In this document: one piece after another, positions 1 to 64,000 of the stretch
Layout: every line of letters begins with the position of its first letter
Numbering within the stretch: position 1 is the stretch's first letter
DNA from: Clostridiales bacterium
GTDB taxonomy: Bacteria; Bacillota; Sulfobacillia; CADDZV01
NCBI GenBank assembly: GCA_902812875.1
Contig: CADDZV010000004.1
Location: 1-64,000 of the forward strand
DNA: 64,000 bases
Reading direction: 5' to 3'
Translations under genes and position numbers: made by a program
The notes under the pieces: model-generated
The model's input: the letters and a program-made list of their open reading frames with translations, nothing else
What the model was told of the DNA's origin: nothing
Databases searched by the model: none

Positions 1-6
1 ACTTGC

Positions 7-93
7 CTAGCCGCGGTGGCGAGAGAATACGCCGACAAACGAAGCTAGGATCTTAGCCACTACCCTCGGCACCCGTACCACATAGAATCGCAC
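7..93 (-). CDS. spoVM: SpoVM, stage V sporulation membrane peptide
   Basis: This 28-residue peptide begins MRFYVVRVPRVV and continues as an amphipathic helix ending in a basic tail. It matches the SpoVM pattern (MKFYTIKLPKF in B. subtilis), including Phe3, Tyr4, the basic residue at 7 and the key Pro9. SpoVM recognises the convex forespore membrane and anchors SpoIVA to start spore coat assembly. The GTG start at 93 follows a GGGAGAGG ribosome binding site, and the stop is TAG at 9-7. It lies 64 bp downstream of rpe, as in many spore formers (rpe, often thiN, then spoVM). It is too short for usual gene callers. The call rests on sequence pattern plus conserved location. Confidence 0.85.
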   Translation of the reverse strand: MRFYVVRVPRVVAKILASFVGVFSRHRG

Positions 94-157
94 TGTGGTC
101 CACCTCTCCCCCGCCAGCAAGGCCATCACGCCGGATGCGTATCCTGCCTCAAATATA

Positions 158-838
158 TTAACAGCCCGCAGTGGTAGTGCCTGTCAGGGCAGCCCGCATA
201 GCCCTCACGGCAGCGGCGGCATCCCCGGTTCCAAAAATGGCCGAGCCTGCTACGAGCACCTCCGCCCCGGCCTCAGAAGCCAGGACTGCCGTGCGAGCGT
301 TTATGCCGCCATCCACGGCGAGCAAAGCGGGGCTCGCCACCCGGTCCAGATGTGCCCGCGCGTCCCTGATCTTGGGGAGCATGGCTTCAATAAACTCCTG
401 GCCGCCGAACCCAGGCTCCACGGTCATGATGAGTACCAGGTCCAGCCGATCCCACACCCACTCAAGCATGTGAAGCCCGCTGGCCGGATTGAGGGCCACG
501 CCGGCCTTCACCCCGAGCTTGTGGATAGTTTCCAGCGTGCGGTACAGGTGCGGTGTGGCTTCGGCATGCACGGTCAGATAGGCGGCACCGGCCTCCGCAA
601 ATGCTGCCAGATAACGGTCAGGATCGCTGATCATCAGGTGGACATCCAGCGGCAGGCTGCTTATACGCGCTAGGGCGGCCACCACGGCCGGTCCCATCGT
701 GAGGTTGGGGACGAAAACACCGTCCATGACGTCTATGTGCAACAGATCGGCCCCCGCCTTGGCAACCTCTTCTACCTGGGAACGCAGACAGACAAAGTCG
801 GCCGATAAAACCGACGGCGCTATGAGCTTACGACGCAT
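158..838 (-). CDS. rpe: Ribulose-phosphate 3-epimerase
   Basis: The 226-residue protein interconverts ribulose 5-phosphate and xylulose 5-phosphate in the cytosolic pentose phosphate pathway. Family motifs are present: APSVLSADF at the N-terminus, the metal/catalytic segment HIDVMDGVFVPN, DVHLMI, MTVEPGFGGQEF, VDGGIN and AGSAIFG. The ATG at 838 was chosen because MRRKLIAPSVLSAD matches the family start. A possible ATG at 862 would add eight glycine-rich residues. The gene follows prkC by 33 bp. In related genomes rsgA normally sits between these two genes but is missing here. Confidence 0.95.
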   Translation of the reverse strand: MRRKLIAPSVLSADFVCLRSQVEEVAKAGADLLHIDVMDGVFVPNLTMGPAVVAALARISSLPLDVHLMISDPDRYLAAFAEAGAAYLTVHAEATPHLYRTLETIHKLGVKAGVALNPASGLHMLEWVWDRLDLVLIMTVEPGFGGQEFIEAMLPKIRDARAHLDRVASPALLAVDGGINARTAVLASEAGAEVLVAGSAIFGTGDAAAAVRAMRAALTGTTTAGC

Positions 839-871
839 TCCGCCACCGCTCCCCGCGACCATGTCTTAAGC

Positions 872-2716
872 CTAACGGCACCCGGCCCCGTTCAGGGCCT
901 GTTTCGTCACCACGTTGCCGCCAAGCATGATTTCCACATAAGCAGAGCCACCTTCCCATGAAAAGCAGGGGGTGGTGACGACGTCCCCTGGATTCTGGGT
1001 TGACCAGTACACGGTACCGATCCTCGCCCCGTCCACGTAAAGGTCGATCTTCACGTCCACGCCTGCCGGCGCGCTGGCCGGCACTGTGTACTGCACGGTG
1101 TCGCTATGCTGCGAGGCCGGAGGGCCGCTCGATATAACGAAATTCACGCGCTGGCCGGCTGAAACCGGCGTACCCGGCGCGGGGTCGGTGCTGAGCACCG
1201 TCTGGGCTGGAGCCGTGCTGGGCTGCGGGATAACCGTGCCTTCCACGAGCCCCATGCTCGCCATCTGTGCCCGGGCATCCGCCAGCGAAAGACCACCAAA
1301 ATCCGGCATCACAAGCGACGGTGCCCCTTTCGACACCACGATGGTCACAGTCTGGCCGTTCTCAAGCTTTCCACCGCTCGGGTCCTGCGATATGACCGTG
1401 CCGGCCGGCCACTGGTCGCTGAACTGGTCCTGCACCGATACGGCGAAGCCGGCGTTTGCGAGCGTGAGTTCCGCCTGGGCCTCTGGTTGGCCCACGACGT
1501 TGGGGACCGCCACCATTTGGGGACCCTTGCTGATTACCAGCTGTACAGTAAAGTTTTGTTTCACCACCGTCCCGTTCGGGGGATCCTGCGAAAGCACGGT
1601 GCCAGCCGGCTGGTCGCTGTATGGGTTGCCCACAATGATGGACTCCAGCCCCGCCTGGTGCAACGTTTCCTGCGCCTGCATGACATTCATGCCGGTTACG
1701 GCTGGTACAGTCACATCCGGCACGTTAAACCACACGACCACCCGCCAGACGGCAAGGCCCACCGCCGCAAGCACCACCGCCGCCACGATCGTCCACACTG
1801 CCCAAGGGGCCAGTGCGCGACGCTTTTTTCCGGGCGGCGGGGGACTGCCTGGTATCACGAGCGTAGGCTCGTCGAGATCCTCGCCGAGCTCAGACACCGG
1901 CAACCCCTTCAAGGCCGCTTCCAGATCACGTACCAGGGCTTCCGCACTGGGGTATCGCTCGTCGACCGGCTTCCGGAGGCAACGCATGACCACGCGTTCC
2001 ACATCTTCGGGCACCGCCGGGTTGAGCTGCCGCACCGGTACTGGTATTTCCTGAACGTGCTTCATGACCACCGCCAGCGGTGTCGGACCATCAAACGGGA
2101 CCTGGCCAGTCAGCATCTCGTACAAAACCACCCCGAGCGCGTAGATATCCGACTTTTCCCCGGCCGGTTCCCCGTTCGCCTGTTCGGGCGATATGTAGTG
2201 CACGGAGCCCATGATAGTACCGCTGTGGGTAAGAGTGCTCGTGGTGGCGGCACGCGCTATGCCGAAGTCTGTCACCTTGGCGCGGCCGTCAGCGGTGATG
2301 AGGATATTGTGGGGCTTGATGTCCCGGTGAATGATGCGGTGGCGGTGGGCATGCTCCAAGGCACGACCGATTTGGGCCGCAATCGCGAGTGCTTGGCTCA
2401 CGGGTAACGGAGCATGCTCCTTGATGATGTCTTTCAGCGTACGGCCGGCGACGTATTCCATCACGATGTAATGGTCGTCATGGTCCTCGCCGACGTCGTA
2501 AATGGCTACGATGTTCGGGTGCGACAGGCTGGCAGCGTTTTGGGCCTCCCGCCGGAACCGCCGGACGAATTCCGGGTCGCTCACGAACTGGTTGCGGAGA
2601 ATCTTCACCGCCACCACGCGCTGCAGCAAAGTATCACGGGCCTTGTAAACCGTTGCCATGCCGCCGCCGCCAATTTTTTCCATAAGCTCGTAGCGGCCGC
2701 CAAGTAATTTAGTCAT
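872..2716 (-). CDS. prkC: PASTA-domain Ser/Thr protein kinase (PrkC/Stk1 type)
   Basis: This 614-residue membrane kinase senses muropeptides or lipid II and phosphorylates proteins of wall metabolism, division, translation and germination. The kinase domain spans about residues 9-270, with a Gly-rich loop, Lys38 in VAVKIL, the catalytic loop HRDIKPHN (Asp132) and DFG at 150-152. A transmembrane helix lies near 303-330. Three extracellular PASTA repeats follow (about 331-530). A C-terminal segment of about 80 residues with two cysteines follows the PASTA repeats. The ATG at 2716 follows GGAGGGCGGC, and its first codons overlap the end of the phosphatase gene prpC, so the kinase and its phosphatase are translationally coupled. 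A longer start is possible but has no ribosome binding site. Confidence 0.95.
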   Translation of the reverse strand: MTKLLGGRYELMEKIGGGGMATVYKARDTLLQRVVAVKILRNQFVSDPEFVRRFRREAQNAASLSHPNIVAIYDVGEDHDDHYIVMEYVAGRTLKDIIKEHAPLPVSQALAIAAQIGRALEHAHRHRIIHRDIKPHNILITADGRAKVTDFGIARAATTSTLTHSGTIMGSVHYISPEQANGEPAGEKSDIYALGVVLYEMLTGQVPFDGPTPLAVVMKHVQEIPVPVRQLNPAVPEDVERVVMRCLRKPVDERYPSAEALVRDLEAALKGLPVSELGEDLDEPTLVIPGSPPPPGKKRRALAPWAVWTIVAAVVLAAVGLAVWRVVVWFNVPDVTVPAVTGMNVMQAQETLHQAGLESIIVGNPYSDQPAGTVLSQDPPNGTVVKQNFTVQLVISKGPQMVAVPNVVGQPEAQAELTLANAGFAVSVQDQFSDQWPAGTVISQDPSGGKLENGQTVTIVVSKGAPSLVMPDFGGLSLADARAQMASMGLVEGTVIPQPSTAPAQTVLSTDPAPGTPVSAGQRVNFVISSGPPASQHSDTVQYTVPASAPAGVDVKIDLYVDGARIGTVYWSTQNPGDVVTTPCFSWEGGSAYVEIMLGGNVVTKQALNGAGCR

Positions 2717-3497
2717 GCCGCCCTCCTGCCTGTTTGCTACCCGGCGCCCCATTCACAAAGAGAACCACCGCGGTAATGTTGTCAGGGCCCCCGGCCTCCA
2801 GTGCCTCGTCGACGAGCCCAGCGGCGATTTCGTCACAGGTGGCACCGGACGAAAGCACCCGCCCCAGCACCTGTTCCCCTACCACGCCGCTTAGCCCGTC
2901 ACTACACAAAAGCAGCCGGTCACCGGGCTGCACGTCTATGCCGGTGAGATCTGCCACCAGGTTGGCCTGGGTGCCGACCGCTCTTGTAAGCACGTGCCGC
3001 CGCGGATCCTGGTCCGCTTGGTCCTGGTCGAGCTCGCCGTCGCGCACCATCTCGGCGACAAGGGAATGATCCTGCGTGATCAAATGCAGGCTGCCCCCCC
3101 GCCAGCGGTAGGCACGGCTGTCCCCCACATGAGCGATGTAGCCGCGGCCGCCTACGATGAGCGCACACGTGAGCGTCGTCCCCATGCCGAGGCCAAGCAT
3201 CGTGCCGCCCATGCCAAGCCTTTGTATGCTGGTACGGTACACCGCCTGGTTGGCCCTTTCCATGCCCGTGGCCAGCACAAACGCCGGATCCGTCCCCGCC
3301 GTGTTCATGCCCCGGGCCACTTCCCGGGCCAGGGTGGACAGGGCCAAGGCACTGGCGATTTCGCCACCCTCGTGCCCGCCCATCCCGTCTGCCACCGCCA
3401 AAAGCAGGTACGCCCCCGCCGGATCGCCCATTACACAGTAGGCGTCTTCGTTCGTTGACCTGACTCGCCCCGTATGTGTGGCGGCCCCTACCCGCAC
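2709..3497 (-). CDS. prpC: PP2C-family protein phosphatase, partner of PrkC
   Basis: The 262-residue PPM/PP2C metallophosphatase reverses phosphorylation by the adjacent kinase. Characteristic motifs are RSTNEDAY near the N-terminus, VADGMGGHEGG (metal-binding Asp), AHVGDSRAY, LLLCSDGLSG and GGPDNITAVV. No transmembrane segment is seen, so it is cytosolic. The GTG start at 3497 follows GGGGAGG and overlaps the end of rlmN. The 3' end overlaps prkC. The pairing rlmN-prpC-prkC is conserved across Bacillota. Confidence 0.95.
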   Translation of the reverse strand: MRVGAATHTGRVRSTNEDAYCVMGDPAGAYLLLAVADGMGGHEGGEIASALALSTLAREVARGMNTAGTDPAFVLATGMERANQAVYRTSIQRLGMGGTMLGLGMGTTLTCALIVGGRGYIAHVGDSRAYRWRGGSLHLITQDHSLVAEMVRDGELDQDQADQDPRRHVLTRAVGTQANLVADLTGIDVQPGDRLLLCSDGLSGVVGEQVLGRVLSSGATCDEIAAGLVDEALEAGGPDNITAVVLFVNGAPGSKQAGGRHD

Positions 3498-4675
3498 GGT
3501 TCATCCTCCCCACCGTTCGCGCCGCCCAGCGAAAAGGTTGGCACCAAGCGGCGCCGCAACTGGCCACAAGCAGCATCGATTTCGATCCCAAGGCGGCGGC
3601 GCACGGTGACGGCCACCTGCCGGGCAGCCAACGTCGCGACGAACTCCTCGACCGTGTATTTGTCCGCCGGCTCGAATTTCCCTGCTGACACCGGGTTGAG
3701 CCGGATCAGGTTCACGTGACACGGAAACCCGGATAAAAGCTGCGCCAGGGCTTCGGCATGTTCCTTGGAATCGTTGACATTTTTTATCAGGGCGTACTCG
3801 AAGGTCACGCGGCGGCTTGTGAGGCGAAAATACTCTTTGCTCGCCGCCACCACGTCGTGTACCGGCCACTTTTTGTTTACGGGCATGAGCAGGGTGCGCG
3901 TGGCATCGTCCGGCGCGTGCAGGGAGACCGCCAGGTTTACCCCCAGCCCGGAGTGGGCCAGTTTTACAATGCCTGGCACGACACCGCTCGTCGAGACCGT
4001 GATCCGGCGTGCCCCAAGGCCTAAAAGCTCGGGATCCATGAGCCGACGGATGAACTCTACCACCTGGTCATAATTGTCAAACGGTTCACCCGAGCCCATC
4101 AGCACGACCCGCCGTATGCCCAGAAGGTCGGCGGAGCCGCCGTCCGTTGCCCCGCCTGCAAGCGAATCGGGGTCGTCTGGGTCGAGGCCGGCGCCCCCGC
4201 TCGCCGGTCTCTCCAATGCCTCGGCGTGGGCGATAAGCACCTGGGACATCATCTCGCCGGCCGTCAGGTCACGCGCGCGGCCCCCGATAGTGGAGGCACA
4301 AAAGCGGCAGCCCATGCGGCAGCCGGCCTGTGTAGACACGCAGACACTGTACCCAAAACGATAGGCCAAAAGTACGGTTTCAATCACTTGTCCGTCCGGA
4401 AATGCGATGGCGAATTTGCTCGTACCGTCGGGAGCGTGAAGACGGGTAACAACCGCGCCAGAATGGGCACGTGCCCGCTCGGCCAGGACCTCCCTGGCTT
4501 CCGAAGGAAGGTCGGTCATGGCGCGGAAATCGAAAATGCCGCGCCTGTATACCCAGCGTGCGATCTGCTTGGCCCGGTACGCTGGCCATCCGAGAGAACG
4601 CACAAAATCCCTCAGGCCGGCCGCGTCAAGCTCTGTGATGTAGGTGGGAATTGCCCTGTCTTCCAAAGCTGTCAC
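3488..4675 (-). CDS. rlmN: Dual-specificity 23S rRNA (A2503)/tRNA (A37) methyltransferase
   Basis: This radical SAM enzyme makes C2-methyladenosine at 23S rRNA position 2503 and in some tRNAs. The cluster-binding motif CRMGCRFC (Cys119, 123, 126) follows VCVSTQAG. MGSGEP, VSTSG and SLHAP are also present, as is a late Cys in DAACGQL that matches the resolving cysteine. The GTG start at 4675 overlaps the rsmB stop (GTGA) and gives 395 residues beginning MTALEDRAIPTYITEL. The frame stays open further upstream, but that part does not resemble the family. An acidic, Gly/Ser/Asp-rich insert of about 30 residues (near 151-185) makes it longer than the usual ~345-350. Confidence 0.94.
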   Translation of the reverse strand: MTALEDRAIPTYITELDAAGLRDFVRSLGWPAYRAKQIARWVYRRGIFDFRAMTDLPSEAREVLAERARAHSGAVVTRLHAPDGTSKFAIAFPDGQVIETVLLAYRFGYSVCVSTQAGCRMGCRFCASTIGGRARDLTAGEMMSQVLIAHAEALERPASGGAGLDPDDPDSLAGGATDGGSADLLGIRRVVLMGSGEPFDNYDQVVEFIRRLMDPELLGLGARRITVSTSGVVPGIVKLAHSGLGVNLAVSLHAPDDATRTLLMPVNKKWPVHDVVAASKEYFRLTSRRVTFEYALIKNVNDSKEHAEALAQLLSGFPCHVNLIRLNPVSAGKFEPADKYTVEEFVATLAARQVAVTVRRRLGIEIDAACGQLRRRLVPTFSLGGANGGEDEPCG

Positions 4676-6039
4676 ACCCGCCGCATCCTCACGATGAAAA
4701 AGCCGTCTGTGCCGTGTTTGTGAGGCCAAAAATGAGCCACGCCCGGGACGACTTGCGCGAGGGCTGCGCGTTCCGGCCAGTACGGGCGAAGATCCTCCAA
4801 ACGGAAGGATGGCGATTCGTGCAAAAACGCGCGCACCACCTGTTCGTTTTCCTCGGGCTCGGTCGTACAAGTGCTATAAACGAGCACTCCCCCCGTCCGC
4901 ACCGCCAATGCGGCCCCCGCCAAGATTTCCTTTTGGAGGCGTGACATTTCGTAAATGTCCTCTGGCTGGCGGCGCCACCGCAAATCCGGACGGCGCCGGA
5001 TCGTCCCCAGCCCCGTGCAGGGGGCGTCGACGAGCACCGCGTCCACCTCACCCGCAAATTCCGGCAGGCGCCGGGCATCGCAAACCAGCGTGCGTATGCT
5101 ATCGATACCGAGACGCTGTGCCGCCTGGGCCGCCAGCCGCAGCTTGTGATCATACAAATCGCAGGCTGTCACCTGCCCTTCACCCCCCATGAGCTCGGCG
5201 AGGTGGCAGGCTTTGGTGCCCGCCCCGGCACAGGCGTCAACGACGTGCCAGCCCGGTACTGGTGCCACGGCCTTGGCCACCAGACCGGACGCCTCATCCT
5301 GGGGCGTGAACAGGCCGTCGCGAAAGCCAGGCAGCTGACCAGGATCGGAGCCACCATAAACGCGAAGAAAATCATCGCAAAGCTCCGAAGGCTTGGCCGT
5401 CACACCGGCAGTGGTCATCAGCTGTTCCACCGCCGGCACGGTACTGCGGAGGCGGTTGACACGTAAACCAAGCGGAGCCTCGCCGTTATTCGCGGTCATG
5501 AGGGCGACGGTTTCATCGTAGCCATAACGGCGAAGCCACCGCTCGACGAGCCAGGCCGGATGGGAGTGCCGCACCGACAACGCACCCACGGTATCCCGGG
5601 CCTCGTCTGGCCACGGGAGACTGGTGCCGGCGGCTGTGAGCCGGCGCAGGATGGCATTGACCAGCTTGGCTGCTCCTTCCCCGGCTTTGCGGCGGGTCAA
5701 GGCCACCGTCTCATCGACCGCCGCGTATGGCGGTACCCGGTCGAGGAAAAGAAGCTGGTACGCCCCCAGGCGTAAAAGTATTCTCACTGGCAGGGACAGG
5801 CGCCGGTCCCGCACCAAAAACAGATCGACGGCCCAGTCGAGCGTGAGCCGTCTTCTTTCGACGCCGTAACAAAGTTCCGTAGCGAGGTCGCGGTCGCGCC
5901 GGTCCAGTTGATACTGACGCAAGGTGTGGGACAAGGCCTGGTTCAGGTAGCTCCCCTGGCCCTCCACTGCCAAAAGACACTCCAGGGCCACGGCCCTGGC
6001 ACTGGCCGGGCGCCGGCGTGCGGCCGGTAGCTCAGTCAC
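4672..6039 (-). CDS. rsmB: 16S rRNA (cytosine 967-C5)-methyltransferase
   Basis: The 455-residue protein has an N-terminal NusB-like RNA-binding domain (ARAVALECL, LATELCYGVERRRLTLDW) followed by a Rossmann methyltransferase domain with VDACAGAGTKACHLAELM. The two characteristic cysteine motifs are VDAPCTGLG and YSTCTTEPEENE; the second carries the catalytic nucleophile in this family. It modifies C967 of 16S rRNA. Its 5' end overlaps the metallopeptidase gene by 8 bp and its 3' end overlaps rlmN, so it is embedded in the fmt-rsmB-rlmN operon. Confidence 0.95.
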   Translation of the reverse strand: MTELPAARRRPASARAVALECLLAVEGQGSYLNQALSHTLRQYQLDRRDRDLATELCYGVERRRLTLDWAVDLFLVRDRRLSLPVRILLRLGAYQLLFLDRVPPYAAVDETVALTRRKAGEGAAKLVNAILRRLTAAGTSLPWPDEARDTVGALSVRHSHPAWLVERWLRRYGYDETVALMTANNGEAPLGLRVNRLRSTVPAVEQLMTTAGVTAKPSELCDDFLRVYGGSDPGQLPGFRDGLFTPQDEASGLVAKAVAPVPGWHVVDACAGAGTKACHLAELMGGEGQVTACDLYDHKLRLAAQAAQRLGIDSIRTLVCDARRLPEFAGEVDAVLVDAPCTGLGTIRRRPDLRWRRQPEDIYEMSRLQKEILAGAALAVRTGGVLVYSTCTTEPEENEQVVRAFLHESPSFRLEDLRPYWPERAALAQVVPGVAHFWPHKHGTDGFFIVRMRRV

Positions 6040-6724
6040 GCCGCGAGCGGAGCATCAAAAGCCTCAGAAGCTCCGCTATGGCCACCGTCGCCGCTGCCAC
6101 GTAAGTCAGGGCCGCGGCACCGAGAACATCCCGCACGGGTTTGACCTCGTAGTCGTTCACGATTCCGGTCGACAGAAGCATTTCCGTTGCCCGTCCGCTG
6201 GCGTTGAGCTCCACCGGCAGCGTTATGAGGGCAAACGCCACCGCCAGGCTGAACAGCAGGATGCCCGCATCCATCATGAATCCGCTGTTGAAGAAAAACC
6301 CCAGAAGGAATAGGGGCCACGCCAGCTGCGAGCCCAGATTGGCGACCGGCACCACGGCGTTGCGAAGATAAAGCGGCGAATATCCCTGGGCGTGCTGCAC
6401 CGCATGGCCCACTTCGTGGGCAGCCACACCGACCGCGGCGAGCGACGCCCCGTCGTAGACGTCGGCAGACAAACGCAGTATTCTCCCGCGGGGGTCGTAG
6501 TGGTCGCCGAGAGAATGGGTCGGCAACCGGTCCACTGTCACGTCTCCCAGGCCAGCCTGTTGCAAAAGGGCCCGCGCTGCCTCGGCGCCGGTCAGACGCG
6601 AAGATACTCCCACGCGGGCGTACCGACGGAACGCATTCTGCACCCGGCTTTGTGCCCACAGGGCAAACAGCATCGCCGGCAATACCAGCAAAAGCCAGTA
6701 GGGATCGAAAAATGGCCAGATCAT
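6032..6724 (-). CDS. Membrane zinc metallopeptidase, YugP family
   Basis: This 230-residue integral membrane protein carries the zinc-protease signature HEVGHAVQH near residue 110. A hydrophobic N-terminus (PFFDPYWLLLVLPAMLFALW) and several hydrophobic stretches in the C-terminal half give about four membrane segments. It belongs to the neutral zinc metallopeptidase (YugP-like) family, whose substrates are not established. It is wedged between fmt and rsmB with overlaps at both ends (ATGA at 6721-6724), an arrangement seen in several clostridial genomes. Proteolytic activity is inferred from the motif. Confidence 0.9.
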   Translation of the reverse strand: MIWPFFDPYWLLLVLPAMLFALWAQSRVQNAFRRYARVGVSSRLTGAEAARALLQQAGLGDVTVDRLPTHSLGDHYDPRGRILRLSADVYDGASLAAVGVAAHEVGHAVQHAQGYSPLYLRNAVVPVANLGSQLAWPLFLLGFFFNSGFMMDAGILLFSLAVAFALITLPVELNASGRATEMLLSTGIVNDYEVKPVRDVLGAAALTYVAAATVAIAELLRLLMLRSRRD

Positions 6725-7683
6725 GCTTTGGCCCCTCCTTCTCCGCTCACAGCGATATCAAACCGGTCGCCGGCTGACAACCGGTAACCGTTGGCAAAAT
6801 CAATCGCACTCATCGCCTTGCGACCCTCCAACTGAACACGTGTCAGCATCACGCTACCAGTTGCACACGCCACCACAATGCCTTCCGGCTTTGCCACCGC
6901 CACGACCGTGCCGGGCGGGCCCGCCGGCCCCCCTTCCGAGGCCAGACGCGCGGCCAGAATTTTCAGCCGTTTTCCCTGCCAGAAGGTGTACCCGCCCGGC
7001 TCGGGTGCCAGGGCCCGGATGTGGTTCCAAACCACCCGTGCCTCCCGCGCCCAATCGATCGCTTCTTCCGCCGGTGAAAGCTTGGGAGCGAACGTCGCCG
7101 CGGCCCGATCCTGTGGCACACCCACCACTCGCCCGCGCGAAAGCCCTTCCAGTACCTCCAAAAGCCCAGCCGCCCCCGTTTTCGCAAGCTTTGCGCCCAG
7201 GCTGGAGGCATCGTCCTCCGGCAGAATCGGCACCGACGTTTGCCAGAGGATATCCCCGGCATCCATCTCCGGGCTCATTTGCATGATCGTGACGCCCGTG
7301 AGCGACTCGCCCGCCATTATCGCCCGCTGTATGGGAGCGGCCCCGCGATAACGGGGCAAGAGCGAGGCATGCACGTTGATAAAGCCGAACGGCGGCGCCT
7401 GCAACAAACTGGCTGGAAGGATGCGGCCATAGGCCACCACCACGCCGACATCCGCCTTGGCGGCCACCGGAATCAGCTCGCCGAGGGCTCTTTTCCCCGG
7501 TTCGTACACAGGCAGGCCTAGTTTTTGTGCCCTGCCCTTCACCGGGCTTGGCAAAACCCTGCCGCCGCGGCCACGCACCCGGTCTGGCTGGGTGACCACG
7601 CCCACCACTTCGTGACCGGCGGCCACCACCGCCTCGAGCACGGTCACCGCAAAGTCAGGCGTGCCGAAAAACAGTATTTTCAC
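6721..7683 (-). CDS. fmt: Methionyl-tRNA formyltransferase
   Basis: The 320-residue enzyme formylates the amino group of initiator Met-tRNA with 10-formyl-THF. The N-terminal formyltransferase fold begins KILFFGTPDFAV and contains the catalytic segment NVHASLLPRYRGAAPIQ with the conserved Asn and His, then SPEMDAGDIL. The C-terminal OB-like domain carries the usual GKRLKIL. Its ATG overlaps the def stop (ATGA at 7680-7683), so formylation and deformylation enzymes are translationally coupled. Confidence 0.96.
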   Translation of the reverse strand: MKILFFGTPDFAVTVLEAVVAAGHEVVGVVTQPDRVRGRGGRVLPSPVKGRAQKLGLPVYEPGKRALGELIPVAAKADVGVVVAYGRILPASLLQAPPFGFINVHASLLPRYRGAAPIQRAIMAGESLTGVTIMQMSPEMDAGDILWQTSVPILPEDDASSLGAKLAKTGAAGLLEVLEGLSRGRVVGVPQDRAAATFAPKLSPAEEAIDWAREARVVWNHIRALAPEPGGYTFWQGKRLKILAARLASEGGPAGPPGTVVAVAKPEGIVVACATGSVMLTRVQLEGRKAMSAIDFANGYRLSAGDRFDIAVSGEGGAKA

Positions 7684-8315
7684 GACCCGGAAGCCTCCGG
7701 CGGTGCCGATTCGCTATCGGCCCCGCTTTCCGGCTCACTGTCAGGCTTGATTTCGCGTACGTTTGTGGCCTTGTCAGTGAAAAGCACGCCGTCGAGATGG
7801 TCGATTTCGTGCTGGATTGCCCGGGCTTCGAGTCCGGACGCCTCCACCCAGACCCGGTGCCCGTTGCGGTCGAAACCGGTCACCTGCACTGTCTCGTATC
7901 GTTCCACATCACCCCATAGCCCCGGCACCGAAAGGCACCCTTCGAGGTCGGTGACACGCTCCGGCGACACCCGCGTGATCTCCGGATTGACAAGCTCATG
8001 CAGGCCTTCGCCCACGTCATATACTATCGCCCGTTTGCTAAAACCAACCTGAGGAGCCGCCAAACCAACGCCGTTGCCGGCGTACATCACTTTGCCCATC
8101 AGGTCCAGCATCTCCCGCACAGCTGCGTTAATGTGACGCACCGGTTTCGCCTTCTGGCGTAGCACCGGGTCCGGCGTCGTGCGGATAAGGCCCCGCAGCC
8201 GCGCCGTTTCTGCATCTTCGGGTGCCGCCGGTGCGGAAATGCGCACCTGGCCTTTTGCCGGCGCGGACTGTTCTTGATTGTCGGCAGATACGGTCGGTTC
8301 CGCCTGCTCAGACAT
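7680..8315 (-). CDS. def: Peptide deformylase
   Basis: The enzyme removes the N-formyl group from nascent proteins using an active-site metal. All three motifs are present: GVGLAAPQVG, EGCLSVPG (metal Cys) and QHEIDHLDG (two metal His plus catalytic Glu). The ATG at 8315 was chosen because AAGGAG lies 9 bases upstream, giving 211 residues; an ATG at 8369 has no ribosome binding site. About 40 Ala/Glu/Gln-rich N-terminal residues precede the usual start of the fold (RTTPDPVLRQKAKPV) and look disordered. A candidate extended -10 promoter lies just upstream. Confidence 0.94.
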   Translation of the reverse strand: MSEQAEPTVSADNQEQSAPAKGQVRISAPAAPEDAETARLRGLIRTTPDPVLRQKAKPVRHINAAVREMLDLMGKVMYAGNGVGLAAPQVGFSKRAIVYDVGEGLHELVNPEITRVSPERVTDLEGCLSVPGLWGDVERYETVQVTGFDRNGHRVWVEASGLEARAIQHEIDHLDGVLFTDKATNVREIKPDSEPESGADSESAPPEASGS

Positions 8316-8372
8316 CGTTGATTCTCCTTGACGACTAGTGGCATCAAGCCCTTTTGCGGGCATCGTCATTAA

Positions 8373-8381
8373 AGTATAGCA
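8373..8381 (-). promoter_or_regulatory. Candidate extended -10 promoter for def-fmt
   Basis: On the minus strand the 74-bp gap between priA and def contains TGC followed by TATACT, an extended -10 element one base off the TATAAT consensus. No good -35 hexamer is visible at 17 bp, as expected for extended -10 promoters. It could give def, fmt and downstream genes a supply independent of the upstream operon. Confidence 0.35.
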
Positions 8382-8389
8382 CTTGGCTA

Positions 8390-10840
8390 CTAGAAGCCTG
8401 TGGTCTGCGGATCCACGTCAATGGCGACGGTCGCACCATGCCGGCGTGCTACCCGTCCGGCCGCAAGACGGCCACTGCTAGCTGCTTCCAATAGGTATTC
8501 CCGGTCAGGTCCTTTCAGGATCACCTGCCAGCGGTACCGGCCGCGTAGCCGTCCCGGTACCGGAACCGCCGGCCCCAACACTTCACCCCTGCCCGCCAGC
8601 GATTCTGAGGCCGAAGCCGCATACACTTCGCTGACCTCCCGAGCGACCGGCTCTTTTTCGGCGGTCGCCGTCATCACCACCAGCACCCCGAAAGGTGGGT
8701 ATCCTAACAGACGCCGCGTCTGCATTTCCTTGGCATAAAAACCCTCATAATCGTAGCGGCTAGCAGCCTTGATGGCTGGATGGTCGGGATTGTAGGTTTG
8801 GATGATCACCTGCCCAGACAACGACCCTCTGCCGGCCCGGCCGGCCACCTGGGTCAAGAGCTGAAAAGTCCGCTCCGCCGCCCGAAAATCCGGATGAAAA
8901 AGGGTAATGTCGGCGGCGACCACGCCCACCGTGGTGACACCCGGGAGGTCAAATCCCTTGGCAATCATCTGAGTGCCAACGAGCACGTCCGCAGTGCGGT
9001 TTTGCATCGCCAGCAGAATGCGGGCGTGGGCACCGCGCCTCGCGGTGGTGTCGCGGTCCATGCGCACAACCCGCGCCTTGGGGAACAAGCGGCGGACCTC
9101 GGCTTCCACCCGCTCTGTCCCGGTACCGAACTGCCGGATGTGTGGGCTATGGCACACGGGACATGTATCAGGCACCGGCCGCGTGTACCCGCAGTAGTGG
9201 CACTGGAGTATCCGCCCGCCGGCATGCAGAGAAAGGGAAACGTCACAATGCGGACAGCGCACCACGTGCCCGCATGAACGGCACAAGAGAAACCCCGCAT
9301 ACCCGCGGCGGTTCAGGAACAACAAAGCCTGCTCTCCCTTTTCCAGGCTGGACTGCAGGCGTTCCTGCAGTTGAACGCTGAACATGCTGCGGTTGCCGCG
9401 CTCGAGTTCCTGCCTCATGTCTACTATGACCGCCGGCGGCAGCGGCCGGCCTTCTACCCTTTTGGACAACCGCAAGAGGGTGAACTCACCGCGCGAGGCG
9501 GCATAATAGCTGTCAAAGCTTGGCGTGGCACTGCCCAGGATCACGCTGGCCCCCGCCTGCCTGGCCCGTGCCAAAGCCACCGTCCGCGTGTGGTACCGCG
9601 GGTCTTGGTCGGTCTGCTTGTACGTGTTCTCGTGCTCCTCGTCGATTACGATCAGTCCGAGATTGGGCACCGGTGCAAATACAGCGGACCGTGCACCGAT
9701 GATCACGTCGATGCCGCCCATGCGGGTGCGCTGCCACAAATCGTACCGCTGGCCGGCCCCCATGGCGCTGTGCCATACCCCCACCCGGTCGCCGAAACGG
9801 GAACGGAAAATCTGTGCCAGCTGGGGGGTGAGCGAGATCTCCGGCACGAGCACTATGGCCTGGCGGCCGGACCGTACCACGCTGCGGATTGCCTGCAGGT
9901 AAACTTCGGTCTTGCCACTGCCCGTCACCCCATAGAGCAAAAACTCGCCACGCCCGCCATCGTTGCTGGCCGCCGTGAGGGCTTCCACAGCCGCCGCTTG
10001 CTCCGCGGTGAGCACCGGCTCCTGGGAGGGCGCCACCGGCAGGTCATCGTTCGCCCGGTAGCGCCGGCGGCTTTGGAGCTGCAAAAAGCCCCGTTCGCAC
10101 AAGGCGCGGACCGTCGCCACGCTGACGCCGGCGCGGCGAGCCAGTTCTGCCACCCCCATCGGTTCACCCCAATACAGGCAAAAAGCCTGCAAAGCCGCGG
10201 CCTGCCGCGGGGCCTTCGGCAAAAGCTCTTCGGCGGCGGCTTCCAACCCGGCGCGGTCCAAACGAGGCACGAGAATCCGTTCGCTCACCGGTCCCACGCG
10301 CGGGTGATACACGGCGTCCAACCTGACGACGCCGGCCTTCCGGAGCACACGCAGGGCATCACTGCATGGGCCGAGCTCTGCTTCGAGATCTTCGCGTTCC
10401 ACCGCACCGTGGCGAGACAGATACTCCAACACCTCGGCCACATGTGCCCTGCGTAAAAGATCTGCTGGGACCTCCGGGTCAGGCCGCGAGAGCGACAGCA
10501 CATGCCGGGGTGCCCCCCGCAAGCCAGCCGGGACCATGGCCCATAACACGTCTGAAAGCGGGGCAAGGTAGTACGCGTGTACAAATTGTGCGAGCCGCAC
10601 ATGTGCTTCGGTGAGAAGGGGAACCGGATCGAGGAGAGCCTCGACGTCTTTGAGGCTTTCCACGGCTGGCGCGGCTGAAAAGCCGATGATGAATCCCTGT
10701 ACGTGCCGGGAACCGAACGGGACCAGTACCCGGTCTCCCACACGGGCTGGTCTTCCAAGCCCTTCTGGCAGCTGGTAGTCGAACACCTGATCTTGACCGG
10801 CGGTAGGGACGTCAACTACTACTTGTGCGTACTGTCCCAA
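8390..10840 (-). CDS. priA: Primosomal protein N' (PriA), replication-restart helicase
   Basis: The 816-residue superfamily 2 helicase reloads the replisome at stalled forks. It has an N-terminal DNA 3'-binding domain, a Walker A motif YGVTGSGKTEVY, the DEEH Walker B box, and paired zinc-binding clusters (CRSCGHVVRCPHC and CHYCGYTRPVPDTCPVC). Later helicase motifs LVGTQMIAKGFD and QVAGRAGRG are also visible. The start appears to be TTG at 10840 inside the 3' end of coaBC (29-bp overlap), preceded by a G-rich GGAGATGTGGGGGG. The coaBC-priA-def-fmt order is conserved in Bacillota. Confidence 0.95.
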   Translation of the reverse strand: MGQYAQVVVDVPTAGQDQVFDYQLPEGLGRPARVGDRVLVPFGSRHVQGFIIGFSAAPAVESLKDVEALLDPVPLLTEAHVRLAQFVHAYYLAPLSDVLWAMVPAGLRGAPRHVLSLSRPDPEVPADLLRRAHVAEVLEYLSRHGAVEREDLEAELGPCSDALRVLRKAGVVRLDAVYHPRVGPVSERILVPRLDRAGLEAAAEELLPKAPRQAAALQAFCLYWGEPMGVAELARRAGVSVATVRALCERGFLQLQSRRRYRANDDLPVAPSQEPVLTAEQAAAVEALTAASNDGGRGEFLLYGVTGSGKTEVYLQAIRSVVRSGRQAIVLVPEISLTPQLAQIFRSRFGDRVGVWHSAMGAGQRYDLWQRTRMGGIDVIIGARSAVFAPVPNLGLIVIDEEHENTYKQTDQDPRYHTRTVALARARQAGASVILGSATPSFDSYYAASRGEFTLLRLSKRVEGRPLPPAVIVDMRQELERGNRSMFSVQLQERLQSSLEKGEQALLFLNRRGYAGFLLCRSCGHVVRCPHCDVSLSLHAGGRILQCHYCGYTRPVPDTCPVCHSPHIRQFGTGTERVEAEVRRLFPKARVVRMDRDTTARRGAHARILLAMQNRTADVLVGTQMIAKGFDLPGVTTVGVVAADITLFHPDFRAAERTFQLLTQVAGRAGRGSLSGQVIIQTYNPDHPAIKAASRYDYEGFYAKEMQTRRLLGYPPFGVLVVMTATAEKEPVAREVSEVYAASASESLAGRGEVLGPAVPVPGRLRGRYRWQVILKGPDREYLLEAASSGRLAAGRVARRHGATVAIDVDPQTTGF

Positions 10841-12050
10841 CCCCCCACATCTCCTCCAAACGGTCCAGCAGCCTTTCGGCCACCTCGGCTTTGGAAAGGC
10901 GCGGCCAGGTTTCGACCTTGCCGCTTTTGTCGATCACGGTAACTATGTTGGTGTCAGATTCGAAACCTGCCCCGGGCATGCCCACCTGGTTTGCCACCAT
11001 CAGGTCAAGGTGTTTGTGCACCAGCTTGTCACGGGCATTTTCGAGCACATTTTCGGTCTCGGCGGCAAATCCCACCAGTACCATGTTCCCTTTCGATTCC
11101 CCCAGTGCTGCGAGGATATCAGGCGTGCGTTCCAGTTCGATGTCAAGCTCCGCCGATTCCTTTTTGACCTTTTGTGCGTGGCGCTGGCGCGGACGGAAAT
11201 CGGACGGTGCGGCGGCGGCAAAGACCGCGTCCACGCCGTCGAGGTGGGTGCGCACCGCCTCGAACATCTGTTGCGTACTCACCACGGGGACGACCGTAAC
11301 CCCCGGGGGCGGCTCGAGAACCGTCGGGCCCGATACCAGCACGACGTTTGCGCCCCGGTCGCGGGCCGCCTTGGCGATGGCGTAGCCCATTTTGCCAGAA
11401 GAGGGATTCGAGATAAATCTCACCGGGTCGATGTACTCCCGGGTGGGACCGGCTGTCACAAGAATGGTGCGTCCGGAAAGCGTGGCCCGCCCGGCGAGGG
11501 CGGCACGCACGGCGGTCACCAGACGCTCGGGTGCTGGCAACCGGCCCGGCCCGTATTTCCCTTCGGCCAACCAGCCGTGATCGGGGGGAATCACTTGCCA
11601 TCCAAGGGCCGAGAGGCGTTGAAGATTCGCCTGTACAAAGGGATGCTCGTACATCCGACTGTTCATGGCTGGCGCCACGATTACCGGGCAACGTACTGCC
11701 AGCAAAAACGTGGTCAGAAAGTCGTCCGCCATACCCATTGCCGCCCTGGCAATGAAGTCCGCGGTAGCAGGCGCAATCAAGACCACGTCGGCCTTGTCCG
11801 CCAAGGCCACGTGTGCGACCGGCCCCGCCTCACCGCCGGCAAAAAGGTCAGTGTAAACCGGCGCCGCCGACAAGGCTTCAAACGACAGCGGCTCGACAAA
11901 CCGGGTGGCCGCCTTCGTCATGACCACGCGCACGTTGGCGTTGGCCCGCCGGAGCTCGGCGACGACGTCGAGTACCTTGTAGGCCGCTATCCCCCCGGTT
12001 ACGCCCACTACGACGGTCCGGCCGCCAAGATCCTGTCCACCCGCAGGCAT
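10812..12050 (-). CDS. coaBC: Bifunctional phosphopantothenoylcysteine decarboxylase/synthetase
   Basis: The 412-residue fusion performs two steps of coenzyme A synthesis. The N-terminal CoaC half is an FMN flavoprotein (VVVGVTGGIAAYK, then PAMNSRMY, the active-site loop). The C-terminal CoaB half carries TAGPTREYIDPVRFISN and SSGKMGYAIA, the nucleotide-dependent synthetase signature. The length is normal for the fusion. It lies 13 bp after rpoZ and overlaps priA at its end. Confidence 0.95.
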   Translation of the reverse strand: MPAGGQDLGGRTVVVGVTGGIAAYKVLDVVAELRRANANVRVVMTKAATRFVEPLSFEALSAAPVYTDLFAGGEAGPVAHVALADKADVVLIAPATADFIARAAMGMADDFLTTFLLAVRCPVIVAPAMNSRMYEHPFVQANLQRLSALGWQVIPPDHGWLAEGKYGPGRLPAPERLVTAVRAALAGRATLSGRTILVTAGPTREYIDPVRFISNPSSGKMGYAIAKAARDRGANVVLVSGPTVLEPPPGVTVVPVVSTQQMFEAVRTHLDGVDAVFAAAAPSDFRPRQRHAQKVKKESAELDIELERTPDILAALGESKGNMVLVGFAAETENVLENARDKLVHKHLDLMVANQVGMPGAGFESDTNIVTVIDKSGKVETWPRLSKAEVAERLLDRLEEMWGVGTVRTSSS

Positions 12051-12063
12051 GCCACTGGTCTCC

Positions 12064-12264
12064 CTACTTGATGCCTGAACTCGTGTGGCGGTAGGTCACC
12101 GTGCCTTCGAGCAGCTCCCGCAGGGCGACGCTGACCGGCTTTTCGTTGCTGATGATGGCTTCCTTGCGTTCGACGATCTGCCGGGCCCGTTTGGCCGCCG
12201 CCACCACCAGCGAATACTTGCTGTCCGCCACGTTCTTGATCTGGTCAACGGAAGGATGAATCAT
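12064..12264 (-). CDS. rpoZ: RNA polymerase omega subunit
   Basis: The 66-residue omega subunit helps assemble and stabilise the beta' subunit. The motif order is typical: [23 protein letters not shown]-like (here SKYSLVVAAAKRARQI), then KPVSVALRELLEGTV. The ATG at 12264 overlaps the gmk stop (ATGA), which settles the start; a longer reading frame from 12348 would lie inside gmk. The remA-gmk-rpoZ-coaBC order is characteristic of Bacillota. Confidence 0.95.
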   Translation of the reverse strand: MIHPSVDQIKNVADSKYSLVVAAAKRARQIVERKEAIISNEKPVSVALRELLEGTVTYRHTSSGIK

Positions 12265-12887
12265 GCCTTTTTCGCCTCCCGGGCAAAATTCTCCAACCAC
12301 GAGGTATCCTGACGTTTCACACGCAATGCCTCCGCCAACATGATGCACCGCAATTGCTGCTGTGCTTTCTCCGGGTCGTCGTTCACGATCAGATAGTCAT
12401 AGTTGCCCAATTCTTTCAGCTCGTCAGGCACTGCCTGCAGACGCCGTGCCACGGCTTCCAGGTCCTCGCTGCCTCGCCTCGTGATGCGCGCCACCAACTC
12501 CTCGTACGAAGGTGGCACGATATAAACGAAGATCCCCTCCGGCCGCTTGGCCTTGATCTGGCGGGCTCCCTGCGTGTCAATGTCGAGAAGAACGTTCTTA
12601 CCCGCGGCCAGCAGGTTGTCTACGTACGAAGCAATGGTGCCGTAATAATTTCCGTACACGCAGGCCCACTCGAGGAACGTGTTGTTGGCCACTTCCTCCT
12701 GGAACCGGCTTTTCGTGTAGAAGAAGTAGTCCCGCCCGTCGACCTCGCCAGCCCGCGGCTGCCTGGTGGTCGCCGACACGGAAAACACAACGTCCGGGTA
12801 ACGCTCCACCATGAGGCGCCAAAGCGTGGTCTTCCCGCCGCCGGACGGTCCGGAAATCACAACTAACAAACCTTTCGGCTCGATCAC
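12261..12887 (-). CDS. gmk: Guanylate kinase
   Basis: The 208-residue enzyme phosphorylates GMP to GDP. The P-loop is [11 protein letters not shown] near residue 11, followed by the GMP-binding residues in [21 protein letters not shown] and by [11 protein letters not shown]. In Bacillota Gmk is a known target of (p)ppGpp, linking it to the stringent response. Both ends overlap neighbours by 4 bp (remA upstream, rpoZ downstream). Confidence 0.96.
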
Positions 12888-13159
12888 TCTTCCACCGCCA
12901 GATCCGTGGTGAACTCCTTGCTCCCGAGCCGGTGAGCCACCGTCTCCGGCTGCACAGCGGACAAAATCACGTGCAGGGAATCGGTGACAATGACAGCCCG
13001 GGTCCGGCGGCCGTAAGTGGCATCAATCAACACGCCCCGGTCGCGGGCATCCTGCACAATGCGTTTTATGGGGGCTGACTCCGGGCTGACGATCGCTACA
13101 ATACGCTGTGCAGAGACTATATTGCCAAACCCGATGTTGATAAGCTTGATGCCTTCCAC
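12884..13159 (-). CDS. remA: RemA/DUF370 DNA-binding regulator
   Basis: This 91-residue protein belongs to the RemA family (DUF370), a DNA-binding activator of biofilm-matrix genes in B. subtilis and a widespread housekeeping-linked gene in Bacillota. Family features are [26 protein letters not shown] and [13 protein letters not shown]. The GTG at 13159 was chosen because GGAGGGA lies 6 bases upstream. The stop overlaps the gmk ATG. The DNA targets in this organism are unknown. Confidence 0.92.
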
Positions 13160-13185
13160 TTGTTGTCCCTCCAAGGGCTTTGGGT

Positions 13186-14097
13186 CTATTCCACGTTTTG
13201 CACCTGTTCCCGGAATTTCTCAAGTTCCGCCTTTGCCTGCACGACCAGCTGGGCCACGGAGGCGTCCGGAGTTTTGGAAGCAATAGTATTGAACTCGCGG
13301 AACACCTCCTGGAGAAGAAAATCCAGCTTGCGGCCTACCGCTCCCGGCTCGTCCATGGTCTGCCGCAGCTGAGCGAGGTGACTGCGAATCCTGGCCAGCT
13401 CCTCCGATATGTCAGTGCGGTCCGCGAGGATTACCATCTCCTGCTCCAGCCGGAACGGTTCGATATCCGCCTGCAGCTCGCCGCTCGTGTCCCTGAGCAA
13501 CATCATAACCCGCTTGTGCAAGCGCCGACTGAATTCGGCCAGTAATTCCGGGGCACGCGCCGCGATCTGTTCGGTCAGTTCTGTGCAGGCGTCGAGCCTC
13601 AGTAGCAGGTCATTATACGTGGCAGCGCCCTCGCGATCCCGCATGGCCAGAAGTCCCGTCATCGCAGCATCGAGGGCTTCGTCCCAAAGGACCGGCGGCA
13701 GCTCCGCCAACCGTCGTTCGTGTACGCCTGCCGTCATATCCGGCACCGGGAGCACTCCCGGCAAGGTCAAAAGAGCGGTTGCCGTGACGCCCAACGGCAG
13801 ACCGAGCTCATCTCGCAACGCTGCTATTTCACGATAGTAAGCGGCTGCCAGCGTCTTGTCAATTTTGATCGAGAGAGCATGGGTGGAAAGCGGTGTTATC
13901 GTCACAAATACGTCTACATGGCCGCGGGTGATGTATTTTGAGACTTTGTTTTTGATGGATTCTTCTCGTTCGACATCGGGATACGGAAGGTGCACAACGA
14001 TCTCACGAAACCGGCTATTCACACTGCGCACCTCCACCGTGAGCTCCCAACCATCGCCCGTGGCTACGCCGCGCCCCCATCCCGTCATACTTTTCAT
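13186..14097 (-). CDS. yicC: YicC family protein (endoribonuclease-like)
   Basis: The 303-residue protein has the conserved YicC N-terminus KSMTGWGRG and the C-terminal DUF1732 region ([20 protein letters not shown], then [11 protein letters not shown]). E. coli YicC is reported to act in RNA turnover as an endoribonuclease, so an RNA role is inferred. The ATG at 14097 overlaps the dapL stop (ATGA). The yicC-remA-gmk-rpoZ order is standard in Bacillota. Confidence 0.93.
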
Positions 14098-15269
14098 AAC
14101 TGCTGACCTGCCTCCACGATACGCCGGCAAGCCTCGTCAAGGCGGGCGTCCGGCACCGTGAGCGAAAGGCGTACGTAGCCTTCTCCCGCCTCCCCGAACC
14201 CGCTCCCTGGCGATACCGCCACTCCCGCACGTTCGAGAAGCCGCAAGGCAAATTCCTCGGCAGTCCATGGCCCGGGGACACGGAGCCAAACATAAAAGGC
14301 TCCCTTCGGCGGTGTCACTTCCCACCCGGCCTTTCGCAGTGCCGCCACTACGCGGTCGCGCCGATCCTGGTAGAGCCGGCGTCTTTCGGCCACGAACCCG
14401 TCGTGCTCCGGCCCCAGGGCGTCTACGCCGGCCATCTGGATGGCCGTGAACTGGCCGGAATCCGTGTTGGTCTTGATTTGACCGAGGGCGTTCAGGGCAT
14501 GCCGGTTGCCCACCGCCATGCCGAGCCGCCAACCGGTCATGTTGTAAGGTTTGGAAAGGGAGTTGAACTCCACGGCCACATCGATCGCGCCTTCTACCTC
14601 CAGCGCGCTCGGGGCCACAAAGCCGTCATAGGTGATCTCGGCGTAGGCGGCATCATGGCAAAGTAGGATATCGTACTGGCGGCAGAATTCCACCGCCTCC
14701 CGGAAAAATGACTTTTCGGCCACCGCGCCGGTTGGGTTGTTGGGATAGTTCAAGAAGAGGATCTTGGCCCGCCGGGCCACCGCCGGGGGAATGTTGTTCA
14801 GATCAGGAAGAAAACCTCGCTCGGGCACAAGCCGCACCGGGTACGGTTCCGCGCCAGCCAGGACCGTGTGGGCACGGTACACCGGGTACGCTGGATCGGG
14901 CACCAGCACTACGTCCCCAGGCTCGGCGAAGGCCCAAATGATGTGCCCGATGCCCTCTTTGGATCCGATCAAGGCCATGACCTCGCTCTCCGGATCCACT
15001 GCCACCCCAAAACGGCGGTAGTAGTACGACGCCACGGCGGTGCGAAACTGCAAGGCACCGATGTAGCTCGGGTAACGGTGATACGAAGGGTTGGCCGCGT
15101 GTGCTTGGAGGCTTTTCACCACCTTGTCCGGGGTAGGCTCGGTGGGATCGCCGATCCCAAGATTGATGACGTCCACCCCGGCCGCCCGCACCTCCGCCAC
15201 CTTGCGATCAAGGGCAGCGAACAGGTATGGCGGCAAAGCGTGCAATCGTTTGGCAGTGCGCACGTCCAT
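14094..15269 (-). CDS. dapL: LL-diaminopimelate aminotransferase
   Basis: This 391-residue fold-type I PLP aminotransferase begins like DapL proteins (KRLHALPPYLFAALDRKV) and carries VINLGIGDPTEPTP, NYPNNPTGA and the PLP-lysine segment EFNSLSKPYNMTGWR. DapL converts tetrahydrodipicolinate directly to LL-diaminopimelate, bypassing the succinylase or acetylase routes. Its position 5 bp after dapF, whose enzyme uses its product, strongly supports this over a general aspartate aminotransferase. Confidence 0.9.
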   Translation of the reverse strand: MDVRTAKRLHALPPYLFAALDRKVAEVRAAGVDVINLGIGDPTEPTPDKVVKSLQAHAANPSYHRYPSYIGALQFRTAVASYYYRRFGVAVDPESEVMALIGSKEGIGHIIWAFAEPGDVVLVPDPAYPVYRAHTVLAGAEPYPVRLVPERGFLPDLNNIPPAVARRAKILFLNYPNNPTGAVAEKSFFREAVEFCRQYDILLCHDAAYAEITYDGFVAPSALEVEGAIDVAVEFNSLSKPYNMTGWRLGMAVGNRHALNALGQIKTNTDSGQFTAIQMAGVDALGPEHDGFVAERRRLYQDRRDRVVAALRKAGWEVTPPKGAFYVWLRVPGPWTAEEFALRLLERAGVAVSPGSGFGEAGEGYVRLSLTVPDARLDEACRRIVEAGQQL

Positions 15270-15274
15270 CCCCC

Positions 15275-16138
15275 TTACCGCGGCTGGAAGTCGCCCGTAA
15301 AAACCTCTACGGACGGCCCGGTGAGAAACACCCGCCCGTCGGGCAGCCAGTCGACCTCAAGCGTTCCCCCATCTGCCACCACTTCCACGTGACGGCCGGC
15401 CAAACCCTCGGTGGCGGCAGCCACCGCCGAAGCACAGGCACCGGTCCCGCACGCCAGGGTGATGCCGGAGCCGCGCTCCCAGGTGCGCATGCGGAGCCGC
15501 TGCGGCGACAGCACCTCGACGAAGTCGATATTGGCACGATCAGGAAATGCCGGATGGTTTTCCAGCACGGGACCGAAAAGGCCAAGGTCGAGCCCCCCGA
15601 CCGACGGCACAAAAATCACGGCATGGGGAGTCCCCATGACCAGCGCGTCCACCCGGAAACTCTGGCCCGCGGCCTCGAGATCACCCCGGGCCTGGATATC
15701 TCCCACCGGGGCAAGGTTCTTGAAACGCTCCAGCCGGGCCGGGATCGCAGCCGGGTCGAACACCGGCTGGCCAAGCTCTATCCGCGCCCCCCACACCCGT
15801 CCATCGCGAAAGATCAGGGAGTTGTGTATAAGCCCTGCCAAGGTCTCGACGGTAAACTCGGTTTTCTCGGTGAGACCGTGATCGTAAACGTATTTGGCTA
15901 GCCCGCGCATACCGTTCCCGCACATGCGTCCTTCGCTGCCGTCGGCATTGAACATGCGCATGCGGAAATCTGCCACCTGCGATGGCAGGATAGCAATCAG
16001 TCCATCGGAGCCGACGCCAAAATGGCGATCGGAGACCATTTGGGCCAGTGCGGACAGGTCCACACCATCCAGGGATTCCGACCAGGCGTCCACGTAAACG
16101 TAATCGTTGCCGGCTCCGTGTATTTTGGCAAACCGCAT
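15275..16138 (-). CDS. dapF: Diaminopimelate epimerase
   Basis: The 287-residue cofactor-independent epimerase converts LL- to meso-diaminopimelate for peptidoglycan and lysine. The two catalytic cysteines lie in symmetrical motifs: MCGNGMRGLAKY and ACGTGACASA. The N-terminus FAKIHGAGNDYVYVD is canonical. It is the first gene of the minus-strand run and is divergent from ylxY, with only 59 bp between them. Confidence 0.96.
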   Translation of the reverse strand: MRFAKIHGAGNDYVYVDAWSESLDGVDLSALAQMVSDRHFGVGSDGLIAILPSQVADFRMRMFNADGSEGRMCGNGMRGLAKYVYDHGLTEKTEFTVETLAGLIHNSLIFRDGRVWGARIELGQPVFDPAAIPARLERFKNLAPVGDIQARGDLEAAGQSFRVDALVMGTPHAVIFVPSVGGLDLGLFGPVLENHPAFPDRANIDFVEVLSPQRLRMRTWERGSGITLACGTGACASAVAAATEGLAGRHVEVVADGGTLEVDWLPDGRVFLTGPSVEVFTGDFQPR

Positions 16139-16197
16139 GCCACCACCCCGTTTCGCGTAACTATTCTACGGCAACCGCGCATGGAGGAGGAGCCGCC

Positions 16198-17196
16198 CTG
16201 AAAACAATTTTCCTGCCAGGCTGGTATTCTACCCGTTTTACCGTCTGTTTCATGGTGGTAATGATGACCGCCATGGCCGTCGCCGGCTGCCGCTCTGATA
16301 CCGCCGGGCCGGCCCGGCCACCCACCACGGTGGCTGCGGGTGTACGCCTCGCCGGACGGCCGGTGGGCGGCCTTTCCCGCGCGGAGCTCACCAGTGTGGT
16401 GCAAGAAGGGGCGGCCCGCCTGTACCGGGCACCGCTCGATGCCACGGTGGACCCGGCCACGGGCGGCTTGTGGCCTGCCCTGGCCGGCCAGTCCGTTGAC
16501 GTCGAGGAAACTTGCCGCCGGGTGCTCGCCGCGCCGCCCGGGACCAACGTCGATTACGTACTTACCGCGGTGCCGCCGGCAGTCGACAACGCGGCATTCC
16601 CACTGGCTCCCGTTTACCGCGGCCGGCCCGAAAAGAGCGAAGTTGCCCTTACCATCAACGTGGCCTGGGGACAGGACTATCTCCCCGCCCTGCTGAGAAT
16701 CCTCAAGGAGCACAAGGTGCACGTGACGTTTTTCGTGCAGGGCGACTGGGCGGAAAAGTTCCCGCGCCTCGTAGAGCAGATGGCCGCCGACGGGCACGAG
16801 ATCGGCAGCCATGGTTATTCGCACCCCCACATGGCCGTGATGAGTAACGCGGAAATCGCTGCCGAAATCTCGCGTACCGGTACGATTCTGAAAAGCATCA
16901 CCGGCAAAGAACCGTCCTTATTTGCACCGCCGTACGGGGAACTGACACGGCAGATCCTGTTCACGGCCGCACGCCTGGGGTATCGCACATCGTTGTGGTC
17001 ATGCGACACAATTGATTGGCGCGGCGAACCGCCCGACGTCATACTGGCACGCTTCCAGAAACGTGTAACCGCCGGCGCCATCGTACTCATGCACCCCACT
17101 CCGGCCACCGTCCAGGCGTTGCCCTCGATGCTCAATTACATCGAAAAGCAAGGCTGGACGCCAGTCACCGTTACGAAGCTTATCTCGCCGTACTAG
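16198..17196 (+). CDS. ylxY: YlxY-type sporulation polysaccharide deacetylase-like lipoprotein
   Basis: The 332-residue protein has a lipoprotein signal (KTIFLPGW..., lipobox VAGC with Cys31) and a C-terminal NodB-type fold from about residue 150. The first catalytic motif, normally TFDDG, reads TINVAWG, so the catalytic aspartates are gone. The HxxxH motif survives in SHGYSHPH. The late motifs FAPPYGE and LMHPTPATVQALP fit the spore-former-restricted YlxY family. The start is inferred as CTG at 16198, 6 bases after GGAGGAGG; no ATG/GTG/TTG in frame has a comparable site. The stop overlaps the stop of the converging binding-protein gene within CTAG. Confidence 0.85.
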   Translation: MKTIFLPGWYSTRFTVCFMVVMMTAMAVAGCRSDTAGPARPPTTVAAGVRLAGRPVGGLSRAELTSVVQEGAARLYRAPLDATVDPATGGLWPALAGQSVDVEETCRRVLAAPPGTNVDYVLTAVPPAVDNAAFPLAPVYRGRPEKSEVALTINVAWGQDYLPALLRILKEHKVHVTFFVQGDWAEKFPRLVEQMAADGHEIGSHGYSHPHMAVMSNAEIAAEISRTGTILKSITGKEPSLFAPPYGELTRQILFTAARLGYRTSLWSCDTIDWRGEPPDVILARFQKRVTAGAIVLMHPTPATVQALPSMLNYIEKQGWTPVTVTKLISPY

Positions 17197-18704
17197 TGCG
17201 GTGCCTGGCGGCTTACCCCCGCCAAAATCACAAGCCCGTCGCGCCTGGCCTGGTAGCCCTTGACATCCGGGGCAGCTGCCTCGCAGGCGGTCAAAACGTA
17301 CCCGAACACCCACGGAGTGTCTTGGATGATCTGGCCCTCGGCTTGAGCGTACAGCGTCGCCCGGTGGCTCTGGTCAGTGGACACCGTCGCTTCGTCGATC
17401 AGGTCATCCACCTCGCGGTTGGCGAAAAAAGAGAAGTTGTACAGTCCGCCCGTGCGGATCTTTGGAACCAGCACTTCGTATGGATCGAGAGAAGCCTCGC
17501 CCCACTGCGTGAGGTAGGCCATGCGGTCCCCCGCCGCAATCGCCTGTCGGAGGTCGCTCGGGGAGGACCATACCTGTACGCGGGCTTCGATGCCGGCGGC
17601 CGCCAGCATGTCCACGATCAACTTGGCCTCCTCCTCCCGTTCCGGCAGGGTGTCGATCACAAGCACCGTCCCGGTCCCACCAGCCTGCGCCCACAGCGAC
17701 CGTGCCAGGTTCGGGTCATGCGGGTAGGGTGCGCGCTGGGCGGTCTCGCCAAGAGAGCCTGGCACCAGGGGACCAGCCAACCGCACGCCGAGACCACCGT
17801 ACAATTTTTGGATGACCTCGTCATAGTCAATGGCGTAGTTGAGTGCACGCCGTGCCTCCGGGCGGTCAAGCGGCGCCTTCATGGTGTTGAGCTCCATCAT
17901 GTACATCATCGTCCCGGGCACCGTCAGAAGTTGTAGCCCCCGGTTTTTAAGGCCGGCGGCGTCTTGGGGCGGTACCCCTTGGATGATCTGAAGCGTTCCC
18001 TGCTGAAGTCCCGCCTCGCGGGCAGCAGCATCCGGGATAAGCTTGAAAATCACCCGCCGCACGTCCGACGGTGCCAGGCCAGTGTCGTTCCAGTAACCGT
18101 TCCAGCGTTGCAATTCTGCCGTAGTGGCCGTATAGCTGGAGAGCTGGAACGGGCCGGTGCCGATCGGTGATGGTGCCGCACCGCTTTGGTAATGCTTTTC
18201 GGAAACCACCGGCACCTGGGCCAAAGCCGCTGGCAGTAACGGATCAGGCTTATCTGTCACGATCCGAATGACCGGCCCGGTCGCCGTCACGCTGACCACG
18301 GGGTCCAGGGTGCTGCCGAACACACCCTGGCTGCCAGTCTCTTTCGCACGTTGGATGGAAAACACGACGTCGTCGGGGGTTAAAGGAGTACGGTCCTGGA
18401 ATACTACGCCGCTCCGCAAGGTGAATTCCCAGGTCACGGGGTCGACCTGCTGCCATTTTTCTGCCAAAACAGGAGCAAGCTGCCCCGACGGGTCTGGGCG
18501 AAGGAGCGGCTCGAAGATGTTGGCCAGCATATCGCGGGTAGCGTGGTCCTTAGCCAGAAACGGATCCAAGGAATCCCACCGGTTCCCGTCGAGCCCCACT
18601 ACCAACGTGTCTGTGGGCACGGCGGGACCAGGTGCGACGCAGCCGGCCGCTGCGATTGTCAGTGCCAAGGTTACGAGAGCCAACAATATCAACCGCGGGC
18701 GCAT
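17193..18704 (-). CDS. ABC transporter substrate-binding lipoprotein (oligopeptide/DppA-OppA family)
   Basis: The 503-residue family 5 extracellular binding protein has a lipoprotein signal (MRPRLILLALV..., lipobox AAGC with Cys22). Family features are LVVGLDGNRWDSLDPF, EPLLRPDPSGQLAPVLAEKW, LRSGVVFQDRTPLTPDDVVFSI and a late EARRALNYAIDYDEVI. Substrates of such proteins include peptides, nickel and opines; specificity cannot be read here. The ATG at 18704 has GGGAGG 7 bases upstream. No permease or ATPase gene lies nearby, so it must work with components elsewhere. Confidence 0.92.
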   Translation of the reverse strand: MRPRLILLALVTLALTIAAAGCVAPGPAVPTDTLVVGLDGNRWDSLDPFLAKDHATRDMLANIFEPLLRPDPSGQLAPVLAEKWQQVDPVTWEFTLRSGVVFQDRTPLTPDDVVFSIQRAKETGSQGVFGSTLDPVVSVTATGPVIRIVTDKPDPLLPAALAQVPVVSEKHYQSGAAPSPIGTGPFQLSSYTATTAELQRWNGYWNDTGLAPSDVRRVIFKLIPDAAAREAGLQQGTLQIIQGVPPQDAAGLKNRGLQLLTVPGTMMYMMELNTMKAPLDRPEARRALNYAIDYDEVIQKLYGGLGVRLAGPLVPGSLGETAQRAPYPHDPNLARSLWAQAGGTGTVLVIDTLPEREEEAKLIVDMLAAAGIEARVQVWSSPSDLRQAIAAGDRMAYLTQWGEASLDPYEVLVPKIRTGGLYNFSFFANREVDDLIDEATVSTDQSHRATLYAQAEGQIIQDTPWVFGYVLTACEAAAPDVKGYQARRDGLVILAGVSRQAPH

Positions 18705-18777
18705 CTTCCGACCTCCCGGCGCCGAAAGCCGCTGACCCACGACAGGTGCAAACGCATGCCGGCGCGCCGTGTTCTAG

Positions 18778-18804
18778 ACTATACTCAGGTTTGACCAGCT
18801 GCAA
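18778..18804 (-). promoter_or_regulatory. Candidate sigma-A promoter for the binding-protein gene
   Basis: In the 147-bp divergent region the minus strand carries TATAGT (18783-18778), a strong -10 match, with TTGCAG (18804-18799) upstream. The 15-bp spacer is shorter than the ideal 17. Confidence 0.35.
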
Positions 18805-18820
18805 CGCCGTTTTGTAACGC
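18791..18820 (+). promoter_or_regulatory. Candidate promoter for rqcH
   Basis: The plus strand has TTGACC (18791-18796), one base off the -35 consensus, then an 18-bp spacer and TAACGC (18815-18820), a poor -10. It overlaps the opposing promoter candidate, so the two divergent genes may share a regulatory region. Confidence 0.3.
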
Positions 18821-18851
18821 ATTCCTGGTTGGTAACGAAAGGATTTTAACG

Positions 18852-20678
18852 ATGCAATTCGATGCCCTGTGTCTGCGCGCCGCCACCGAGGAAATGGCAG
18901 CCATACTCCCAGCCCGCATAGACCGAGTGCGACAAAGTGGCTGGCACGAGTGTACCGTCGACCTGTACCACCAGGGGCGATGGCGCCTTTTGATTTCGCT
19001 ACACCCGCGTTGGGGCCGCCTACATCTTTTGCCACCTGCTGCCACCGGCCCCGCCGCTCCCGCGTCGCCGCCCGGCGAAGGCTGGCCCTTTTTCGCCTGC
19101 CTGCGGCGGACGCTCGAAGGGGCAAATCTCGTATCGGTGGTGCAACGGGACTGGGATCGGATCGTGGATTTCCGCGTCGAGAGCACGGACGAACTTGGCG
19201 CCTCCAAAACCCGCCTCTTGAGCATTGAGATCATGGGCAGAAACACAAACGCGATCTTGCTTACGGAAGACGGGCACGTGATCGATGCCCACCGGCGCTC
19301 CGGCCCCGACCAAGCACGCCTGGTAATGCCCGGCCAGGCGTACGAGCCGCCGCCCGCCGGCGGGGTACCCCTGGCTGCCATCTCATATGACGAGGCCTAC
19401 AAGGCTTTGGCTGCCAGCATCACAGGGGCCAAAAGCATCCTGCACGCTGTGCTGGCCGCCTGGCAGGGACCAGGCCCGACCGTGGCCGCAGCCCTGTTGT
19501 ACCGGTCTGGAATCCAGGACCCTGCTGCGCGCCCGGACACCCTGTCGGAAGCCCAGCTCGCCGCCCTGGTGCGGGAGGCCGTGCGCCTCGGCCGAGATAT
19601 GGGCAACGCGGCATGGGTACCCCAAGCGGTATTTGCCGGCGGCCTGCCGGTCGCCTGGGCAGTCGTCCCCATCGGGGAAATCGCCGTACAACACGCCGGC
19701 AGCGAGCTCCGCCAGTATAAGACTGTACAAGCCATGGCCCAGGACATTTACCCGGTGCTTATCCACCGCGACACCGTCGCAGCGGCGGCATCCGCCCTCC
19801 GCCAGGAAGTGATGGCGGCGGCCCGCAAATACGCGCAGAGACGCGAGGCCCTCGTTCGCGACCGGGCGGAAGCCCAAACCGACCTTGCCTTGATGCATAC
19901 CGCCGAACTCCTCACCGCCAACCTGCACCGGCTGCCGCCCGGGCACAGCCCCACGGTGCGAGTGGTGGACTATTTTGACGAGCGGCTGCCAGAACAGGAG
20001 CTTTCTTTGCCGCCCGGACGTTCACCGGCTGAGGCCGCCCAGGATTACTTCCGGCGGGCCCACAAGGCCCAAAGAGCATTGCCAAGACTGGAGGCTGAAA
20101 TTGCCCGCCTCCAGTCCCTGGAGGGAGTAGCGGTACATATCCTGGAAGCCCTGGCACACCCCGTGGACCAGGCACAGATCTCGACTTTACGCGACGAGGC
20201 GGTCGAGGCTGGTTTGATCGGCCCCGGTCAAACCAAAGTGCCCAAAGACGGGAAGAATCGGGTCGTTCTTGCCAGCACGGGCGCCTACCGGAGATTCCGT
20301 TCCACGGACGGATTCGAAGTCTGGGTAGGCCGAAACAACCGCGGTAACGAGGCCCTGAGCCTTCGCCTGTCCCGCCCGGACGACATCTGGCTACACGTGC
20401 AGGGCTACGCCGGGGCACATGTGGTGATACGCGTGCCGCCTGGACAGGATCCGTCGCGCGTCCCGAGCCGGACTGTGAATGAGGCCGCTAGCCTGGCGGC
20501 ATTTTTCAGTAAGGCCCGCGACGGTTCGGCAGTGAATGTCGACTATACCCTTTGCAGGTACGTCAGAAAGCCCCCCAAAACCCCGCCGGGCCAGGTCCTT
20601 TACGATCATCAGCGTACGCTCGTAGCACGCCCGGATGCGGCCCTGGCCGCACGGCTTGCCGTGGAGGACGCCAGGTAG
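18852..20678 (+). CDS. rqcH: RqcH (NFACT/Rqc2 family, FbpA-like)
   Basis: The 608-residue protein is the bacterial homologue of Rqc2, which recruits Ala-tRNA to stalled 50S subunits and adds C-terminal alanine tails for degradation. NFACT-N starts FDALCLRAATEEM and contains the conserved Asp-Arg pair in QRDWDRIVDF. A middle helix-rich/coiled-coil region runs from about 290 to 430, and NFACT-R follows (FEVWVGRNNRGNEAL, DDIWLHVQG, GAHVVIR). Older annotation calls such proteins fibronectin-binding. It is transcribed alone on the plus strand and its stop lies 3 bp from the pyrE stop. Confidence 0.94.
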   Translation: MQFDALCLRAATEEMAAILPARIDRVRQSGWHECTVDLYHQGRWRLLISLHPRWGRLHLLPPAATGPAAPASPPGEGWPFFACLRRTLEGANLVSVVQRDWDRIVDFRVESTDELGASKTRLLSIEIMGRNTNAILLTEDGHVIDAHRRSGPDQARLVMPGQAYEPPPAGGVPLAAISYDEAYKALAASITGAKSILHAVLAAWQGPGPTVAAALLYRSGIQDPAARPDTLSEAQLAALVREAVRLGRDMGNAAWVPQAVFAGGLPVAWAVVPIGEIAVQHAGSELRQYKTVQAMAQDIYPVLIHRDTVAAAASALRQEVMAAARKYAQRREALVRDRAEAQTDLALMHTAELLTANLHRLPPGHSPTVRVVDYFDERLPEQELSLPPGRSPAEAAQDYFRRAHKAQRALPRLEAEIARLQSLEGVAVHILEALAHPVDQAQISTLRDEAVEAGLIGPGQTKVPKDGKNRVVLASTGAYRRFRSTDGFEVWVGRNNRGNEALSLRLSRPDDIWLHVQGYAGAHVVIRVPPGQDPSRVPSRTVNEAASLAAFFSKARDGSAVNVDYTLCRYVRKPPKTPPGQVLYDHQRTLVARPDAALAARLAVEDAR

Positions 20679-20681
20679 GGC

Positions 20682-21269
20682 TCAGGACACCGCCGCTTTG
20701 GGGTACGTGACCGGCACCCCGGCTTGGCATAACGGGCACTCCGCAGGTTCCCAGGCACTGGCCTTGACCGTAACCAGGGCGCGGAACGCGACACCAAAAT
20801 CCGCTTGGCCTTCGCTGCGGTCCACCATCGCGCCCACACCCGCTACCCGGCCGCCGGCCCGCTCGATCGCCGCCATGACTTTTTTCACCGACCCGCCGGT
20901 CGTGACCGCGTCCTCCACCACCAGGCACATCTCGCCAGGATTCAGGACAAAGCCGCGCCGGAAAACCATCTCGCCGTTTTCTTTTTCCGCATACAAAGCC
21001 CGTACCCCGAGGGCCCTGGCGGTCTCATGAGCCAGGATTATCCCACCCATGGCCGGTCCAACTACCGCGGTGATCCCAAAGCCCGCAAACCGCTCGGCGA
21101 GTGCTTCCCCCACGGACGCGGCATACGGTGGATACTGCAAAAGCTGTGAGCATTGGATAAACGTGTCACTGTGGCGTCCCGAGGTGAGATGGAAATGCCC
21201 GTGGAGTAAAGCCCCGGTCTCGACCAGCCATTTGGCAACAGCTGGCCTCTCAACGTCCTGTGCGGTCAT
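20682..21269 (-). CDS. pyrE: Orotate phosphoribosyltransferase
   Basis: The 195-residue enzyme joins orotate to PRPP to give OMP. Motifs are HFHLTSGRHSDTFIQ, VVGPAMGGIILA and the PRPP-binding loop LVVEDAVTTGGSV. The ATG at 21269 overlaps the pyrF stop (ATGA). It is the last gene of the pyr operon. The reading frame also stays open upstream, antisense to nothing but inside pyrF, and was excluded. Confidence 0.95.
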   Translation of the reverse strand: MTAQDVERPAVAKWLVETGALLHGHFHLTSGRHSDTFIQCSQLLQYPPYAASVGEALAERFAGFGITAVVGPAMGGIILAHETARALGVRALYAEKENGEMVFRRGFVLNPGEMCLVVEDAVTTGGSVKKVMAAIERAGGRVAGVGAMVDRSEGQADFGVAFRALVTVKASAWEPAECPLCQAGVPVTYPKAAVS

Positions 21270-22057
21270 CCGGGTTCCCCCAGTTCGGTCAAAATCGACA
21301 AGGCCGCCTGGACCGGATCCTTGGCCCGGGTGATCGGCCGGCCCACCACCACAAAGTCGGACCCCGCTGCCCGGGCCGCCGCCGGCGTTGCTACGCGCAC
21401 CTGGTCGTCCGGTCCGTCCGTTGCCGCGCCAGTGCCCGGCCCGCCCGCCGGCCGGATGCCCGGTGTCACGATCAACGCCCGCCGTCCCACTTGGGCTCGA
21501 ATCTTGGCCACGTCGGGCACGGCCGCCACCACGCCGTCTGCTCCGGCATCCACGGCCAGCAAGGCCCACATGGCACCGATCCTCGCCGGATCCGCCCCTA
21601 ACCCGAGCTGTACCAGGGTCTCGGTAGAAAGCGAGGTAAGTACAGTCACCGCCACCACAAGCGGCGGTGTACGCCCCTGCACCGCCGCCTCCTCGCGGCA
21701 GGCCGCCACCGCGGCCGCCACCATGGCCGGACCCCCGGCCGCGTGCACCGTCAGCATTTTCACACCGGCCCGGACCGCCTGACGAGCGGCTTCGGCCACG
21801 GTATGCGGTATATCATGCAGCTTGGCGTCCCAAAACACATACCCACCGTACTTGGGCGGCAGCTGCAAGGCAGCCGGCCCGGCCGCCGTATAAAGTTCAA
21901 GCCCAACCTTAAACCAGTGTACAAGCCCGGCGAGGCTTTTTACCCACTCCTCGGCTTTCGCGAGCGAGGGCGTGTCCAGTGCCACCACGAGCTCCGGACG
22001 CCGCGTGCCGCCGGCCTGAAACCCGGAATGGTTCTGCGGACTGGCCACCATGGCCAC
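21266..22057 (-). CDS. pyrF: Orotidine 5'-phosphate decarboxylase
   Basis: The 263-residue TIM-barrel enzyme decarboxylates OMP to UMP. The catalytic DxKxxD array appears as DAKLHDIPHTV, preceded by WFKVGLELY and followed late by VTPGIRP and VVVGRPITRAKDP. The start is GTG at 22057, overlapping the pyrD TAG; an ATG two codons later is also possible. It is somewhat longer than the usual ~235-240 residues, with a basic N-terminal tail. Confidence 0.95.
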   Translation of the reverse strand: MAMVASPQNHSGFQAGGTRRPELVVALDTPSLAKAEEWVKSLAGLVHWFKVGLELYTAAGPAALQLPPKYGGYVFWDAKLHDIPHTVAEAARQAVRAGVKMLTVHAAGGPAMVAAAVAACREEAAVQGRTPPLVVAVTVLTSLSTETLVQLGLGADPARIGAMWALLAVDAGADGVVAAVPDVAKIRAQVGRRALIVTPGIRPAGGPGTGAATDGPDDQVRVATPAAARAAGSDFVVVGRPITRAKDPVQAALSILTELGEPG

Positions 22058-23001
22058 TATGATCCCCGCCGCGGTAACGCCGCCCCGATCAGCTCGCGTA
22101 CCGAAGACACCTTCTGGGCACCGCAGTAGTCGACAAGACCATCGATAATTTCGAGCGGCGCCAGCGGATTGGCAAACAAGGCCGAACCGACGGCCACGGC
22201 GGATGCCCCGGCCAGGATAAATTCCACGGCGTCCTGCCAGGTGGCAATGCCACCCATCCCAATCAACGGCACGTCCACGTGCTGCGCCAACTCATAGACC
22301 ATGGCCACTGCCATCGGCTTGATGGCCGGCCCCGAAAGCCCCCCGGTGATACCGCCGAGTACCGGCCGCCGCCGCCAAATGTCAATAGCCATACCGACCA
22401 TCGTGTTGACAAGCGAAATCGCATCCGCTCCCGCGTCTTGTACTGCCCGCCCCATCGCCACCACGTCCGGCGAGTGCGGCGAAAGCTTCACGATGAGCGG
22501 GAGCCCGGTCACCGCCCGGACCATGCCCAACAAGCGGGCGGCCAGCGCGGGGTCACGTCCAAACTCGAGCCCGCCTGCCTCCACGTTCGGGCAGGAAATA
22601 TTGAGTTCCAGCCCGAGGCCGGCCGGGATCAACCCGGCAGCCCGGTCCAGCCGCCTGACCACCTCCACATATTCGTCTACCGTGTCGCCCGCGACGTTGA
22701 CGATCACCGGCACTCCCAACCTCGCCAGTAATGGCAGATGCTCGGCCACCACCGCGTCAACACCCGGGTTTTCCAGGCCGATGGAGTTGAGCATACCCGC
22801 CGTGGTTTCCACAATACGCGGTGGCGGATTGCCGGCACGGGGGCGAAGTGTGGTCCCCTTGACGACCACCGCCCCCAACCGGGAGACGTCGAACAGGGCG
22901 CCAGGCTCGTGCCCGTACCCGAACGTGCCCGAGGCTGGCAAAACCGGATTCTTGAGCCGCAACCCGGCCACTTCGACCGACAGATCCACATCGTCCGGCA
23001 T
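22057..23001 (-). CDS. pyrD: Dihydroorotate dehydrogenase, catalytic subunit (class 1B)
   Basis: The 314-residue FMN TIM barrel oxidises dihydroorotate to orotate with NAD+ when paired with PyrK. It begins VEVAGLRLKNPVLPASGTFGYG and has the class 1 catalytic cysteine in NISCPNVEAGG, VKLSPH, and the FMN-binding end GMGGIATW. The adjacent pyrK marks it as class 1B. The ATG at 23001 overlaps the pyrK stop (TGATG). Confidence 0.95.
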   Translation of the reverse strand: MPDDVDLSVEVAGLRLKNPVLPASGTFGYGHEPGALFDVSRLGAVVVKGTTLRPRAGNPPPRIVETTAGMLNSIGLENPGVDAVVAEHLPLLARLGVPVIVNVAGDTVDEYVEVVRRLDRAAGLIPAGLGLELNISCPNVEAGGLEFGRDPALAARLLGMVRAVTGLPLIVKLSPHSPDVVAMGRAVQDAGADAISLVNTMVGMAIDIWRRRPVLGGITGGLSGPAIKPMAVAMVYELAQHVDVPLIGMGGIATWQDAVEFILAGASAVAVGSALFANPLAPLEIIDGLVDYCGAQKVSSVRELIGAALPRRGS

Positions 23002-23816
23002 CACAGCACCACCTCTTCCGATCGGAACACAGGTCCATCGGTACAGGCGTTGGCGTAGCGCGGCTCCCCGTCGCCAGCCAAGCGCACAGCACAGCCCAGG
23101 CAAAGGCCGCGCCCACAGGCCATATAGGCCTCCACCGAGAGATAGGCGGGCAGCTTGAATTGGCTGACGAGGCCCTGCACCGCTCGCAGCATGGGGGTAG
23201 GCCCGCAGGCAAAAACCGTTCGGACCTCCAAAGCCTCCAAATCCGGCCTGAGAATATCAGTGACGACCCCGCGGACCCCGGCCGAACCGTCGTCGGTGCT
23301 AACCTGGACCGGCACACCGCAGGCGGCAAAATCGTCCAGACCGAAAAGCTGGTTGGCAGAACGGCCGCCGATGTAAGCCTTGGCCGGGATGCCCCGGCTG
23401 GCAAACACCCGCCCCGCGAAAACCAGCGGCGGTACCCCCGTGCCGCCTCCCACTAACGCCACCGGAGCCTCGGCCTCCTCGAGCGGGAATCCGTTGCCCA
23501 AGGGGCCAAGTACCGACAGCTTGTCGCCAGGAGCGGCCAGGGCCAACAGTCGGGATCCCTTCCCGCCCGCGCGGTACAGGATGTCCACGCGGCCGGCCTC
23601 CGGATCCACGCGGTAAAGGCCAAATGCCCGGCGCCAGAACGGATCCGCAAGCGGATGCGGTAGCTTGTTGATCGCCCCCACATCGATCATGACGAATTGC
23701 CCAGGCCGCCCCGTCCGACTGATCCCAGGGGCCGCCAGCGTCAGCACAAAATGTCCCGGGATAATCGTCTCCTGGGCAACCACGACGCCGGTCTCAAGAC
23801 TAGCCAAGCCGCTCAC
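23001..23816 (-). CDS. pyrK: Dihydroorotate dehydrogenase B, electron transfer subunit
   Basis: The 271-residue FAD/[2Fe-2S] protein passes electrons from PyrD to NAD+. It has a ferredoxin-reductase-like fold: FAD region PFWRRAFGLYRVD, NAD region PVALVGGGTGVPPLVF and FACGPTPML. The C-terminal 2Fe-2S cysteines are in MACGRGLCLGCAV and NACTDGPVF. Two GTG/ATG starts are close together; 23816 follows GGTGAGCGGC. Confidence 0.94.
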   Translation of the reverse strand: MSGLASLETGVVVAQETIIPGHFVLTLAAPGISRTGRPGQFVMIDVGAINKLPHPLADPFWRRAFGLYRVDPEAGRVDILYRAGGKGSRLLALAAPGDKLSVLGPLGNGFPLEEAEAPVALVGGGTGVPPLVFAGRVFASRGIPAKAYIGGRSANQLFGLDDFAACGVPVQVSTDDGSAGVRGVVTDILRPDLEALEVRTVFACGPTPMLRAVQGLVSQFKLPAYLSVEAYMACGRGLCLGCAVRLAGDGEPRYANACTDGPVFRSEEVVL

Positions 23817-23833
23817 CTCCGAAAACTATGTTC

Positions 23834-25135
23834 CTACTCCAATACCTTGCCTTCCTGCATAACGACGTGACCGGCCACGATCGTCATGTGGGCCCGGCCG
23901 ACCAGACTGCGGCCGGCAAAAGGCGTGTTACGGCTTTTCGAGTAGAACCGCTGCGGATCAACGACCCACCGGTACGCAGGATCGATAATGGTGATGTCCG
24001 CCATCTCGCCGACCCCGAGGGTGCCGCGCCGCAGCCCAAGGAGACGCGCCGGTGCCCAGGACATGGCTGCCACCAGCCGCCCCCAGTCTAGCCATCCGGG
24101 CTCGACAAGCTCCGTGCTCAAAAGCCCGATGGCAGTCTCAAGCCCCACGATACCAGGGGCAGCATACTCATACTCCACCAGTTTGTCGTCCTGCTGATGG
24201 GGAGCATGGTCGGTGGCCACGGCATCGATCACCCCGTCCCGCAAGGCTTCGCGCAGTGCCCGGCGGTCGGCCTCTTCCCGCACCGGCGGATTGGTCTTGG
24301 TGTTCGTATCGTACCCCATATCGTTGACGATGGCATCGGTGAGCACCAGGTGGTGCGGGGTCACCTCAGCCGTGATGTTGAGGCCTTCCTCCTTCGCCCG
24401 GCGGATCAACTCAACGCTATGGCGGCTCGAGACGTGCGCGATGTGGATGTGGGCGCCCGTCATCCTGGCAAGCATCACGTCGCGGGCAACCTGCAGCGCC
24501 TCGGCCTCGCCGGGCTGCCCCCGCAGCCCTAGCACCGTCGACCAGTACCCTTGGTGCATGACGCCGTCGGCCGAAAGACTGGAATCCTGGCAGTGGTCGA
24601 TCACAGGCAGACCGAACATGGCGGCATATTGCACCGCGGCCCGCATCAGTTCTGCGTCCGCCACCGGGTGACCGTCATCGCTCAAGGCCACCGCCCCGGC
24701 GGCCCGCAGCGACCCCGCCTCGGTAAGCTCTTTACCTTCCAGTCCCCGCGTGATGGCGGCTACCGGGAATACGTTCACCACTCCCGTTTGGCGCACCCGC
24801 TCAAGGACAAACCGGACAAGCCCTTCGGTGTCGATGGGGGGACGGGTATTGGCCATGCATACGACGCTTGTGAACCCACCGGCCGCCGCCGCCCGCGTGC
24901 CAGAGGCGATATCTTCTTTGTATTCTTCCCCGGGCTCTCGAAGGTGGACATGCATGTCGACAAACCCCGGTGCCACGATGAACCCGCCCGCGTCGATCAC
25001 CTTTGCCCCGTCGGCGTCCAGGTTCACGCCCACGGCCGCTATTACACCGTTGTCGACGAGGACGTCACCAGGGCCATGGTACCCATGTGCCGGATCGATG
25101 ACCGTGCCGCCCCTGATCAGAAGCCTTTCGCTCAT
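23834..25135 (-). CDS. pyrC: Dihydroorotase (type I)
   Basis: The 433-residue zinc amidohydrolase cyclises carbamoyl-aspartate. The metal-binding DMHVHLREPG, VCMANTRPPID, VIDHCQD, HIAHVSSRHS and the catalytic ATDHAPHQ are all present. The ATG at 25135 overlaps the pyrB stop; a GTG immediately before it is an alternative. It lies 17 bp before pyrK. carA and carB, often between pyrC and pyrK in Bacillota, are absent. Confidence 0.95.
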   Translation of the reverse strand: MSERLLIRGGTVIDPAHGYHGPGDVLVDNGVIAAVGVNLDADGAKVIDAGGFIVAPGFVDMHVHLREPGEEYKEDIASGTRAAAAGGFTSVVCMANTRPPIDTEGLVRFVLERVRQTGVVNVFPVAAITRGLEGKELTEAGSLRAAGAVALSDDGHPVADAELMRAAVQYAAMFGLPVIDHCQDSSLSADGVMHQGYWSTVLGLRGQPGEAEALQVARDVMLARMTGAHIHIAHVSSRHSVELIRRAKEEGLNITAEVTPHHLVLTDAIVNDMGYDTNTKTNPPVREEADRRALREALRDGVIDAVATDHAPHQQDDKLVEYEYAAPGIVGLETAIGLLSTELVEPGWLDWGRLVAAMSWAPARLLGLRRGTLGVGEMADITIIDPAYRWVVDPQRFYSKSRNTPFAGRSLVGRAHMTIVAGHVVMQEGKVLE

Positions 25136-26067
25136 CACTCGCCACCCCCCATCAACAGGTAGAGGATCGCCATGCGCACGGCCACCCCGTTTTTCACCTG
25201 TTCGAGTATCACAGCCTGCGGCCCGTCTGCCACCTCGGAGGTAATCTCGACGCCGCGGTTCATGGGCCCGGGATGGAGCACCAAAAGGTCAGGCTGCGAG
25301 GCCCGAAGCCTCTCAGGCGTAAGGCCCCAGAACTCGTTGTACTCGCGGGCGCTGGCGAAAAGGCCTTTTTTCTGACGCTCCAGCTGCAAGCGGAGCACAT
25401 TCACCACGTCGGCATGGCGGAGGGCCAAATCGAGGTCGGTGTAAACGTCGACCCCGAGCTCCGCAACGCGGGGCGGCAGCAAGGTGGCAGGCCCTGCCAC
25501 TGCTACACGGGCACCCATGGTGAGAAGCCCCCATATGTTGGAGCGGGCGACCCGGCTGTGGAGAATATCGCCTACGATCAGAACGCGCAGTCCCTCGAGC
25601 CGGCCAAGGTGGGTCCTGATCGTGAACATGTCGAGTAACCCCTGGGTGGGATGCTCGTTCATGCCGTCCCCGGCGTTGATGACATGTGCTTTCAGGTGGC
25701 GGGCGAGAAAGTGGGAGGCGCCGGAAGCCGAATGACGTATAACGACGGTGTCGACGCCCATGACCTCGATGTTGCGGGCCGTGTCCAAGAGGGTCTCCCC
25801 TTTTTGGACACTGCTCGTTTGGGTGCTGATGCTCAGGGTGTCAGCGGAAAGGTACTTCGCTGCCAGCTCGAAAGAGCTGCGGGTGCGGGTGCTCGGTTCG
25901 TAGAACAAGGTCAAAACAGACTTGCCACGCAAGGTAGGCACTTTTTTGATGTCACGGTCAACAATCTCAAGCATGGAGGCTGCCGTGTCCAGGATGAGCG
26001 TTATTTCTTCACGGCTCATGCCCCGCAGCCCCAGGATGTCCTTGCGAGCCAGCGTGTGCTCGCTCAC
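25135..26067 (-). CDS. pyrB: Aspartate carbamoyltransferase, catalytic subunit
   Basis: The 310-residue enzyme condenses carbamoyl phosphate and aspartate, the first committed step to UMP. The carbamoyl phosphate loop [13 protein letters not shown] is intact, as are [11 protein letters not shown] and [12 protein letters not shown]. The GTG at 26067 was chosen because GGGGAGG lies 5 bases upstream and gives the usual length; a GTG at 26091 has no ribosome binding site. No regulatory chain (pyrI) is present, as normal for Bacillota. Confidence 0.95.
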
Positions 26068-26124
26068 TTTATCCTCCCCTTTCGGCCTCACTGGACCCGT
26101 TTAAAGGTTTCCCCCGGAAAAGAC

Positions 26125-26818
<694 letters not shown>

Positions 26819-26842
26819 AGGCTCGTCCAAAACTTCCAACCA

Positions 26843-26871
26843 AGACTACCAGTGTCTTGGGTCAAAGTCAA
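26843..26871 (-). promoter_or_regulatory. Candidate sigma-A promoter of the pyr operon
   Basis: TTGACT (26871-26866) and TAGTCT (26848-26843) are separated by exactly 17 bp on the minus strand, just after the hppA stop. It predicts a leader of about 160 nt that contains the PyrR loop and the terminator. Confidence 0.55.
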
Positions 26872-26888
26872 CCCGTGTTTTGGCCGGC

Positions 26889-28949
<2,061 letters not shown>

Positions 28950-29006
28950 CTTCGCTCACTCCCCCACCACGACGGAAATTTGTATTAGCAACGTTAGCCC
29001 ACCGGG

Positions 29007-29681
29007 CTAGGCATTTTGAGCCGGTCCATGGAGGACCTGCTCCAAGAGCGATTCTTTACCACGGCGGACCAAAGCCAACACCAAGTCATTCTTGTGCAGG
29101 GTAGTATTCCCATGCGGGACCAGGACATCGTCACCCTGCACAATCCCCACCAGAACGCACTCGTCCGGAAGGTCGAGGTCGCGCACCCGCACTCCCACCG
29201 CAGGCGAAGAACCTTCCAGGGCGATTTCCACCAGTGCCAGGTTCCCACGCTTGAGCAGGGCCACAGGCGTCACCTCGGCGGTCTCCACTTCCTGTACCAC
29301 CAGGCTGTAAATGATCCTTGTACTGCTGATAGTAGCTGTGATTCCTAGTTTCCCAAAGATTTCTTCATTCTTGGGGTTGTTAACGCGTGAGACGACCCGT
29401 GGCACATGGAAGTAACGCTGGGCGATCTGGCAGATGACCAGGTTCGTCTCGTCCTTGCCTGACACCGCCACCAACGCATCCGCCCGGGCAGCACCCGCCA
29501 TTTCCAGTGTGTGGAGCTCCGAACCATCGCCGAGGAAGCAGGCATCGTCGCCGAGCAACCGCCGCAGCCCCTCGTACCGTGCCGCGTCGCGCTCAATCAC
29601 CAGCACTTCGTGCTGCTCGGCCACCAGGGTGGAAGCAAGATGGTAGCCGACCTTGCCGCCCCCCACAACTATGACGTACAT
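29007..29681 (-). CDS. TrkA-family RCK protein with N and C domains
   Basis: The 224-residue cytosolic protein has a Rossmann RCK-N domain (YVIVVGGGKVGYHLA, acidic residue at the end of strand 2 in VIERD) and a TrkA-C domain from about residue 140 (VALLKRGNLALVEI, LVPHGNTTLHKNDLVLALV). Such proteins bind NAD(H) or nucleotides and gate K+ transporters. There is no TrkH/KtrB gene nearby; instead the operon starts with an APC permease. A similar APC-plus-two-RCK arrangement exists in actinobacteria (CeoB/CeoC). It overlaps the upstream RCK gene by 13 bp. Confidence 0.9.
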   Translation of the reverse strand: MYVIVVGGGKVGYHLASTLVAEQHEVLVIERDAARYEGLRRLLGDDACFLGDGSELHTLEMAGAARADALVAVSGKDETNLVICQIAQRYFHVPRVVSRVNNPKNEEIFGKLGITATISSTRIIYSLVVQEVETAEVTPVALLKRGNLALVEIALEGSSPAVGVRVRDLDLPDECVLVGIVQGDDVLVPHGNTTLHKNDLVLALVRRGKESLLEQVLHGPAQNA

Positions 29682-30094
29682 TGGCTATCCTCCTTTGCCC
29701 GGGCGATCGCCTCTGCGAAGGCCTCTACCGCGAGAGAAGTCGTGCAAATGAGCGAAAAGCCATCCGCCGCGAACACACCGGCTTTCGCTGGCTCGTATAT
29801 CCGCACCAGCACGTTCTCGATGCCGAACTGGAGTTTTGCGACCTGGGCGGCCATGAGGTTCGTGGCGTCCGATCCCGTGGTCGCAATGAAAAGCGAGCAC
29901 TCACGCGCGCCTGCCCTGGCCAGCACTTCCGTGTCGATACCGGTGCCGCTGATCGTATGCCCGCGGAAGTCGTCGCCCAGGCGGCGGAACGCCGTCGGGT
30001 TGTAATCGACCACGGTAACGTCCTCGCCCGCGTCTGTCAGGCGGCGAGCCAGCATCGACCCCAACATTCCACAACCGACGACAATAACGTGCAC
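29669..30094 (-). CDS. Single-domain RCK (TrkA-N) protein
   Basis: The 141-residue protein is an RCK-N Rossmann domain only: HVIVVGCGMLGSMLARRL, VVDYNP, then GARECSLFIATTGSDATNLMAAQVA. The TrkA-C domain is missing compared with its neighbour. The GTG at 30094 follows AAGGGGG by 7 bases, four bases after the UspA stop. It may heterodimerise with the two-domain RCK protein encoded next. That is an inference from the overlap and paired arrangement. Confidence 0.88.
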   Translation of the reverse strand: MHVIVVGCGMLGSMLARRLTDAGEDVTVVDYNPTAFRRLGDDFRGHTISGTGIDTEVLARAGARECSLFIATTGSDATNLMAAQVAKLQFGIENVLVRIYEPAKAGVFAADGFSLICTTSLAVEAFAEAIARAKEDSQCTS

Positions 30095-30098
30095 AAAC

Positions 30099-30671
30099 TT
30101 ACCCCCTTGCTGGTTTTGCCCGCGCCGGGCGCCGCACCAGTACCTGGCACGGCGCGTGCCTAAGGACAAACTCGGCACTGCTGCCGAAAAGCCTATCTTC
30201 CATGCCCAGATGCTCAGAGGCACCCAGGATGATGGTCCGGGTCGGTTCGTGCAACGAAGCGTCCACGATCGCCCGGCCTGCCTTGCGTCCGCGGCGGATC
30301 ACGTACCGCACAGTGGTATCATACTCGGCCGCGATCGCGCGGGCACGCTCCTCCGCCTTGCGTGCCCGTTCGTCCTCCTCCGGTATGGGCGCATCCAACG
30401 GAAGGGTGAACGGCACCTCCGTCACGTACATGGCGGTGACCGGTGCGTTTTCTTGCCTACCAAGCTCGCAGGCCAGCCGGAGGAGGTCTTCCGCCCCCCA
30501 GGCAACGTGAAATCCCACCAGGATCTGGCCGGCTTCCAAAGCCGCCTCCACCGCCGGGGCCTCTTCCTCAGCCTTGGGCGGGTGCAGCATCCACCACAGG
30601 ATAGATCCCACGCTGGTTACGAATACCACTGCCAGAACAATACCGAACGGATGCAATTGTGCTTCAGGCAT
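30099..30671 (-). CDS. Membrane-anchored universal stress (UspA-like) protein
   Basis: The 190-residue protein has an N-terminal transmembrane helix (about residues 10-29), an Ala/Glu-rich linker and a cytosolic UspA domain. The nucleotide-binding end is recognisable as ILGASEHLGMEDRLFGSSAEFVL and HAPCQVLV. Most UspA proteins are soluble, so the anchor is notable and suggests contact with the membrane transporter of the same operon. The ATG at 30671 sits within the end of the upstream small gene, behind GGGAGG. Confidence 0.88.
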   Translation of the reverse strand: MPEAQLHPFGIVLAVVFVTSVGSILWWMLHPPKAEEEAPAVEAALEAGQILVGFHVAWGAEDLLRLACELGRQENAPVTAMYVTEVPFTLPLDAPIPEEDERARKAEERARAIAAEYDTTVRYVIRRGRKAGRAIVDASLHEPTRTIILGASEHLGMEDRLFGSSAEFVLRHAPCQVLVRRPARAKPARG

Positions 30672-30864
30672 GACCGTTTTCCTCCCGGTGCCCGGTCGTC
30701 TGGCGGAGCTGCCAGAACAGCCACCAGCGGTAAACGCCCAGTCCTACAAATGCAAATCCGAGCACGTAAAGCTGCATGGCCGCGCGGGCGACCACGGCCC
30801 TATAAACGATGATAAGCCCGAGGATGACCGCCAGTCCCGCCACCACCAGGCGGTACCACCCCAT
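30664..30864 (-). CDS. Small two-helix membrane protein of unknown function
   Basis: This 66-residue protein has two hydrophobic segments (about residues 4-22 and 28-50) joined by a short basic turn, and a charged C-terminal tail (QTTGHREENGHA). I do not recognise a family. It lies 19 bp after the APC permease and overlaps the UspA gene by 8 bp, so it is translated with them and may be a small subunit or chaperone of the transporter. Confidence 0.75.
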   Translation of the reverse strand: MGWYRLVVAGLAVILGLIIVYRAVVARAAMQLYVLGFAFVGLGVYRWWLFWQLRQTTGHREENGHA

Positions 30865-30883
30865 AAACTTCTCCAGTTTTTCC

Positions 30884-32434
30884 CTACTCGTCGCCGCCGG
30901 CCTCCTCCTGGCTCACTTTCGCCGCCTGTCGTGCCTGGCGCCGGGCCAGGGCCGCCTCGTACTGCCGCAGTAGTCTGTGCTCACCCGCAGACCTCAGCAC
31001 CTCGCGCTGCTCAGTCTCCCAGTCTCTTGCCACCGTGCCCAACAGCGGCAAGCCTGCACGGCGGCGATGGTAGAAATAGAAGGCCCAACCGATCACAAGC
31101 CAAGCCGGGCCGGCTATACGGCCGATCGCATGTGTCCACATCACCAATACCCAAATGGCTACCGTACCAATCAGGCCGACGATGCCGAGTACCGGCACCT
31201 CCACCGTGTCGCCACGGTACGTTACCTTGAGGTTGAGCGGCGTCTTGTAGGCCCGCGGGGAATCGGGATCCAGAAAACGTAGCCGGATAAGTGAGATCAT
31301 CACCAATACGTAGCCGCTCACAGCTCCGAACGCATACATGTTTCCGAGCGTGTCGTACGCGTTGGAGCTCAACGACGCCAGCACAATCTGCAGGGCAGCC
31401 AAACTGGAAAACACGATGATCGTCCGGTACGGTGTGCGGAACTTGGAGTGGAGGGCAGAGAACCATTGCGGCAAAAGGCCGAGCTTACTCATCGACCATG
31501 TGATACGAGAATAACCCATGATGCCGGTGTTGGTAGACGCCAGCACCAAGGTGGCTGCCAGCAGCGCGGTGAACGGCCCGGCAATGAACCCGATGAACGG
31601 GATGTGATGCGCGAGCACCGCAATGGGGTCGCCCTGGTTCTGGGCGATTACCTGCCACGGCAAGACACCCAAGCCCAACGTCGAAAACGACAGGGCATAG
31701 ATCACCACAGTGAAGATCAGTGCCAAGGAGGTCCTGGGAACCACCGTGGCCGGACGCAAGGTCTCTTCCGCCGCCTGCGAGATGGACTCCAGCCCGACGA
31801 AAGAAATAATGGCAATGGAAGCCCCGTACAGGAAGTCATGGGTAGAGGGGAATTGGGTCACGAACTGGTGGGCGAAAAAAGACGGATTGAACGCGAACAG
31901 GAACCCGAACAAGATAATCGTTGACTCCGAAACCATGTCCACAGCCCCGATTACTTCGTTCAGCCAGGACGACTCCCGAATTCCACGCAAATTGACCGAG
32001 GCCAGGAACACAACCACGACGAGCCCTTCGATAGCCAGCCACGGCTGGTGTTGTAATCCCGGGAAAAAAAAGTTGATGTAGCCTGCCGTCGACAGGGCAA
32101 AAAGCGAAACATCGATGGTGAAATCCAACAGGAGGGCCCAGCCAGCAGTAAAACCAAAAATATCCCCGAGGCCCCGCAGGGTATAGTACTGTCCTCCCCC
32201 GGCCACGGGGTAGGTAGAAGCCAGCTCGGTATAAGCGAGACCAATCAACATGTATACAGCCCCGGTGATGGCAAACGCCAGCGGCGTGGCACCCTGGGCG
32301 GCCATCGCCACCAGCCCCAGGGCTACATAGACGTCAGCTCCGACGTCTGCATAGCCCCATGTGAACGATCCCCAGATGCTGACTACCCGACGGAGTCCGG
32401 TGGTAATTTCCGTGCCCTCCGCGTTGCCAGACAA
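30884..32434 (-). CDS. APC superfamily amino acid/cation permease
   Basis: A polytopic transporter of about 516 residues and 12 helices. The first helices carry FAITGAVYMLIGLAYTELASTYPVAGG, and SFVGLESISQAAEETLRPATVVPR near helix 6 is typical of APC permeases. The substrate is unknown. The C-terminal tail of about 60 residues is charged. The start is uncertain: TTG at 32434 follows a G-rich stretch and lies after a leader hairpin, while a GTG at 32485 lies inside that hairpin and lacks a ribosome binding site. It heads the cluster with UspA and RCK proteins, which suggests regulated transport, possibly of K+ or an amino acid. Confidence 0.88.
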   Translation of the reverse strand: MSGNAEGTEITTGLRRVVSIWGSFTWGYADVGADVYVALGLVAMAAQGATPLAFAITGAVYMLIGLAYTELASTYPVAGGGQYYTLRGLGDIFGFTAGWALLLDFTIDVSLFALSTAGYINFFFPGLQHQPWLAIEGLVVVVFLASVNLRGIRESSWLNEVIGAVDMVSESTIILFGFLFAFNPSFFAHQFVTQFPSTHDFLYGASIAIISFVGLESISQAAEETLRPATVVPRTSLALIFTVVIYALSFSTLGLGVLPWQVIAQNQGDPIAVLAHHIPFIGFIAGPFTALLAATLVLASTNTGIMGYSRITWSMSKLGLLPQWFSALHSKFRTPYRTIIVFSSLAALQIVLASLSSNAYDTLGNMYAFGAVSGYVLVMISLIRLRFLDPDSPRAYKTPLNLKVTYRGDTVEVPVLGIVGLIGTVAIWVLVMWTHAIGRIAGPAWLVIGWAFYFYHRRRAGLPLLGTVARDWETEQREVLRSAGEHRLLRQYEAALARRQARQAAKVSQEEAGGDE

Positions 32435-32457
32435 CGTACCCAACCCCCCGTCCTGGT

Positions 32458-32491
32458 GCACTGGTGCCACGTGCAGACACGGCACCAGTGC
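32458..32491 (-). repeat. 11-bp perfect inverted repeat in APC permease leader
   Basis: GCACTGGTGCC (32458-32468) and its exact reverse complement (32481-32491) are separated by 12 bases that can add a further short GTG/CAC pairing. It lies downstream of the candidate promoter and just before the TTG start. It could be an operator or an RNA hairpin controlling access to the ribosome binding site. Confidence 0.6.
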
Positions 32492-32511
32492 GGCCGTAAC
32501 CCAATACGGCC
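32492..32511 (-). repeat. 7-bp inverted repeat at predicted transcription start of APC operon
   Basis: GGCCGTA (32492-32498) and TACGGCC (32505-32511) flank a 6-base loop next to the candidate -10 element. The position suits a repressor operator. It abuts the larger inverted repeat. Confidence 0.45.
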
Positions 32512-32514
32512 ACT

Positions 32515-32543
32515 ACAATAGCACGGCAATCAGCACGTACCAA
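32515..32543 (-). promoter_or_regulatory. Candidate sigma-A promoter of the APC-UspA-RCK cluster
   Basis: TTGGTA (32543-32538) and TATTGT (32520-32515) on the minus strand are 17 bp apart, each matching four of six consensus positions. It lies in the 173-bp gap after the crotonase gene and predicts transcription starting near 32508. Confidence 0.45.
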
Positions 32544-32607
32544 GACGCGATAATATCACACAAAACCGACTGTGCCCAACTGAAGCCCAAAATCCGGGGC
32601 GTTCTTT

Positions 32608-33381
32608 TCACCTGCCCTTAAAGTTACCCGGCCGCTTATCAATAAACGCTTGCATGCCCTCTTTTTGATCCTCAGAAGCGAACAACATGTAGAAACTCCG
32701 CCGCTCAAATTCAAGCCCTTCAGCGAGCGGCAACTCGAATGACTGCCGCACACATTCTTTGGCCACGCGCAAAGCCAGGGCCGGTTTGGCAGCGATCTTC
32801 CGGCACAGTTCCAATGCCTCTTCCATGTACCGGTCGGCAGGATAAACACGTGCCACCAAACCGTGCTGCAAGGCCTCTTGGGCCGAGATCGGCTCGCCTG
32901 AGAGTATCATCATCATGGCCATGGCCTTGCCCACCGCCCGCGGCAGCCGCTGCGTCCCGCCTGCTCCCGGGATAATGCCGAGGTTGATCTCCGGCTGGCC
33001 GAACTTGGCCGTCTCGGAAGCTACGATGATGTCGCAAGCCATGCAAAGCTCGAGCCCGCCGCCCAGTGCCCAGCCGGAGACCGCCGCCACGACCGGCTTT
33101 CCCTGCCGTGCCACCTGGTCCCAACGCTCAAGATTTTGCTCCAAATAAAGGTCCACCGGGCTTTTGTTCATCATTTCTTTGATGTCCGCCCCAGCCGCAA
33201 ACGCCTTCTCACTGCCGCGCAGGAGGATTGCCCCTACCTCCGGATCGGCATTGAACGTCTCCAAGGCACTGACAAGCTCAGCCATCAAGGCACTGTTCAG
33301 GGCGTTCAACGCCTGGGGCCGGTTGAGCGTGATGATTCCCACCCGGTCTTGTTTGGAAACCTCTATGAACTCGTACGCCAT
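32608..33381 (-). CDS. Enoyl-CoA hydratase/crotonase family protein
   Basis: The 257-residue protein hydrates trans-2-enoyl-CoA to 3-hydroxyacyl-CoA. The oxyanion-hole segment FAAGADIKEM, GGGLELCMACD, and both catalytic glutamates (in GLELCM and GQPEINLGIIPGAGG) are present, so it should be an active hydratase. The ATG at 33381 has GAGGAGG 9 bases upstream; a GTG at 33390 is too close to that site. It follows a 3-hydroxyacyl-CoA dehydrogenase gene by 35 bp, giving two consecutive steps of butyrate-type or beta-oxidation chemistry. Confidence 0.92.
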   Translation of the reverse strand: MAYEFIEVSKQDRVGIITLNRPQALNALNSALMAELVSALETFNADPEVGAILLRGSEKAFAAGADIKEMMNKSPVDLYLEQNLERWDQVARQGKPVVAAVSGWALGGGLELCMACDIIVASETAKFGQPEINLGIIPGAGGTQRLPRAVGKAMAMMMILSGEPISAQEALQHGLVARVYPADRYMEEALELCRKIAAKPALALRVAKECVRQSFELPLAEGLEFERRSFYMLFASEDQKEGMQAFIDKRPGNFKGR

Positions 33382-33416
33382 TTCAGCCACCCTCCTCGTT
33401 ACAGCTGGCCGCCAGA

Positions 33417-34286
33417 CTACCGCGGCGGCTCGGTAGAATAGTCATAAAAGCCGCGCCCACTCTTGCGCCCGAGGTACCCCGCCCGCACCATCTGCCGCAG
33501 GAGAACCGGCGCCGCGTACACAGGGTCTTTATATTCGTTGAAAAAGATGTCGGCGATGTACAGGGTGGTATCCAATCCTACAAAGTCGAGCAAGGTAAGT
33601 GGTCCCATGGGGTGGTTTGCCCCCAGGACCATGCCTCGGTCGATATCTTCCTTGGACGCGTAACCGCTCTCCAGCATGCGTACGGCGGCAAGGAGGTAGG
33701 GCACCAGCAGCATGTTGACAATGAATCCTGGCCGGTCAGGCGCCTGGATCGGCTCTTTGCCCAAAGCACGGGCGAACGCAGTCGCGGTAGCAACGGTGTC
33801 GGCACTGGTAGTAAGGGCTTTGACAATTTCTACGAGCTTCATGACCGGAACCGGATTGAAAAAGTGCATGCCGAGTACCCGGTCGGGGCGTTTGGTAGCC
33901 GCTGCCATGCTCATGATGGGAATGGATGATGTGTTGGAAGCCAGGATGGTGCCAGGTGGACATACCTGGTCCAAGGCAGTAAAAACACGGCGTTTTTCTG
34001 CCTCATTTTCAATGACCGCTTCGATAACCAGATCACAGGCGGCAAAATCTTCCCAGCGCAAGGTACCGTGCACGCGCCCCATGGTAGCTGCAAACGCCTC
34101 ATTATCGAGCCGTCCCCGTTGCACCTGCCGGTCCAGCGCCGACCTGATCCGTTCCACGCCCCGGTCCAAAAGTTCCGCCGATGCCTCGGTGACTATGGTC
34201 GTGAAACCGGCGCTGGCCACAGTTTGGGCGATTCCCGAACCCATGAGGCCAAGTCCCACTACTCCAACGGTCTTTATCTCTGACAT
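33417..34286 (-). CDS. 3-hydroxybutyryl-CoA dehydrogenase family protein
   Basis: The 289-residue NAD(P)-dependent dehydrogenase interconverts acetoacetyl-CoA and 3-hydroxybutyryl-CoA. The nucleotide motif is GLGLMGSGIA, and the catalytic His lies in GMHFFNPVPVMKLVE, with Asn/Glu context in NTSSIPIM and DRPGFIVN. The single-domain length matches clostridial Hbd. AGGAGGTGACGTC precedes the ATG. With the crotonase it forms an isolated pair: thiolase, acyl-CoA dehydrogenase and Etf genes are not present here. Confidence 0.92.
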   Translation of the reverse strand: MSEIKTVGVVGLGLMGSGIAQTVASAGFTTIVTEASAELLDRGVERIRSALDRQVQRGRLDNEAFAATMGRVHGTLRWEDFAACDLVIEAVIENEAEKRRVFTALDQVCPPGTILASNTSSIPIMSMAAATKRPDRVLGMHFFNPVPVMKLVEIVKALTTSADTVATATAFARALGKEPIQAPDRPGFIVNMLLVPYLLAAVRMLESGYASKEDIDRGMVLGANHPMGPLTLLDFVGLDTTLYIADIFFNEYKDPVYAAPVLLRQMVRAGYLGRKSGRGFYDYSTEPPR

Positions 34287-34331
34287 GACGTCACCTCCTA
34301 TGGTGGTGTCCGCACACGCCAGGGGAGTTTC

Positions 34332-35306
34332 TCAACTGGGGCGGTCCAATCCTGCCGCGAGCGAAGAAAGTAGGTCGCGAAACTTGGCGGGCGGCAACCC
34401 CAACGTCGCCACAGCATCAAAAAAGTCCGGGGGTGGATCTGCGTAAAAGACGCGCACCCTCCCGTCACGCGGGTGGTGAAACGCAAGCCGCCAGGCGTGC
34501 AAAGCCTGCCCCGCAAGCATGCTGTCGACGCCCGTGCAGACTCGGGTGTAAGTGCGGTCACCGGCTACTGGATAACCGGCGGAAGCCATGTGAACCCTGA
34601 TCTGGTGGGTGCGGCCTGTGTCCAAGGTCAAAAGGAGCAGGCTGTAGTCCGCAAACTCGTGGATCACCCGGAAGCGTGTGCGCGCCGCGCGTCCCCCCTG
34701 CGACACGACGGCCATGCGCACGCGGGCACGAGGATCCCGCCCCACCGGCGCTTCCACGCTGCCTGACGACGCCGGCAGGTGGCCGTGCACGAGGGCAACA
34801 TAGTCCCGCCGGGCGGTTCGGGTCCGGATCTGCGTTTGCAACGAGGCCATGGCCGCCGGGCTTTTGGCAACTACCAGCAGGCCCGTGGTGTCTTTGTCCA
34901 GGCGGTGCACGATCCCCGGGCGGTCCGATGAGGCCGGCGGCAGCTGCCAGCGGGCCGCAAGAGCGTTCACAAGCGTATCGTCGCGGTGGCCGGGCGCCGG
35001 GTGCACCACAAGACCACGCGGTTTGTTTATGACCGCGAGGTCTTCGTCTTCATACACGATCTCAAGCGCCATCGCCAGCGGGACCGGGCGGTCTCGGGGT
35101 GCCGGGGGAAAAATCGCCACGTCCTGGCCAGTGTGCACGCGTGCCGAGGCCTTAGCCGCCGGCTCGCCATCGACCAACACGTGCCCTTCGCTTATGAGCC
35201 GCTGCGCCGCCGACCGGGAGATGCCGGCCATTTTACCGGCCAAAAACTGGTCAAGCCGCATCCCGTCCGACTCCGGCAAAACGGTCAAATGGAGCTCGCC
35301 GGTCAT
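34332..35306 (-). CDS. rluD: RluA/RluD-family pseudouridine synthase
   Basis: The 324-residue protein has an N-terminal S4 RNA-binding domain (MRLDQFLAGKMAGISRSAAQRLISEGHVLVDG) and a catalytic domain with the family motif GIVHRLDKDTTGLLVVAK, whose Asp is the nucleophile. The target is probably 23S rRNA (U1911/1915/1917 type), inferred from family. The ATG at 35306 overlaps the lspA stop (ATGA). The lspA-rluD pairing is widely conserved in Bacillota. Confidence 0.93.
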   Translation of the reverse strand: MTGELHLTVLPESDGMRLDQFLAGKMAGISRSAAQRLISEGHVLVDGEPAAKASARVHTGQDVAIFPPAPRDRPVPLAMALEIVYEDEDLAVINKPRGLVVHPAPGHRDDTLVNALAARWQLPPASSDRPGIVHRLDKDTTGLLVVAKSPAAMASLQTQIRTRTARRDYVALVHGHLPASSGSVEAPVGRDPRARVRMAVVSQGGRAARTRFRVIHEFADYSLLLLTLDTGRTHQIRVHMASAGYPVAGDRTYTRVCTGVDSMLAGQALHAWRLAFHHPRDGRVRVFYADPPPDFFDAVATLGLPPAKFRDLLSSLAAGLDRPS

Positions 35307-35803
35307 ACCCGTTGCCATGTCAACGCCAGGTAAAGGATGAAAAGCAGGCCGCCGGTGACAATGGCCGCATCCGCGAGATTAAACACCGGCCACACCCTGA
35401 AATCGAGAAAATCGATCACGGCACCGCCAAGTACGCGGTCGTACAGGTTCCCAAGGGCTCCTCCCAGCTCGAACCCCAGTGCGAAACGCAGCAGGGTCTG
35501 TCCTGGACCAACATGGCGGGCAAAAACGATAATGAGGACCACGACTACAACCGTAATGACGACGAACAGGCCGGCCTGGCTCGCCCCCAGGCCAAACGCC
35601 GCACCGGGGTTGCGAATGTACGTAATGTGGAATACGTGCGGTATCACCGGGATGGACTGGCCGATCTCCATGTGCGTGGAAACGTACCATTTGGTCAGCC
35701 GGTCGAGGGCCAAAACCACCAGGGCAACTGCGAACAAAACCAACGCGGCTTCTCCTCCGTGCGAAAATACCAGCCGGCACCAGTATAGCATCTTGGCCCG
35801 CAT
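35303..35803 (-). CDS. lspA: Lipoprotein signal peptidase (signal peptidase II)
   Basis: The 166-residue membrane aspartyl protease cleaves prolipoprotein signals after lipidation. Family motifs are LDRLTKWYV, RNPGAAFG, GNLYDRVLGGAVIDF and FNLADAAI, with the two catalytic aspartates in the last two. Four transmembrane helices are visible. The window encodes at least two likely clients, the YlxY-like and the binding-protein lipoproteins. Confidence 0.95.
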   Translation of the reverse strand: MRAKMLYWCRLVFSHGGEAALVLFAVALVVLALDRLTKWYVSTHMEIGQSIPVIPHVFHITYIRNPGAAFGLGASQAGLFVVITVVVVVLIIVFARHVGPGQTLLRFALGFELGGALGNLYDRVLGGAVIDFLDFRVWPVFNLADAAIVTGGLLFILYLALTWQRV

Positions 35804-35832
35804 ACCCCACCGGCAAAGATCGTCCTAGGCCC

Positions 35833-36498
35833 TTACGAGAGTGGAGGGCCTTCGGCCGGCAGGGCATCGGTCCCTTCCACCGCCCCGGCGTTCTCACGGG
35901 CGCGAGCCTCTGTGACGGTTTCGTTGCCGGGCGAAATGATCGTCATGGACAGCGGCTCGTTCCCCTCCAACAATGTCGCGTCGTATGATTTGGCGCCCGG
36001 GATATCAGCGGGCGTGTTCGAGGTGCCATAGCGGGCCACATCCTGCCAGGCGTCCTCGCCGTCGTACTCCGCGGACTCTTCCTCTCCGGGCCGGCGCCCA
36101 AAAGGCGGCCACAACACGTCTTCTTCCGCCGGCCGGTCCGGTAACGGTGAGCGGGCGTCTATTTCCATTTGGCACGAAAGACAGTAGGCTGCCTCCGGAA
36201 CCGCCTCCAGCCGTTCCTTCTGGATGGGAGCCCCGCACCGGAGGCAGTAGCCGTAGGTGCCGTCCTCCCAACGTGCGAGGGCAGCCACGACCGCACGCAG
36301 CCGGCCACGGGCACGCTCGAGCTGCCCGACGTCTTTTTCGCGCTCGTAAAGGTTGGAGCTCGATTCGGCGGGGTGGTTGTCGTAGGACGACAACTCGCCG
36401 GCGGAGTCCTTTTCCCCCAGGCGCATGGCCGCTTCCAGGTCGCGAATCAAAGCCTCAAGATAGCTTTGGCGCTCCAAAAGAGCCGCACGGAAATCCAA
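35833..36498 (-). CDS. TraR/DksA-type zinc finger protein (YteA-like)
   Basis: The 221-residue protein has an N-terminal coiled-coil-prone region and a C4 zinc finger (GYCLRCG and YCLSCQ) around residues 83-110, resembling the spore-former-associated YteA group of the DksA/TraR superfamily. The conserved DNHPAE segment before the finger supports this. The C-terminal half is acidic and low in complexity. Binding to the RNA polymerase secondary channel is a superfamily property and not shown for this group. The start is TTG at 36498 behind GGGGAG. Confidence 0.85.
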   Translation of the reverse strand: MDFRAALLERQSYLEALIRDLEAAMRLGEKDSAGELSSYDNHPAESSSNLYEREKDVGQLERARGRLRAVVAALARWEDGTYGYCLRCGAPIQKERLEAVPEAAYCLSCQMEIDARSPLPDRPAEEDVLWPPFGRRPGEEESAEYDGEDAWQDVARYGTSNTPADIPGAKSYDATLLEGNEPLSMTIISPGNETVTEARARENAGAVEGTDALPAEGPPLS

Positions 36499-36507
36499 GA
36501 AGCTCCC

Positions 36508-36843
36508 CTACCTTATGCCACTGTAGTGGCTCAGTTCTTCCTGCACGATGGTGACAATCTGGGCAATGAACCCGCCTACCATCGGAATGTTCAGGAGTAA
36601 AAGCCTCTGGAGGAAATAAAGGATCACTGCTCCCAGGATGGTTACCCCTACCGCGATGCCGAGCCCCCTCGCCACACCCTGGATGAAATTGCTCCACAAA
36701 AGCCGCCGCGGGTGTTCCAGCATCTCCACGTATTCGGCCAACTTAAGCTTTTCCAGGCGGTATCCGAGCCGGTCGATGTCGTGCCGCAACCGCAACAGAA
36801 GCTCGTGCAGGTCCTCGTTCTGGAAGTCGTCCAGAGGGTTCAC
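36508..36843 (-). CDS. DUF5665 family small membrane protein
   Basis: The 111-residue protein has an N-terminal helical region (residues 1-45, leucine- and charge-rich), then LWSNFIQGVARGLGIAVGVTI and a transmembrane helix near 60-80. This pattern fits the DUF5665 family found in Bacillota, whose function is unknown. The start is GTG at 36843 with a weak ribosome binding site. It lies 9 bp before the zinc-finger gene. Confidence 0.75.
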   Translation of the reverse strand: MNPLDDFQNEDLHELLLRLRHDIDRLGYRLEKLKLAEYVEMLEHPRRLLWSNFIQGVARGLGIAVGVTILGAVILYFLQRLLLLNIPMVGGFIAQIVTIVQEELSHYSGIR

Positions 36844-36873
36844 CCCGCCATTAGAAATGGCCCGGTGCAGCGA

Positions 36874-38406
36874 TTAATATGACTCTTCTTTGTAGACATG
36901 CTCCTCGGCCCGCCCGCCGGGGAAAAAGAGCGAGAAACCAAGTCCCAAGACCGCGATCAGGCTTACCAGCAAAAACACGCCGTGCAGTGATGCTCCGAGC
37001 CCCTGTGCCAGGGCGCGCACGTAATCCGGCGAGGCGGTGGCACGCTGGACGGGATCGAGCACGATGTTGCTGGCGTCGATGACGGCACGCGGCGGCAAGG
37101 AGGCAAGCGAAGGCAGCCGCCGCAGGTGGCTTACCAGCCCGGCATTGAGGACGGATCCTAATATTGCCACGGACACGGTCGAACCGAGTGTACGCACAAA
37201 CTGCGTTGAAGCGGTCGCCACCCCGCGGCGAGCCCATGGGACGGCGTTTTGCACGGCGATGATAAAGGTGGTGGTGGCAAAACCCAGGCCGAGCCCCATG
37301 ATCACCGTGGTGGCTATGAGAAAGGACAAAGAGGAGTGCATACCAGCCGTGGTAAGGGCCAGGGTCGCCATGGTAGCAAAGACCATGCCAACCACGGCGG
37401 TGGCACGGTAGCCGAGGCGCAGGATCACCTGACCCGCCAGCACGCTCCCAACCGGCCAGCCAAGTGACATCGGTGCCAGCACAGAACCGGCCTGTGTGGC
37501 AGAACCCTCAAGTACCCCCTGCACAAAAACAGGTACATAGGAAGATACGCCTTGCATCGCACCGCCGGCGAGAAAGCCCGCCAGGCTCGAAACGGCAATA
37601 ATCCGGTTACGGAAGAGAGCGAGTGGAAGCACGGGCTCGGTGGCCTTGCGCTCCGCCAAGACAAATACCCCTACCCCCAGAAGTGCGAGGCCGAAAGCGG
37701 CGAACAGGGGCCATGATTTCCACGGAAACAGGGTGCCCCCCTCCAAGAGGCCGAAAAGCAAGGCCGCGATCCCAATTGAGAGGCTGGTGGCCCCGAGATA
37801 ATCGACCCGGTGCCGGACAGGCTGCAGGTCTTCCTTCAGCCAGCGGGCCAGCATGAGCATCGACGCCAGCCCGAATGGAAGGTTGACGTAGAATACCCAA
37901 CGCCAACTGAAGTGGTCGACGATCAACCCTCCGAGCCAAGGCCCGACCAGCGCAGATAATCCCCACACGCTGGAGAATACCCCCTGCATGCGCGCCCGTT
38001 CCTTCAAGGTGTAGATATCGCCGATGATCGTGCTTGTGATGGGGGTGACGGCACCGGCCCCGAGCCCTTGCAGACCTCTGAAAAGCACGAGCTGCAGCAT
38101 GGTGCGCGACTGGCCGGACAGTCCGGAGCCGAGCATAAAGATGGCTGCCCCCACGAGGAAAACCGAGCGGCGGCCGTACATGTCTGCCAATTTGCCGTAA
38201 ATGGGCACGCTGGCGGCCGACGTAAGCAGGTACGCCGAAAACACCCACGACAAAAGGTCCATGCCGCCAAGATTCCCCACGATGGTGGGCATGGCCGTGC
38301 CCACAATAGTGACGTCCATGGCGGCAAGAAAAGTAGCCGTAAGCACTGCGATGGTGACGAGCAACCGCGAGGTGCGTGAAATCGGTCTCATGTCAGCTAC
38401 CGCCAC
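36874..38406 (-). CDS. MFS multidrug exporter, DHA2 (EmrB/QacA) family
   Basis: The 510-residue transporter has 14 predicted helices. Motif D1 reads LDxT-like as MDVTIVGTAMPTIVGNLGG, motif A as GKLADMYGRRSV, and motif C as GPWLGGLIVDHFSWRWVFYVN. Such antiporters export drugs or metabolites using the proton gradient. No membrane-fusion partner or TetR regulator is adjacent. The GTG at 38406 has GGAGG 8 bases upstream, overlapping the end of the peptidase gene, so the two are probably co-transcribed. Confidence 0.92.
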   Translation of the reverse strand: MAVADMRPISRTSRLLVTIAVLTATFLAAMDVTIVGTAMPTIVGNLGGMDLLSWVFSAYLLTSAASVPIYGKLADMYGRRSVFLVGAAIFMLGSGLSGQSRTMLQLVLFRGLQGLGAGAVTPITSTIIGDIYTLKERARMQGVFSSVWGLSALVGPWLGGLIVDHFSWRWVFYVNLPFGLASMLMLARWLKEDLQPVRHRVDYLGATSLSIGIAALLFGLLEGGTLFPWKSWPLFAAFGLALLGVGVFVLAERKATEPVLPLALFRNRIIAVSSLAGFLAGGAMQGVSSYVPVFVQGVLEGSATQAGSVLAPMSLGWPVGSVLAGQVILRLGYRATAVVGMVFATMATLALTTAGMHSSLSFLIATTVIMGLGLGFATTTFIIAVQNAVPWARRGVATASTQFVRTLGSTVSVAILGSVLNAGLVSHLRRLPSLASLPPRAVIDASNIVLDPVQRATASPDYVRALAQGLGASLHGVFLLVSLIAVLGLGFSLFFPGGRAEEHVYKEESY

Positions 38407-38409
38407 CGT

Positions 38410-39525
38410 TCAGGCCTCCGCCATGATCGCCGCCACCCAACGGGCGGTAGCCGCCAAGTCAGCCATCTTTATGTGCTCGCTGTGCGTGTGCTCTTCTGCC
38501 GCCCCCACGCCGAGGTTCACGGTGGGAAGGCCCTTCGCGTTCAGTATGTTGGCGTCGCTGCCACCCCCGCGGACCTGAAAAACCGGTGCCAACCCGACCC
38601 TGGAAGCAGCACGGGCAGCGAGCTGCACGGCCGGGTGCGACTGATCAAGCTGGAATCCCTGATAATCCAGGGTATGGCTGATCTCCACCCGGGCGCCGGC
38701 CTGGCTCGCCTCCTTAGCAAAAACAGCCTGCCAGCGGGAAAGCTCTTCTTGCAGCCGGTCAAACCTTTGGCTGCGAATCTCCGCCCGGATTTCCACGCGG
38801 TCAGGGACGATATTGGTTGCCACCCCGCCTTTGATCAGTCCCGCGTTGGCGGTCGTAGCGGAGTCGAGCCTGCCCATCGGCACCTCGGCGAGGGCTCTGG
38901 CGGCCACCTGGATGGCGTTTATCCCGAGCTCTGGCTCCACGCCGGCGTGGGCGGCCCTACCAAATACCGTGATGCCGAGCTCCTCCGCGTACGGCGCCTG
39001 GACGACAATGGTGCCCGGCGCCGCCCCGGCGTCCAGCACGAAGCCAAGGGCGGCACCCAAACGCGGCACATCGAGGGCCTTGGCCCCGTAAAGCCCGACC
39101 TCTTCCCCGACGCTGAAGACCACTGTGAGATCGCAAGGCTGGTTCTGACCCCAGGCGGCTATGGCCGCCAGCACGGCGGCGATGCCTGCCCGGTCGTCGG
39201 CACCGAGGATGGTCCGGCCGTCTGTCACCACCACCCCGTCCTGCACTGACGGCCGTATGCCGGCCGTCGGTTCCACCGTGTCCATGTGGGCCATGAACAA
39301 AAGATGCGGCCCCCCGCGTCCTGGCCGGTGTCCGATCACGTTCCCGCTATTACCGCCGAAGGTGGCACCGGCGTTGTCCGTCGTGACCGCAAACCCTAGG
39401 CCGGCCAGCCGTGACGCCAAAAGTGCCGCCAGCTCGCCCTCCTGCCCAGATGGTGCGTTTTGCTGTACAAGCCACAAAAACAACTCCGTCAAGGATTCCT
39501 CGTTGATTTCCGGCACTGGCAACAT
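38410..39525 (-). CDS. M20-family metallopeptidase (PepT-like)
   Basis: The 371-residue zinc peptidase has the metal-site motifs FMAHMDTVEP, GADDRAGIAA and SVGEEVGLYGAK, then GGGSDANIL and HTHSEHIKMADL at the end. A central dimerisation domain (FGRAAHAGVEPELGINAI) is typical of M20 enzymes. It probably trims tripeptides or other small peptides in the cytosol. The ATG at 39525 has AAGGAGG 11 bases upstream; an ATG at 39561 is possible but would leave little space to the divergent gene. Confidence 0.9.
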   Translation of the reverse strand: MLPVPEINEESLTELFLWLVQQNAPSGQEGELAALLASRLAGLGFAVTTDNAGATFGGNSGNVIGHRPGRGGPHLLFMAHMDTVEPTAGIRPSVQDGVVVTDGRTILGADDRAGIAAVLAAIAAWGQNQPCDLTVVFSVGEEVGLYGAKALDVPRLGAALGFVLDAGAAPGTIVVQAPYAEELGITVFGRAAHAGVEPELGINAIQVAARALAEVPMGRLDSATTANAGLIKGGVATNIVPDRVEIRAEIRSQRFDRLQEELSRWQAVFAKEASQAGARVEISHTLDYQGFQLDQSHPAVQLAARAASRVGLAPVFQVRGGGSDANILNAKGLPTVNLGVGAAEEHTHSEHIKMADLAATARWVAAIMAEA

Positions 39526-39616
39526 CGCGCCACGGGCCTCCTTTTTCGCACCCTTGTGCACACGCCTTCAATAACTTGCCGTCCTTATGCAAAACCTAGG
39601 CAGCGAGGTGAGGACC

Positions 39617-41338
39617 TTGCGGCCGGCCATCCTGCGCACAAAACCTCTCGATGCCTTGTTGGCGGAAACCAAAGAAAAAGGCCACCGGCTCCGCAAGTCA
39701 CTGGGAGCACTCGATCTTACGGCTCTCGGCGTCGGGGCCATTATCGGTACCGGTCTTTTTGTGCTGACGGGTGTGGCCGCGGCCCGGTATGCCGGACCGG
39801 CGGTGATCGTGTCGTTTACGGTGTCCGGCCTGGCCGCCGTCCTCACCGCCCTCGTTTACGCAGAGCTCGCCTCGATGGTGCCCGTCGCCGGCAGTGCATA
39901 CACGTACTCGTATGCCGCCCTGGGCGAAATCTTCGCCTGGATCATCGGCTGGGATCTCATCCTGGAATACACGGTGGCTGCCGGCGCCGTGGCCATCGGC
40001 TGGTCCTCGTATATTCATGATCTTCTGCGGGCGGCCGGCATTAGCCTGCCAGCCTGGGCCACTGCCCCGCCCACCGCTGGCGGACTATTAAATCTGCCGG
40101 CCATATTCATAGTGGCAGTCATCACCGGCGTGCTCATCTGGGGTACACGGGAGGGAGCAGAGGTCACACGGGTGATTGTCGCGATCAAGCTTGCCGTGGT
40201 GGCACTGTTCATCGCCCTGGGCGTCACCCACGTGAGCCCGTCGCTGTGGCGGCCGTTCGCTCCTTTCGGCTGGAGCGGGATCATGCGCGGGGCCGCCATC
40301 ATCTTCTTCGCGTACATCGGCTTCGATGCGGTCTCCACCGCCGCGGAAGAGGTCCGTCACCCCGCCCGCGACCTGCCGCGGGGCATCGTCGCGAGCCTGG
40401 CTATCGCGACGGTGCTGTACTTGGTCGTGGCTGCCATCCTGACGGGCATGGTGCCGTACTACACGCTGAACAACGCTTCCCCCATCGCCAACGCGTTGTG
40501 GGCTGTGGGGGCTGGCTGGGCATCGGCCGTGATCTCCGTGGGTGCGCTCGCGGGGCTTACAAGCGTGCTGCTCGTGAACATTTACGGCCAAAGCCGCGTG
40601 TTCTACGCCATGGCCAGGGACGGACTACTGCCGCCCATTTTTGCCACTTTGAGCCGCCGTTTTGCCACGCCCGCCTTGGACACCGCCATCACTGGGGCCG
40701 CCGTGGCACTCATAGGCGGTTTTCTGCCCATTCAAGTGGTGGCGGAGCTAGCCAACATCGGCACGCTGGCCGCCTTCATCCTCGTCTCGGCCGGGGTAAT
40801 CGTACTACGGCGTACGGCTCCCGACCGCCCCCGCCCCTTCCGCACGCCAGGCGTGCCGTACGTGCCGGGGCTGGCCATCGCGTTTTCGCTGTACTTGATG
40901 ATCAGCCTGCCGCGCCTTACTTGGATACGGTTTCTTGCCTGGCTGGCCATCGGCCAGGTCATCTACTTCCTGTATGGGCGCCGGCACAGCTTGCTGGCAG
41001 CGGACCGCCCGGTGGGGCGGGCCGCGGTTCCCGCCGCCGAAAAAGGCAGGGGCGCCATACCTCCGCGGGTGCCGGTGTTCGACATGGAGGCTGGCACCAT
41101 GGGTATAAGCTCGAACGGGGTGACCACACTAGAACGGGAGGTGAGGTCAGTGGCACTTGATGGCGTTTCCTGTTCGGTTACCGCTTGTGCGTTTTGGGCC
41201 AGTGGCAACCGCTGCAACGCACCCAGCATCAAGGTTGACGTGAGCGCCGGCAGCACCAACATGGAAGTGGGCACCATCGGCGACAAAAACGTGCGGCGCT
41301 CGGAGGACACCTGTTGCCGTACCTTCAAGCCTAAATAA
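39617..41338 (+). CDS. APC permease with C-terminal DUF1540 domain
   Basis: The permease part (about residues 1-470) is of the cationic amino acid transporter/YfnA type: LDLTALGVGAIIGTGLFVLTG, VYAELASMVPVAGSAYTYSYA and FAYIGFDAVSTAAEEVRHP. After a 40-50-residue hydrophilic linker, the last 60 residues form a DUF1540 cysteine domain (SCSVTACAFW, RCNAPSIKV, DTCCRTFK). No stop codon separates them. TTG at 39617 was preferred because GAGGTGA lies 5 bases upstream; an in-frame ATG at 39587 lacks such a site. The substrate is unknown. The cysteine domain may be read through as a fusion or made separately from an internal start. Confidence 0.82.
   Translation: MRPAILRTKPLDALLAETKEKGHRLRKSLGALDLTALGVGAIIGTGLFVLTGVAAARYAGPAVIVSFTVSGLAAVLTALVYAELASMVPVAGSAYTYSYAALGEIFAWIIGWDLILEYTVAAGAVAIGWSSYIHDLLRAAGISLPAWATAPPTAGGLLNLPAIFIVAVITGVLIWGTREGAEVTRVIVAIKLAVVALFIALGVTHVSPSLWRPFAPFGWSGIMRGAAIIFFAYIGFDAVSTAAEEVRHPARDLPRGIVASLAIATVLYLVVAAILTGMVPYYTLNNASPIANALWAVGAGWASAVISVGALAGLTSVLLVNIYGQSRVFYAMARDGLLPPIFATLSRRFATPALDTAITGAAVALIGGFLPIQVVAELANIGTLAAFILVSAGVIVLRRTAPDRPRPFRTPGVPYVPGLAIAFSLYLMISLPRLTWIRFLAWLAIGQVIYFLYGRRHSLLAADRPVGRAAVPAAEKGRGAIPPRVPVFDMEAGTMGISSNGVTTLEREVRSVALDGVSCSVTACAFWASGNRCNAPSIKVDVSAGSTNMEVGTIGDKNVRRSEDTCCRTFKPK
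41150..41338 (+). CDS. DUF1540 domain protein, possible separate product from in-frame internal start
   Basis: GTG at 41150 lies 8 bases after GGGAGG (within GGGAGGTGAGG), a near-perfect ribosome binding site inside the permease frame. Initiation there would give a 62-residue protein that is exactly the DUF1540 unit: five cysteines placed as CSVTAC, RCNA and TCCRTF. DUF1540 proteins in Bacillota are usually small stand-alone proteins of unknown, possibly metal-binding, function. This supports a separate or additional product, but expression cannot be seen from sequence. Confidence 0.6.
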   Translation: MALDGVSCSVTACAFWASGNRCNAPSIKVDVSAGSTNMEVGTIGDKNVRRSEDTCCRTFKPK

Positions 41339-41360
41339 CTGCACAGACTGACGGGAGCCA

Positions 41361-41394
41361 AGCCGGCGGGGTGCCAATCAGTCCAGCGCCGGCT
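41361..41394. repeat. 8-bp inverted repeat at a convergent gene junction
   Basis: AGCCGGCG (41361-41368) and CGCCGGCT (41387-41394) are perfect inverted arms around an 18-base loop, spanning the space between the two converging genes and the FemAB stop codon. No T-tract follows on either strand, so it is not a classical terminator, though it could stabilise both mRNA ends. Confidence 0.4.
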
Positions 41395-42469
41395 CCGGCT
41401 CCTCCTTGGCCCTGCCCTGGCGGAGGCGACGCCGCAGCCGCCGGTAAGCCGGGACGGCATTCTGCCACAACCAATACCAAAGCGGCTGGTAGACCTGATC
41501 GTACTCGCCTAGAAAAGCTACCAGTTCTCCCCCGAAGCCTTTCTTGAACCGGTACAGCCCGTATAAAGGATTGTCGGGGTTGAGATCCCCGGAAACCCCA
41601 CGAAAATCGTACAGCGTGCAGCCGTTTTCTTTCGCCCATTTGATCATTGCCCATTGCAGCGCGTAGTTTGGCATCACGTTGCGATGGCGGTTGGAAGAAG
41701 CCCCGTACAGGTACCACGTCTTGTCACCGAAGGTGAGGGCTAAGGTACCCGCGATGACTTCGCCGGCGTACCGGGCCAGGAAAAGCCGGGCGTAACCATG
41801 TTCGCCAAGGGCATCCCACATGTGGTGAAAATACGACTCCGAACGAATGAGAAAATGGTCGCGCCGGGCCGTTTCCTCGAGGATCCGATAAAACACCGGA
41901 ATATCTTCTTTCCCGCCGTCCGTTACTTCGACCCCGCGCCGCTCCGCCAGTCGGATGTTGTAACGCGTCTTGGGGGCCATGGCGTTCCATATCTCGTCCA
42001 GGCTGTTGGTCAGGGGCAGGCGAAAGACAAACCGCGGCTGGATGCCCTCGAAATTCAGACTGGCACCCTGCCGGCGGAAGCCGAGACTACGGAGAGTTTT
42101 GTCCAGGGTTTCATTCGTCTCAGGTATGTCGGGATCGATCTTGAGGAACACCGCACCATGGCGGCGGCCTTCCCTGTGCACAAGGTCGAGCAGCACCGCC
42201 AGCGTACGCCGGTCGCCCAGGTCTCCGACGGGACCGCGCGGGGCATACATGATGGAGCGCCCCGGGATAGGCAGGGGACGCCGCAAGACCGATATGGCGG
42301 CCTTGATCGTGCCGTCGTCATCCTCCACCATCACGCGCAGCGGCACCCAGCCCGTAGCGGCCTTGAGCTCGCCCCATTCCCAGGACTGAAGTATGTGCCC
42401 TTTGGGCGACGATTTGACAAAATCCGTGTATCGCTCCCGGTCTTGCGGCCCGGCGACCACCGCCCTCAC
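41378..42469 (-). CDS. FemAB/FemX-family peptidoglycan bridge aminoacyltransferase
   Basis: The 363-residue protein is a tandem GNAT-fold FemAB enzyme: GHILQSWEWGELK, MYAPRGPVGD, MAPKTRYNIRLAERRGVEV, ALQWAMIKWAKENGCTLYDFRGV and YGLYRFKKGFGGE. These enzymes transfer amino acids from tRNA to the lipid II peptide. An organism with DapF/DapL (meso-DAP wall) may add a short cross-bridge or use it otherwise; specificity cannot be inferred. The GTG at 42469 has GGAGGG 8 bases upstream and lies 13 bp after ileS, so it is likely co-transcribed with a tRNA synthetase. Confidence 0.9.
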   Translation of the reverse strand: MRAVVAGPQDRERYTDFVKSSPKGHILQSWEWGELKAATGWVPLRVMVEDDDGTIKAAISVLRRPLPIPGRSIMYAPRGPVGDLGDRRTLAVLLDLVHREGRRHGAVFLKIDPDIPETNETLDKTLRSLGFRRQGASLNFEGIQPRFVFRLPLTNSLDEIWNAMAPKTRYNIRLAERRGVEVTDGGKEDIPVFYRILEETARRDHFLIRSESYFHHMWDALGEHGYARLFLARYAGEVIAGTLALTFGDKTWYLYGASSNRHRNVMPNYALQWAMIKWAKENGCTLYDFRGVSGDLNPDNPLYGLYRFKKGFGGELVAFLGEYDQVYQPLWYWLWQNAVPAYRRLRRRLRQGRAKEEPEPALD

Positions 42470-42482
42470 CGGCGTCCCTCCA

Positions 42483-45320
42483 TCACAGGCCAAAATGGTC
42501 TTGCATCACAGTCACGCAGCGCTGACAAAGCTCAGGGTGCGCGCCGGTTTCGCCCACCGTCTCACTGTAGGACCAGCAACGGGCACAGCGGCCGCCGGGG
42601 GCATGGACAACCCGCACGGCCAGGTTCCCTTCTTGGTCCTGCACCGCACCCGCTGGCGCCGCCTCCCGGTCAAGATCGTGCACCACCACCGCGGAAACGA
42701 TGAACAGGGTGGCCGCATTATCGTATCCGCGTTCGCCCTGCCCGATGTACGCACGCCCGTCCGCGTCCGTAAGGCTCTGCAGGACCGCCAGAGCCTGTCC
42801 GCGGGCGTACACATCCACGGCCGCCTCCAGCGAGGCGTCCACCTCACCCGCTGCACGTGCCTCTTCTATGGCCTTTTGCACCAGAGCACGCACGTCCATG
42901 AGCACATCCCAGCGTGCCAAAAGGTCTGGCGTGGCCGCGCCCACAGGTACCGGCCAGTCAGCCAGATGGACGCTCGCGGGCCGGTCTTGCCCCGGCAGGT
43001 ACTCCCAGGCCTCTTCCGCCGTAAACACAAGCACGGGAGCCAAAAGCCGGATAAGCGTCGTGGCGATGGTGTACAAAGCGGTCTGGGCTGCCCGGCGCTC
43101 GCGCCCGTCCGGGGCCGCCAGATACAACCGGTCTTTCAGCACGTCCAGGTAGAACGCGGACATATCCACCGTGCAGAAATTGTGCAAGGCGTGGTAAGCA
43201 ATGTGGAACTGGTAATTGTCGTACGCCCGGGTGACAGTCTCCAGGAGCGCGTCCAGCCGGGCGAGGGCATAGCGGTCGATCTCCAGAAGATCGGAAAGCG
43301 GCACCGCGTCTTCGGCGGGATCGAAGTCCGCCAGGTTACCCAAAAGGAAACGGATGGTGTTACGGATCTTGCGGTAGACTTCGACGAGCTGGCGCAGGAT
43401 ATCGGGTGACAGGCGGATGTCCCCGGTGTAGTCCGCGGACGCCACCCACAGCCGGAGCACATCCGCGCCAAACTGGTCGATCACCTCGGAGGGTGCCACG
43501 ACGTTCCCAAGCGATTTGTGCATCGCCCGCCCCTCGCCGTCAACCACCATGCCGTGGGTGAGCACCTCGCGGTACGGGGCAGCATGCCGCGTGGCAACGG
43601 CGGTAAGCAGCGACGACTGGAACCAGCCGCGGTGCTGGTCGTTGCCCTCGAGGTACATGTCCGCCGGCCAGCGCAACTCCGCACGCGTGTCCAGCACCGC
43701 CGCGTGCGACGAACCAGAGTCAAACCAAACGTCCATGATGTCTGTGCCCTTCTGGAATTCGGTGCCGCCACAGTGCGGGCAGGTGCTCCCAGCAGGCAGG
43801 AAGTCTTCTGGCGGTCGCACCCACCAGGCGTCCGATCCCTCGCGGGCGAAAATTTCCTGCACGGAACGGATCGTGTCCGGGGTCATAAACGGTTCCCCGC
43901 AGTGCGTGCAGTAGAAGGCCGGTATCGGCACCCCCCACGACCGCTGCCGTGATATGCACCAATCGGCGCGGTCGGCCACCATCTGGCTGATGCGTTCCTC
44001 GCCCCACGGCGGAATCCATCGTACCGTGCGCACAGCCCGCAACGCCTCGTCCCGGAAGCCACTCACCGACGCAAACCATTGCTCGGTGGCCCTGAAAATG
44101 ATGGGATTATGGCACCGCCAGCAGTGCGGATACGAGTGCGTGATCTCACCGGCGCGGGCGAGGATACCGCGTGCCGCCAAGCGTTCGATAATCATTGGGT
44201 TGGCTTCGAAAATATGAATGCCGGCCAGATCGCCAGCCAGGCTCGTGAACCGTCCCCGGTCGTCCACTGGCACTGTGACTGGAAGGTGATAGCGGACGCC
44301 CACTTCGAAGTCTTCCGCACCATGCCCCGGGGCGGTGTGGACACATCCGCTGCCCTGGTCTATGGTCACATGCTCGCCGAGAATGACCGGTACCTGACGG
44401 TCCTGCAACGGATGCTGCACAGTCACGCCCTCGAGCTCGGCACCAGCAAACCTTCCCAGCACGACGACGTCCGGAGCCGACGAAAGCCCGGCGGCAGCCA
44501 GGGCCGTGGTCGCCAATGCCTCTGCCACGAGCACAGGCCCAGCCGGGGTTTGTGCCAGCACGTACGGCTGTGACGGGTGGACGGCCACGGCCTCATTGGC
44601 CGGCAATGTCCACGGTGTGGTGGTCCACACGAGAAGCGATGACCCACCAGGCAGCTTCCCCTTGCCATCTGCCACCGGGAAGCGAATCCAGATAGACGGC
44701 GAGCGGTGGTCCTGGTATTCCACTTCGGCTTCCGCCAAGGCAGTCTCACAAGTGGGACACCAGAACACGGACTTGAGACCCTTGTAGATGTAACCCCGGG
44801 CAGCCATCTCGCCGAAAATGCCGATCTGTACGGCCTCGTACTGCCGGTCGAGCGTCAGGTAGGGGTGTTCCCAGTCGCCCACCACTCCCAGCCGCTGGAA
44901 TTCATCCGACTGGATACCGACGTACTTGAGGGCAAAATCGCGGCATTGCCGCCGCAGGTCCAGGGTGGAAAACGAGCGCCGGTCGACGCCCAGGGCACGC
45001 AAGGCGTTCATCTCCACGGGCAGGCCGTGGGTGTCCCAACCTGGCACATAAGGGGCGTCGTAGCCCCTCATATTCTTGTACCGGACGACAATGTCCTTGA
45101 GGACCTTATTGAGAGCGGTGCCGATGTGGATGTCGCCGTTGGCGTACGGCGGGCCGTCGTGCAGGATGAACTTCTCGCGCCCCCGGCGTTTTTCCCTGAT
45201 GGCATGGTATAGGTCTTCGCGCTGCCAGCGCGCGAGGATTCTCTGTTCCCGGTGGGCCAGGTCAGCCTTCATCGGAAACGCGGTGTGCGGCAGGTTCACG
45301 GTCGACTTGTAGTCCGCCAC
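42483..45320 (-). CDS. ileS: Isoleucyl-tRNA synthetase
   Basis: The 945-residue class I enzyme charges tRNA-Ile and edits Val. HIGH appears as [11 protein letters not shown], the editing domain includes [14 protein letters not shown], and the second signature loop reads AMHKSLGN instead of KMSKS. The C-terminal zinc site [12 protein letters not shown] and LCQRC is present. The GTG at 45320 has GGGAGG 7 bases upstream; open frame further 5' does not resemble the family. It follows the divIVA cluster, as in many Bacillota. No T-box leader is recognisable in the 106-bp gap. Confidence 0.95.
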
Positions 45321-45350
45321 AGTCTTTCCTCCCAATTCGTTGCGGGCCAT

Positions 45351-45372
45351 AAAGAAAAAGGCCAGCGGCCTT
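45351..45372 (-). terminator. Short hairpin with T-tract before ileS
   Basis: On the minus strand AAGGCC-GCT-GGCCTT is followed by TTTCTTT, a 6-bp stem with a tight 3-base loop and U-rich tail. It lies between the DUF167 gene and ileS and could terminate the divIVA transcript or attenuate entry into ileS. The stem is short, so it may be only partly effective. Confidence 0.45.
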
Positions 45373-45426
45373 CTTCCATGGTTACCCAGGTTTCCAGACA
45401 ACCGGTCCTTGCGGCCAGCCTCGCGG

Positions 45427-45747
45427 TCAAGCCTTACCGGCTAGCATCTGCTCGACCTCACCCTGGTGAAAGCCTTTTATGCTCAGTATCTTATCACGCG
45501 CATGCTCCCCCACCACAATGGCTACGTGTGAACGCGGACACCCCAAAAGTGCGGCCACGAAGTCGACCAGCGCCTGGTTGGCCTCTCCGTCCTGGGCTTT
45601 TGCGGTCACGCTGATGCGAAAACGCCCATCCGCAGCCCGTTTGATCCCGTTACGGCTGGCTCCCGGCTGCACCCGCACCGGCAGAAGGCATCTTTCGTCG
45701 CTTTGGCTGGGCCCCCGTCCTTCAATGGCCGGTGCTTTCATCGTCAT
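45427..45747 (-). CDS. DUF167/YggU family protein
   Basis: The 106-residue protein shows the DUF167 signature: [37 protein letters not shown] and [20 protein letters not shown]. Its biochemical role is not established; family members often sit beside yggT and divIVA. The ATG at 45747 lies inside the end of divIVA (26-bp overlap) with GGAGG 6 bases upstream. Confidence 0.9.
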
Positions 45748-46243
45748 GTGATCCCTCCGCAACCGGGGTGGCAGTGGCCGCCGCCTCGGCGGCCCCCTCG
45801 CCAAATCCGGGCTGGTAAATGTCAAGCTGGGCCAATAGAAGCGACCGCATCCGCAGCTTGAAGGCTTCGGTCTCGCGAATGATTTCCTGCCAGCGTGCCT
45901 GTACTTGGGCCGCACGGGCCTCGGCCTGTTTCTCGATCTCCCGTGCCCGGTCTTCTGCCTCACGTACGATGAGCTCGGCCTGTTTTTCGGCCGCGGCGAT
46001 GGTACGCTCAGCCGCCTCCTGTGCCGCGACCAGGGCCCGGTTCATGGAGTCCTCCAGATTCCGGTAGCGGGCCAGTTCGGCGGACGCGTCGCGGAGCTGA
46101 TCGCGGAGGGCATCCCGCTCCTTCAGCAGTGCCTCAAAGTCGCGGCCAATCTCATCGAGGAAGTCGTCAACCTCGGTCTCGCTGTACCCACGAAAACTGC
46201 GGCGGAACTCCTTGTTGTGGATGTCTACCGGCGTAAGTGCCAT
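45722..46243 (-). CDS. divIVA: DivIVA cell-pole/septum organiser
   Basis: The 173-residue coiled-coil protein has the membrane-curvature-sensing N-terminus LTPVDIHNKEFRRSFRGYSETEVDDFLDEI, with the conserved Phe and Arg tip residues. A long coiled coil runs from about 35 to 130. The C-terminal tail is Ala/Glu-rich. In spore formers DivIVA places septa and helps attach oriC at the pole. CGGAGGTGA precedes the ATG. ylmH, usually just upstream, is absent. Confidence 0.95.
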   Translation of the reverse strand: MALTPVDIHNKEFRRSFRGYSETEVDDFLDEIGRDFEALLKERDALRDQLRDASAELARYRNLEDSMNRALVAAQEAAERTIAAAEKQAELIVREAEDRAREIEKQAEARAAQVQARWQEIIRETEAFKLRMRSLLLAQLDIYQPGFGEGAAEAAATATPVAEGSHDDESTGH

Positions 46244-46310
46244 GGTGTTTCACCTCCGCGACTGACCACGATGAAAAGCACTGCACGCAACCCCTCCGGC
46301 TCCTCGGCAG

Positions 46311-46595
46311 CTATCCTGGCAACAACTGTAGGATCCGAGCCAGAATGCCAGCGACCAGCTGCACAATGAAAAAGGCCACGAGCGGCGTGAAATCAATGCC
46401 TGCCGCCTGCAAAGGCAACAGACGGCGTAGCGGCCTGTACAATGGCTCGGTGAGGTCTTCCAACCATTCTTCCAGCCGCCACAGCCACCGCGGCCATGAT
46501 CGCACCGGGATCCAGCTTAGAAGTGCCCTGATGATGATTACCCACGTGTACACTTCGGCCGCCAAAAGGACCAGCCCGGCAAGAGTACTGCCCAC
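46311..46595 (-). CDS. yggT: YggT family membrane protein
   Basis: The 94-residue protein has two hydrophobic helices flanking LSWIPVRSWPRWLWRLEEWLEDLTEPLYRPLRRLLP, the typical YggT/YlmG middle with the conserved TEP-x-LxPxR pattern, followed by DFTPLVAFF. Family members are implicated in membrane organisation or chloroplast-like nucleoid and division functions; the bacterial role is unclear. The GTG at 46595 follows GGAGG. It sits between sepF and divIVA as in most Bacillota. Confidence 0.92.
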   Translation of the reverse strand: MGSTLAGLVLLAAEVYTWVIIIRALLSWIPVRSWPRWLWRLEEWLEDLTEPLYRPLRRLLPLQAAGIDFTPLVAFFIVQLVAGILARILQLLPG

Positions 46596-46655
46596 CTCGT
46601 CCTACCTCCATGCCGCCGGCCCAGGCGGTCGTCCGCCTTCGCCCGGCTCTGGTGA

Positions 46656-47162
46656 TCAAGCCTTGGCCGGTTTGTCGCTATCCGCCTCCGGCCTCCGCCC
46701 GCCGGTGATGTCGAAATTCGGCGGGGCAAACAGGAAAATGCCGCCCCCTAGAACCTGGGTTGTCCCCCCGAGGGCATAGGCGACCCCGGACATGAAATCC
46801 ACGATACGCCGGGCGATTTCTTTCTCGCACCGTTCAAAATTCAACACCACCGGGCGCCTCGCTACCAGGTTGTCCGCAAACACCTGGACCTCTTCGAAAG
46901 ACTGCGGTTCCAGCACCAGGATGTGCACACGGTCAGACCCTGGGAACGAGACGACGTTGCCGCGGTTGCGCTCCACCGGCGGCCGTGCCTGGCGATGCTC
47001 GTAGACCCTTCCCCCCAGTGCAGACGCGTCCGCGTTCGGCCGGGCCGGGCCCCAGATGTCGGGGTCTTGCGCCGGCGGCTCTGGTACAGGTGGCTCGGCC
47101 TCCGGAATCTCTTCGCGCTCAAACCCCAACGCACTGAGGACTTTCTCCCACAGGGATGCCAT
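46656..47162 (-). CDS. sepF: SepF cell-division protein
   Basis: The 168-residue protein anchors and arranges FtsZ filaments. It has an N-terminal amphipathic membrane helix (ASLWEKVLSALGF), an acidic/proline-rich linker, and the SepF core from about residue 75: VHILVLEPQSFEEVQVFADNL, RRPVVLNFE and LGGGIFLFAPPNFDI. The ATG at 47162 has GGGAGG upstream. It lies directly after ylmE. Confidence 0.95.
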   Translation of the reverse strand: MASLWEKVLSALGFEREEIPEAEPPVPEPPAQDPDIWGPARPNADASALGGRVYEHRQARPPVERNRGNVVSFPGSDRVHILVLEPQSFEEVQVFADNLVARRPVVLNFERCEKEIARRIVDFMSGVAYALGGTTQVLGGGIFLFAPPNFDITGGRRPEADSDKPAKA

Positions 47163-47169
47163 GGCTATT

Positions 47170-47862
47170 TTACCTCCCTGCCCGAGGGCCAAATATGGCT
47201 GTGCCGATACGGACCATGGTAGCCCCCTCTTCGATTGCCACCACGTAGTCCGCACTCATACCCATGGACAATATTCGTGCCGGAGCGTGCGGAAATCCAC
47301 AGCTTTCGATTTCGGCTTGCAACGCTCGCATCCGCCGGAAAAACGGCCGCGACGATTCCGGGTCGGGACCGGCCGGAGGCACCGCCATCAGGCCTTCCAC
47401 TCTGAGATGAGGAAACTCCCTTAACCCTTCGACAAACGACACCGCCGCGGCCGGATCTACCCCGCCCTTGGTGCTTTCCATTCCGATGTTGACCTCGACC
47501 AAGACCGGCAGTACAAGGCCGCGAGCAGAAGCCTCCCGTTCGATGGCGGCGGCGATGTCCAAAGAATCGACCGACTGGATGACATCGAAAAGGGACACCG
47601 CCGCCTTGACCTTGTTCCGCTGCAGCCGCCCAATCATGTGCCAATGGACGTCGAGGTCGCCGAGCTCCCTTTTTTTGTCCGCAGCCTCCTGTACTCTATT
47701 CTCACCGATGTCGCGAATGCCTGCTGCCACGGCCGCCCGCACGAGCTCCGGGGGTTGGGTCTTTGTGGCAGCCACGACTACAACACGCCGCCCCCGGGCG
47801 GCATCCTGCACCTGATCCAGCACCAGGATCACATTGCGTCTTACGGCCTCTTCCGCGTCCAT
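47170..47862 (-). CDS. ylmE: YggS/YlmE-family PLP homeostasis protein
   Basis: The 230-residue PLP-binding TIM-barrel protein has the cofactor Lys in VVAATKTQ, then IGENRVQEA, HMIGRLQRNK, VNIGMESTKGG and SMGMSADY. Such proteins control free PLP pools and amino acid balance and have no known catalytic turnover. It lies between the HlyD-like gene (4 bp) and sepF (7 bp). Confidence 0.94.
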   Translation of the reverse strand: MDAEEAVRRNVILVLDQVQDAARGRRVVVVAATKTQPPELVRAAVAAGIRDIGENRVQEAADKKRELGDLDVHWHMIGRLQRNKVKAAVSLFDVIQSVDSLDIAAAIEREASARGLVLPVLVEVNIGMESTKGGVDPAAAVSFVEGLREFPHLRVEGLMAVPPAGPDPESSRPFFRRMRALQAEIESCGFPHAPARILSMGMSADYVVAIEEGATMVRIGTAIFGPRAGR

Positions 47863-47866
47863 GCTG

Positions 47867-49114
47867 CTAGGGTAACACCATCCCGTCATAAACGAGACTG
47901 GGAGTCATGATCACCACTGCCCCGTCTGCCAGCCCGCTCACGGCCGCAAGACCTTGGGCACTACCAAGGATTTGCACGGCCACCCACCTTACCCGGTTTT
48001 TCTCCAACACATACACGCCATCCTGCCCCGCCCGCATACGCAAAGCACTCGCCGGCACGACTAAACCCCGATACCGCGCCATGACCAGACTCAACGGCAG
48101 GTTGCGCCCGCCTAGATCCGCCCCTGACCACCCGGGCACCGCCAGCACCAACCGTGTACCGCTCGAAAGGCTACTGACACTGTACACAGTGGCATCGAGG
48201 AGGGGACCGCCGGCGGGCCGCCACTGCACACTGTCGCCGGCGTGAAGCCCCGCGGACGGCAGAACAGGGGCATCGATGACCAGATAACCGATCGTGCTGT
48301 TGATAATTTTGAAAAGTGGTTGTCCGGCCTGGACACTGTCCCCGTCGGCTACCACCGACGCCGCTTTGGACGTGGGGAGTGGTTGGCTTAGGTACGCCAG
48401 TCCTGCGGGGGTGAGCGTGTCCTCGAGCCCGTCCAGGTGATACGACAAGAAGCCCGCAGCCGGAGATGTGAGGGTGACAACGCCCCTGTTGTACAAAGAC
48501 TGCATGGCGGTGCGCGCGGCTTCGAGCTCAGAAAGCCGCGTCTGGCTGGCCTGCCACTGCAGCTCCGCGGCGCTCAGATTGGCCTGGGCCCGGACCACGT
48601 CTTTTTCTGCCCTCTCGATCGACCGCTCATCCGACCGCCGTGCGGCGCCGGCGAGCCGGTCGAGGGCGCTCCGGAGGTCGTTCTCGGCTTTTTGCAGGCT
48701 CGCAGCGAGGGTTTGGCTTTGCGTGGCCTGGTCGGACTGCACCCGCTCGATTTCGCTTTCGATCGCGGACAGCTGTTGCCCAGCGTCGCTGAGGAGCTTC
48801 TGGTTCTCTATCCGCACGATCGGCTGGCCCACGCGCACCATCGTACCGTCATTCGCGAGCCATCTGACCACGCCGCTCGCGGGGGCCACAACCACCTGCT
48901 CGTCGCGCACGATCGTGGCCGTGACGCTCACTGTGTTTTCGATCGTACCTACATGGGCGATCGTAGTGTGCATGAAGGCGGCCGCGAGCTCCGACCGGCC
49001 CCAGGTGGCCAGTTGCCATGCCGCAAAGCCAAGCACCGCCAAAATCGCGGGCAAAACCAGCCACCGCCGGCCGTATCTGCGCGCGGCTGGCGGTCGTCTA
49101 CGTTGCTGCTTCAT
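47867..49114 (-). CDS. HlyD-like membrane fusion protein
   Basis: The 415-residue protein has an N-terminal anchor helix (about residues 18-36) after a very basic start, then two lipoyl-like halves (VVVAPASGVVRWLANDGTMVRVGQPIVRIEN and VVTLTSPAAGFLSYHLDG) split by a long coiled-coil hairpin (about 105-205). A beta-barrel/peptidoglycan-contacting end follows. It resembles HlyD/MacA adaptors, but no ABC or MFS partner is adjacent. Its place between pgeF and ylmE in the division cluster suggests a wall- or septum-related role in Gram-positive-type clostridia. Confidence 0.85.
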   Translation of the reverse strand: MKQQRRRPPAARRYGRRWLVLPAILAVLGFAAWQLATWGRSELAAAFMHTTIAHVGTIENTVSVTATIVRDEQVVVAPASGVVRWLANDGTMVRVGQPIVRIENQKLLSDAGQQLSAIESEIERVQSDQATQSQTLAASLQKAENDLRSALDRLAGAARRSDERSIERAEKDVVRAQANLSAAELQWQASQTRLSELEAARTAMQSLYNRGVVTLTSPAAGFLSYHLDGLEDTLTPAGLAYLSQPLPTSKAASVVADGDSVQAGQPLFKIINSTIGYLVIDAPVLPSAGLHAGDSVQWRPAGGPLLDATVYSVSSLSSGTRLVLAVPGWSGADLGGRNLPLSLVMARYRGLVVPASALRMRAGQDGVYVLEKNRVRWVAVQILGSAQGLAAVSGLADGAVVIMTPSLVYDGMVLP

Positions 49115-49120
49115 GAATAC

Positions 49121-49954
49121 TTATATTCCGGCTGCGATCAGGCCTACCTGCCGGCCGGTGTGGCCGCCGCTATACCGGTGCGAGTAGAAAACATCTGGGT
49201 GGCAGTGTGTACAGAGACCGGCCGTGAATATCGCCGCTGCCGGCAGCCCCGCCGAGACCAGCCAGGCCTGATTGAGACCCCACAGATCCATGAGGTAATG
49301 GCCAGGGCCGTGCGGCTGGAAGTAGCGCTCCCAGCCCGACAGGCCTGCCATGGCCATGGCTTGGTGCACCGGCTCGTCTACCTCGTAGCACTGCGGCCCG
49401 ATGGCGGGACCGATGCCGGCAATGAGGTTTTGCGGGGGAATGTCAAGGGTGCTGCTGATCGCCCGCACAGCCCGGGCGGCAATGCCCATGGTGGTACCGC
49501 GCCAGCCTGCGTGCACAAGGCCTACCACCCTGCCCTGGCGGTCAGCCAAATAGACCGGTACACAGTCGGCCGTGTATATGCTGAGCGGCACACCGGGGAG
49601 GTCGGTGGCCAGCCCGTCCACCCCGGGCACCACGCTCGTACTACTGGCTTGGCCGGCCAGCACCACGGCGATTTTGTCCTGGTGTACCTGTTCGGCCCCC
49701 ACCCACGGCAACGGCATACCGGCGGCGGAAGCGAGCCGCCGCCGGTTTTCCTCGATGTTAGCCGGGTCATCGCCGGTGCCATGTTTTAGGTTGAGTGAGC
49801 TTAGCGGACCAGGGCTGACGCCGCCCTGCCTGGCCGAGAATATGGCCCGCACGCCAGCGATTTCGGAAAATACTACCAGGCACAGGTAGCGGATACCATC
49901 GTTATGTTCCCAGCGCCAGCCCTCCCCGGGCTGTGGCCCCAAATTTGCTGCCAT
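49121..49954 (-). CDS. pgeF: PgeF/YlmD multicopper-oxidase-like purine nucleoside phosphorylase family
   Basis: The 277-residue protein belongs to the DUF152/laccase-domain family. Zinc-site motifs are QVHQD, TADCVPVYL, LVHAGWRGT and the end LCTHCHPDVFYSHRYSGG. Family members act as purine nucleoside phosphorylases/deaminases, and E. coli YfiH was linked to removing misincorporated residues from peptidoglycan precursors. It is the first gene of the ylm cluster here, 48 bp after nrdJ. Confidence 0.9.
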   Translation of the reverse strand: MAANLGPQPGEGWRWEHNDGIRYLCLVVFSEIAGVRAIFSARQGGVSPGPLSSLNLKHGTGDDPANIEENRRRLASAAGMPLPWVGAEQVHQDKIAVVLAGQASSTSVVPGVDGLATDLPGVPLSIYTADCVPVYLADRQGRVVGLVHAGWRGTTMGIAARAVRAISSTLDIPPQNLIAGIGPAIGPQCYEVDEPVHQAMAMAGLSGWERYFQPHGPGHYLMDLWGLNQAWLVSAGLPAAAIFTAGLCTHCHPDVFYSHRYSGGHTGRQVGLIAAGI

Positions 49955-50002
49955 GCCGCTTCACCCCCCGCGCCGGCACATCACATGACTATGCCCTATC
50001 TT

Positions 50003-52513
50003 TCAGCAGGTTGAGGCCCCGCAGGATGTGCAACGCCAGCAGCCGCTTTCGGGAATGAGCGTGTTGTTACCGCAACGTGTGCACGTCAATGCCCCGGCAA
50101 GCTTCGTGAGGGCCCGCTCCACCGCGTCGGAGCGGTGTTCATGCGAGTGCTCTCCACGCACAAAGAATAACGGTGTGTCCGCGACCGAAGCGGTCGTCTC
50201 CGCCGGGCCGGACGCCGGCGGGTCCACCACCGTACTGACGCTGGCCTCGCCATCACCGTTGTCCCCGGCGATCTTGTCCAGGTAGCGGATGAGCGCCTTG
50301 CCGAGGGCATCAGCCACCGACAGCACCTGGTCCGGACCGACTCCCATGACCGTGCGGCCGCCAATTCCGACCAGTTGCTCCGCCAGCACGTACGGATCGA
50401 TGCCGGCCCGCAGGCCGTTCGAGAGCAGCCGGCAGGTGGCCTCCAGCATCGCCAGCATGTCGGACCCGCCGCGTCCCAGGGTGGCGAACACCTGCACCGG
50501 ATGGCCGCCGAGCCGGTCGATGTGCAGATGCAACGTGCCGAAGGGCGTCTCCACGCGGAGGTAGTCTGCCACCAGGTGCTCCGGTAGCGGTACCGGCCGC
50601 AGGTGCCCCCATGCCGCCGCCGGCAGACTGGCGGCTTTTTCTTCCTTCTTCTCCTGCGTGCCGGCATTTAGCGGCTGCCATTCGTGCGAGCCGTCCACGT
50701 ATACCGTGATACCTTTGCACCCTTTCTCGTACGCGTATACGTAGGCCTGCTCGACGTCGTCCACGGTGGCCGTCCGCGGCATGTTGATGGTCTTGCTGAC
50801 GGCCGCGTCAACGTATTTCTGGAAGGCGGCCTGAATGCGGATGTGCCAGCGCCAGTCGATCTCGTTGGCCGTACGGAAAAGCCGCTGGACGTCGGCAGGG
50901 ACACCCGGCACGCCTTGGCACGAGCCGGTTTCGCAAATGCGGTCGACGAGCTCGTCGGAATAGAACCCGCGCTTCCGGGCAATCTCCTCGAAAAGCCGGT
51001 TGACAAATGGCAAAACCGCACCGTCGACTGTCTTGCGACGGTAGGCCACCGCAAAAAGCGGTTCCACCCCGCCGGCGGACACTCCCATGATGATGCCGGT
51101 AGCACCCGTGGGAGCCACGGTGGTGACCGCCGCGTTCCGCATCGGCGGCAGGCCTTTTTGGTCGTACACGGAGCCCGGGAAGTTCGGAAAGGGGCCACGT
51201 TCTACGGCGAGCTGGCGGGAGGCGTTCACCGCTTCTTCGTAGATGAATTTCATGACCTTTTCGGCGAGGGCTTCGCCCTCCTCCGAGTCGTACGGGATTC
51301 CCAGGCGAGTGGCCATGCCCCAGAAATCCGCAATGCCAAGTCCGATCTTGCGGTTCCCCGTGGCCATCTTGCGGTAAATCTCAAAGGGGTAGTGGTTGCG
51401 GCCCACCACGTTGTCCAAAAACCGCACCGCCAGATGCACGACCGCCCGCAGCCGTTCCCAGTTGATCTGGTAACCGCCGGCGCCCGGCTCTACAAAGTGG
51501 GCCAGGTTGATGGCACCCAGGGTACAGCACTCGCCGTCCAACAGCGGCTGCTCGCCGCACGGGTTTGTACTTTCGAACGACCCAACATGCGGCGTGGGGT
51601 TGTGGTCATTCATGGTATCCAGGAACACCATGCCGGGATCGGCGTAACGATGAGCGTTTTCCGCGATCCTCCGCATGACCTGGCGGGCATCCAGCTCTCC
51701 CACCGCCTCGCCGGTGCGCGGGTTGATCAGGGCGTATTTCTTGCCCTCCTTATACGCCTGCATGAACGCATGCGTGGCTCCGACCGAGATGTTGAAATTG
51801 TTCAGCCGCTCGTCTGGGTTTTTCTCCAGGTTTTTGGCATCGATGAATTCCAGGATGTCCGGGTGGTCGACCCGCAAGATACCCATGTTGGCGCCGCGCC
51901 GCGTGCCGCCCTGTTTCACCGCCTCGGTGGCCCGGTTGTAAACCCGCATGAAGCTCACCGGGCCGCTCGCACTGCCACCAGTGGTGCGCACAAGGTCACC
52001 CTTTGGGCGCAGGCGCGAAAAGCTGAAACCAGTGCCGCCACCAGACTGCTGGATGATGGCCGCTTCCGCCATGACACCAAAGATGCTCCGCATGTCGTCA
52101 TCGGGTACCCGCACGTAGCAGGCCGCGTAGTTGAGCCCGTTGCCGGTGCCCGCGTTTTGCAGGGTGGGCGTATTGAAAGAAAAATCACGGCGTACCAGGT
52201 ACTCGTACATTTGCTCCGCCCGCGCCCTGGCCAGCTCCTCCGGTGCACCCATCTCCAGGTCATAAACGGCCAAGTCGGTGACCACGCGCCAGCACATGTC
52301 CTCCGGCGATTCCGTGGTGCCGTCTCGCTTCACCTTCAGGTAGCCCTTGTTGAGGACGTGCATGGCGTTCTCGTCCCAGTCGCCTTTCAGGGCCGGTCTT
52401 GTCCACTTTTCGACCACGGCTTCGAACCGGCTTTCCGGTTGACGGTCCTCATAGCCAAGACCGTACTCGTCTCCGAATCCTTCGTCCCTGTTTTTGCCCT
52501 TCCCCTTGGCCAC
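50003..52513 (-). CDS. nrdJ: Adenosylcobalamin-dependent ribonucleotide reductase (class II)
   Basis: The 836-residue enzyme reduces ribonucleotides using coenzyme B12 and does not need oxygen. Conserved features are FNTPTLQNAG, NYAACYVRVPD, QQSGGGTGFSFSRLRP, the radical-site NPCGEQPLL, the late PTGATGIIMG, and a C-terminal zinc ribbon (CTRCGNN and CWRCTSCG) that can shuttle electrons. The GTG at 52513 follows GGGGGAG. It is 13 bp after nrdR, whose product is its expected repressor. Confidence 0.95.
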   Translation of the reverse strand: MAKGKGKNRDEGFGDEYGLGYEDRQPESRFEAVVEKWTRPALKGDWDENAMHVLNKGYLKVKRDGTTESPEDMCWRVVTDLAVYDLEMGAPEELARARAEQMYEYLVRRDFSFNTPTLQNAGTGNGLNYAACYVRVPDDDMRSIFGVMAEAAIIQQSGGGTGFSFSRLRPKGDLVRTTGGSASGPVSFMRVYNRATEAVKQGGTRRGANMGILRVDHPDILEFIDAKNLEKNPDERLNNFNISVGATHAFMQAYKEGKKYALINPRTGEAVGELDARQVMRRIAENAHRYADPGMVFLDTMNDHNPTPHVGSFESTNPCGEQPLLDGECCTLGAINLAHFVEPGAGGYQINWERLRAVVHLAVRFLDNVVGRNHYPFEIYRKMATGNRKIGLGIADFWGMATRLGIPYDSEEGEALAEKVMKFIYEEAVNASRQLAVERGPFPNFPGSVYDQKGLPPMRNAAVTTVAPTGATGIIMGVSAGGVEPLFAVAYRRKTVDGAVLPFVNRLFEEIARKRGFYSDELVDRICETGSCQGVPGVPADVQRLFRTANEIDWRWHIRIQAAFQKYVDAAVSKTINMPRTATVDDVEQAYVYAYEKGCKGITVYVDGSHEWQPLNAGTQEKKEEKAASLPAAAWGHLRPVPLPEHLVADYLRVETPFGTLHLHIDRLGGHPVQVFATLGRGGSDMLAMLEATCRLLSNGLRAGIDPYVLAEQLVGIGGRTVMGVGPDQVLSVADALGKALIRYLDKIAGDNGDGEASVSTVVDPPASGPAETTASVADTPLFFVRGEHSHEHRSDAVERALTKLAGALTCTRCGNNTLIPESGCWRCTSCGASTC

Positions 52514-52526
52514 GTTCGGTCTCCCC

Positions 52527-52988
52527 CTATCTGTTTTTTTCTTTTAGCAGGTGCTCCAGCTCTTCCTGGAACCGTTCCACGTCAGCAAACTCACGGTAAA
52601 CGGAGGCGAAACGGACAAATGCCACCTGGTCAAGTTTTTTCAGTTCCTCCATGACCAGCTCACCGATGGCCTGGGAGGTCACCTCGACCTCGTACTCGTT
52701 CCGCAACCGGCGTTCGATGTCGCGCGTGATGAGGTCGAGCTTCCCGGCTGGCACCGGCCGCTTTTCACACGCCTTCGCCATGCCTGCCCGGATCTTGGCC
52801 GGGTCGAAAAGTTCCCGCCGCCCGTCTTTTTTCACGACGTAGAGCGGGGCCTCTTCCACCTTTTCGTACGTGGTGAAACGCTCCCCGCACGAAAGACACT
52901 CGCGCCGGCGACGGATGGCAGTCCCCTCATCAGTGGGACGGGAATCTAGGACCCGGCTTTCTGGGTAGTGGCAGTATGGACACCGCAT
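52527..52988 (-). CDS. nrdR: NrdR ribonucleotide reductase transcriptional repressor
   Basis: The 153-residue repressor has an N-terminal zinc ribbon ([23 protein letters not shown]) and an ATP-cone domain ([20 protein letters not shown]) that senses dATP/ATP. It binds tandem NrdR boxes. The ATG at 52988 gives the family length. Candidate boxes lie in its own 134-bp leader, and nrdJ is directly downstream, so it should regulate both genes. Confidence 0.96.
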
Positions 52989-53003
52989 GGCTCGTCCCTT
53001 CGG

Positions 53004-53052
53004 CACCTACATATTGGTGATCAACTACGCAAATCCATACGACATGTAGTGG
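53004..53052 (-). promoter_or_regulatory. Candidate pair of NrdR boxes upstream of nrdR-nrdJ
   Basis: Two imperfect palindromes on the minus strand, CCACTACATGTCGTAT (53052-53037) and CACCAATATGTAGGTG (53019-53004), resemble the NrdR box consensus ACACWATATMTTGTGT. The centres are 33 bp apart, about three helical turns. The first matches about 11 of 16 positions; the second is weaker but palindromic. Confidence 0.4.
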
Positions 53053-53122
53053 CCAAATCCTTCTTTGACGCAGAAAACACAGGCCGGAAAGTCGCGGTTC
53101 CAAGAGGGAGGCTGGGCACCAT

Positions 53123-53365
53123 TCAGCCGCCGGTACCCGGGAAGTCCACCAAGATGACGTCATGGCCGATTTTACGGATTTGGCTCCACGGGATGACGAG
53201 CTCGCCCTCGCGGGTAAACATGCCAGCCAGCCGCGAACGTCCAGGGACGACGATGGCGGTAATGCGCCCGTCCGGAAGCGAAATTTCAAAGTCCGTGGCG
53301 GTACCCAGCCGGCGGCCGTCAGACTGGTTTATGACATCACGCGTTCTCAATTCGGAAAACCGCAT
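53123..53365 (-). CDS. ymxH: YlmC/YmxH sporulation-associated PRC-barrel protein
   Basis: The 80-residue PRC-barrel protein of the YlmC/YmxH family is restricted to spore formers. It begins MRFSELRTRDVINQSDGRRLG and contains VPGRSRLAGMFTREGELVIPWSQIRKIGHDVILVD. The exact function is unknown. The ATG at 53365 follows GGGGGAG. It follows spoIIR after 52 bp. Confidence 0.92.
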   Translation of the reverse strand: MRFSELRTRDVINQSDGRRLGTATDFEISLPDGRITAIVVPGRSRLAGMFTREGELVIPWSQIRKIGHDVILVDFPGTGG

Positions 53366-53417
53366 AATGCTCCCCCGGGACCTATATATGACCAGGGGCA
53401 TCCTCATACTACCCAAA

Positions 53418-54122
53418 TTACTGCCGGCGGGCGTGCTCCTCCAGACCCAGAAGCCAAGAACGCCAGCCCGGGAAAACGCTGCCGTGGCTCTTCAGCCAGT
53501 CCAGGATGGCCAGCCGCACGTGCACAGGGGTTTTCTCCCACAGTTCCTTTTGCGATTGCGGGTTTCCCGGCTGACCGGGACCCATGCCTACTTGCCACAT
53601 CGCCATGAGGGCAGCCGGCGGCGGCGCGTCCGCCACGGTAAGGTCGTTCAGGCACAGCGGTGGGAACACGACACACCACCAGTTGTGACCCTGCCCTTTC
53701 CCGAGCACTATCTTCAGGCTATACCGTTCGCCAGTGCTCTCCCGCCAGCCCTGGAAAAAGTCTGGGTCCGGCGCGAAAATCACCGAAGCATGGTAGCCGG
53801 CCTGAGCCTGGACCAGCACCCGCTCGGCCAGCGCGGTCAGGTATTGCCTGGTTTGGGCACTGGCAAGGCCTTGCGGGCTTTGTGCCTGCAACGACAAACT
53901 GCCGGCCGCCGCCAGGACAGCATCGCGCACGCGCAGCTTTACCGCCTGGTCAAATGTGCTGTCGCTATTGGCCACCACCCGCAGGACCACCAGCTGGTTA
54001 CCTTGGCCAGCCTGCCAGGTGGCCTCCGCCCGGCTGGCGTGCATGCGGCCCAGAATCACGCCGGCCAATACGAGCACCGCGATCGTGCCAAATACTTGTC
54101 CCAGTTGCCTTTTCCCCGCCAT
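53418..54122 (-). CDS. spoIIR: SpoIIR, forespore signal for pro-sigma-E processing
   Basis: The 234-residue secreted protein has an N-terminal signal/anchor (IAVLVLAGVILG) and the SpoIIR core: LRVVANSDSTFDQAVKLRVRDAVL and GKGQGHNWWCVVFPPLCL. Made under sigma-F in the forespore, it activates SpoIIGA in the septum, which cleaves pro-sigma-E in the mother cell. It directly follows sigG (11 bp), so the candidate sigma-F promoter before sigG could drive both. Confidence 0.95.
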   Translation of the reverse strand: MAGKRQLGQVFGTIAVLVLAGVILGRMHASRAEATWQAGQGNQLVVLRVVANSDSTFDQAVKLRVRDAVLAAAGSLSLQAQSPQGLASAQTRQYLTALAERVLVQAQAGYHASVIFAPDPDFFQGWRESTGERYSLKIVLGKGQGHNWWCVVFPPLCLNDLTVADAPPPAALMAMWQVGMGPGQPGNPQSQKELWEKTPVHVRLAILDWLKSHGSVFPGWRSWLLGLEEHARRQ

Positions 54123-54133
54123 GACGTTCCTCC

Positions 54134-54907
54134 CTAGACGAACTTGCGCATCCGGTGGAGGGCAGCCTTCTCCAGGCGTGACACCTGCGCCTGGGAGATA
54201 CCGATCTCCTCGGCTACCTCCATCTGTGTTTTACCCTCGAAAAACCGCAGCTGCAGGATGGTCCTTTCCCGCTCGGACAGCCTGGCCATGGCCTCCTTGA
54301 TGGCAACGCCCTCGAGCCAGTTGCTGTCGAGGTTTTTCTCGTCCTTGATCTGGTCCATGACGTACAGGGGGTCACCGCCGTCGTGATAAATGGGATCAAA
54401 CAGCGAGATCGGTTCCTGGATGGCTTCCATGGCGCTGACAATCTCTTCCCGGCTGATCCCGAGCTCGCTCGCGATCTCTTCCACCGTCGGGTCCCGTCCC
54501 ACCCGCGCGACCAGAGCGTCCCGCACCTGCAACGCCTTATAAGCCACGTCCCGCAGCGACCGGGATACACGGATGGGGTTGTTGTCACGGAGGTAACGCC
54601 GGATCTCGCCAATGATCATGGGCACGGCGTATGTGGAGAACCGCACGTTCTGGTCGAGGTCAAAATTGTCGATGGCCTTGATGAGCCCGATGCACCCGAC
54701 CTGAAACAGATCGTCCACGTATTCCCCGCGGTTGGTGAACCGTTGGATCACGGACAGGACAAGGCGGAGATTACCCTGCACCAGTTCTTCCCGCGCCTGG
54801 CGGTCGCCGGCCCGCACGCGCATGAAGAGCTCCCGCATGTGGGCATTGGACAGGACGTGCAGTCGCGAGGTGTCAACTCCACAGATTTCCACCTTGTTGG
54901 AAGCCAC
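54134..54907 (-). CDS. sigG: Sporulation sigma factor sigma-G
   Basis: The 257-residue late forespore sigma factor shows the diagnostic start SNKVEICGVDTSRL. Region 2 (NLRLVLSVIQRF, DDLFQVGCIGLIKAIDNFD, TYAVPMIIGEIRRYLRDN) and region 4 (FFEGKTQMEVAEEIGISQAQVSRLEK) are intact. GTG at 54907 was chosen because it aligns with the family start and has GGAGGG 11 bases upstream; TTG at 54916 is the alternative. It follows sigE by 103 bp, as in most spore formers. Confidence 0.95.
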   Translation of the reverse strand: MASNKVEICGVDTSRLHVLSNAHMRELFMRVRAGDRQAREELVQGNLRLVLSVIQRFTNRGEYVDDLFQVGCIGLIKAIDNFDLDQNVRFSTYAVPMIIGEIRRYLRDNNPIRVSRSLRDVAYKALQVRDALVARVGRDPTVEEIASELGISREEIVSAMEAIQEPISLFDPIYHDGGDPLYVMDQIKDEKNLDSNWLEGVAIKEAMARLSERERTILQLRFFEGKTQMEVAEEIGISQAQVSRLEKAALHRMRKFV

Positions 54908-54958
54908 CGCTACCAAACCCTCCGTGTGCTAATTTTACATGTTATAACTTTCTATACT

Positions 54959-54988
54959 AATTATGTCCAAGCGCACGGAGCTTTATAC
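54959..54988 (-). promoter_or_regulatory. Candidate sigma-F (sigma-F/G) promoter of sigG-spoIIR
   Basis: In the sigE-sigG gap the minus strand has GTATA (54988-54984), matching the sigma-F -35 GYWTA, then a 15-bp spacer and GGACATAATT (54968-54959), matching nine of ten positions of GGNRANAMTW. The region is unusually AT-rich for this genome. sigG is known to be sigma-F dependent in B. subtilis. Confidence 0.5.
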
Positions 54989-55010
54989 ATATCGCGGGGA
55001 AGGGCCGCTG

Positions 55011-55727
55011 TTATTGCATGGAAAGGATCTCGAACTTTAGCCTTTTTATTATGCGTTTTTCCAGGCGGGATATATACGACTGTGAAATGCCCATGTAATC
55101 GGCGACCTCTTTCTGGGTATGCTCAATGCCATCCCGCAAACCGAAGCGGAGTTCCATGATTTCGCGTTCGCGCTTGGGCAGTTTTGCCAGGGCGCGGTGC
55201 AACAGCGTGCGGTCTACCTCGTCCTCGATGTCCTTGTGCACGTTCGCATCCGACCGCAAAACATCCGAGAGCAACAGCTCGTTGCCGTCCCAGTCGGCAT
55301 TCAGAGGCTCGTAAAGCGAGACCTCCACGTGGCGGCGGGCGTGGCGGCGAAGGTACATGAGGATCTCGTTCTCGATGCACTTGGAGGCATAGGTAGCCAG
55401 TTTGATGCGTTTGGCCGGGTCGAAGGTGTTGACCGCCTTGATCAGCCCGATCGTGCCGATACTCACCAGGTCCTCCACCGGAACCCCGGCGTTCTCGAAT
55501 TTTTTCGCGATGTAAACCACAAGCCGCAGGTTGTGTTCGATCAAGGTACTGCGGACACCGACCTCGCCCCCTTGCAGGCGGACAAGCAGGCCCCCTTCTT
55601 CTTCGCTGGAAAGCGGCGGTGGCAGCGATTCAGACGAGCCCACATACCAGATAGCCGCGTCTTTCAGCCCCAACCAGTGTAAAAGGGCTTGCCACCACAA
55701 CCACACATGCCGGCGGAAAAAAGACAT
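55011..55727 (-). CDS. sigE: Pro-sigma-E, mother-cell sporulation sigma factor
   Basis: The 238-residue sigma factor precursor has an N-terminal membrane-associating prosequence ([22 protein letters not shown]) before the family sequence [17 protein letters not shown], where SpoIIGA cuts. Region 2 ([47 protein letters not shown]) and region 4 ([30 protein letters not shown]) are typical. ATG at 55727 has GAGGTGG upstream. It lies 40 bp after spoIIGA. Confidence 0.96.
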
Positions 55728-55767
55728 GCCACCCACCTCTTGTGCGAAGGAATGGTACCGTCGATGT

Positions 55768-56652
55768 TTACGCGTCAGATGCTAGCGTGGCAGGGAGCAA
55801 GGCACTGTAGCTCCCGTCCTGGGAAAGCGGTTCGTCGTAAATCCCGATCACGATGTCACTCAGCCGCCGCGGGCCGTCTGGTCCGGAAAGTATCACGTAG
55901 TCAGGGCGGAAACCCAAGAGCAGTCCCTGTCGGCCCAGCGAACGATAAGGCACCAGCCGCAACGGAAACGGCCGGCCGCCCTCTTCCCAAAGCGGGCCGA
56001 GCAGGTCGATCCCACCGGCCACGAAATCGGATAGGCTGCCGTCCGGCAAAAGACCGCGCACCGCCGCCCGTTCAACTACCATCACCGGAAGGGCGGTGTG
56101 GGGATCTTTCAGCTGGTTACCGCTGTCCACGAGGGCACGCACCGTGCAGGCGCGGCCTCGCACGTGCACCTCCGCATCCACGAACACCGGTCCCCGCCGC
56201 CGGTGCGCCCACAGCCTGGCAAGTAGCCGCACAAACACGCCGGCCACCACCACCCCGAGCACTAAGGTGGACGCCGGCACGAAACCCCTGGCCCACCACA
56301 CCAGTTCGCTCATCCCTACGGACGAAGCGGCTACCGCGGCGCCCGCGACGATAAACCCGGCGGCGTAGTACCAGGCCACAAGGCGGACAAAACGCACCCA
56401 CGGGACGGGATAGGCCACGTAAACCATGAGGAGGGAAACAGCAATCAACACGGGCCAGGACGAGAGTGCGGGCCAGCCGGCGACCACGCACACGGAAGCG
56501 TAGAAGCCACCGAGACCTGCCCCCAGGACGAGCCTCACAAGACGCCCGTTCTCTCCTGACAGCCGGCCGCAAGCCCAAAGCAAGACGAGGTCCACTGCGA
56601 AGTTGACGAGCAGGTAAACGTCAATGTACACGACCAGGGGCTCGCCCGGCAT
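55768..56652 (-). CDS. spoIIGA: SpoIIGA, sigma-E processing aspartic peptidase
   Basis: The 294-residue protein has five N-terminal transmembrane helices (from [20 protein letters not shown]) and a C-terminal pepsin-like half-domain with the active-site motif [12 protein letters not shown]. It cleaves pro-sigma-E when activated by SpoIIR. The ATG at 56652 follows GGGAGG; upstream open frame was excluded. All three members of the signalling pathway (SpoIIR, SpoIIGA, pro-sigma-E) are encoded within 3.3 kb. Confidence 0.94.
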
Positions 56653-56724
56653 GGTCCCGTCCTCCCGCCCAGGACTTTGATTAACCATGTGTATGTCCTG
56701 GCGAGAAAAGTTTAGAACCAGCGG

Positions 56725-56745
56725 CCAGCCGGATTTGTCGGCTGG
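56725..56745 (-). repeat. 7-bp stem-loop in the ftsZ-spoIIGA gap
   Basis: CCAGCCG and CGGCTGG pair perfectly around a 7-base loop in the 149-bp gap between ftsZ and spoIIGA. The downstream minus-strand sequence is only mildly T-rich, so it may be a weak terminator separating vegetative division genes from sporulation genes. Confidence 0.35.
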
Positions 56746-56801
56746 TGCGAGCCCCGGAACGAAATTTTCAGCCACAAACCTCTATGCTTCGCTTTCGCCG
56801 C

Positions 56802-57890
56802 CTAGGACTTGTGGCGCCGCAGGAACGTCGGGATGTCGAGATCATCCGTGGGCAGGTTCTTTGGCACCTGCAACTCATCCAACCCGAGGTCGCGGCGGGC
56901 GTGCGTGCGGCCGTCAAAACCGGTCGCGATAACCGTGATCATGACTTCGTCTTTCATCTCCGGGTCGATCACGGCGCCGAAGATGATGTTGGCGTCCGCG
57001 TGGGCGGCCTGGTGGATGACGTCAGCGGCTTCGTTGACCTCGAAGAGCGACAGATCCTCACCACCGGTGATGTTCAGCAGCACCCCGCGTGCACCTTCGA
57101 TGGAGGTCTCCAGGAGCGGACTTGAAATCGCGGCCTGCGCTGCCGCTGCCGAGCGTCCTTCCCCGCTGGCCCGGCCAATGCCCATCAGAGCCGCTCCTTG
57201 CTCGCTCATGATGCTTCGCACATCGGCAAAGTCGAGGTTGATCAGGCCGGGCTTTGAGATGAGGTCGGAAATCCCCTGTACCGCCTGGCGTAAAACGTCG
57301 TCCGCCATGCGGAAGGATTCCTGCAAGGTAGTGTGTTTGTCGACAATCTTGAGCAGACGGTCGTTTGGAATGGTGATCAGCGTGTCCACCTTGTCTTTGA
57401 GGGCTGCCAGTCCCTGCTCCGCCTGGGCCTGCCGCCGTTTGCCCTCAAAGCTGAACGGCTTGGTCACGATCCCGACGGTCAGGGCCCCGGTTTCACGGGC
57501 ACATTCCGCCACAATGGGCGCCGCGCCCGTCCCCGTACCGCCGCCCATGCCAGCCGTGATAAAAACCATGTCCGCACCGCGTAGGACGCTGATGATACTC
57601 TCGCGGCTCTCCTCGGCAGCCTGCCGGCCGACCTCTGGGTTCCCCCCAGCCCCCAGGCCGCGAGTCAGCTTTTCGCCGAGCTGGATTTTGATCTGGGCGT
57701 CCGAGTGGGCAAGTGCCTGGGCGTCCGTGTTCAGGCTTATAAACTCCACTGCCTTGAGACCAGACGCAATCATGCGGTTGACCGCATTCGACCCGCCGCC
57801 TCCTACACCCACCACTTTCAGCGCCGCGAACTTCTGCGGCTCGAGCTCAAGATCCAACACGCCGTTCCCCTCCTCACCCGGTACGTTCAT
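56802..57890 (-). CDS. ftsZ: Cell division GTPase FtsZ
   Basis: The 362-residue tubulin homologue polymerises at midcell (or near poles in sporulation). The nucleotide motif [13 protein letters not shown], tubulin signature [11 protein letters not shown], the T7-loop ([11 protein letters not shown]) and the C-terminal peptide [11 protein letters not shown] that binds FtsA/SepF are present. It follows ftsA by 4 bp. Confidence 0.97.
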
Positions 57891-57894
57891 GCCA

Positions 57895-59124
57895 CTAGAA
57901 CCACTGCGTCAGGAATTCCCATATCCTGGAAAGCATGCCATCTTCGTGCCGCCGGTTCGACACGCCCTGGTTGGACTGGCTGGCGAGCCCAGCCCCGTAT
58001 TGCAAGAGCCCCACCGCACTTGCATGTGCCGGATCGGCCAGCATGTCCGCCATCGACCCAAGCGGATCGGGGCGCCCCAACCGCACGGGCAGGTTATACA
58101 CTTTCTCTGCCAGCTCGCGGAAGCCGCGGAGCCCCGCGCTACCCCCGGTGAGAACCACCCCAGAGGGCACCGCGGTACGAAGCCCGGCCGGCATGAGCCG
58201 GTCGGCTACCATACTCAGGATCTCTTCGGCCCGGGGCTGGATTATCCTGGCCAGTACTGCTTGTGAAAGTTGGCGACCATCGCTGCCAGGTCCGGACAGG
58301 CTGATCATCTCGTCGTCGGCGGCCCATTCCTCGAGGGCCACGCCGTGGGATTTTTTGATCTCCTCCGCCTGCGGAATCGGAAGGCGCAGCCCTACCGATA
58401 TGTCGGAGGTGATGTTGTCACCGCCGAGCGGCACCACACCTACCCAGCGCAGCATGCCGCCTTCGAACCACGCGAAGTCCGTCGTGCCGGCACCGGCGTC
58501 GATCACCACGGTGCCGGCTTCCCGCTCCGCCTCCGAGAGCACGGCCCGCCCCGCCGCCATAGAGCTCAAAACAATGTCGTCGACAGCCAGGCCGGCCCTT
58601 TCCACGGTTCTGATCACGTTCTGGATCGCGTTTTGGCTGCCGGTCACCACCAGGGCCTGCACTTCCAGCCGGCTCCCCACCATGCCGGTGGGATCGCGGA
58701 TCCCCTCGAACCCGTCCACCAAGAACTGCCTTGGGATGACGTGTACCACCTGCTGGTCTGGACCCAGCGGCACGAGGCGCGCCGCTTCCGTCGCGCGGCT
58801 GATATCGTCGATGGTGATCTCTTTGTCCTCGCGGGCCGTCGCCACCACACCGGAGGAAAACATGGCACCGATATGGCTGCCCGACAGACCCAGGGTGACA
58901 CTGTGCACCGGCACGCCGGACATCTGTTCCGCCTTCTGCACGGCCCGGCGGATGGTGTTGGCGGCCTGCTCAATGTCGACGATGATCCCGCGCTTGATGC
59001 CGGCGCAGGAAACCTCGCCGACGCCCACAATGTCCACGTAACCAGCCGGCTGCACCTGTCCCACCAATACACAGACCTTGCTCGAGCCAAGATCACACGC
59101 CGCCACCGTACGGCGATTGGCCAC
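57895..59124 (-). CDS. ftsA: Cell division actin homologue FtsA
   Basis: The 409-residue actin-family ATPase tethers FtsZ to the membrane. ATP-binding motifs are [28 protein letters not shown] and [12 protein letters not shown]; the SHS2 (1C) domain covers about 85-165. The C-terminal amphipathic helix [12 protein letters not shown] is the membrane anchor. The start is GTG at 59124 behind GGGGGGA. Confidence 0.96.
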
Positions 59125-59136
59125 CTTCGTTCCCCC

Positions 59137-59916
59137 CTATCCGCCACCAGCCGGCTGAAAGCGCACCGTGGGCCGTGTACTGGCTTCCAGATTGATCTCC
59201 GCCACCGACCCGGCTTTTCCCTGCGTTTTCAGGTCCGTCCAGACCGCCGCCAGGGCCTCAAATTTCGCCGGCAGTTCCCGATCCACCGGCCCCAGGTCGA
59301 CTGGATAACCCGCCGCGGTGAAAAGCTGCAATTGGCCATCCTGTCCGAGGACAATGCGGGCGGTATAGCTTTGCCATTCCGTATCTAGCATCGCCAGCGA
59401 ATCCAACACGTTCAAGATCTCCTGGCTTTTCAGCTCGTTTTGTACCCATGCTGGCTCCACGGCAAACCCCTGGAGGACCGGCAAGCCGAGCCCGTCCACT
59501 TCCGGCACAGTCGCAAGCACAAGACCGTCGCGGGCAACCACCAGGTAAACGTTGTGGTACGCGACCGCCGCTAACGGCGTGCGTTCCTGGATCGTGATGG
59601 TAATCGCTCCGGGTAGCTTTCTTGCCACCTGGGCACTGGCCACCCACGGGTCCGCCTCGATGGCCGCCGCCGCCCGGCCAAGGTCGATCCGCCAAATGTT
59701 TTCACCCAGCACAATGCCACTTTCCTGTATTACCAGAGCAGTGGAAAGGGACCGGCAGCCTTCCACATTAATTTCCTGCACGCGGAAAAAGGACGAGTTC
59801 AAGAATTCATACAACGCGATCAGGGCCAGGACAAAAAGGACAACGAGCCGCCAAGCCTGGGCGATGCCAGGCCTGTCCGTCGTGGTGACACGGCTGTTAA
59901 GCGGCTTTCCCCTCAT
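59137..59916 (-). CDS. ftsQ: Cell division protein FtsQ/DivIB
   Basis: The 259-residue bitopic protein has one transmembrane helix (about 22-41), a POTRA domain (FFRVQEINVEGCRSLS, DLGRAAAAIEADPWVASAQVARKLPGAITITIQERTPLA) and a beta domain. It links FtsL/FtsB to septal wall synthases. It lies between murA and ftsA with gaps of 12-15 bp, the standard dcw order. Confidence 0.92.
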   Translation of the reverse strand: MRGKPLNSRVTTTDRPGIAQAWRLVVLFVLALIALYEFLNSSFFRVQEINVEGCRSLSTALVIQESGIVLGENIWRIDLGRAAAAIEADPWVASAQVARKLPGAITITIQERTPLAAVAYHNVYLVVARDGLVLATVPEVDGLGLPVLQGFAVEPAWVQNELKSQEILNVLDSLAMLDTEWQSYTARIVLGQDGQLQLFTAAGYPVDLGPVDRELPAKFEALAAVWTDLKTQGKAGSVAEINLEASTRPTVRFQPAGGG

Positions 59917-59931
59917 CTTCCCCCGGCTTTT

Positions 59932-61317
59932 CTAACCCGTACTGGCACGCACCTTTGGATAGGGATCTTTTTTCTTGATCACCGCGCCCAGGGACCCGAG
60001 CTTCACTTCCAGTCCCTCATACCCACGCTCGATGTGCTCCACGCCGCGCACGACCGAGGTCCCCTCCGCAGCGAGGGCGGCGATCACGAGTCCGGCACCG
60101 GCGCGCAGGTCGGACGCCTGCACCGTCGTACCGGTGAGACGGGCCGGTCCCTTGATCACGGCGGTGCGTCCATCGACACGGATATCCGCACCCATACGCC
60201 GAAGCTCTTCCACATGGTTGAACCGTTTTTCGAACACCGTTTCAGTGAGGATGCTGGTGCCGTCTGCCAGGCTCATCAGGGCCATGATCTGGGGCTGCAA
60301 GTCGGTGGCAAATCCCGGGTAGGGCAAGGTTTTGATATCTGTCGCCCGCAACCGCCGATTGGCCCGCACTCGCAGAGTGCCGTCGTCTTCCTCCGTGATC
60401 TCGGCGCCCATTTCGCCGAGCTTTGCCGTCAGCGCGAGGAGGTGATCGGGAATGGTGCCGGCCAGCCGAACGTCGCCGCCGGTCGCACAGGCGGCGATGG
60501 CCAGGGTACCAGCTTCGATACGGTCGGGGATAACGGCGTGCGCGCCCCCGCCCAAGGAGGAGCGGCCGACGATGCGGATGGTGTCTGTGCCTGCACCGCG
60601 GATGTTCGCCCCGATCAGGTTCAAGAAATCCTGCAGGTCCACGATTTCCGGCTCTTTGGCGGCGTTGTGGATCACCGTACACCCTTCGGCCAACACAGCC
60701 GCCATCATCAAGTTTTCAGTCGCCCCGACACTGGGGAAGTCAAGGTGAATGTCGGCACCGCGAAGCCCGGTAGTCCGTGCCGTGATGCGGCCGTATTCTT
60801 CGCTGATGGAAGCGCCCAAAAGCCGCAACCCCTTCAGGTGCAGGTCGATCGGCCGCGGGCCGATGGCGCACCCGCCCGGGTAGCTCACCATGCATTCGCC
60901 TTCCCGGGCCAAAAGTGGTCCCATGATGAAAATTGACGACCTGATTTCTCCCATCAGATCCGGAGGCCCGGCGGTCGATGCGATGTCTTTCACCTGGATG
61001 GTGAGCGACGGCTGCCCAGCGGTCGTACCCGTTTCGATACGCGCCCCGAGCGCGGTCAGGATGCCCATCATCATGGAGACGTCGCGCAGTGCCGGCACGT
61101 TGACGATCGTACACGGCTCTTTTGTGAGCAGAATGGCAGCCATGATCGGCAGGACGGCATTCTTGGCGCCGCTCGGGCGCACGGTGCCGGTCAGCCGGTG
61201 CTGTCCCTCTATGATGTAACTCGCGTGATCAGGACCCGGCTCGAACGTGAAGAGCGGAAAACCGCCCGTACCATTGCCCTGGCGGGGGTACCAGAACTCG
61301 GCTCCCTTAACGGTCAC
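59932..61317 (-). CDS. murA: UDP-N-acetylglucosamine 1-carboxyvinyltransferase (MurA)
   Basis: The 461-residue enzyme transfers enolpyruvate from PEP to UDP-GlcNAc, the first committed wall step. Motifs are SGAKNAVLPIMAA, the catalytic-cysteine loop PGGCAIGPRPIDLHL (Cys retained, so fosfomycin-sensitive type), and TDLQPQIMAL. An N-terminal tail of about 30 residues precedes the fold. The GTG at 61317 overlaps the end of murB and has AAGGAGAGG upstream. Confidence 0.96.
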   Translation of the reverse strand: MTVKGAEFWYPRQGNGTGGFPLFTFEPGPDHASYIIEGQHRLTGTVRPSGAKNAVLPIMAAILLTKEPCTIVNVPALRDVSMMMGILTALGARIETGTTAGQPSLTIQVKDIASTAGPPDLMGEIRSSIFIMGPLLAREGECMVSYPGGCAIGPRPIDLHLKGLRLLGASISEEYGRITARTTGLRGADIHLDFPSVGATENLMMAAVLAEGCTVIHNAAKEPEIVDLQDFLNLIGANIRGAGTDTIRIVGRSSLGGGAHAVIPDRIEAGTLAIAACATGGDVRLAGTIPDHLLALTAKLGEMGAEITEEDDGTLRVRANRRLRATDIKTLPYPGFATDLQPQIMALMSLADGTSILTETVFEKRFNHVEELRRMGADIRVDGRTAVIKGPARLTGTTVQASDLRAGAGLVIAALAAEGTSVVRGVEHIERGYEGLEVKLGSLGAVIKKKDPYPKVRASTG

Positions 61318-62272
61318 GTGATATCCTCTCCTTGGCCGGCATGGGTAGTTGGTTGCCTCCCACGAGCTTGATCTCCGGTTCCAGCCAGACCCCGAACGAC
61401 TCCCATACCCGCTTGCGGCCGAGCTGCATCAACGCCAGCACATCCCGCGCCCGGGCCCGGCCGAGGTTGACGATGAAATTGGCGTGCACCGTGGACACCT
61501 GGGCGTCTCCCACACGCATTCCCTTCATGTGCACTTCCTCAAGCAAGCGGCCCGCAGCATCACCCGGCGGGTTGCGGAAGACACTCCCGGCATTGGGATA
61601 ATTGAGGGGCTGGGTGCGGCGACGCTTTTCCAGGATCTCGTCCATTTTCTCCTGGATTTTTTCCGGATCGCCGGCCCGGAGCATAAGACTGGCCCCCAGC
61701 ACTACTCCCGGCCAGCTCTGGAGAGTACTGGTGCGGTAACCAAAGCACAGCTCGCCAGCGGGAACCACCTGCAGGCCTTCACCAGGAACCCACAGGTCAA
61801 CTGATACCGTGACATCCGCCATGCAACCGCCCTCCGCTCCGGCGTTCATCACGATGGCACCGCCGAGCGTCCCCGGGATGCCGGCCGCGAACTCGAGCCC
61901 CGACAGCCCCATAAGAGCAGCCCGGCGAGCCAGTCCTGCCAGCGGAGCACCCCCGCCCACATGAACGGTGGTGCCCTTCCAATCCCACGCCCTGGTTGCG
62001 CGGGTAAGATCCACCACTATGCCCCGCACCCCCTCGTCCATCACCAGCAGGTTCGTGCCATGGCCGAGGACCATCCAGGGCACGTTTTCTTTTGTCAACC
62101 AATCGAACAGGTAGAGGCTGGCGTCTAGCGTGGCTGGGCGCACCAGCACGTCTGCCGGCCCCCCGATCCGGTACGAGGTATGCCGGCTCATCGGCTCGCG
62201 CTCCCACACCTCACCCGCCACCATGCTACGAATCTGCCGTACCACCTGTGACAGTTCGCTATTCCCGCTCAT
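61307..62272 (-). CDS. murB: UDP-N-acetylenolpyruvoylglucosamine reductase (MurB)
   Basis: The 321-residue FAD enzyme reduces the MurA product to UDP-MurNAc. FAD-binding RHTSYRIGGPADVLV, GHGTNLLV, GIPGTLGGAIVMNAGA, the catalytic Ser in NAGSVFRNP and the C-terminal Glu in LEPEIKLVG are present. The ATG overlaps the murC stop (ATGA). Confidence 0.96.
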   Translation of the reverse strand: MSGNSELSQVVRQIRSMVAGEVWEREPMSRHTSYRIGGPADVLVRPATLDASLYLFDWLTKENVPWMVLGHGTNLLVMDEGVRGIVVDLTRATRAWDWKGTTVHVGGGAPLAGLARRAALMGLSGLEFAAGIPGTLGGAIVMNAGAEGGCMADVTVSVDLWVPGEGLQVVPAGELCFGYRTSTLQSWPGVVLGASLMLRAGDPEKIQEKMDEILEKRRRTQPLNYPNAGSVFRNPPGDAAGRLLEEVHMKGMRVGDAQVSTVHANFIVNLGRARARDVLALMQLGRKRVWESFGVWLEPEIKLVGGNQLPMPAKERISRDR

Positions 62273-63669
62273 TCTGGTTCCCCTGCTTCCGCCTTCAAAA
62301 GCCGCAGCAACTCGCCTGCGGCACGATTCACATCGCCGGCGCCTTGCAGCACTACGGTGTCGCCGGGCCGAAGCTGCCCTACCAGTGCCTGTGGCACGTC
62401 GGCCACGGAAGGTACGTAAAGGTAAGGTGGGTGTCCGCGGCGGGCCAACTCCTCTAGGATGATGGCGGCACTGACCCCGGGAATAGGTGACTCACCCGCG
62501 GAATAGATATCGGTAACCAGCACCAGATCAGCCGACGCGAAGGCAGCCGGGAAATCACGCCCGGTAAGAAGTGTGCGTGTGTAACGGTGGGGCTGGAAAA
62601 CTACCACCAGCCGACCCCGCACATTCGGTTTGATTGCTTCTATGGTGGCCTTCACTTCCGTCGGGTGGTGACCATAGTCGGCAATGACAGTTACCCCGGC
62701 GGCCACGCCCAAAACCTCCTGCCGGCGCCCGACGCCCGGGAAAGTGGCCAGGCTTTCTGCCATGGCATCAAACGGGAGCCCCATCTCCAAACCCACGGCC
62801 AGCGCTGCCAGCGCGTTTTGTATGTTATGCCGGCCGGGGATGGCTAGGTGCAAGAGACCCTGCTTTCGCCCATGCCAGTAAACCTCCGACCGCGACCCCC
62901 AGGGCAAAACCGTCACGTCGCCGGGGTGAACCTCTGCGCCGGGGTCCATCCCGAAGCTCACCACCCGCCCGCGGACGCGAGGGGCCACCGCGGCCAGATA
63001 GGCGTTGTCGACACCCAAAACGGCAAAGCCGTCCGCACTGGTGGTGGACAAAAACTCCATAAACCCGTTGCAAAGCTCTTCCATGGTGCCCCAGTGGTCC
63101 AAGTGGTCGTTGTCTATGTTGGTCGCCACGGCAACGTCTTTTTTCAGATTCAGAAATGAGCGGTCACTTTCGTCGGCTTCCACGACGATGTACGGGTCCC
63201 GGCCGAGGAAAGCCCCGCCGCCGAAAGCAGCCACCACGCCACCGACCACCGCCGACGGATCAAGCCCGGCTCCCCGCAAGGCGATGGCTACCATTGCCGT
63301 GGTGGTAGTCTTGCCATGCGTACCAGTAACGGCAATGCTCTTTTTTCCACCCATGATGGCCGCCAAAAGTTCGGAACGGTGGAGCACTGGAATACCACGC
63401 TGGCGAGCACCCACCACTTCCGGATTGTCCGGGGCCACCGCCGTCGAAACCACCACCGCGTCAGCGGAATCGACAAAACTGGCGTCATGTCCGATGTGTA
63501 CGACGGCCCCGCGACGCACCAACAAATCGGTCATTTCCGAGCGCTGCCGGTCCGATCCCGACACCCGCAAGCCCATGTCCATAAGCATGTGAGCCAGCGG
63601 TCCCATACCCGAGCCGCCAATGCCAACGAAATGTATTTTTTTCCTGTCAGTCAACTCGATCTGCGACAT
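62269..63669 (-). CDS. murC: UDP-N-acetylmuramate-L-alanine ligase (MurC)
   Basis: The 466-residue ATP-dependent ligase adds L-Ala to UDP-MurNAc. The N-terminal UDP-binding fold has HFVGIGGSGMGPLAHML; the ATP site is VTGTHGKTTTTAMVA; the Mur ligase motifs EADESDRSFL, NIDNDHLDHWG and YGHHPTEVKAT follow. It lies 21 bp after murG. Confidence 0.96.
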   Translation of the reverse strand: MSQIELTDRKKIHFVGIGGSGMGPLAHMLMDMGLRVSGSDRQRSEMTDLLVRRGAVVHIGHDASFVDSADAVVVSTAVAPDNPEVVGARQRGIPVLHRSELLAAIMGGKKSIAVTGTHGKTTTTAMVAIALRGAGLDPSAVVGGVVAAFGGGAFLGRDPYIVVEADESDRSFLNLKKDVAVATNIDNDHLDHWGTMEELCNGFMEFLSTTSADGFAVLGVDNAYLAAVAPRVRGRVVSFGMDPGAEVHPGDVTVLPWGSRSEVYWHGRKQGLLHLAIPGRHNIQNALAALAVGLEMGLPFDAMAESLATFPGVGRRQEVLGVAAGVTVIADYGHHPTEVKATIEAIKPNVRGRLVVVFQPHRYTRTLLTGRDFPAAFASADLVLVTDIYSAGESPIPGVSAAIILEELARRGHPPYLYVPSVADVPQALVGQLRPGDTVVLQGAGDVNRAAGELLRLLKAEAGEPE

Positions 63670-63690
63670 GGGGCTTCCACTCCCAAACGT

Positions 63691-64000
63691 TTACCGATCA
63701 TGACGTGGGCCTGCGGTTTTGGCGACTTTCAGACACAGCTCCGCAACCGCGCGGGCAGCGTCGCGGCGCCCGGCCGCCGCCGCCCGCTCTGACATGGTCG
63801 CCAGCCGCGAGCGGTCACGGACAAGGCTTGCGACCAAGTTTGCCAGCACCGGACCCGACAATTGCCTTTCGTCTAGTGACAGTGCCGCGCCGGCCTCGAC
63901 CAAGGCAGCGGCATTGGCTTCCTGGTGGTGCCCGCTCGATTCGCGGCGGGGCACCAGAATCATGGGCAGTCCCCTGGCGCTGGCCTCCGCAAGGGTCATG
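63691..64000 (-). CDS. murG: Undecaprenyl-PP-MurNAc-pentapeptide-UDPGlcNAc transferase (MurG), C-terminal part
   Basis: Only the last 100 or so codons are in the window; the gene continues past its right edge. The visible segment TLAEASARGLPMILVPRRESSGHHQEANAAALVEAGAAL matches the donor-sugar binding site and C-terminus of MurG (family: TLAE..A.G.P.ILVP......HQ..NA). MurG makes lipid II from lipid I. Position before murC agrees with the dcw order. Confidence 0.9.
   Translation of the reverse strand, partial: MTLAEASARGLPMILVPRRESSGHHQEANAAALVEAGAALSLDERQLSGPVLANLVASLVRDRSRLATMSERAAAAGRRDAARAVAELCLKVAKTAGPRHDR

Follow-up and report, generated by a model that had tools for sequence, protein, structure and literature searches.

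An amino acid permease gene and a DUF1540 gene in one open reading frame: most likely two neighbouring genes that ran together recently in one lineage

How a gene for a membrane transporter and a gene for a small cysteine-rich protein come to share one uninterrupted reading frame, and which products such a frame would give, is the question raised by the locus described here. It lies in a stretch of 64,000 nucleotides (the window) from an uncultured, spore-forming bacterium, whose draft metagenome-assembled genome (MAG) of 1.85 Mb is in 88 contigs and 96% complete. A preliminary description of the window proposed either a recent gene fusion by loss of a stop codon or a gene-within-gene giving two products.

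Results

Organization of the joined frame

The plus-strand frame 39587–41338, read with the bases as assembled, contains no internal stop codon. Its product begins with a complete APC-type permease, continues through about 50 residues of disordered linker and closes with a complete DUF1540 domain (Table 1). The stop-less continuity of the two parts claimed in the preliminary description is therefore confirmed, both by the open frame and by Pfam matches to each part.

Table 1. Features of the joined locus (positions in the window).
Feature	Position	Strand	Remarks
APC amino acid permease, linker and DUF1540 in one open frame	39587..41338	+	583 aa from ATG 39587
Permease core	39617..41005	+	likely start TTG 39617; confident all-helical model to residue 463
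Permease C-terminal tail, predicted disordered	41006..41119	+	motif PxxPVFxME; ancestral stop expected near its end
Candidate sigma-A-like promoter TCGACA-N19-TATAAG, weak	41079..41109	+	long spacer, post hoc
Predicted RNA hairpin sequestering the internal RBS	41119..41182	+	pairs 41132-41143/41164-41175 and 41119-41125/41176-41182
Internal RBS GGGAGGTGAGG	41136..41146	+	from the sequence
DUF1540 gene, GTG start	41150..41338	+	62 aa; cysteines C8, C13, C22, C56

The permease portion

The Pfam models AA_permease_2 and AA_permease_C cover residues 39–468 (E=3.7e-50 and 5.1e-19), a profile match over the transporter core and the C-terminal module that identifies the protein as an APC permease. 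The nearest NCBIfam models (BcaP, TIGR00909) give scores under the NCBIfam cut-offs. The TTG codon at 39617 is preceded by GAGGTGAGG and, judged from the sequence, is more likely to be the true permease start than the ATG at 39587; starting there, the fusion would come to 573 residues. In the AlphaFold2 model the permease core is confident and all-helical, and disorder sets in from residue 464 onward. The likeness to the APC permeases (PF13520/PF13906) is a full-length match with orthologues at 57–68% identity. These nearer orthologues stop 0–68 residues beyond the last helix, whereas the permease of the window runs on into DUF1540; a few more distant orthologues have longer tails.

A second, distantly related APC permease is encoded at 30887–32485 on the minus strand without any DUF1540. 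Two tandem TrkA_N proteins (29010–30223, minus strand) overlap by about 13 nt, and no TrkA_C was detected in the one at 29672–30223 on that strand.

The DUF1540 portion

DUF1540 is matched at residues 527–580 (Pfam; E=1.4e-10 in the fusion and 1.3e-12 for the 62-residue piece alone). The scores, 41.6 bits for the fusion and 48 bits for the 62 residues, stand against a gathering cut-off of 22.1, and the match runs over positions 1–40 of the 40 in the profile. The domain proper corresponds to 41165–41326 and the TAA stop codon to 41336–41338. Four cysteines of the family (C8, C13, C22 and C56) are invariant in 42 sequences, and all four are present here. The 62-residue protein has the ordinary DUF1540 layout, with the ribosome-binding site (RBS) and GTG where DUF1540 genes usually have them. 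The fold is poorly predicted (mean pLDDT 48.6), and no PDB sequence match was found. A profile search of the host genome returns this DUF1540 gene and no other.

An alternative DUF1540 start, the ATG at 41099 with GGAGG at 41086–41090, is possible; it is disfavoured, as GTG 41150 has the longer Shine–Dalgarno sequence (SD) and aligns with the DUF1540 starts of relatives. The linker was also considered as a conserved part of DUF1540, an idea set aside since the apparent extensions of matches into the linker coincide with the RBS region of free-standing genes.

The exosporium protein CdeA of C. difficile carries DUF1540 (PMC7677010; see also PMC6101409). CdeA and the family as a whole (PF07561) have in common with the present protein a small cysteine-rich domain, four conserved cysteines and an ordinary SD–start layout; the difference is that the present frame stays open upstream and runs on from the permease without a break. 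The host genome likewise has sporulation genes, with Spo0A-like and SASP genes in the MAG and SpoIIGA and two sigma factors within the window. By analogy, the DUF1540 protein may be a cysteine-rich spore-surface protein. DUF1540 proteins have elsewhere been described as CydX-like, with a single transmembrane segment, and as belonging to the bd oxidases of Firmicutes (PMC5322542), a description at odds with the soluble-looking cysteine-rich domain seen here. DUF1540 is also found in two-domain proteins of about 130 aa, at L005 and at L014, and other genomes of the class show paired matches.

The sporulation and division genes of the window lie on the minus strand at 46659–47255 and 54137–59124 and comprise SepF, SpoIIGA, two sigma factors and FtsA. 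A sigma-A-like promoter (TGGACA-N17-TATAAC) is found at 54969 on the same strand, upstream of the sigma-factor gene 54137–54916.

Relatives of the two genes

DUF1540 genes occur in 48 of 61 genomes of the class and, the window aside, none is in an open frame longer than 306 aa. Elsewhere in the class and phylum they are free-standing, and at 53 of 61 loci an SD marks the start of the domain; the premise of the preliminary description, that DUF1540 proteins are normally small and independent, thus holds everywhere else examined. Among the matches listed for 399 genomes of the phylum, the longest frames around DUF1540 measure 611, 472 and 355 aa. These and a frame of 235 aa were considered as further fusions; all lack any other Pfam domain and so are probably chance open frames.

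No permease–DUF1540 fusion or adjacency was found elsewhere in the class, in the phylum sample or at 80 further permease loci. The DUF1540 profile likewise had no match in the flanking DNA retrieved for 92 permease loci. These flanks measured 1.5 kb per side at 12 loci of the class, two of which (L033 and L039) stop at or short of the end of the permease, and at most 4 kb at the other 80. In two contig scans for close sister species, the permease relatives reached no more than about 63% identity, and the 62-residue protein had no relative.

The preliminary description had suggested comparing permease C-termini among relatives, with a stop codon between the two parts in close relatives, together with a sequencing error, counting against its proposals. 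Stops were indeed found in or before the linker in relatives, but only at about 60–68% identity.

Probable site of a lost stop codon

The tails of several nearer orthologues read PRPAPxMExAEEP or KPVFEDIEKHN and end at a stop about 6–28 residues later. The tail in the window, PPRVPVFDMEAGTMGISSNG, aligns with these motifs, with PxxPVFxME in common; this similarity points to about 41090–41130 for the lost stop. Codon scores give an in-frame coding signal to about 41105, fall to near zero as far as 41150 and recover inside DUF1540. Several linker codons would become stops by one substitution, and four stops lie between 41106 and 41144 in the +1 phase. A substitution, a one-base indel or a consensus error would each suffice to remove the stop. 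When the linker stretches are shuffled, 29–62% of the versions are free of in-frame stops; an open linker alone is not improbable.

The internal ribosome-binding site

The sequence GGAGGTGA occupies 41137–41144 and is followed, after five nucleotides, by the in-frame GTG at 41150–41152. An RBS and GTG at the DUF1540 boundary, opening a frame for a 62-residue product, are therefore present as first described. In the 64 kb, counting both strands, GGAGGTGA is expected about twice and was found seven times. Its position here looks like more than chance: by our own estimate, the probability that it would lie at a workable spacing before this particular start is roughly 1e-4. Coding-like frames with an internal, in-frame 8-mer SD and start number two in 464 kb of the genome (400 kb of it sampled by region), one of them being the present locus. 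The locus thus shows, within a longer coding frame, the SD and start codon that characterize a nested gene. The arrangement is not conserved in the relatives, all of which are outside the host's family.

The SD is covered by a predicted hairpin of -29.1 kcal/mol (z -2.8), with 2 of 200 shuffles as stable; the z-score drops to -0.9 with longer 5' context. Among 51 DUF1540 start regions compared, that of the window is second lowest in folding energy and also second lowest in SD accessibility (0.17, with a median of 0.45), despite a moderate GC content. An RBS held in so stable a predicted hairpin suggests that the internal start probably depends on ribosomes translating the permease. From this model we infer that internal initiation would be poor on free mRNA and would be helped by ribosomes arriving from the permease.

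Sporulation promoters of the sigma-E, -K or -G type before DUF1540 genes show no convincing enrichment in relatives, and none was found in the window. At L143, L153, L158 and L159 the sequences AGCATACAACT or AGCATACATCTT lie about 35–50 nt upstream of DUF1540 genes. They recall the sigma-E -10 element (CATACA); a stricter pattern test gave no confirmation.

Discussion

Origin and expression of the joined frame

The locus is most likely a recent and lineage-specific run-together of two ordinary neighbouring genes, and not a new kind of system. Loss of the permease stop probably joined the two in frame, while DUF1540 kept its own start. An APC permease gene and a small DUF1540 gene, adjacent and co-directional, would have become one reading frame through a loss within about 41090–41149, the stretch that takes in the last permease codons, the spacer and the RBS of DUF1540. 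Ribosomes starting at TTG 39617 would then read to the TAA at 41336 and produce a 573-residue permease with a flexible tail and a terminal DUF1540, and ribosomes initiating at GTG 41150 would produce the ancestral 62-residue protein. The expected output is the 62-residue protein together with some of the 573-residue fusion, the hairpin-bound internal start probably being opened mainly by permease-translating ribosomes.

Both proposals of the preliminary description find a place in this reading. The stop-loss fusion gains support from the orthologues, which stop in or before the linker, and from DUF1540 being separate everywhere else examined. The gene within a gene would follow because the ancestral RBS and start were retained after the stop was lost; free internal initiation is less certain because of the stable predicted hairpin over the RBS.

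An error of sequencing or assembly, with a one-base substitution or indel hiding the permease stop of an ordinary neighbouring gene pair, is unlikely but has to be taken seriously. The genome is a draft MAG in 88 contigs, all permease relatives possess the stop, an indel of a single base would bring back a normal end by way of the four +1-phase stops, and the codons that lie one substitution from a stop would allow the same by a single change. Against this, domain matches to the genes scanned in the window are nearly full-length and show no frame breaks, so that the local error rate looks low and an error less likely; a variant second contig was not seen, the genome search giving a single DUF1540. 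A slim chance attaches to a separate transcription unit, in which DUF1540 is transcribed from its own promoter within the permease tail and its expression owes nothing to the continuity of the frame. The candidate promoter in the tail is one of only four such pairs in the 64 kb (both strands), but its spacer is 19 nt, the criteria were set after the site had been seen and a stricter scan found nothing at its position. Moreover, no promoter type is enriched before the DUF1540 genes of relatives, and the RBS hairpin would persist on such an mRNA.

It is very improbable that the fusion is functional in its own right, with DUF1540 serving as a cytoplasmic module of the permease, for example a metal or redox sensor regulating transport. 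In its favour, both domains are complete and in frame and the four cysteines are kept. Yet the class, the phylum sample and the 80 further permease loci hold no second example, the separate gene's RBS and start remain intact and coding bias is weak across the joining stretch; the free protein would also be lost, this being the only DUF1540 of the genome. There is a small chance that the merger by stop loss has become a stop-less gene-in-gene switch. Translation of the permease would open the hairpin over the RBS, located at the 3' end of the permease's own frame, and ribosomes would either continue, giving a permease with a cysteine-rich tail, or restart, giving the free 62-residue DUF1540 protein. 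Such a switch would tie the 62-residue protein to translation of the transporter.

If the bases are right, the locus captures a gene merger at a very early stage: the RBS and start of the downstream gene are still intact, and relatives show the separate state. Automatic annotation would give one protein of 573–583 residues and so conceal the sole DUF1540 gene of the genome.

Comparison with known systems

Internal in-frame translation yielding a C-terminal product has been shown experimentally for Cas11b from cas8b of Haloferax volcanii (PMC11899642). As in that system, start signals lie within a longer frame and would yield a short C-terminal protein; the putative nested gene here differs in being lineage-specific and in its probable derivation from two separate genes. 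Translationally coupled unidirectional gene pairs (PMC10666635) provide a second comparison, with co-directional neighbours whose translation is possibly linked. Unlike in those pairs, the first gene here has no stop, which leaves no termination–reinitiation, and coupling could act only via opening of the RBS hairpin.
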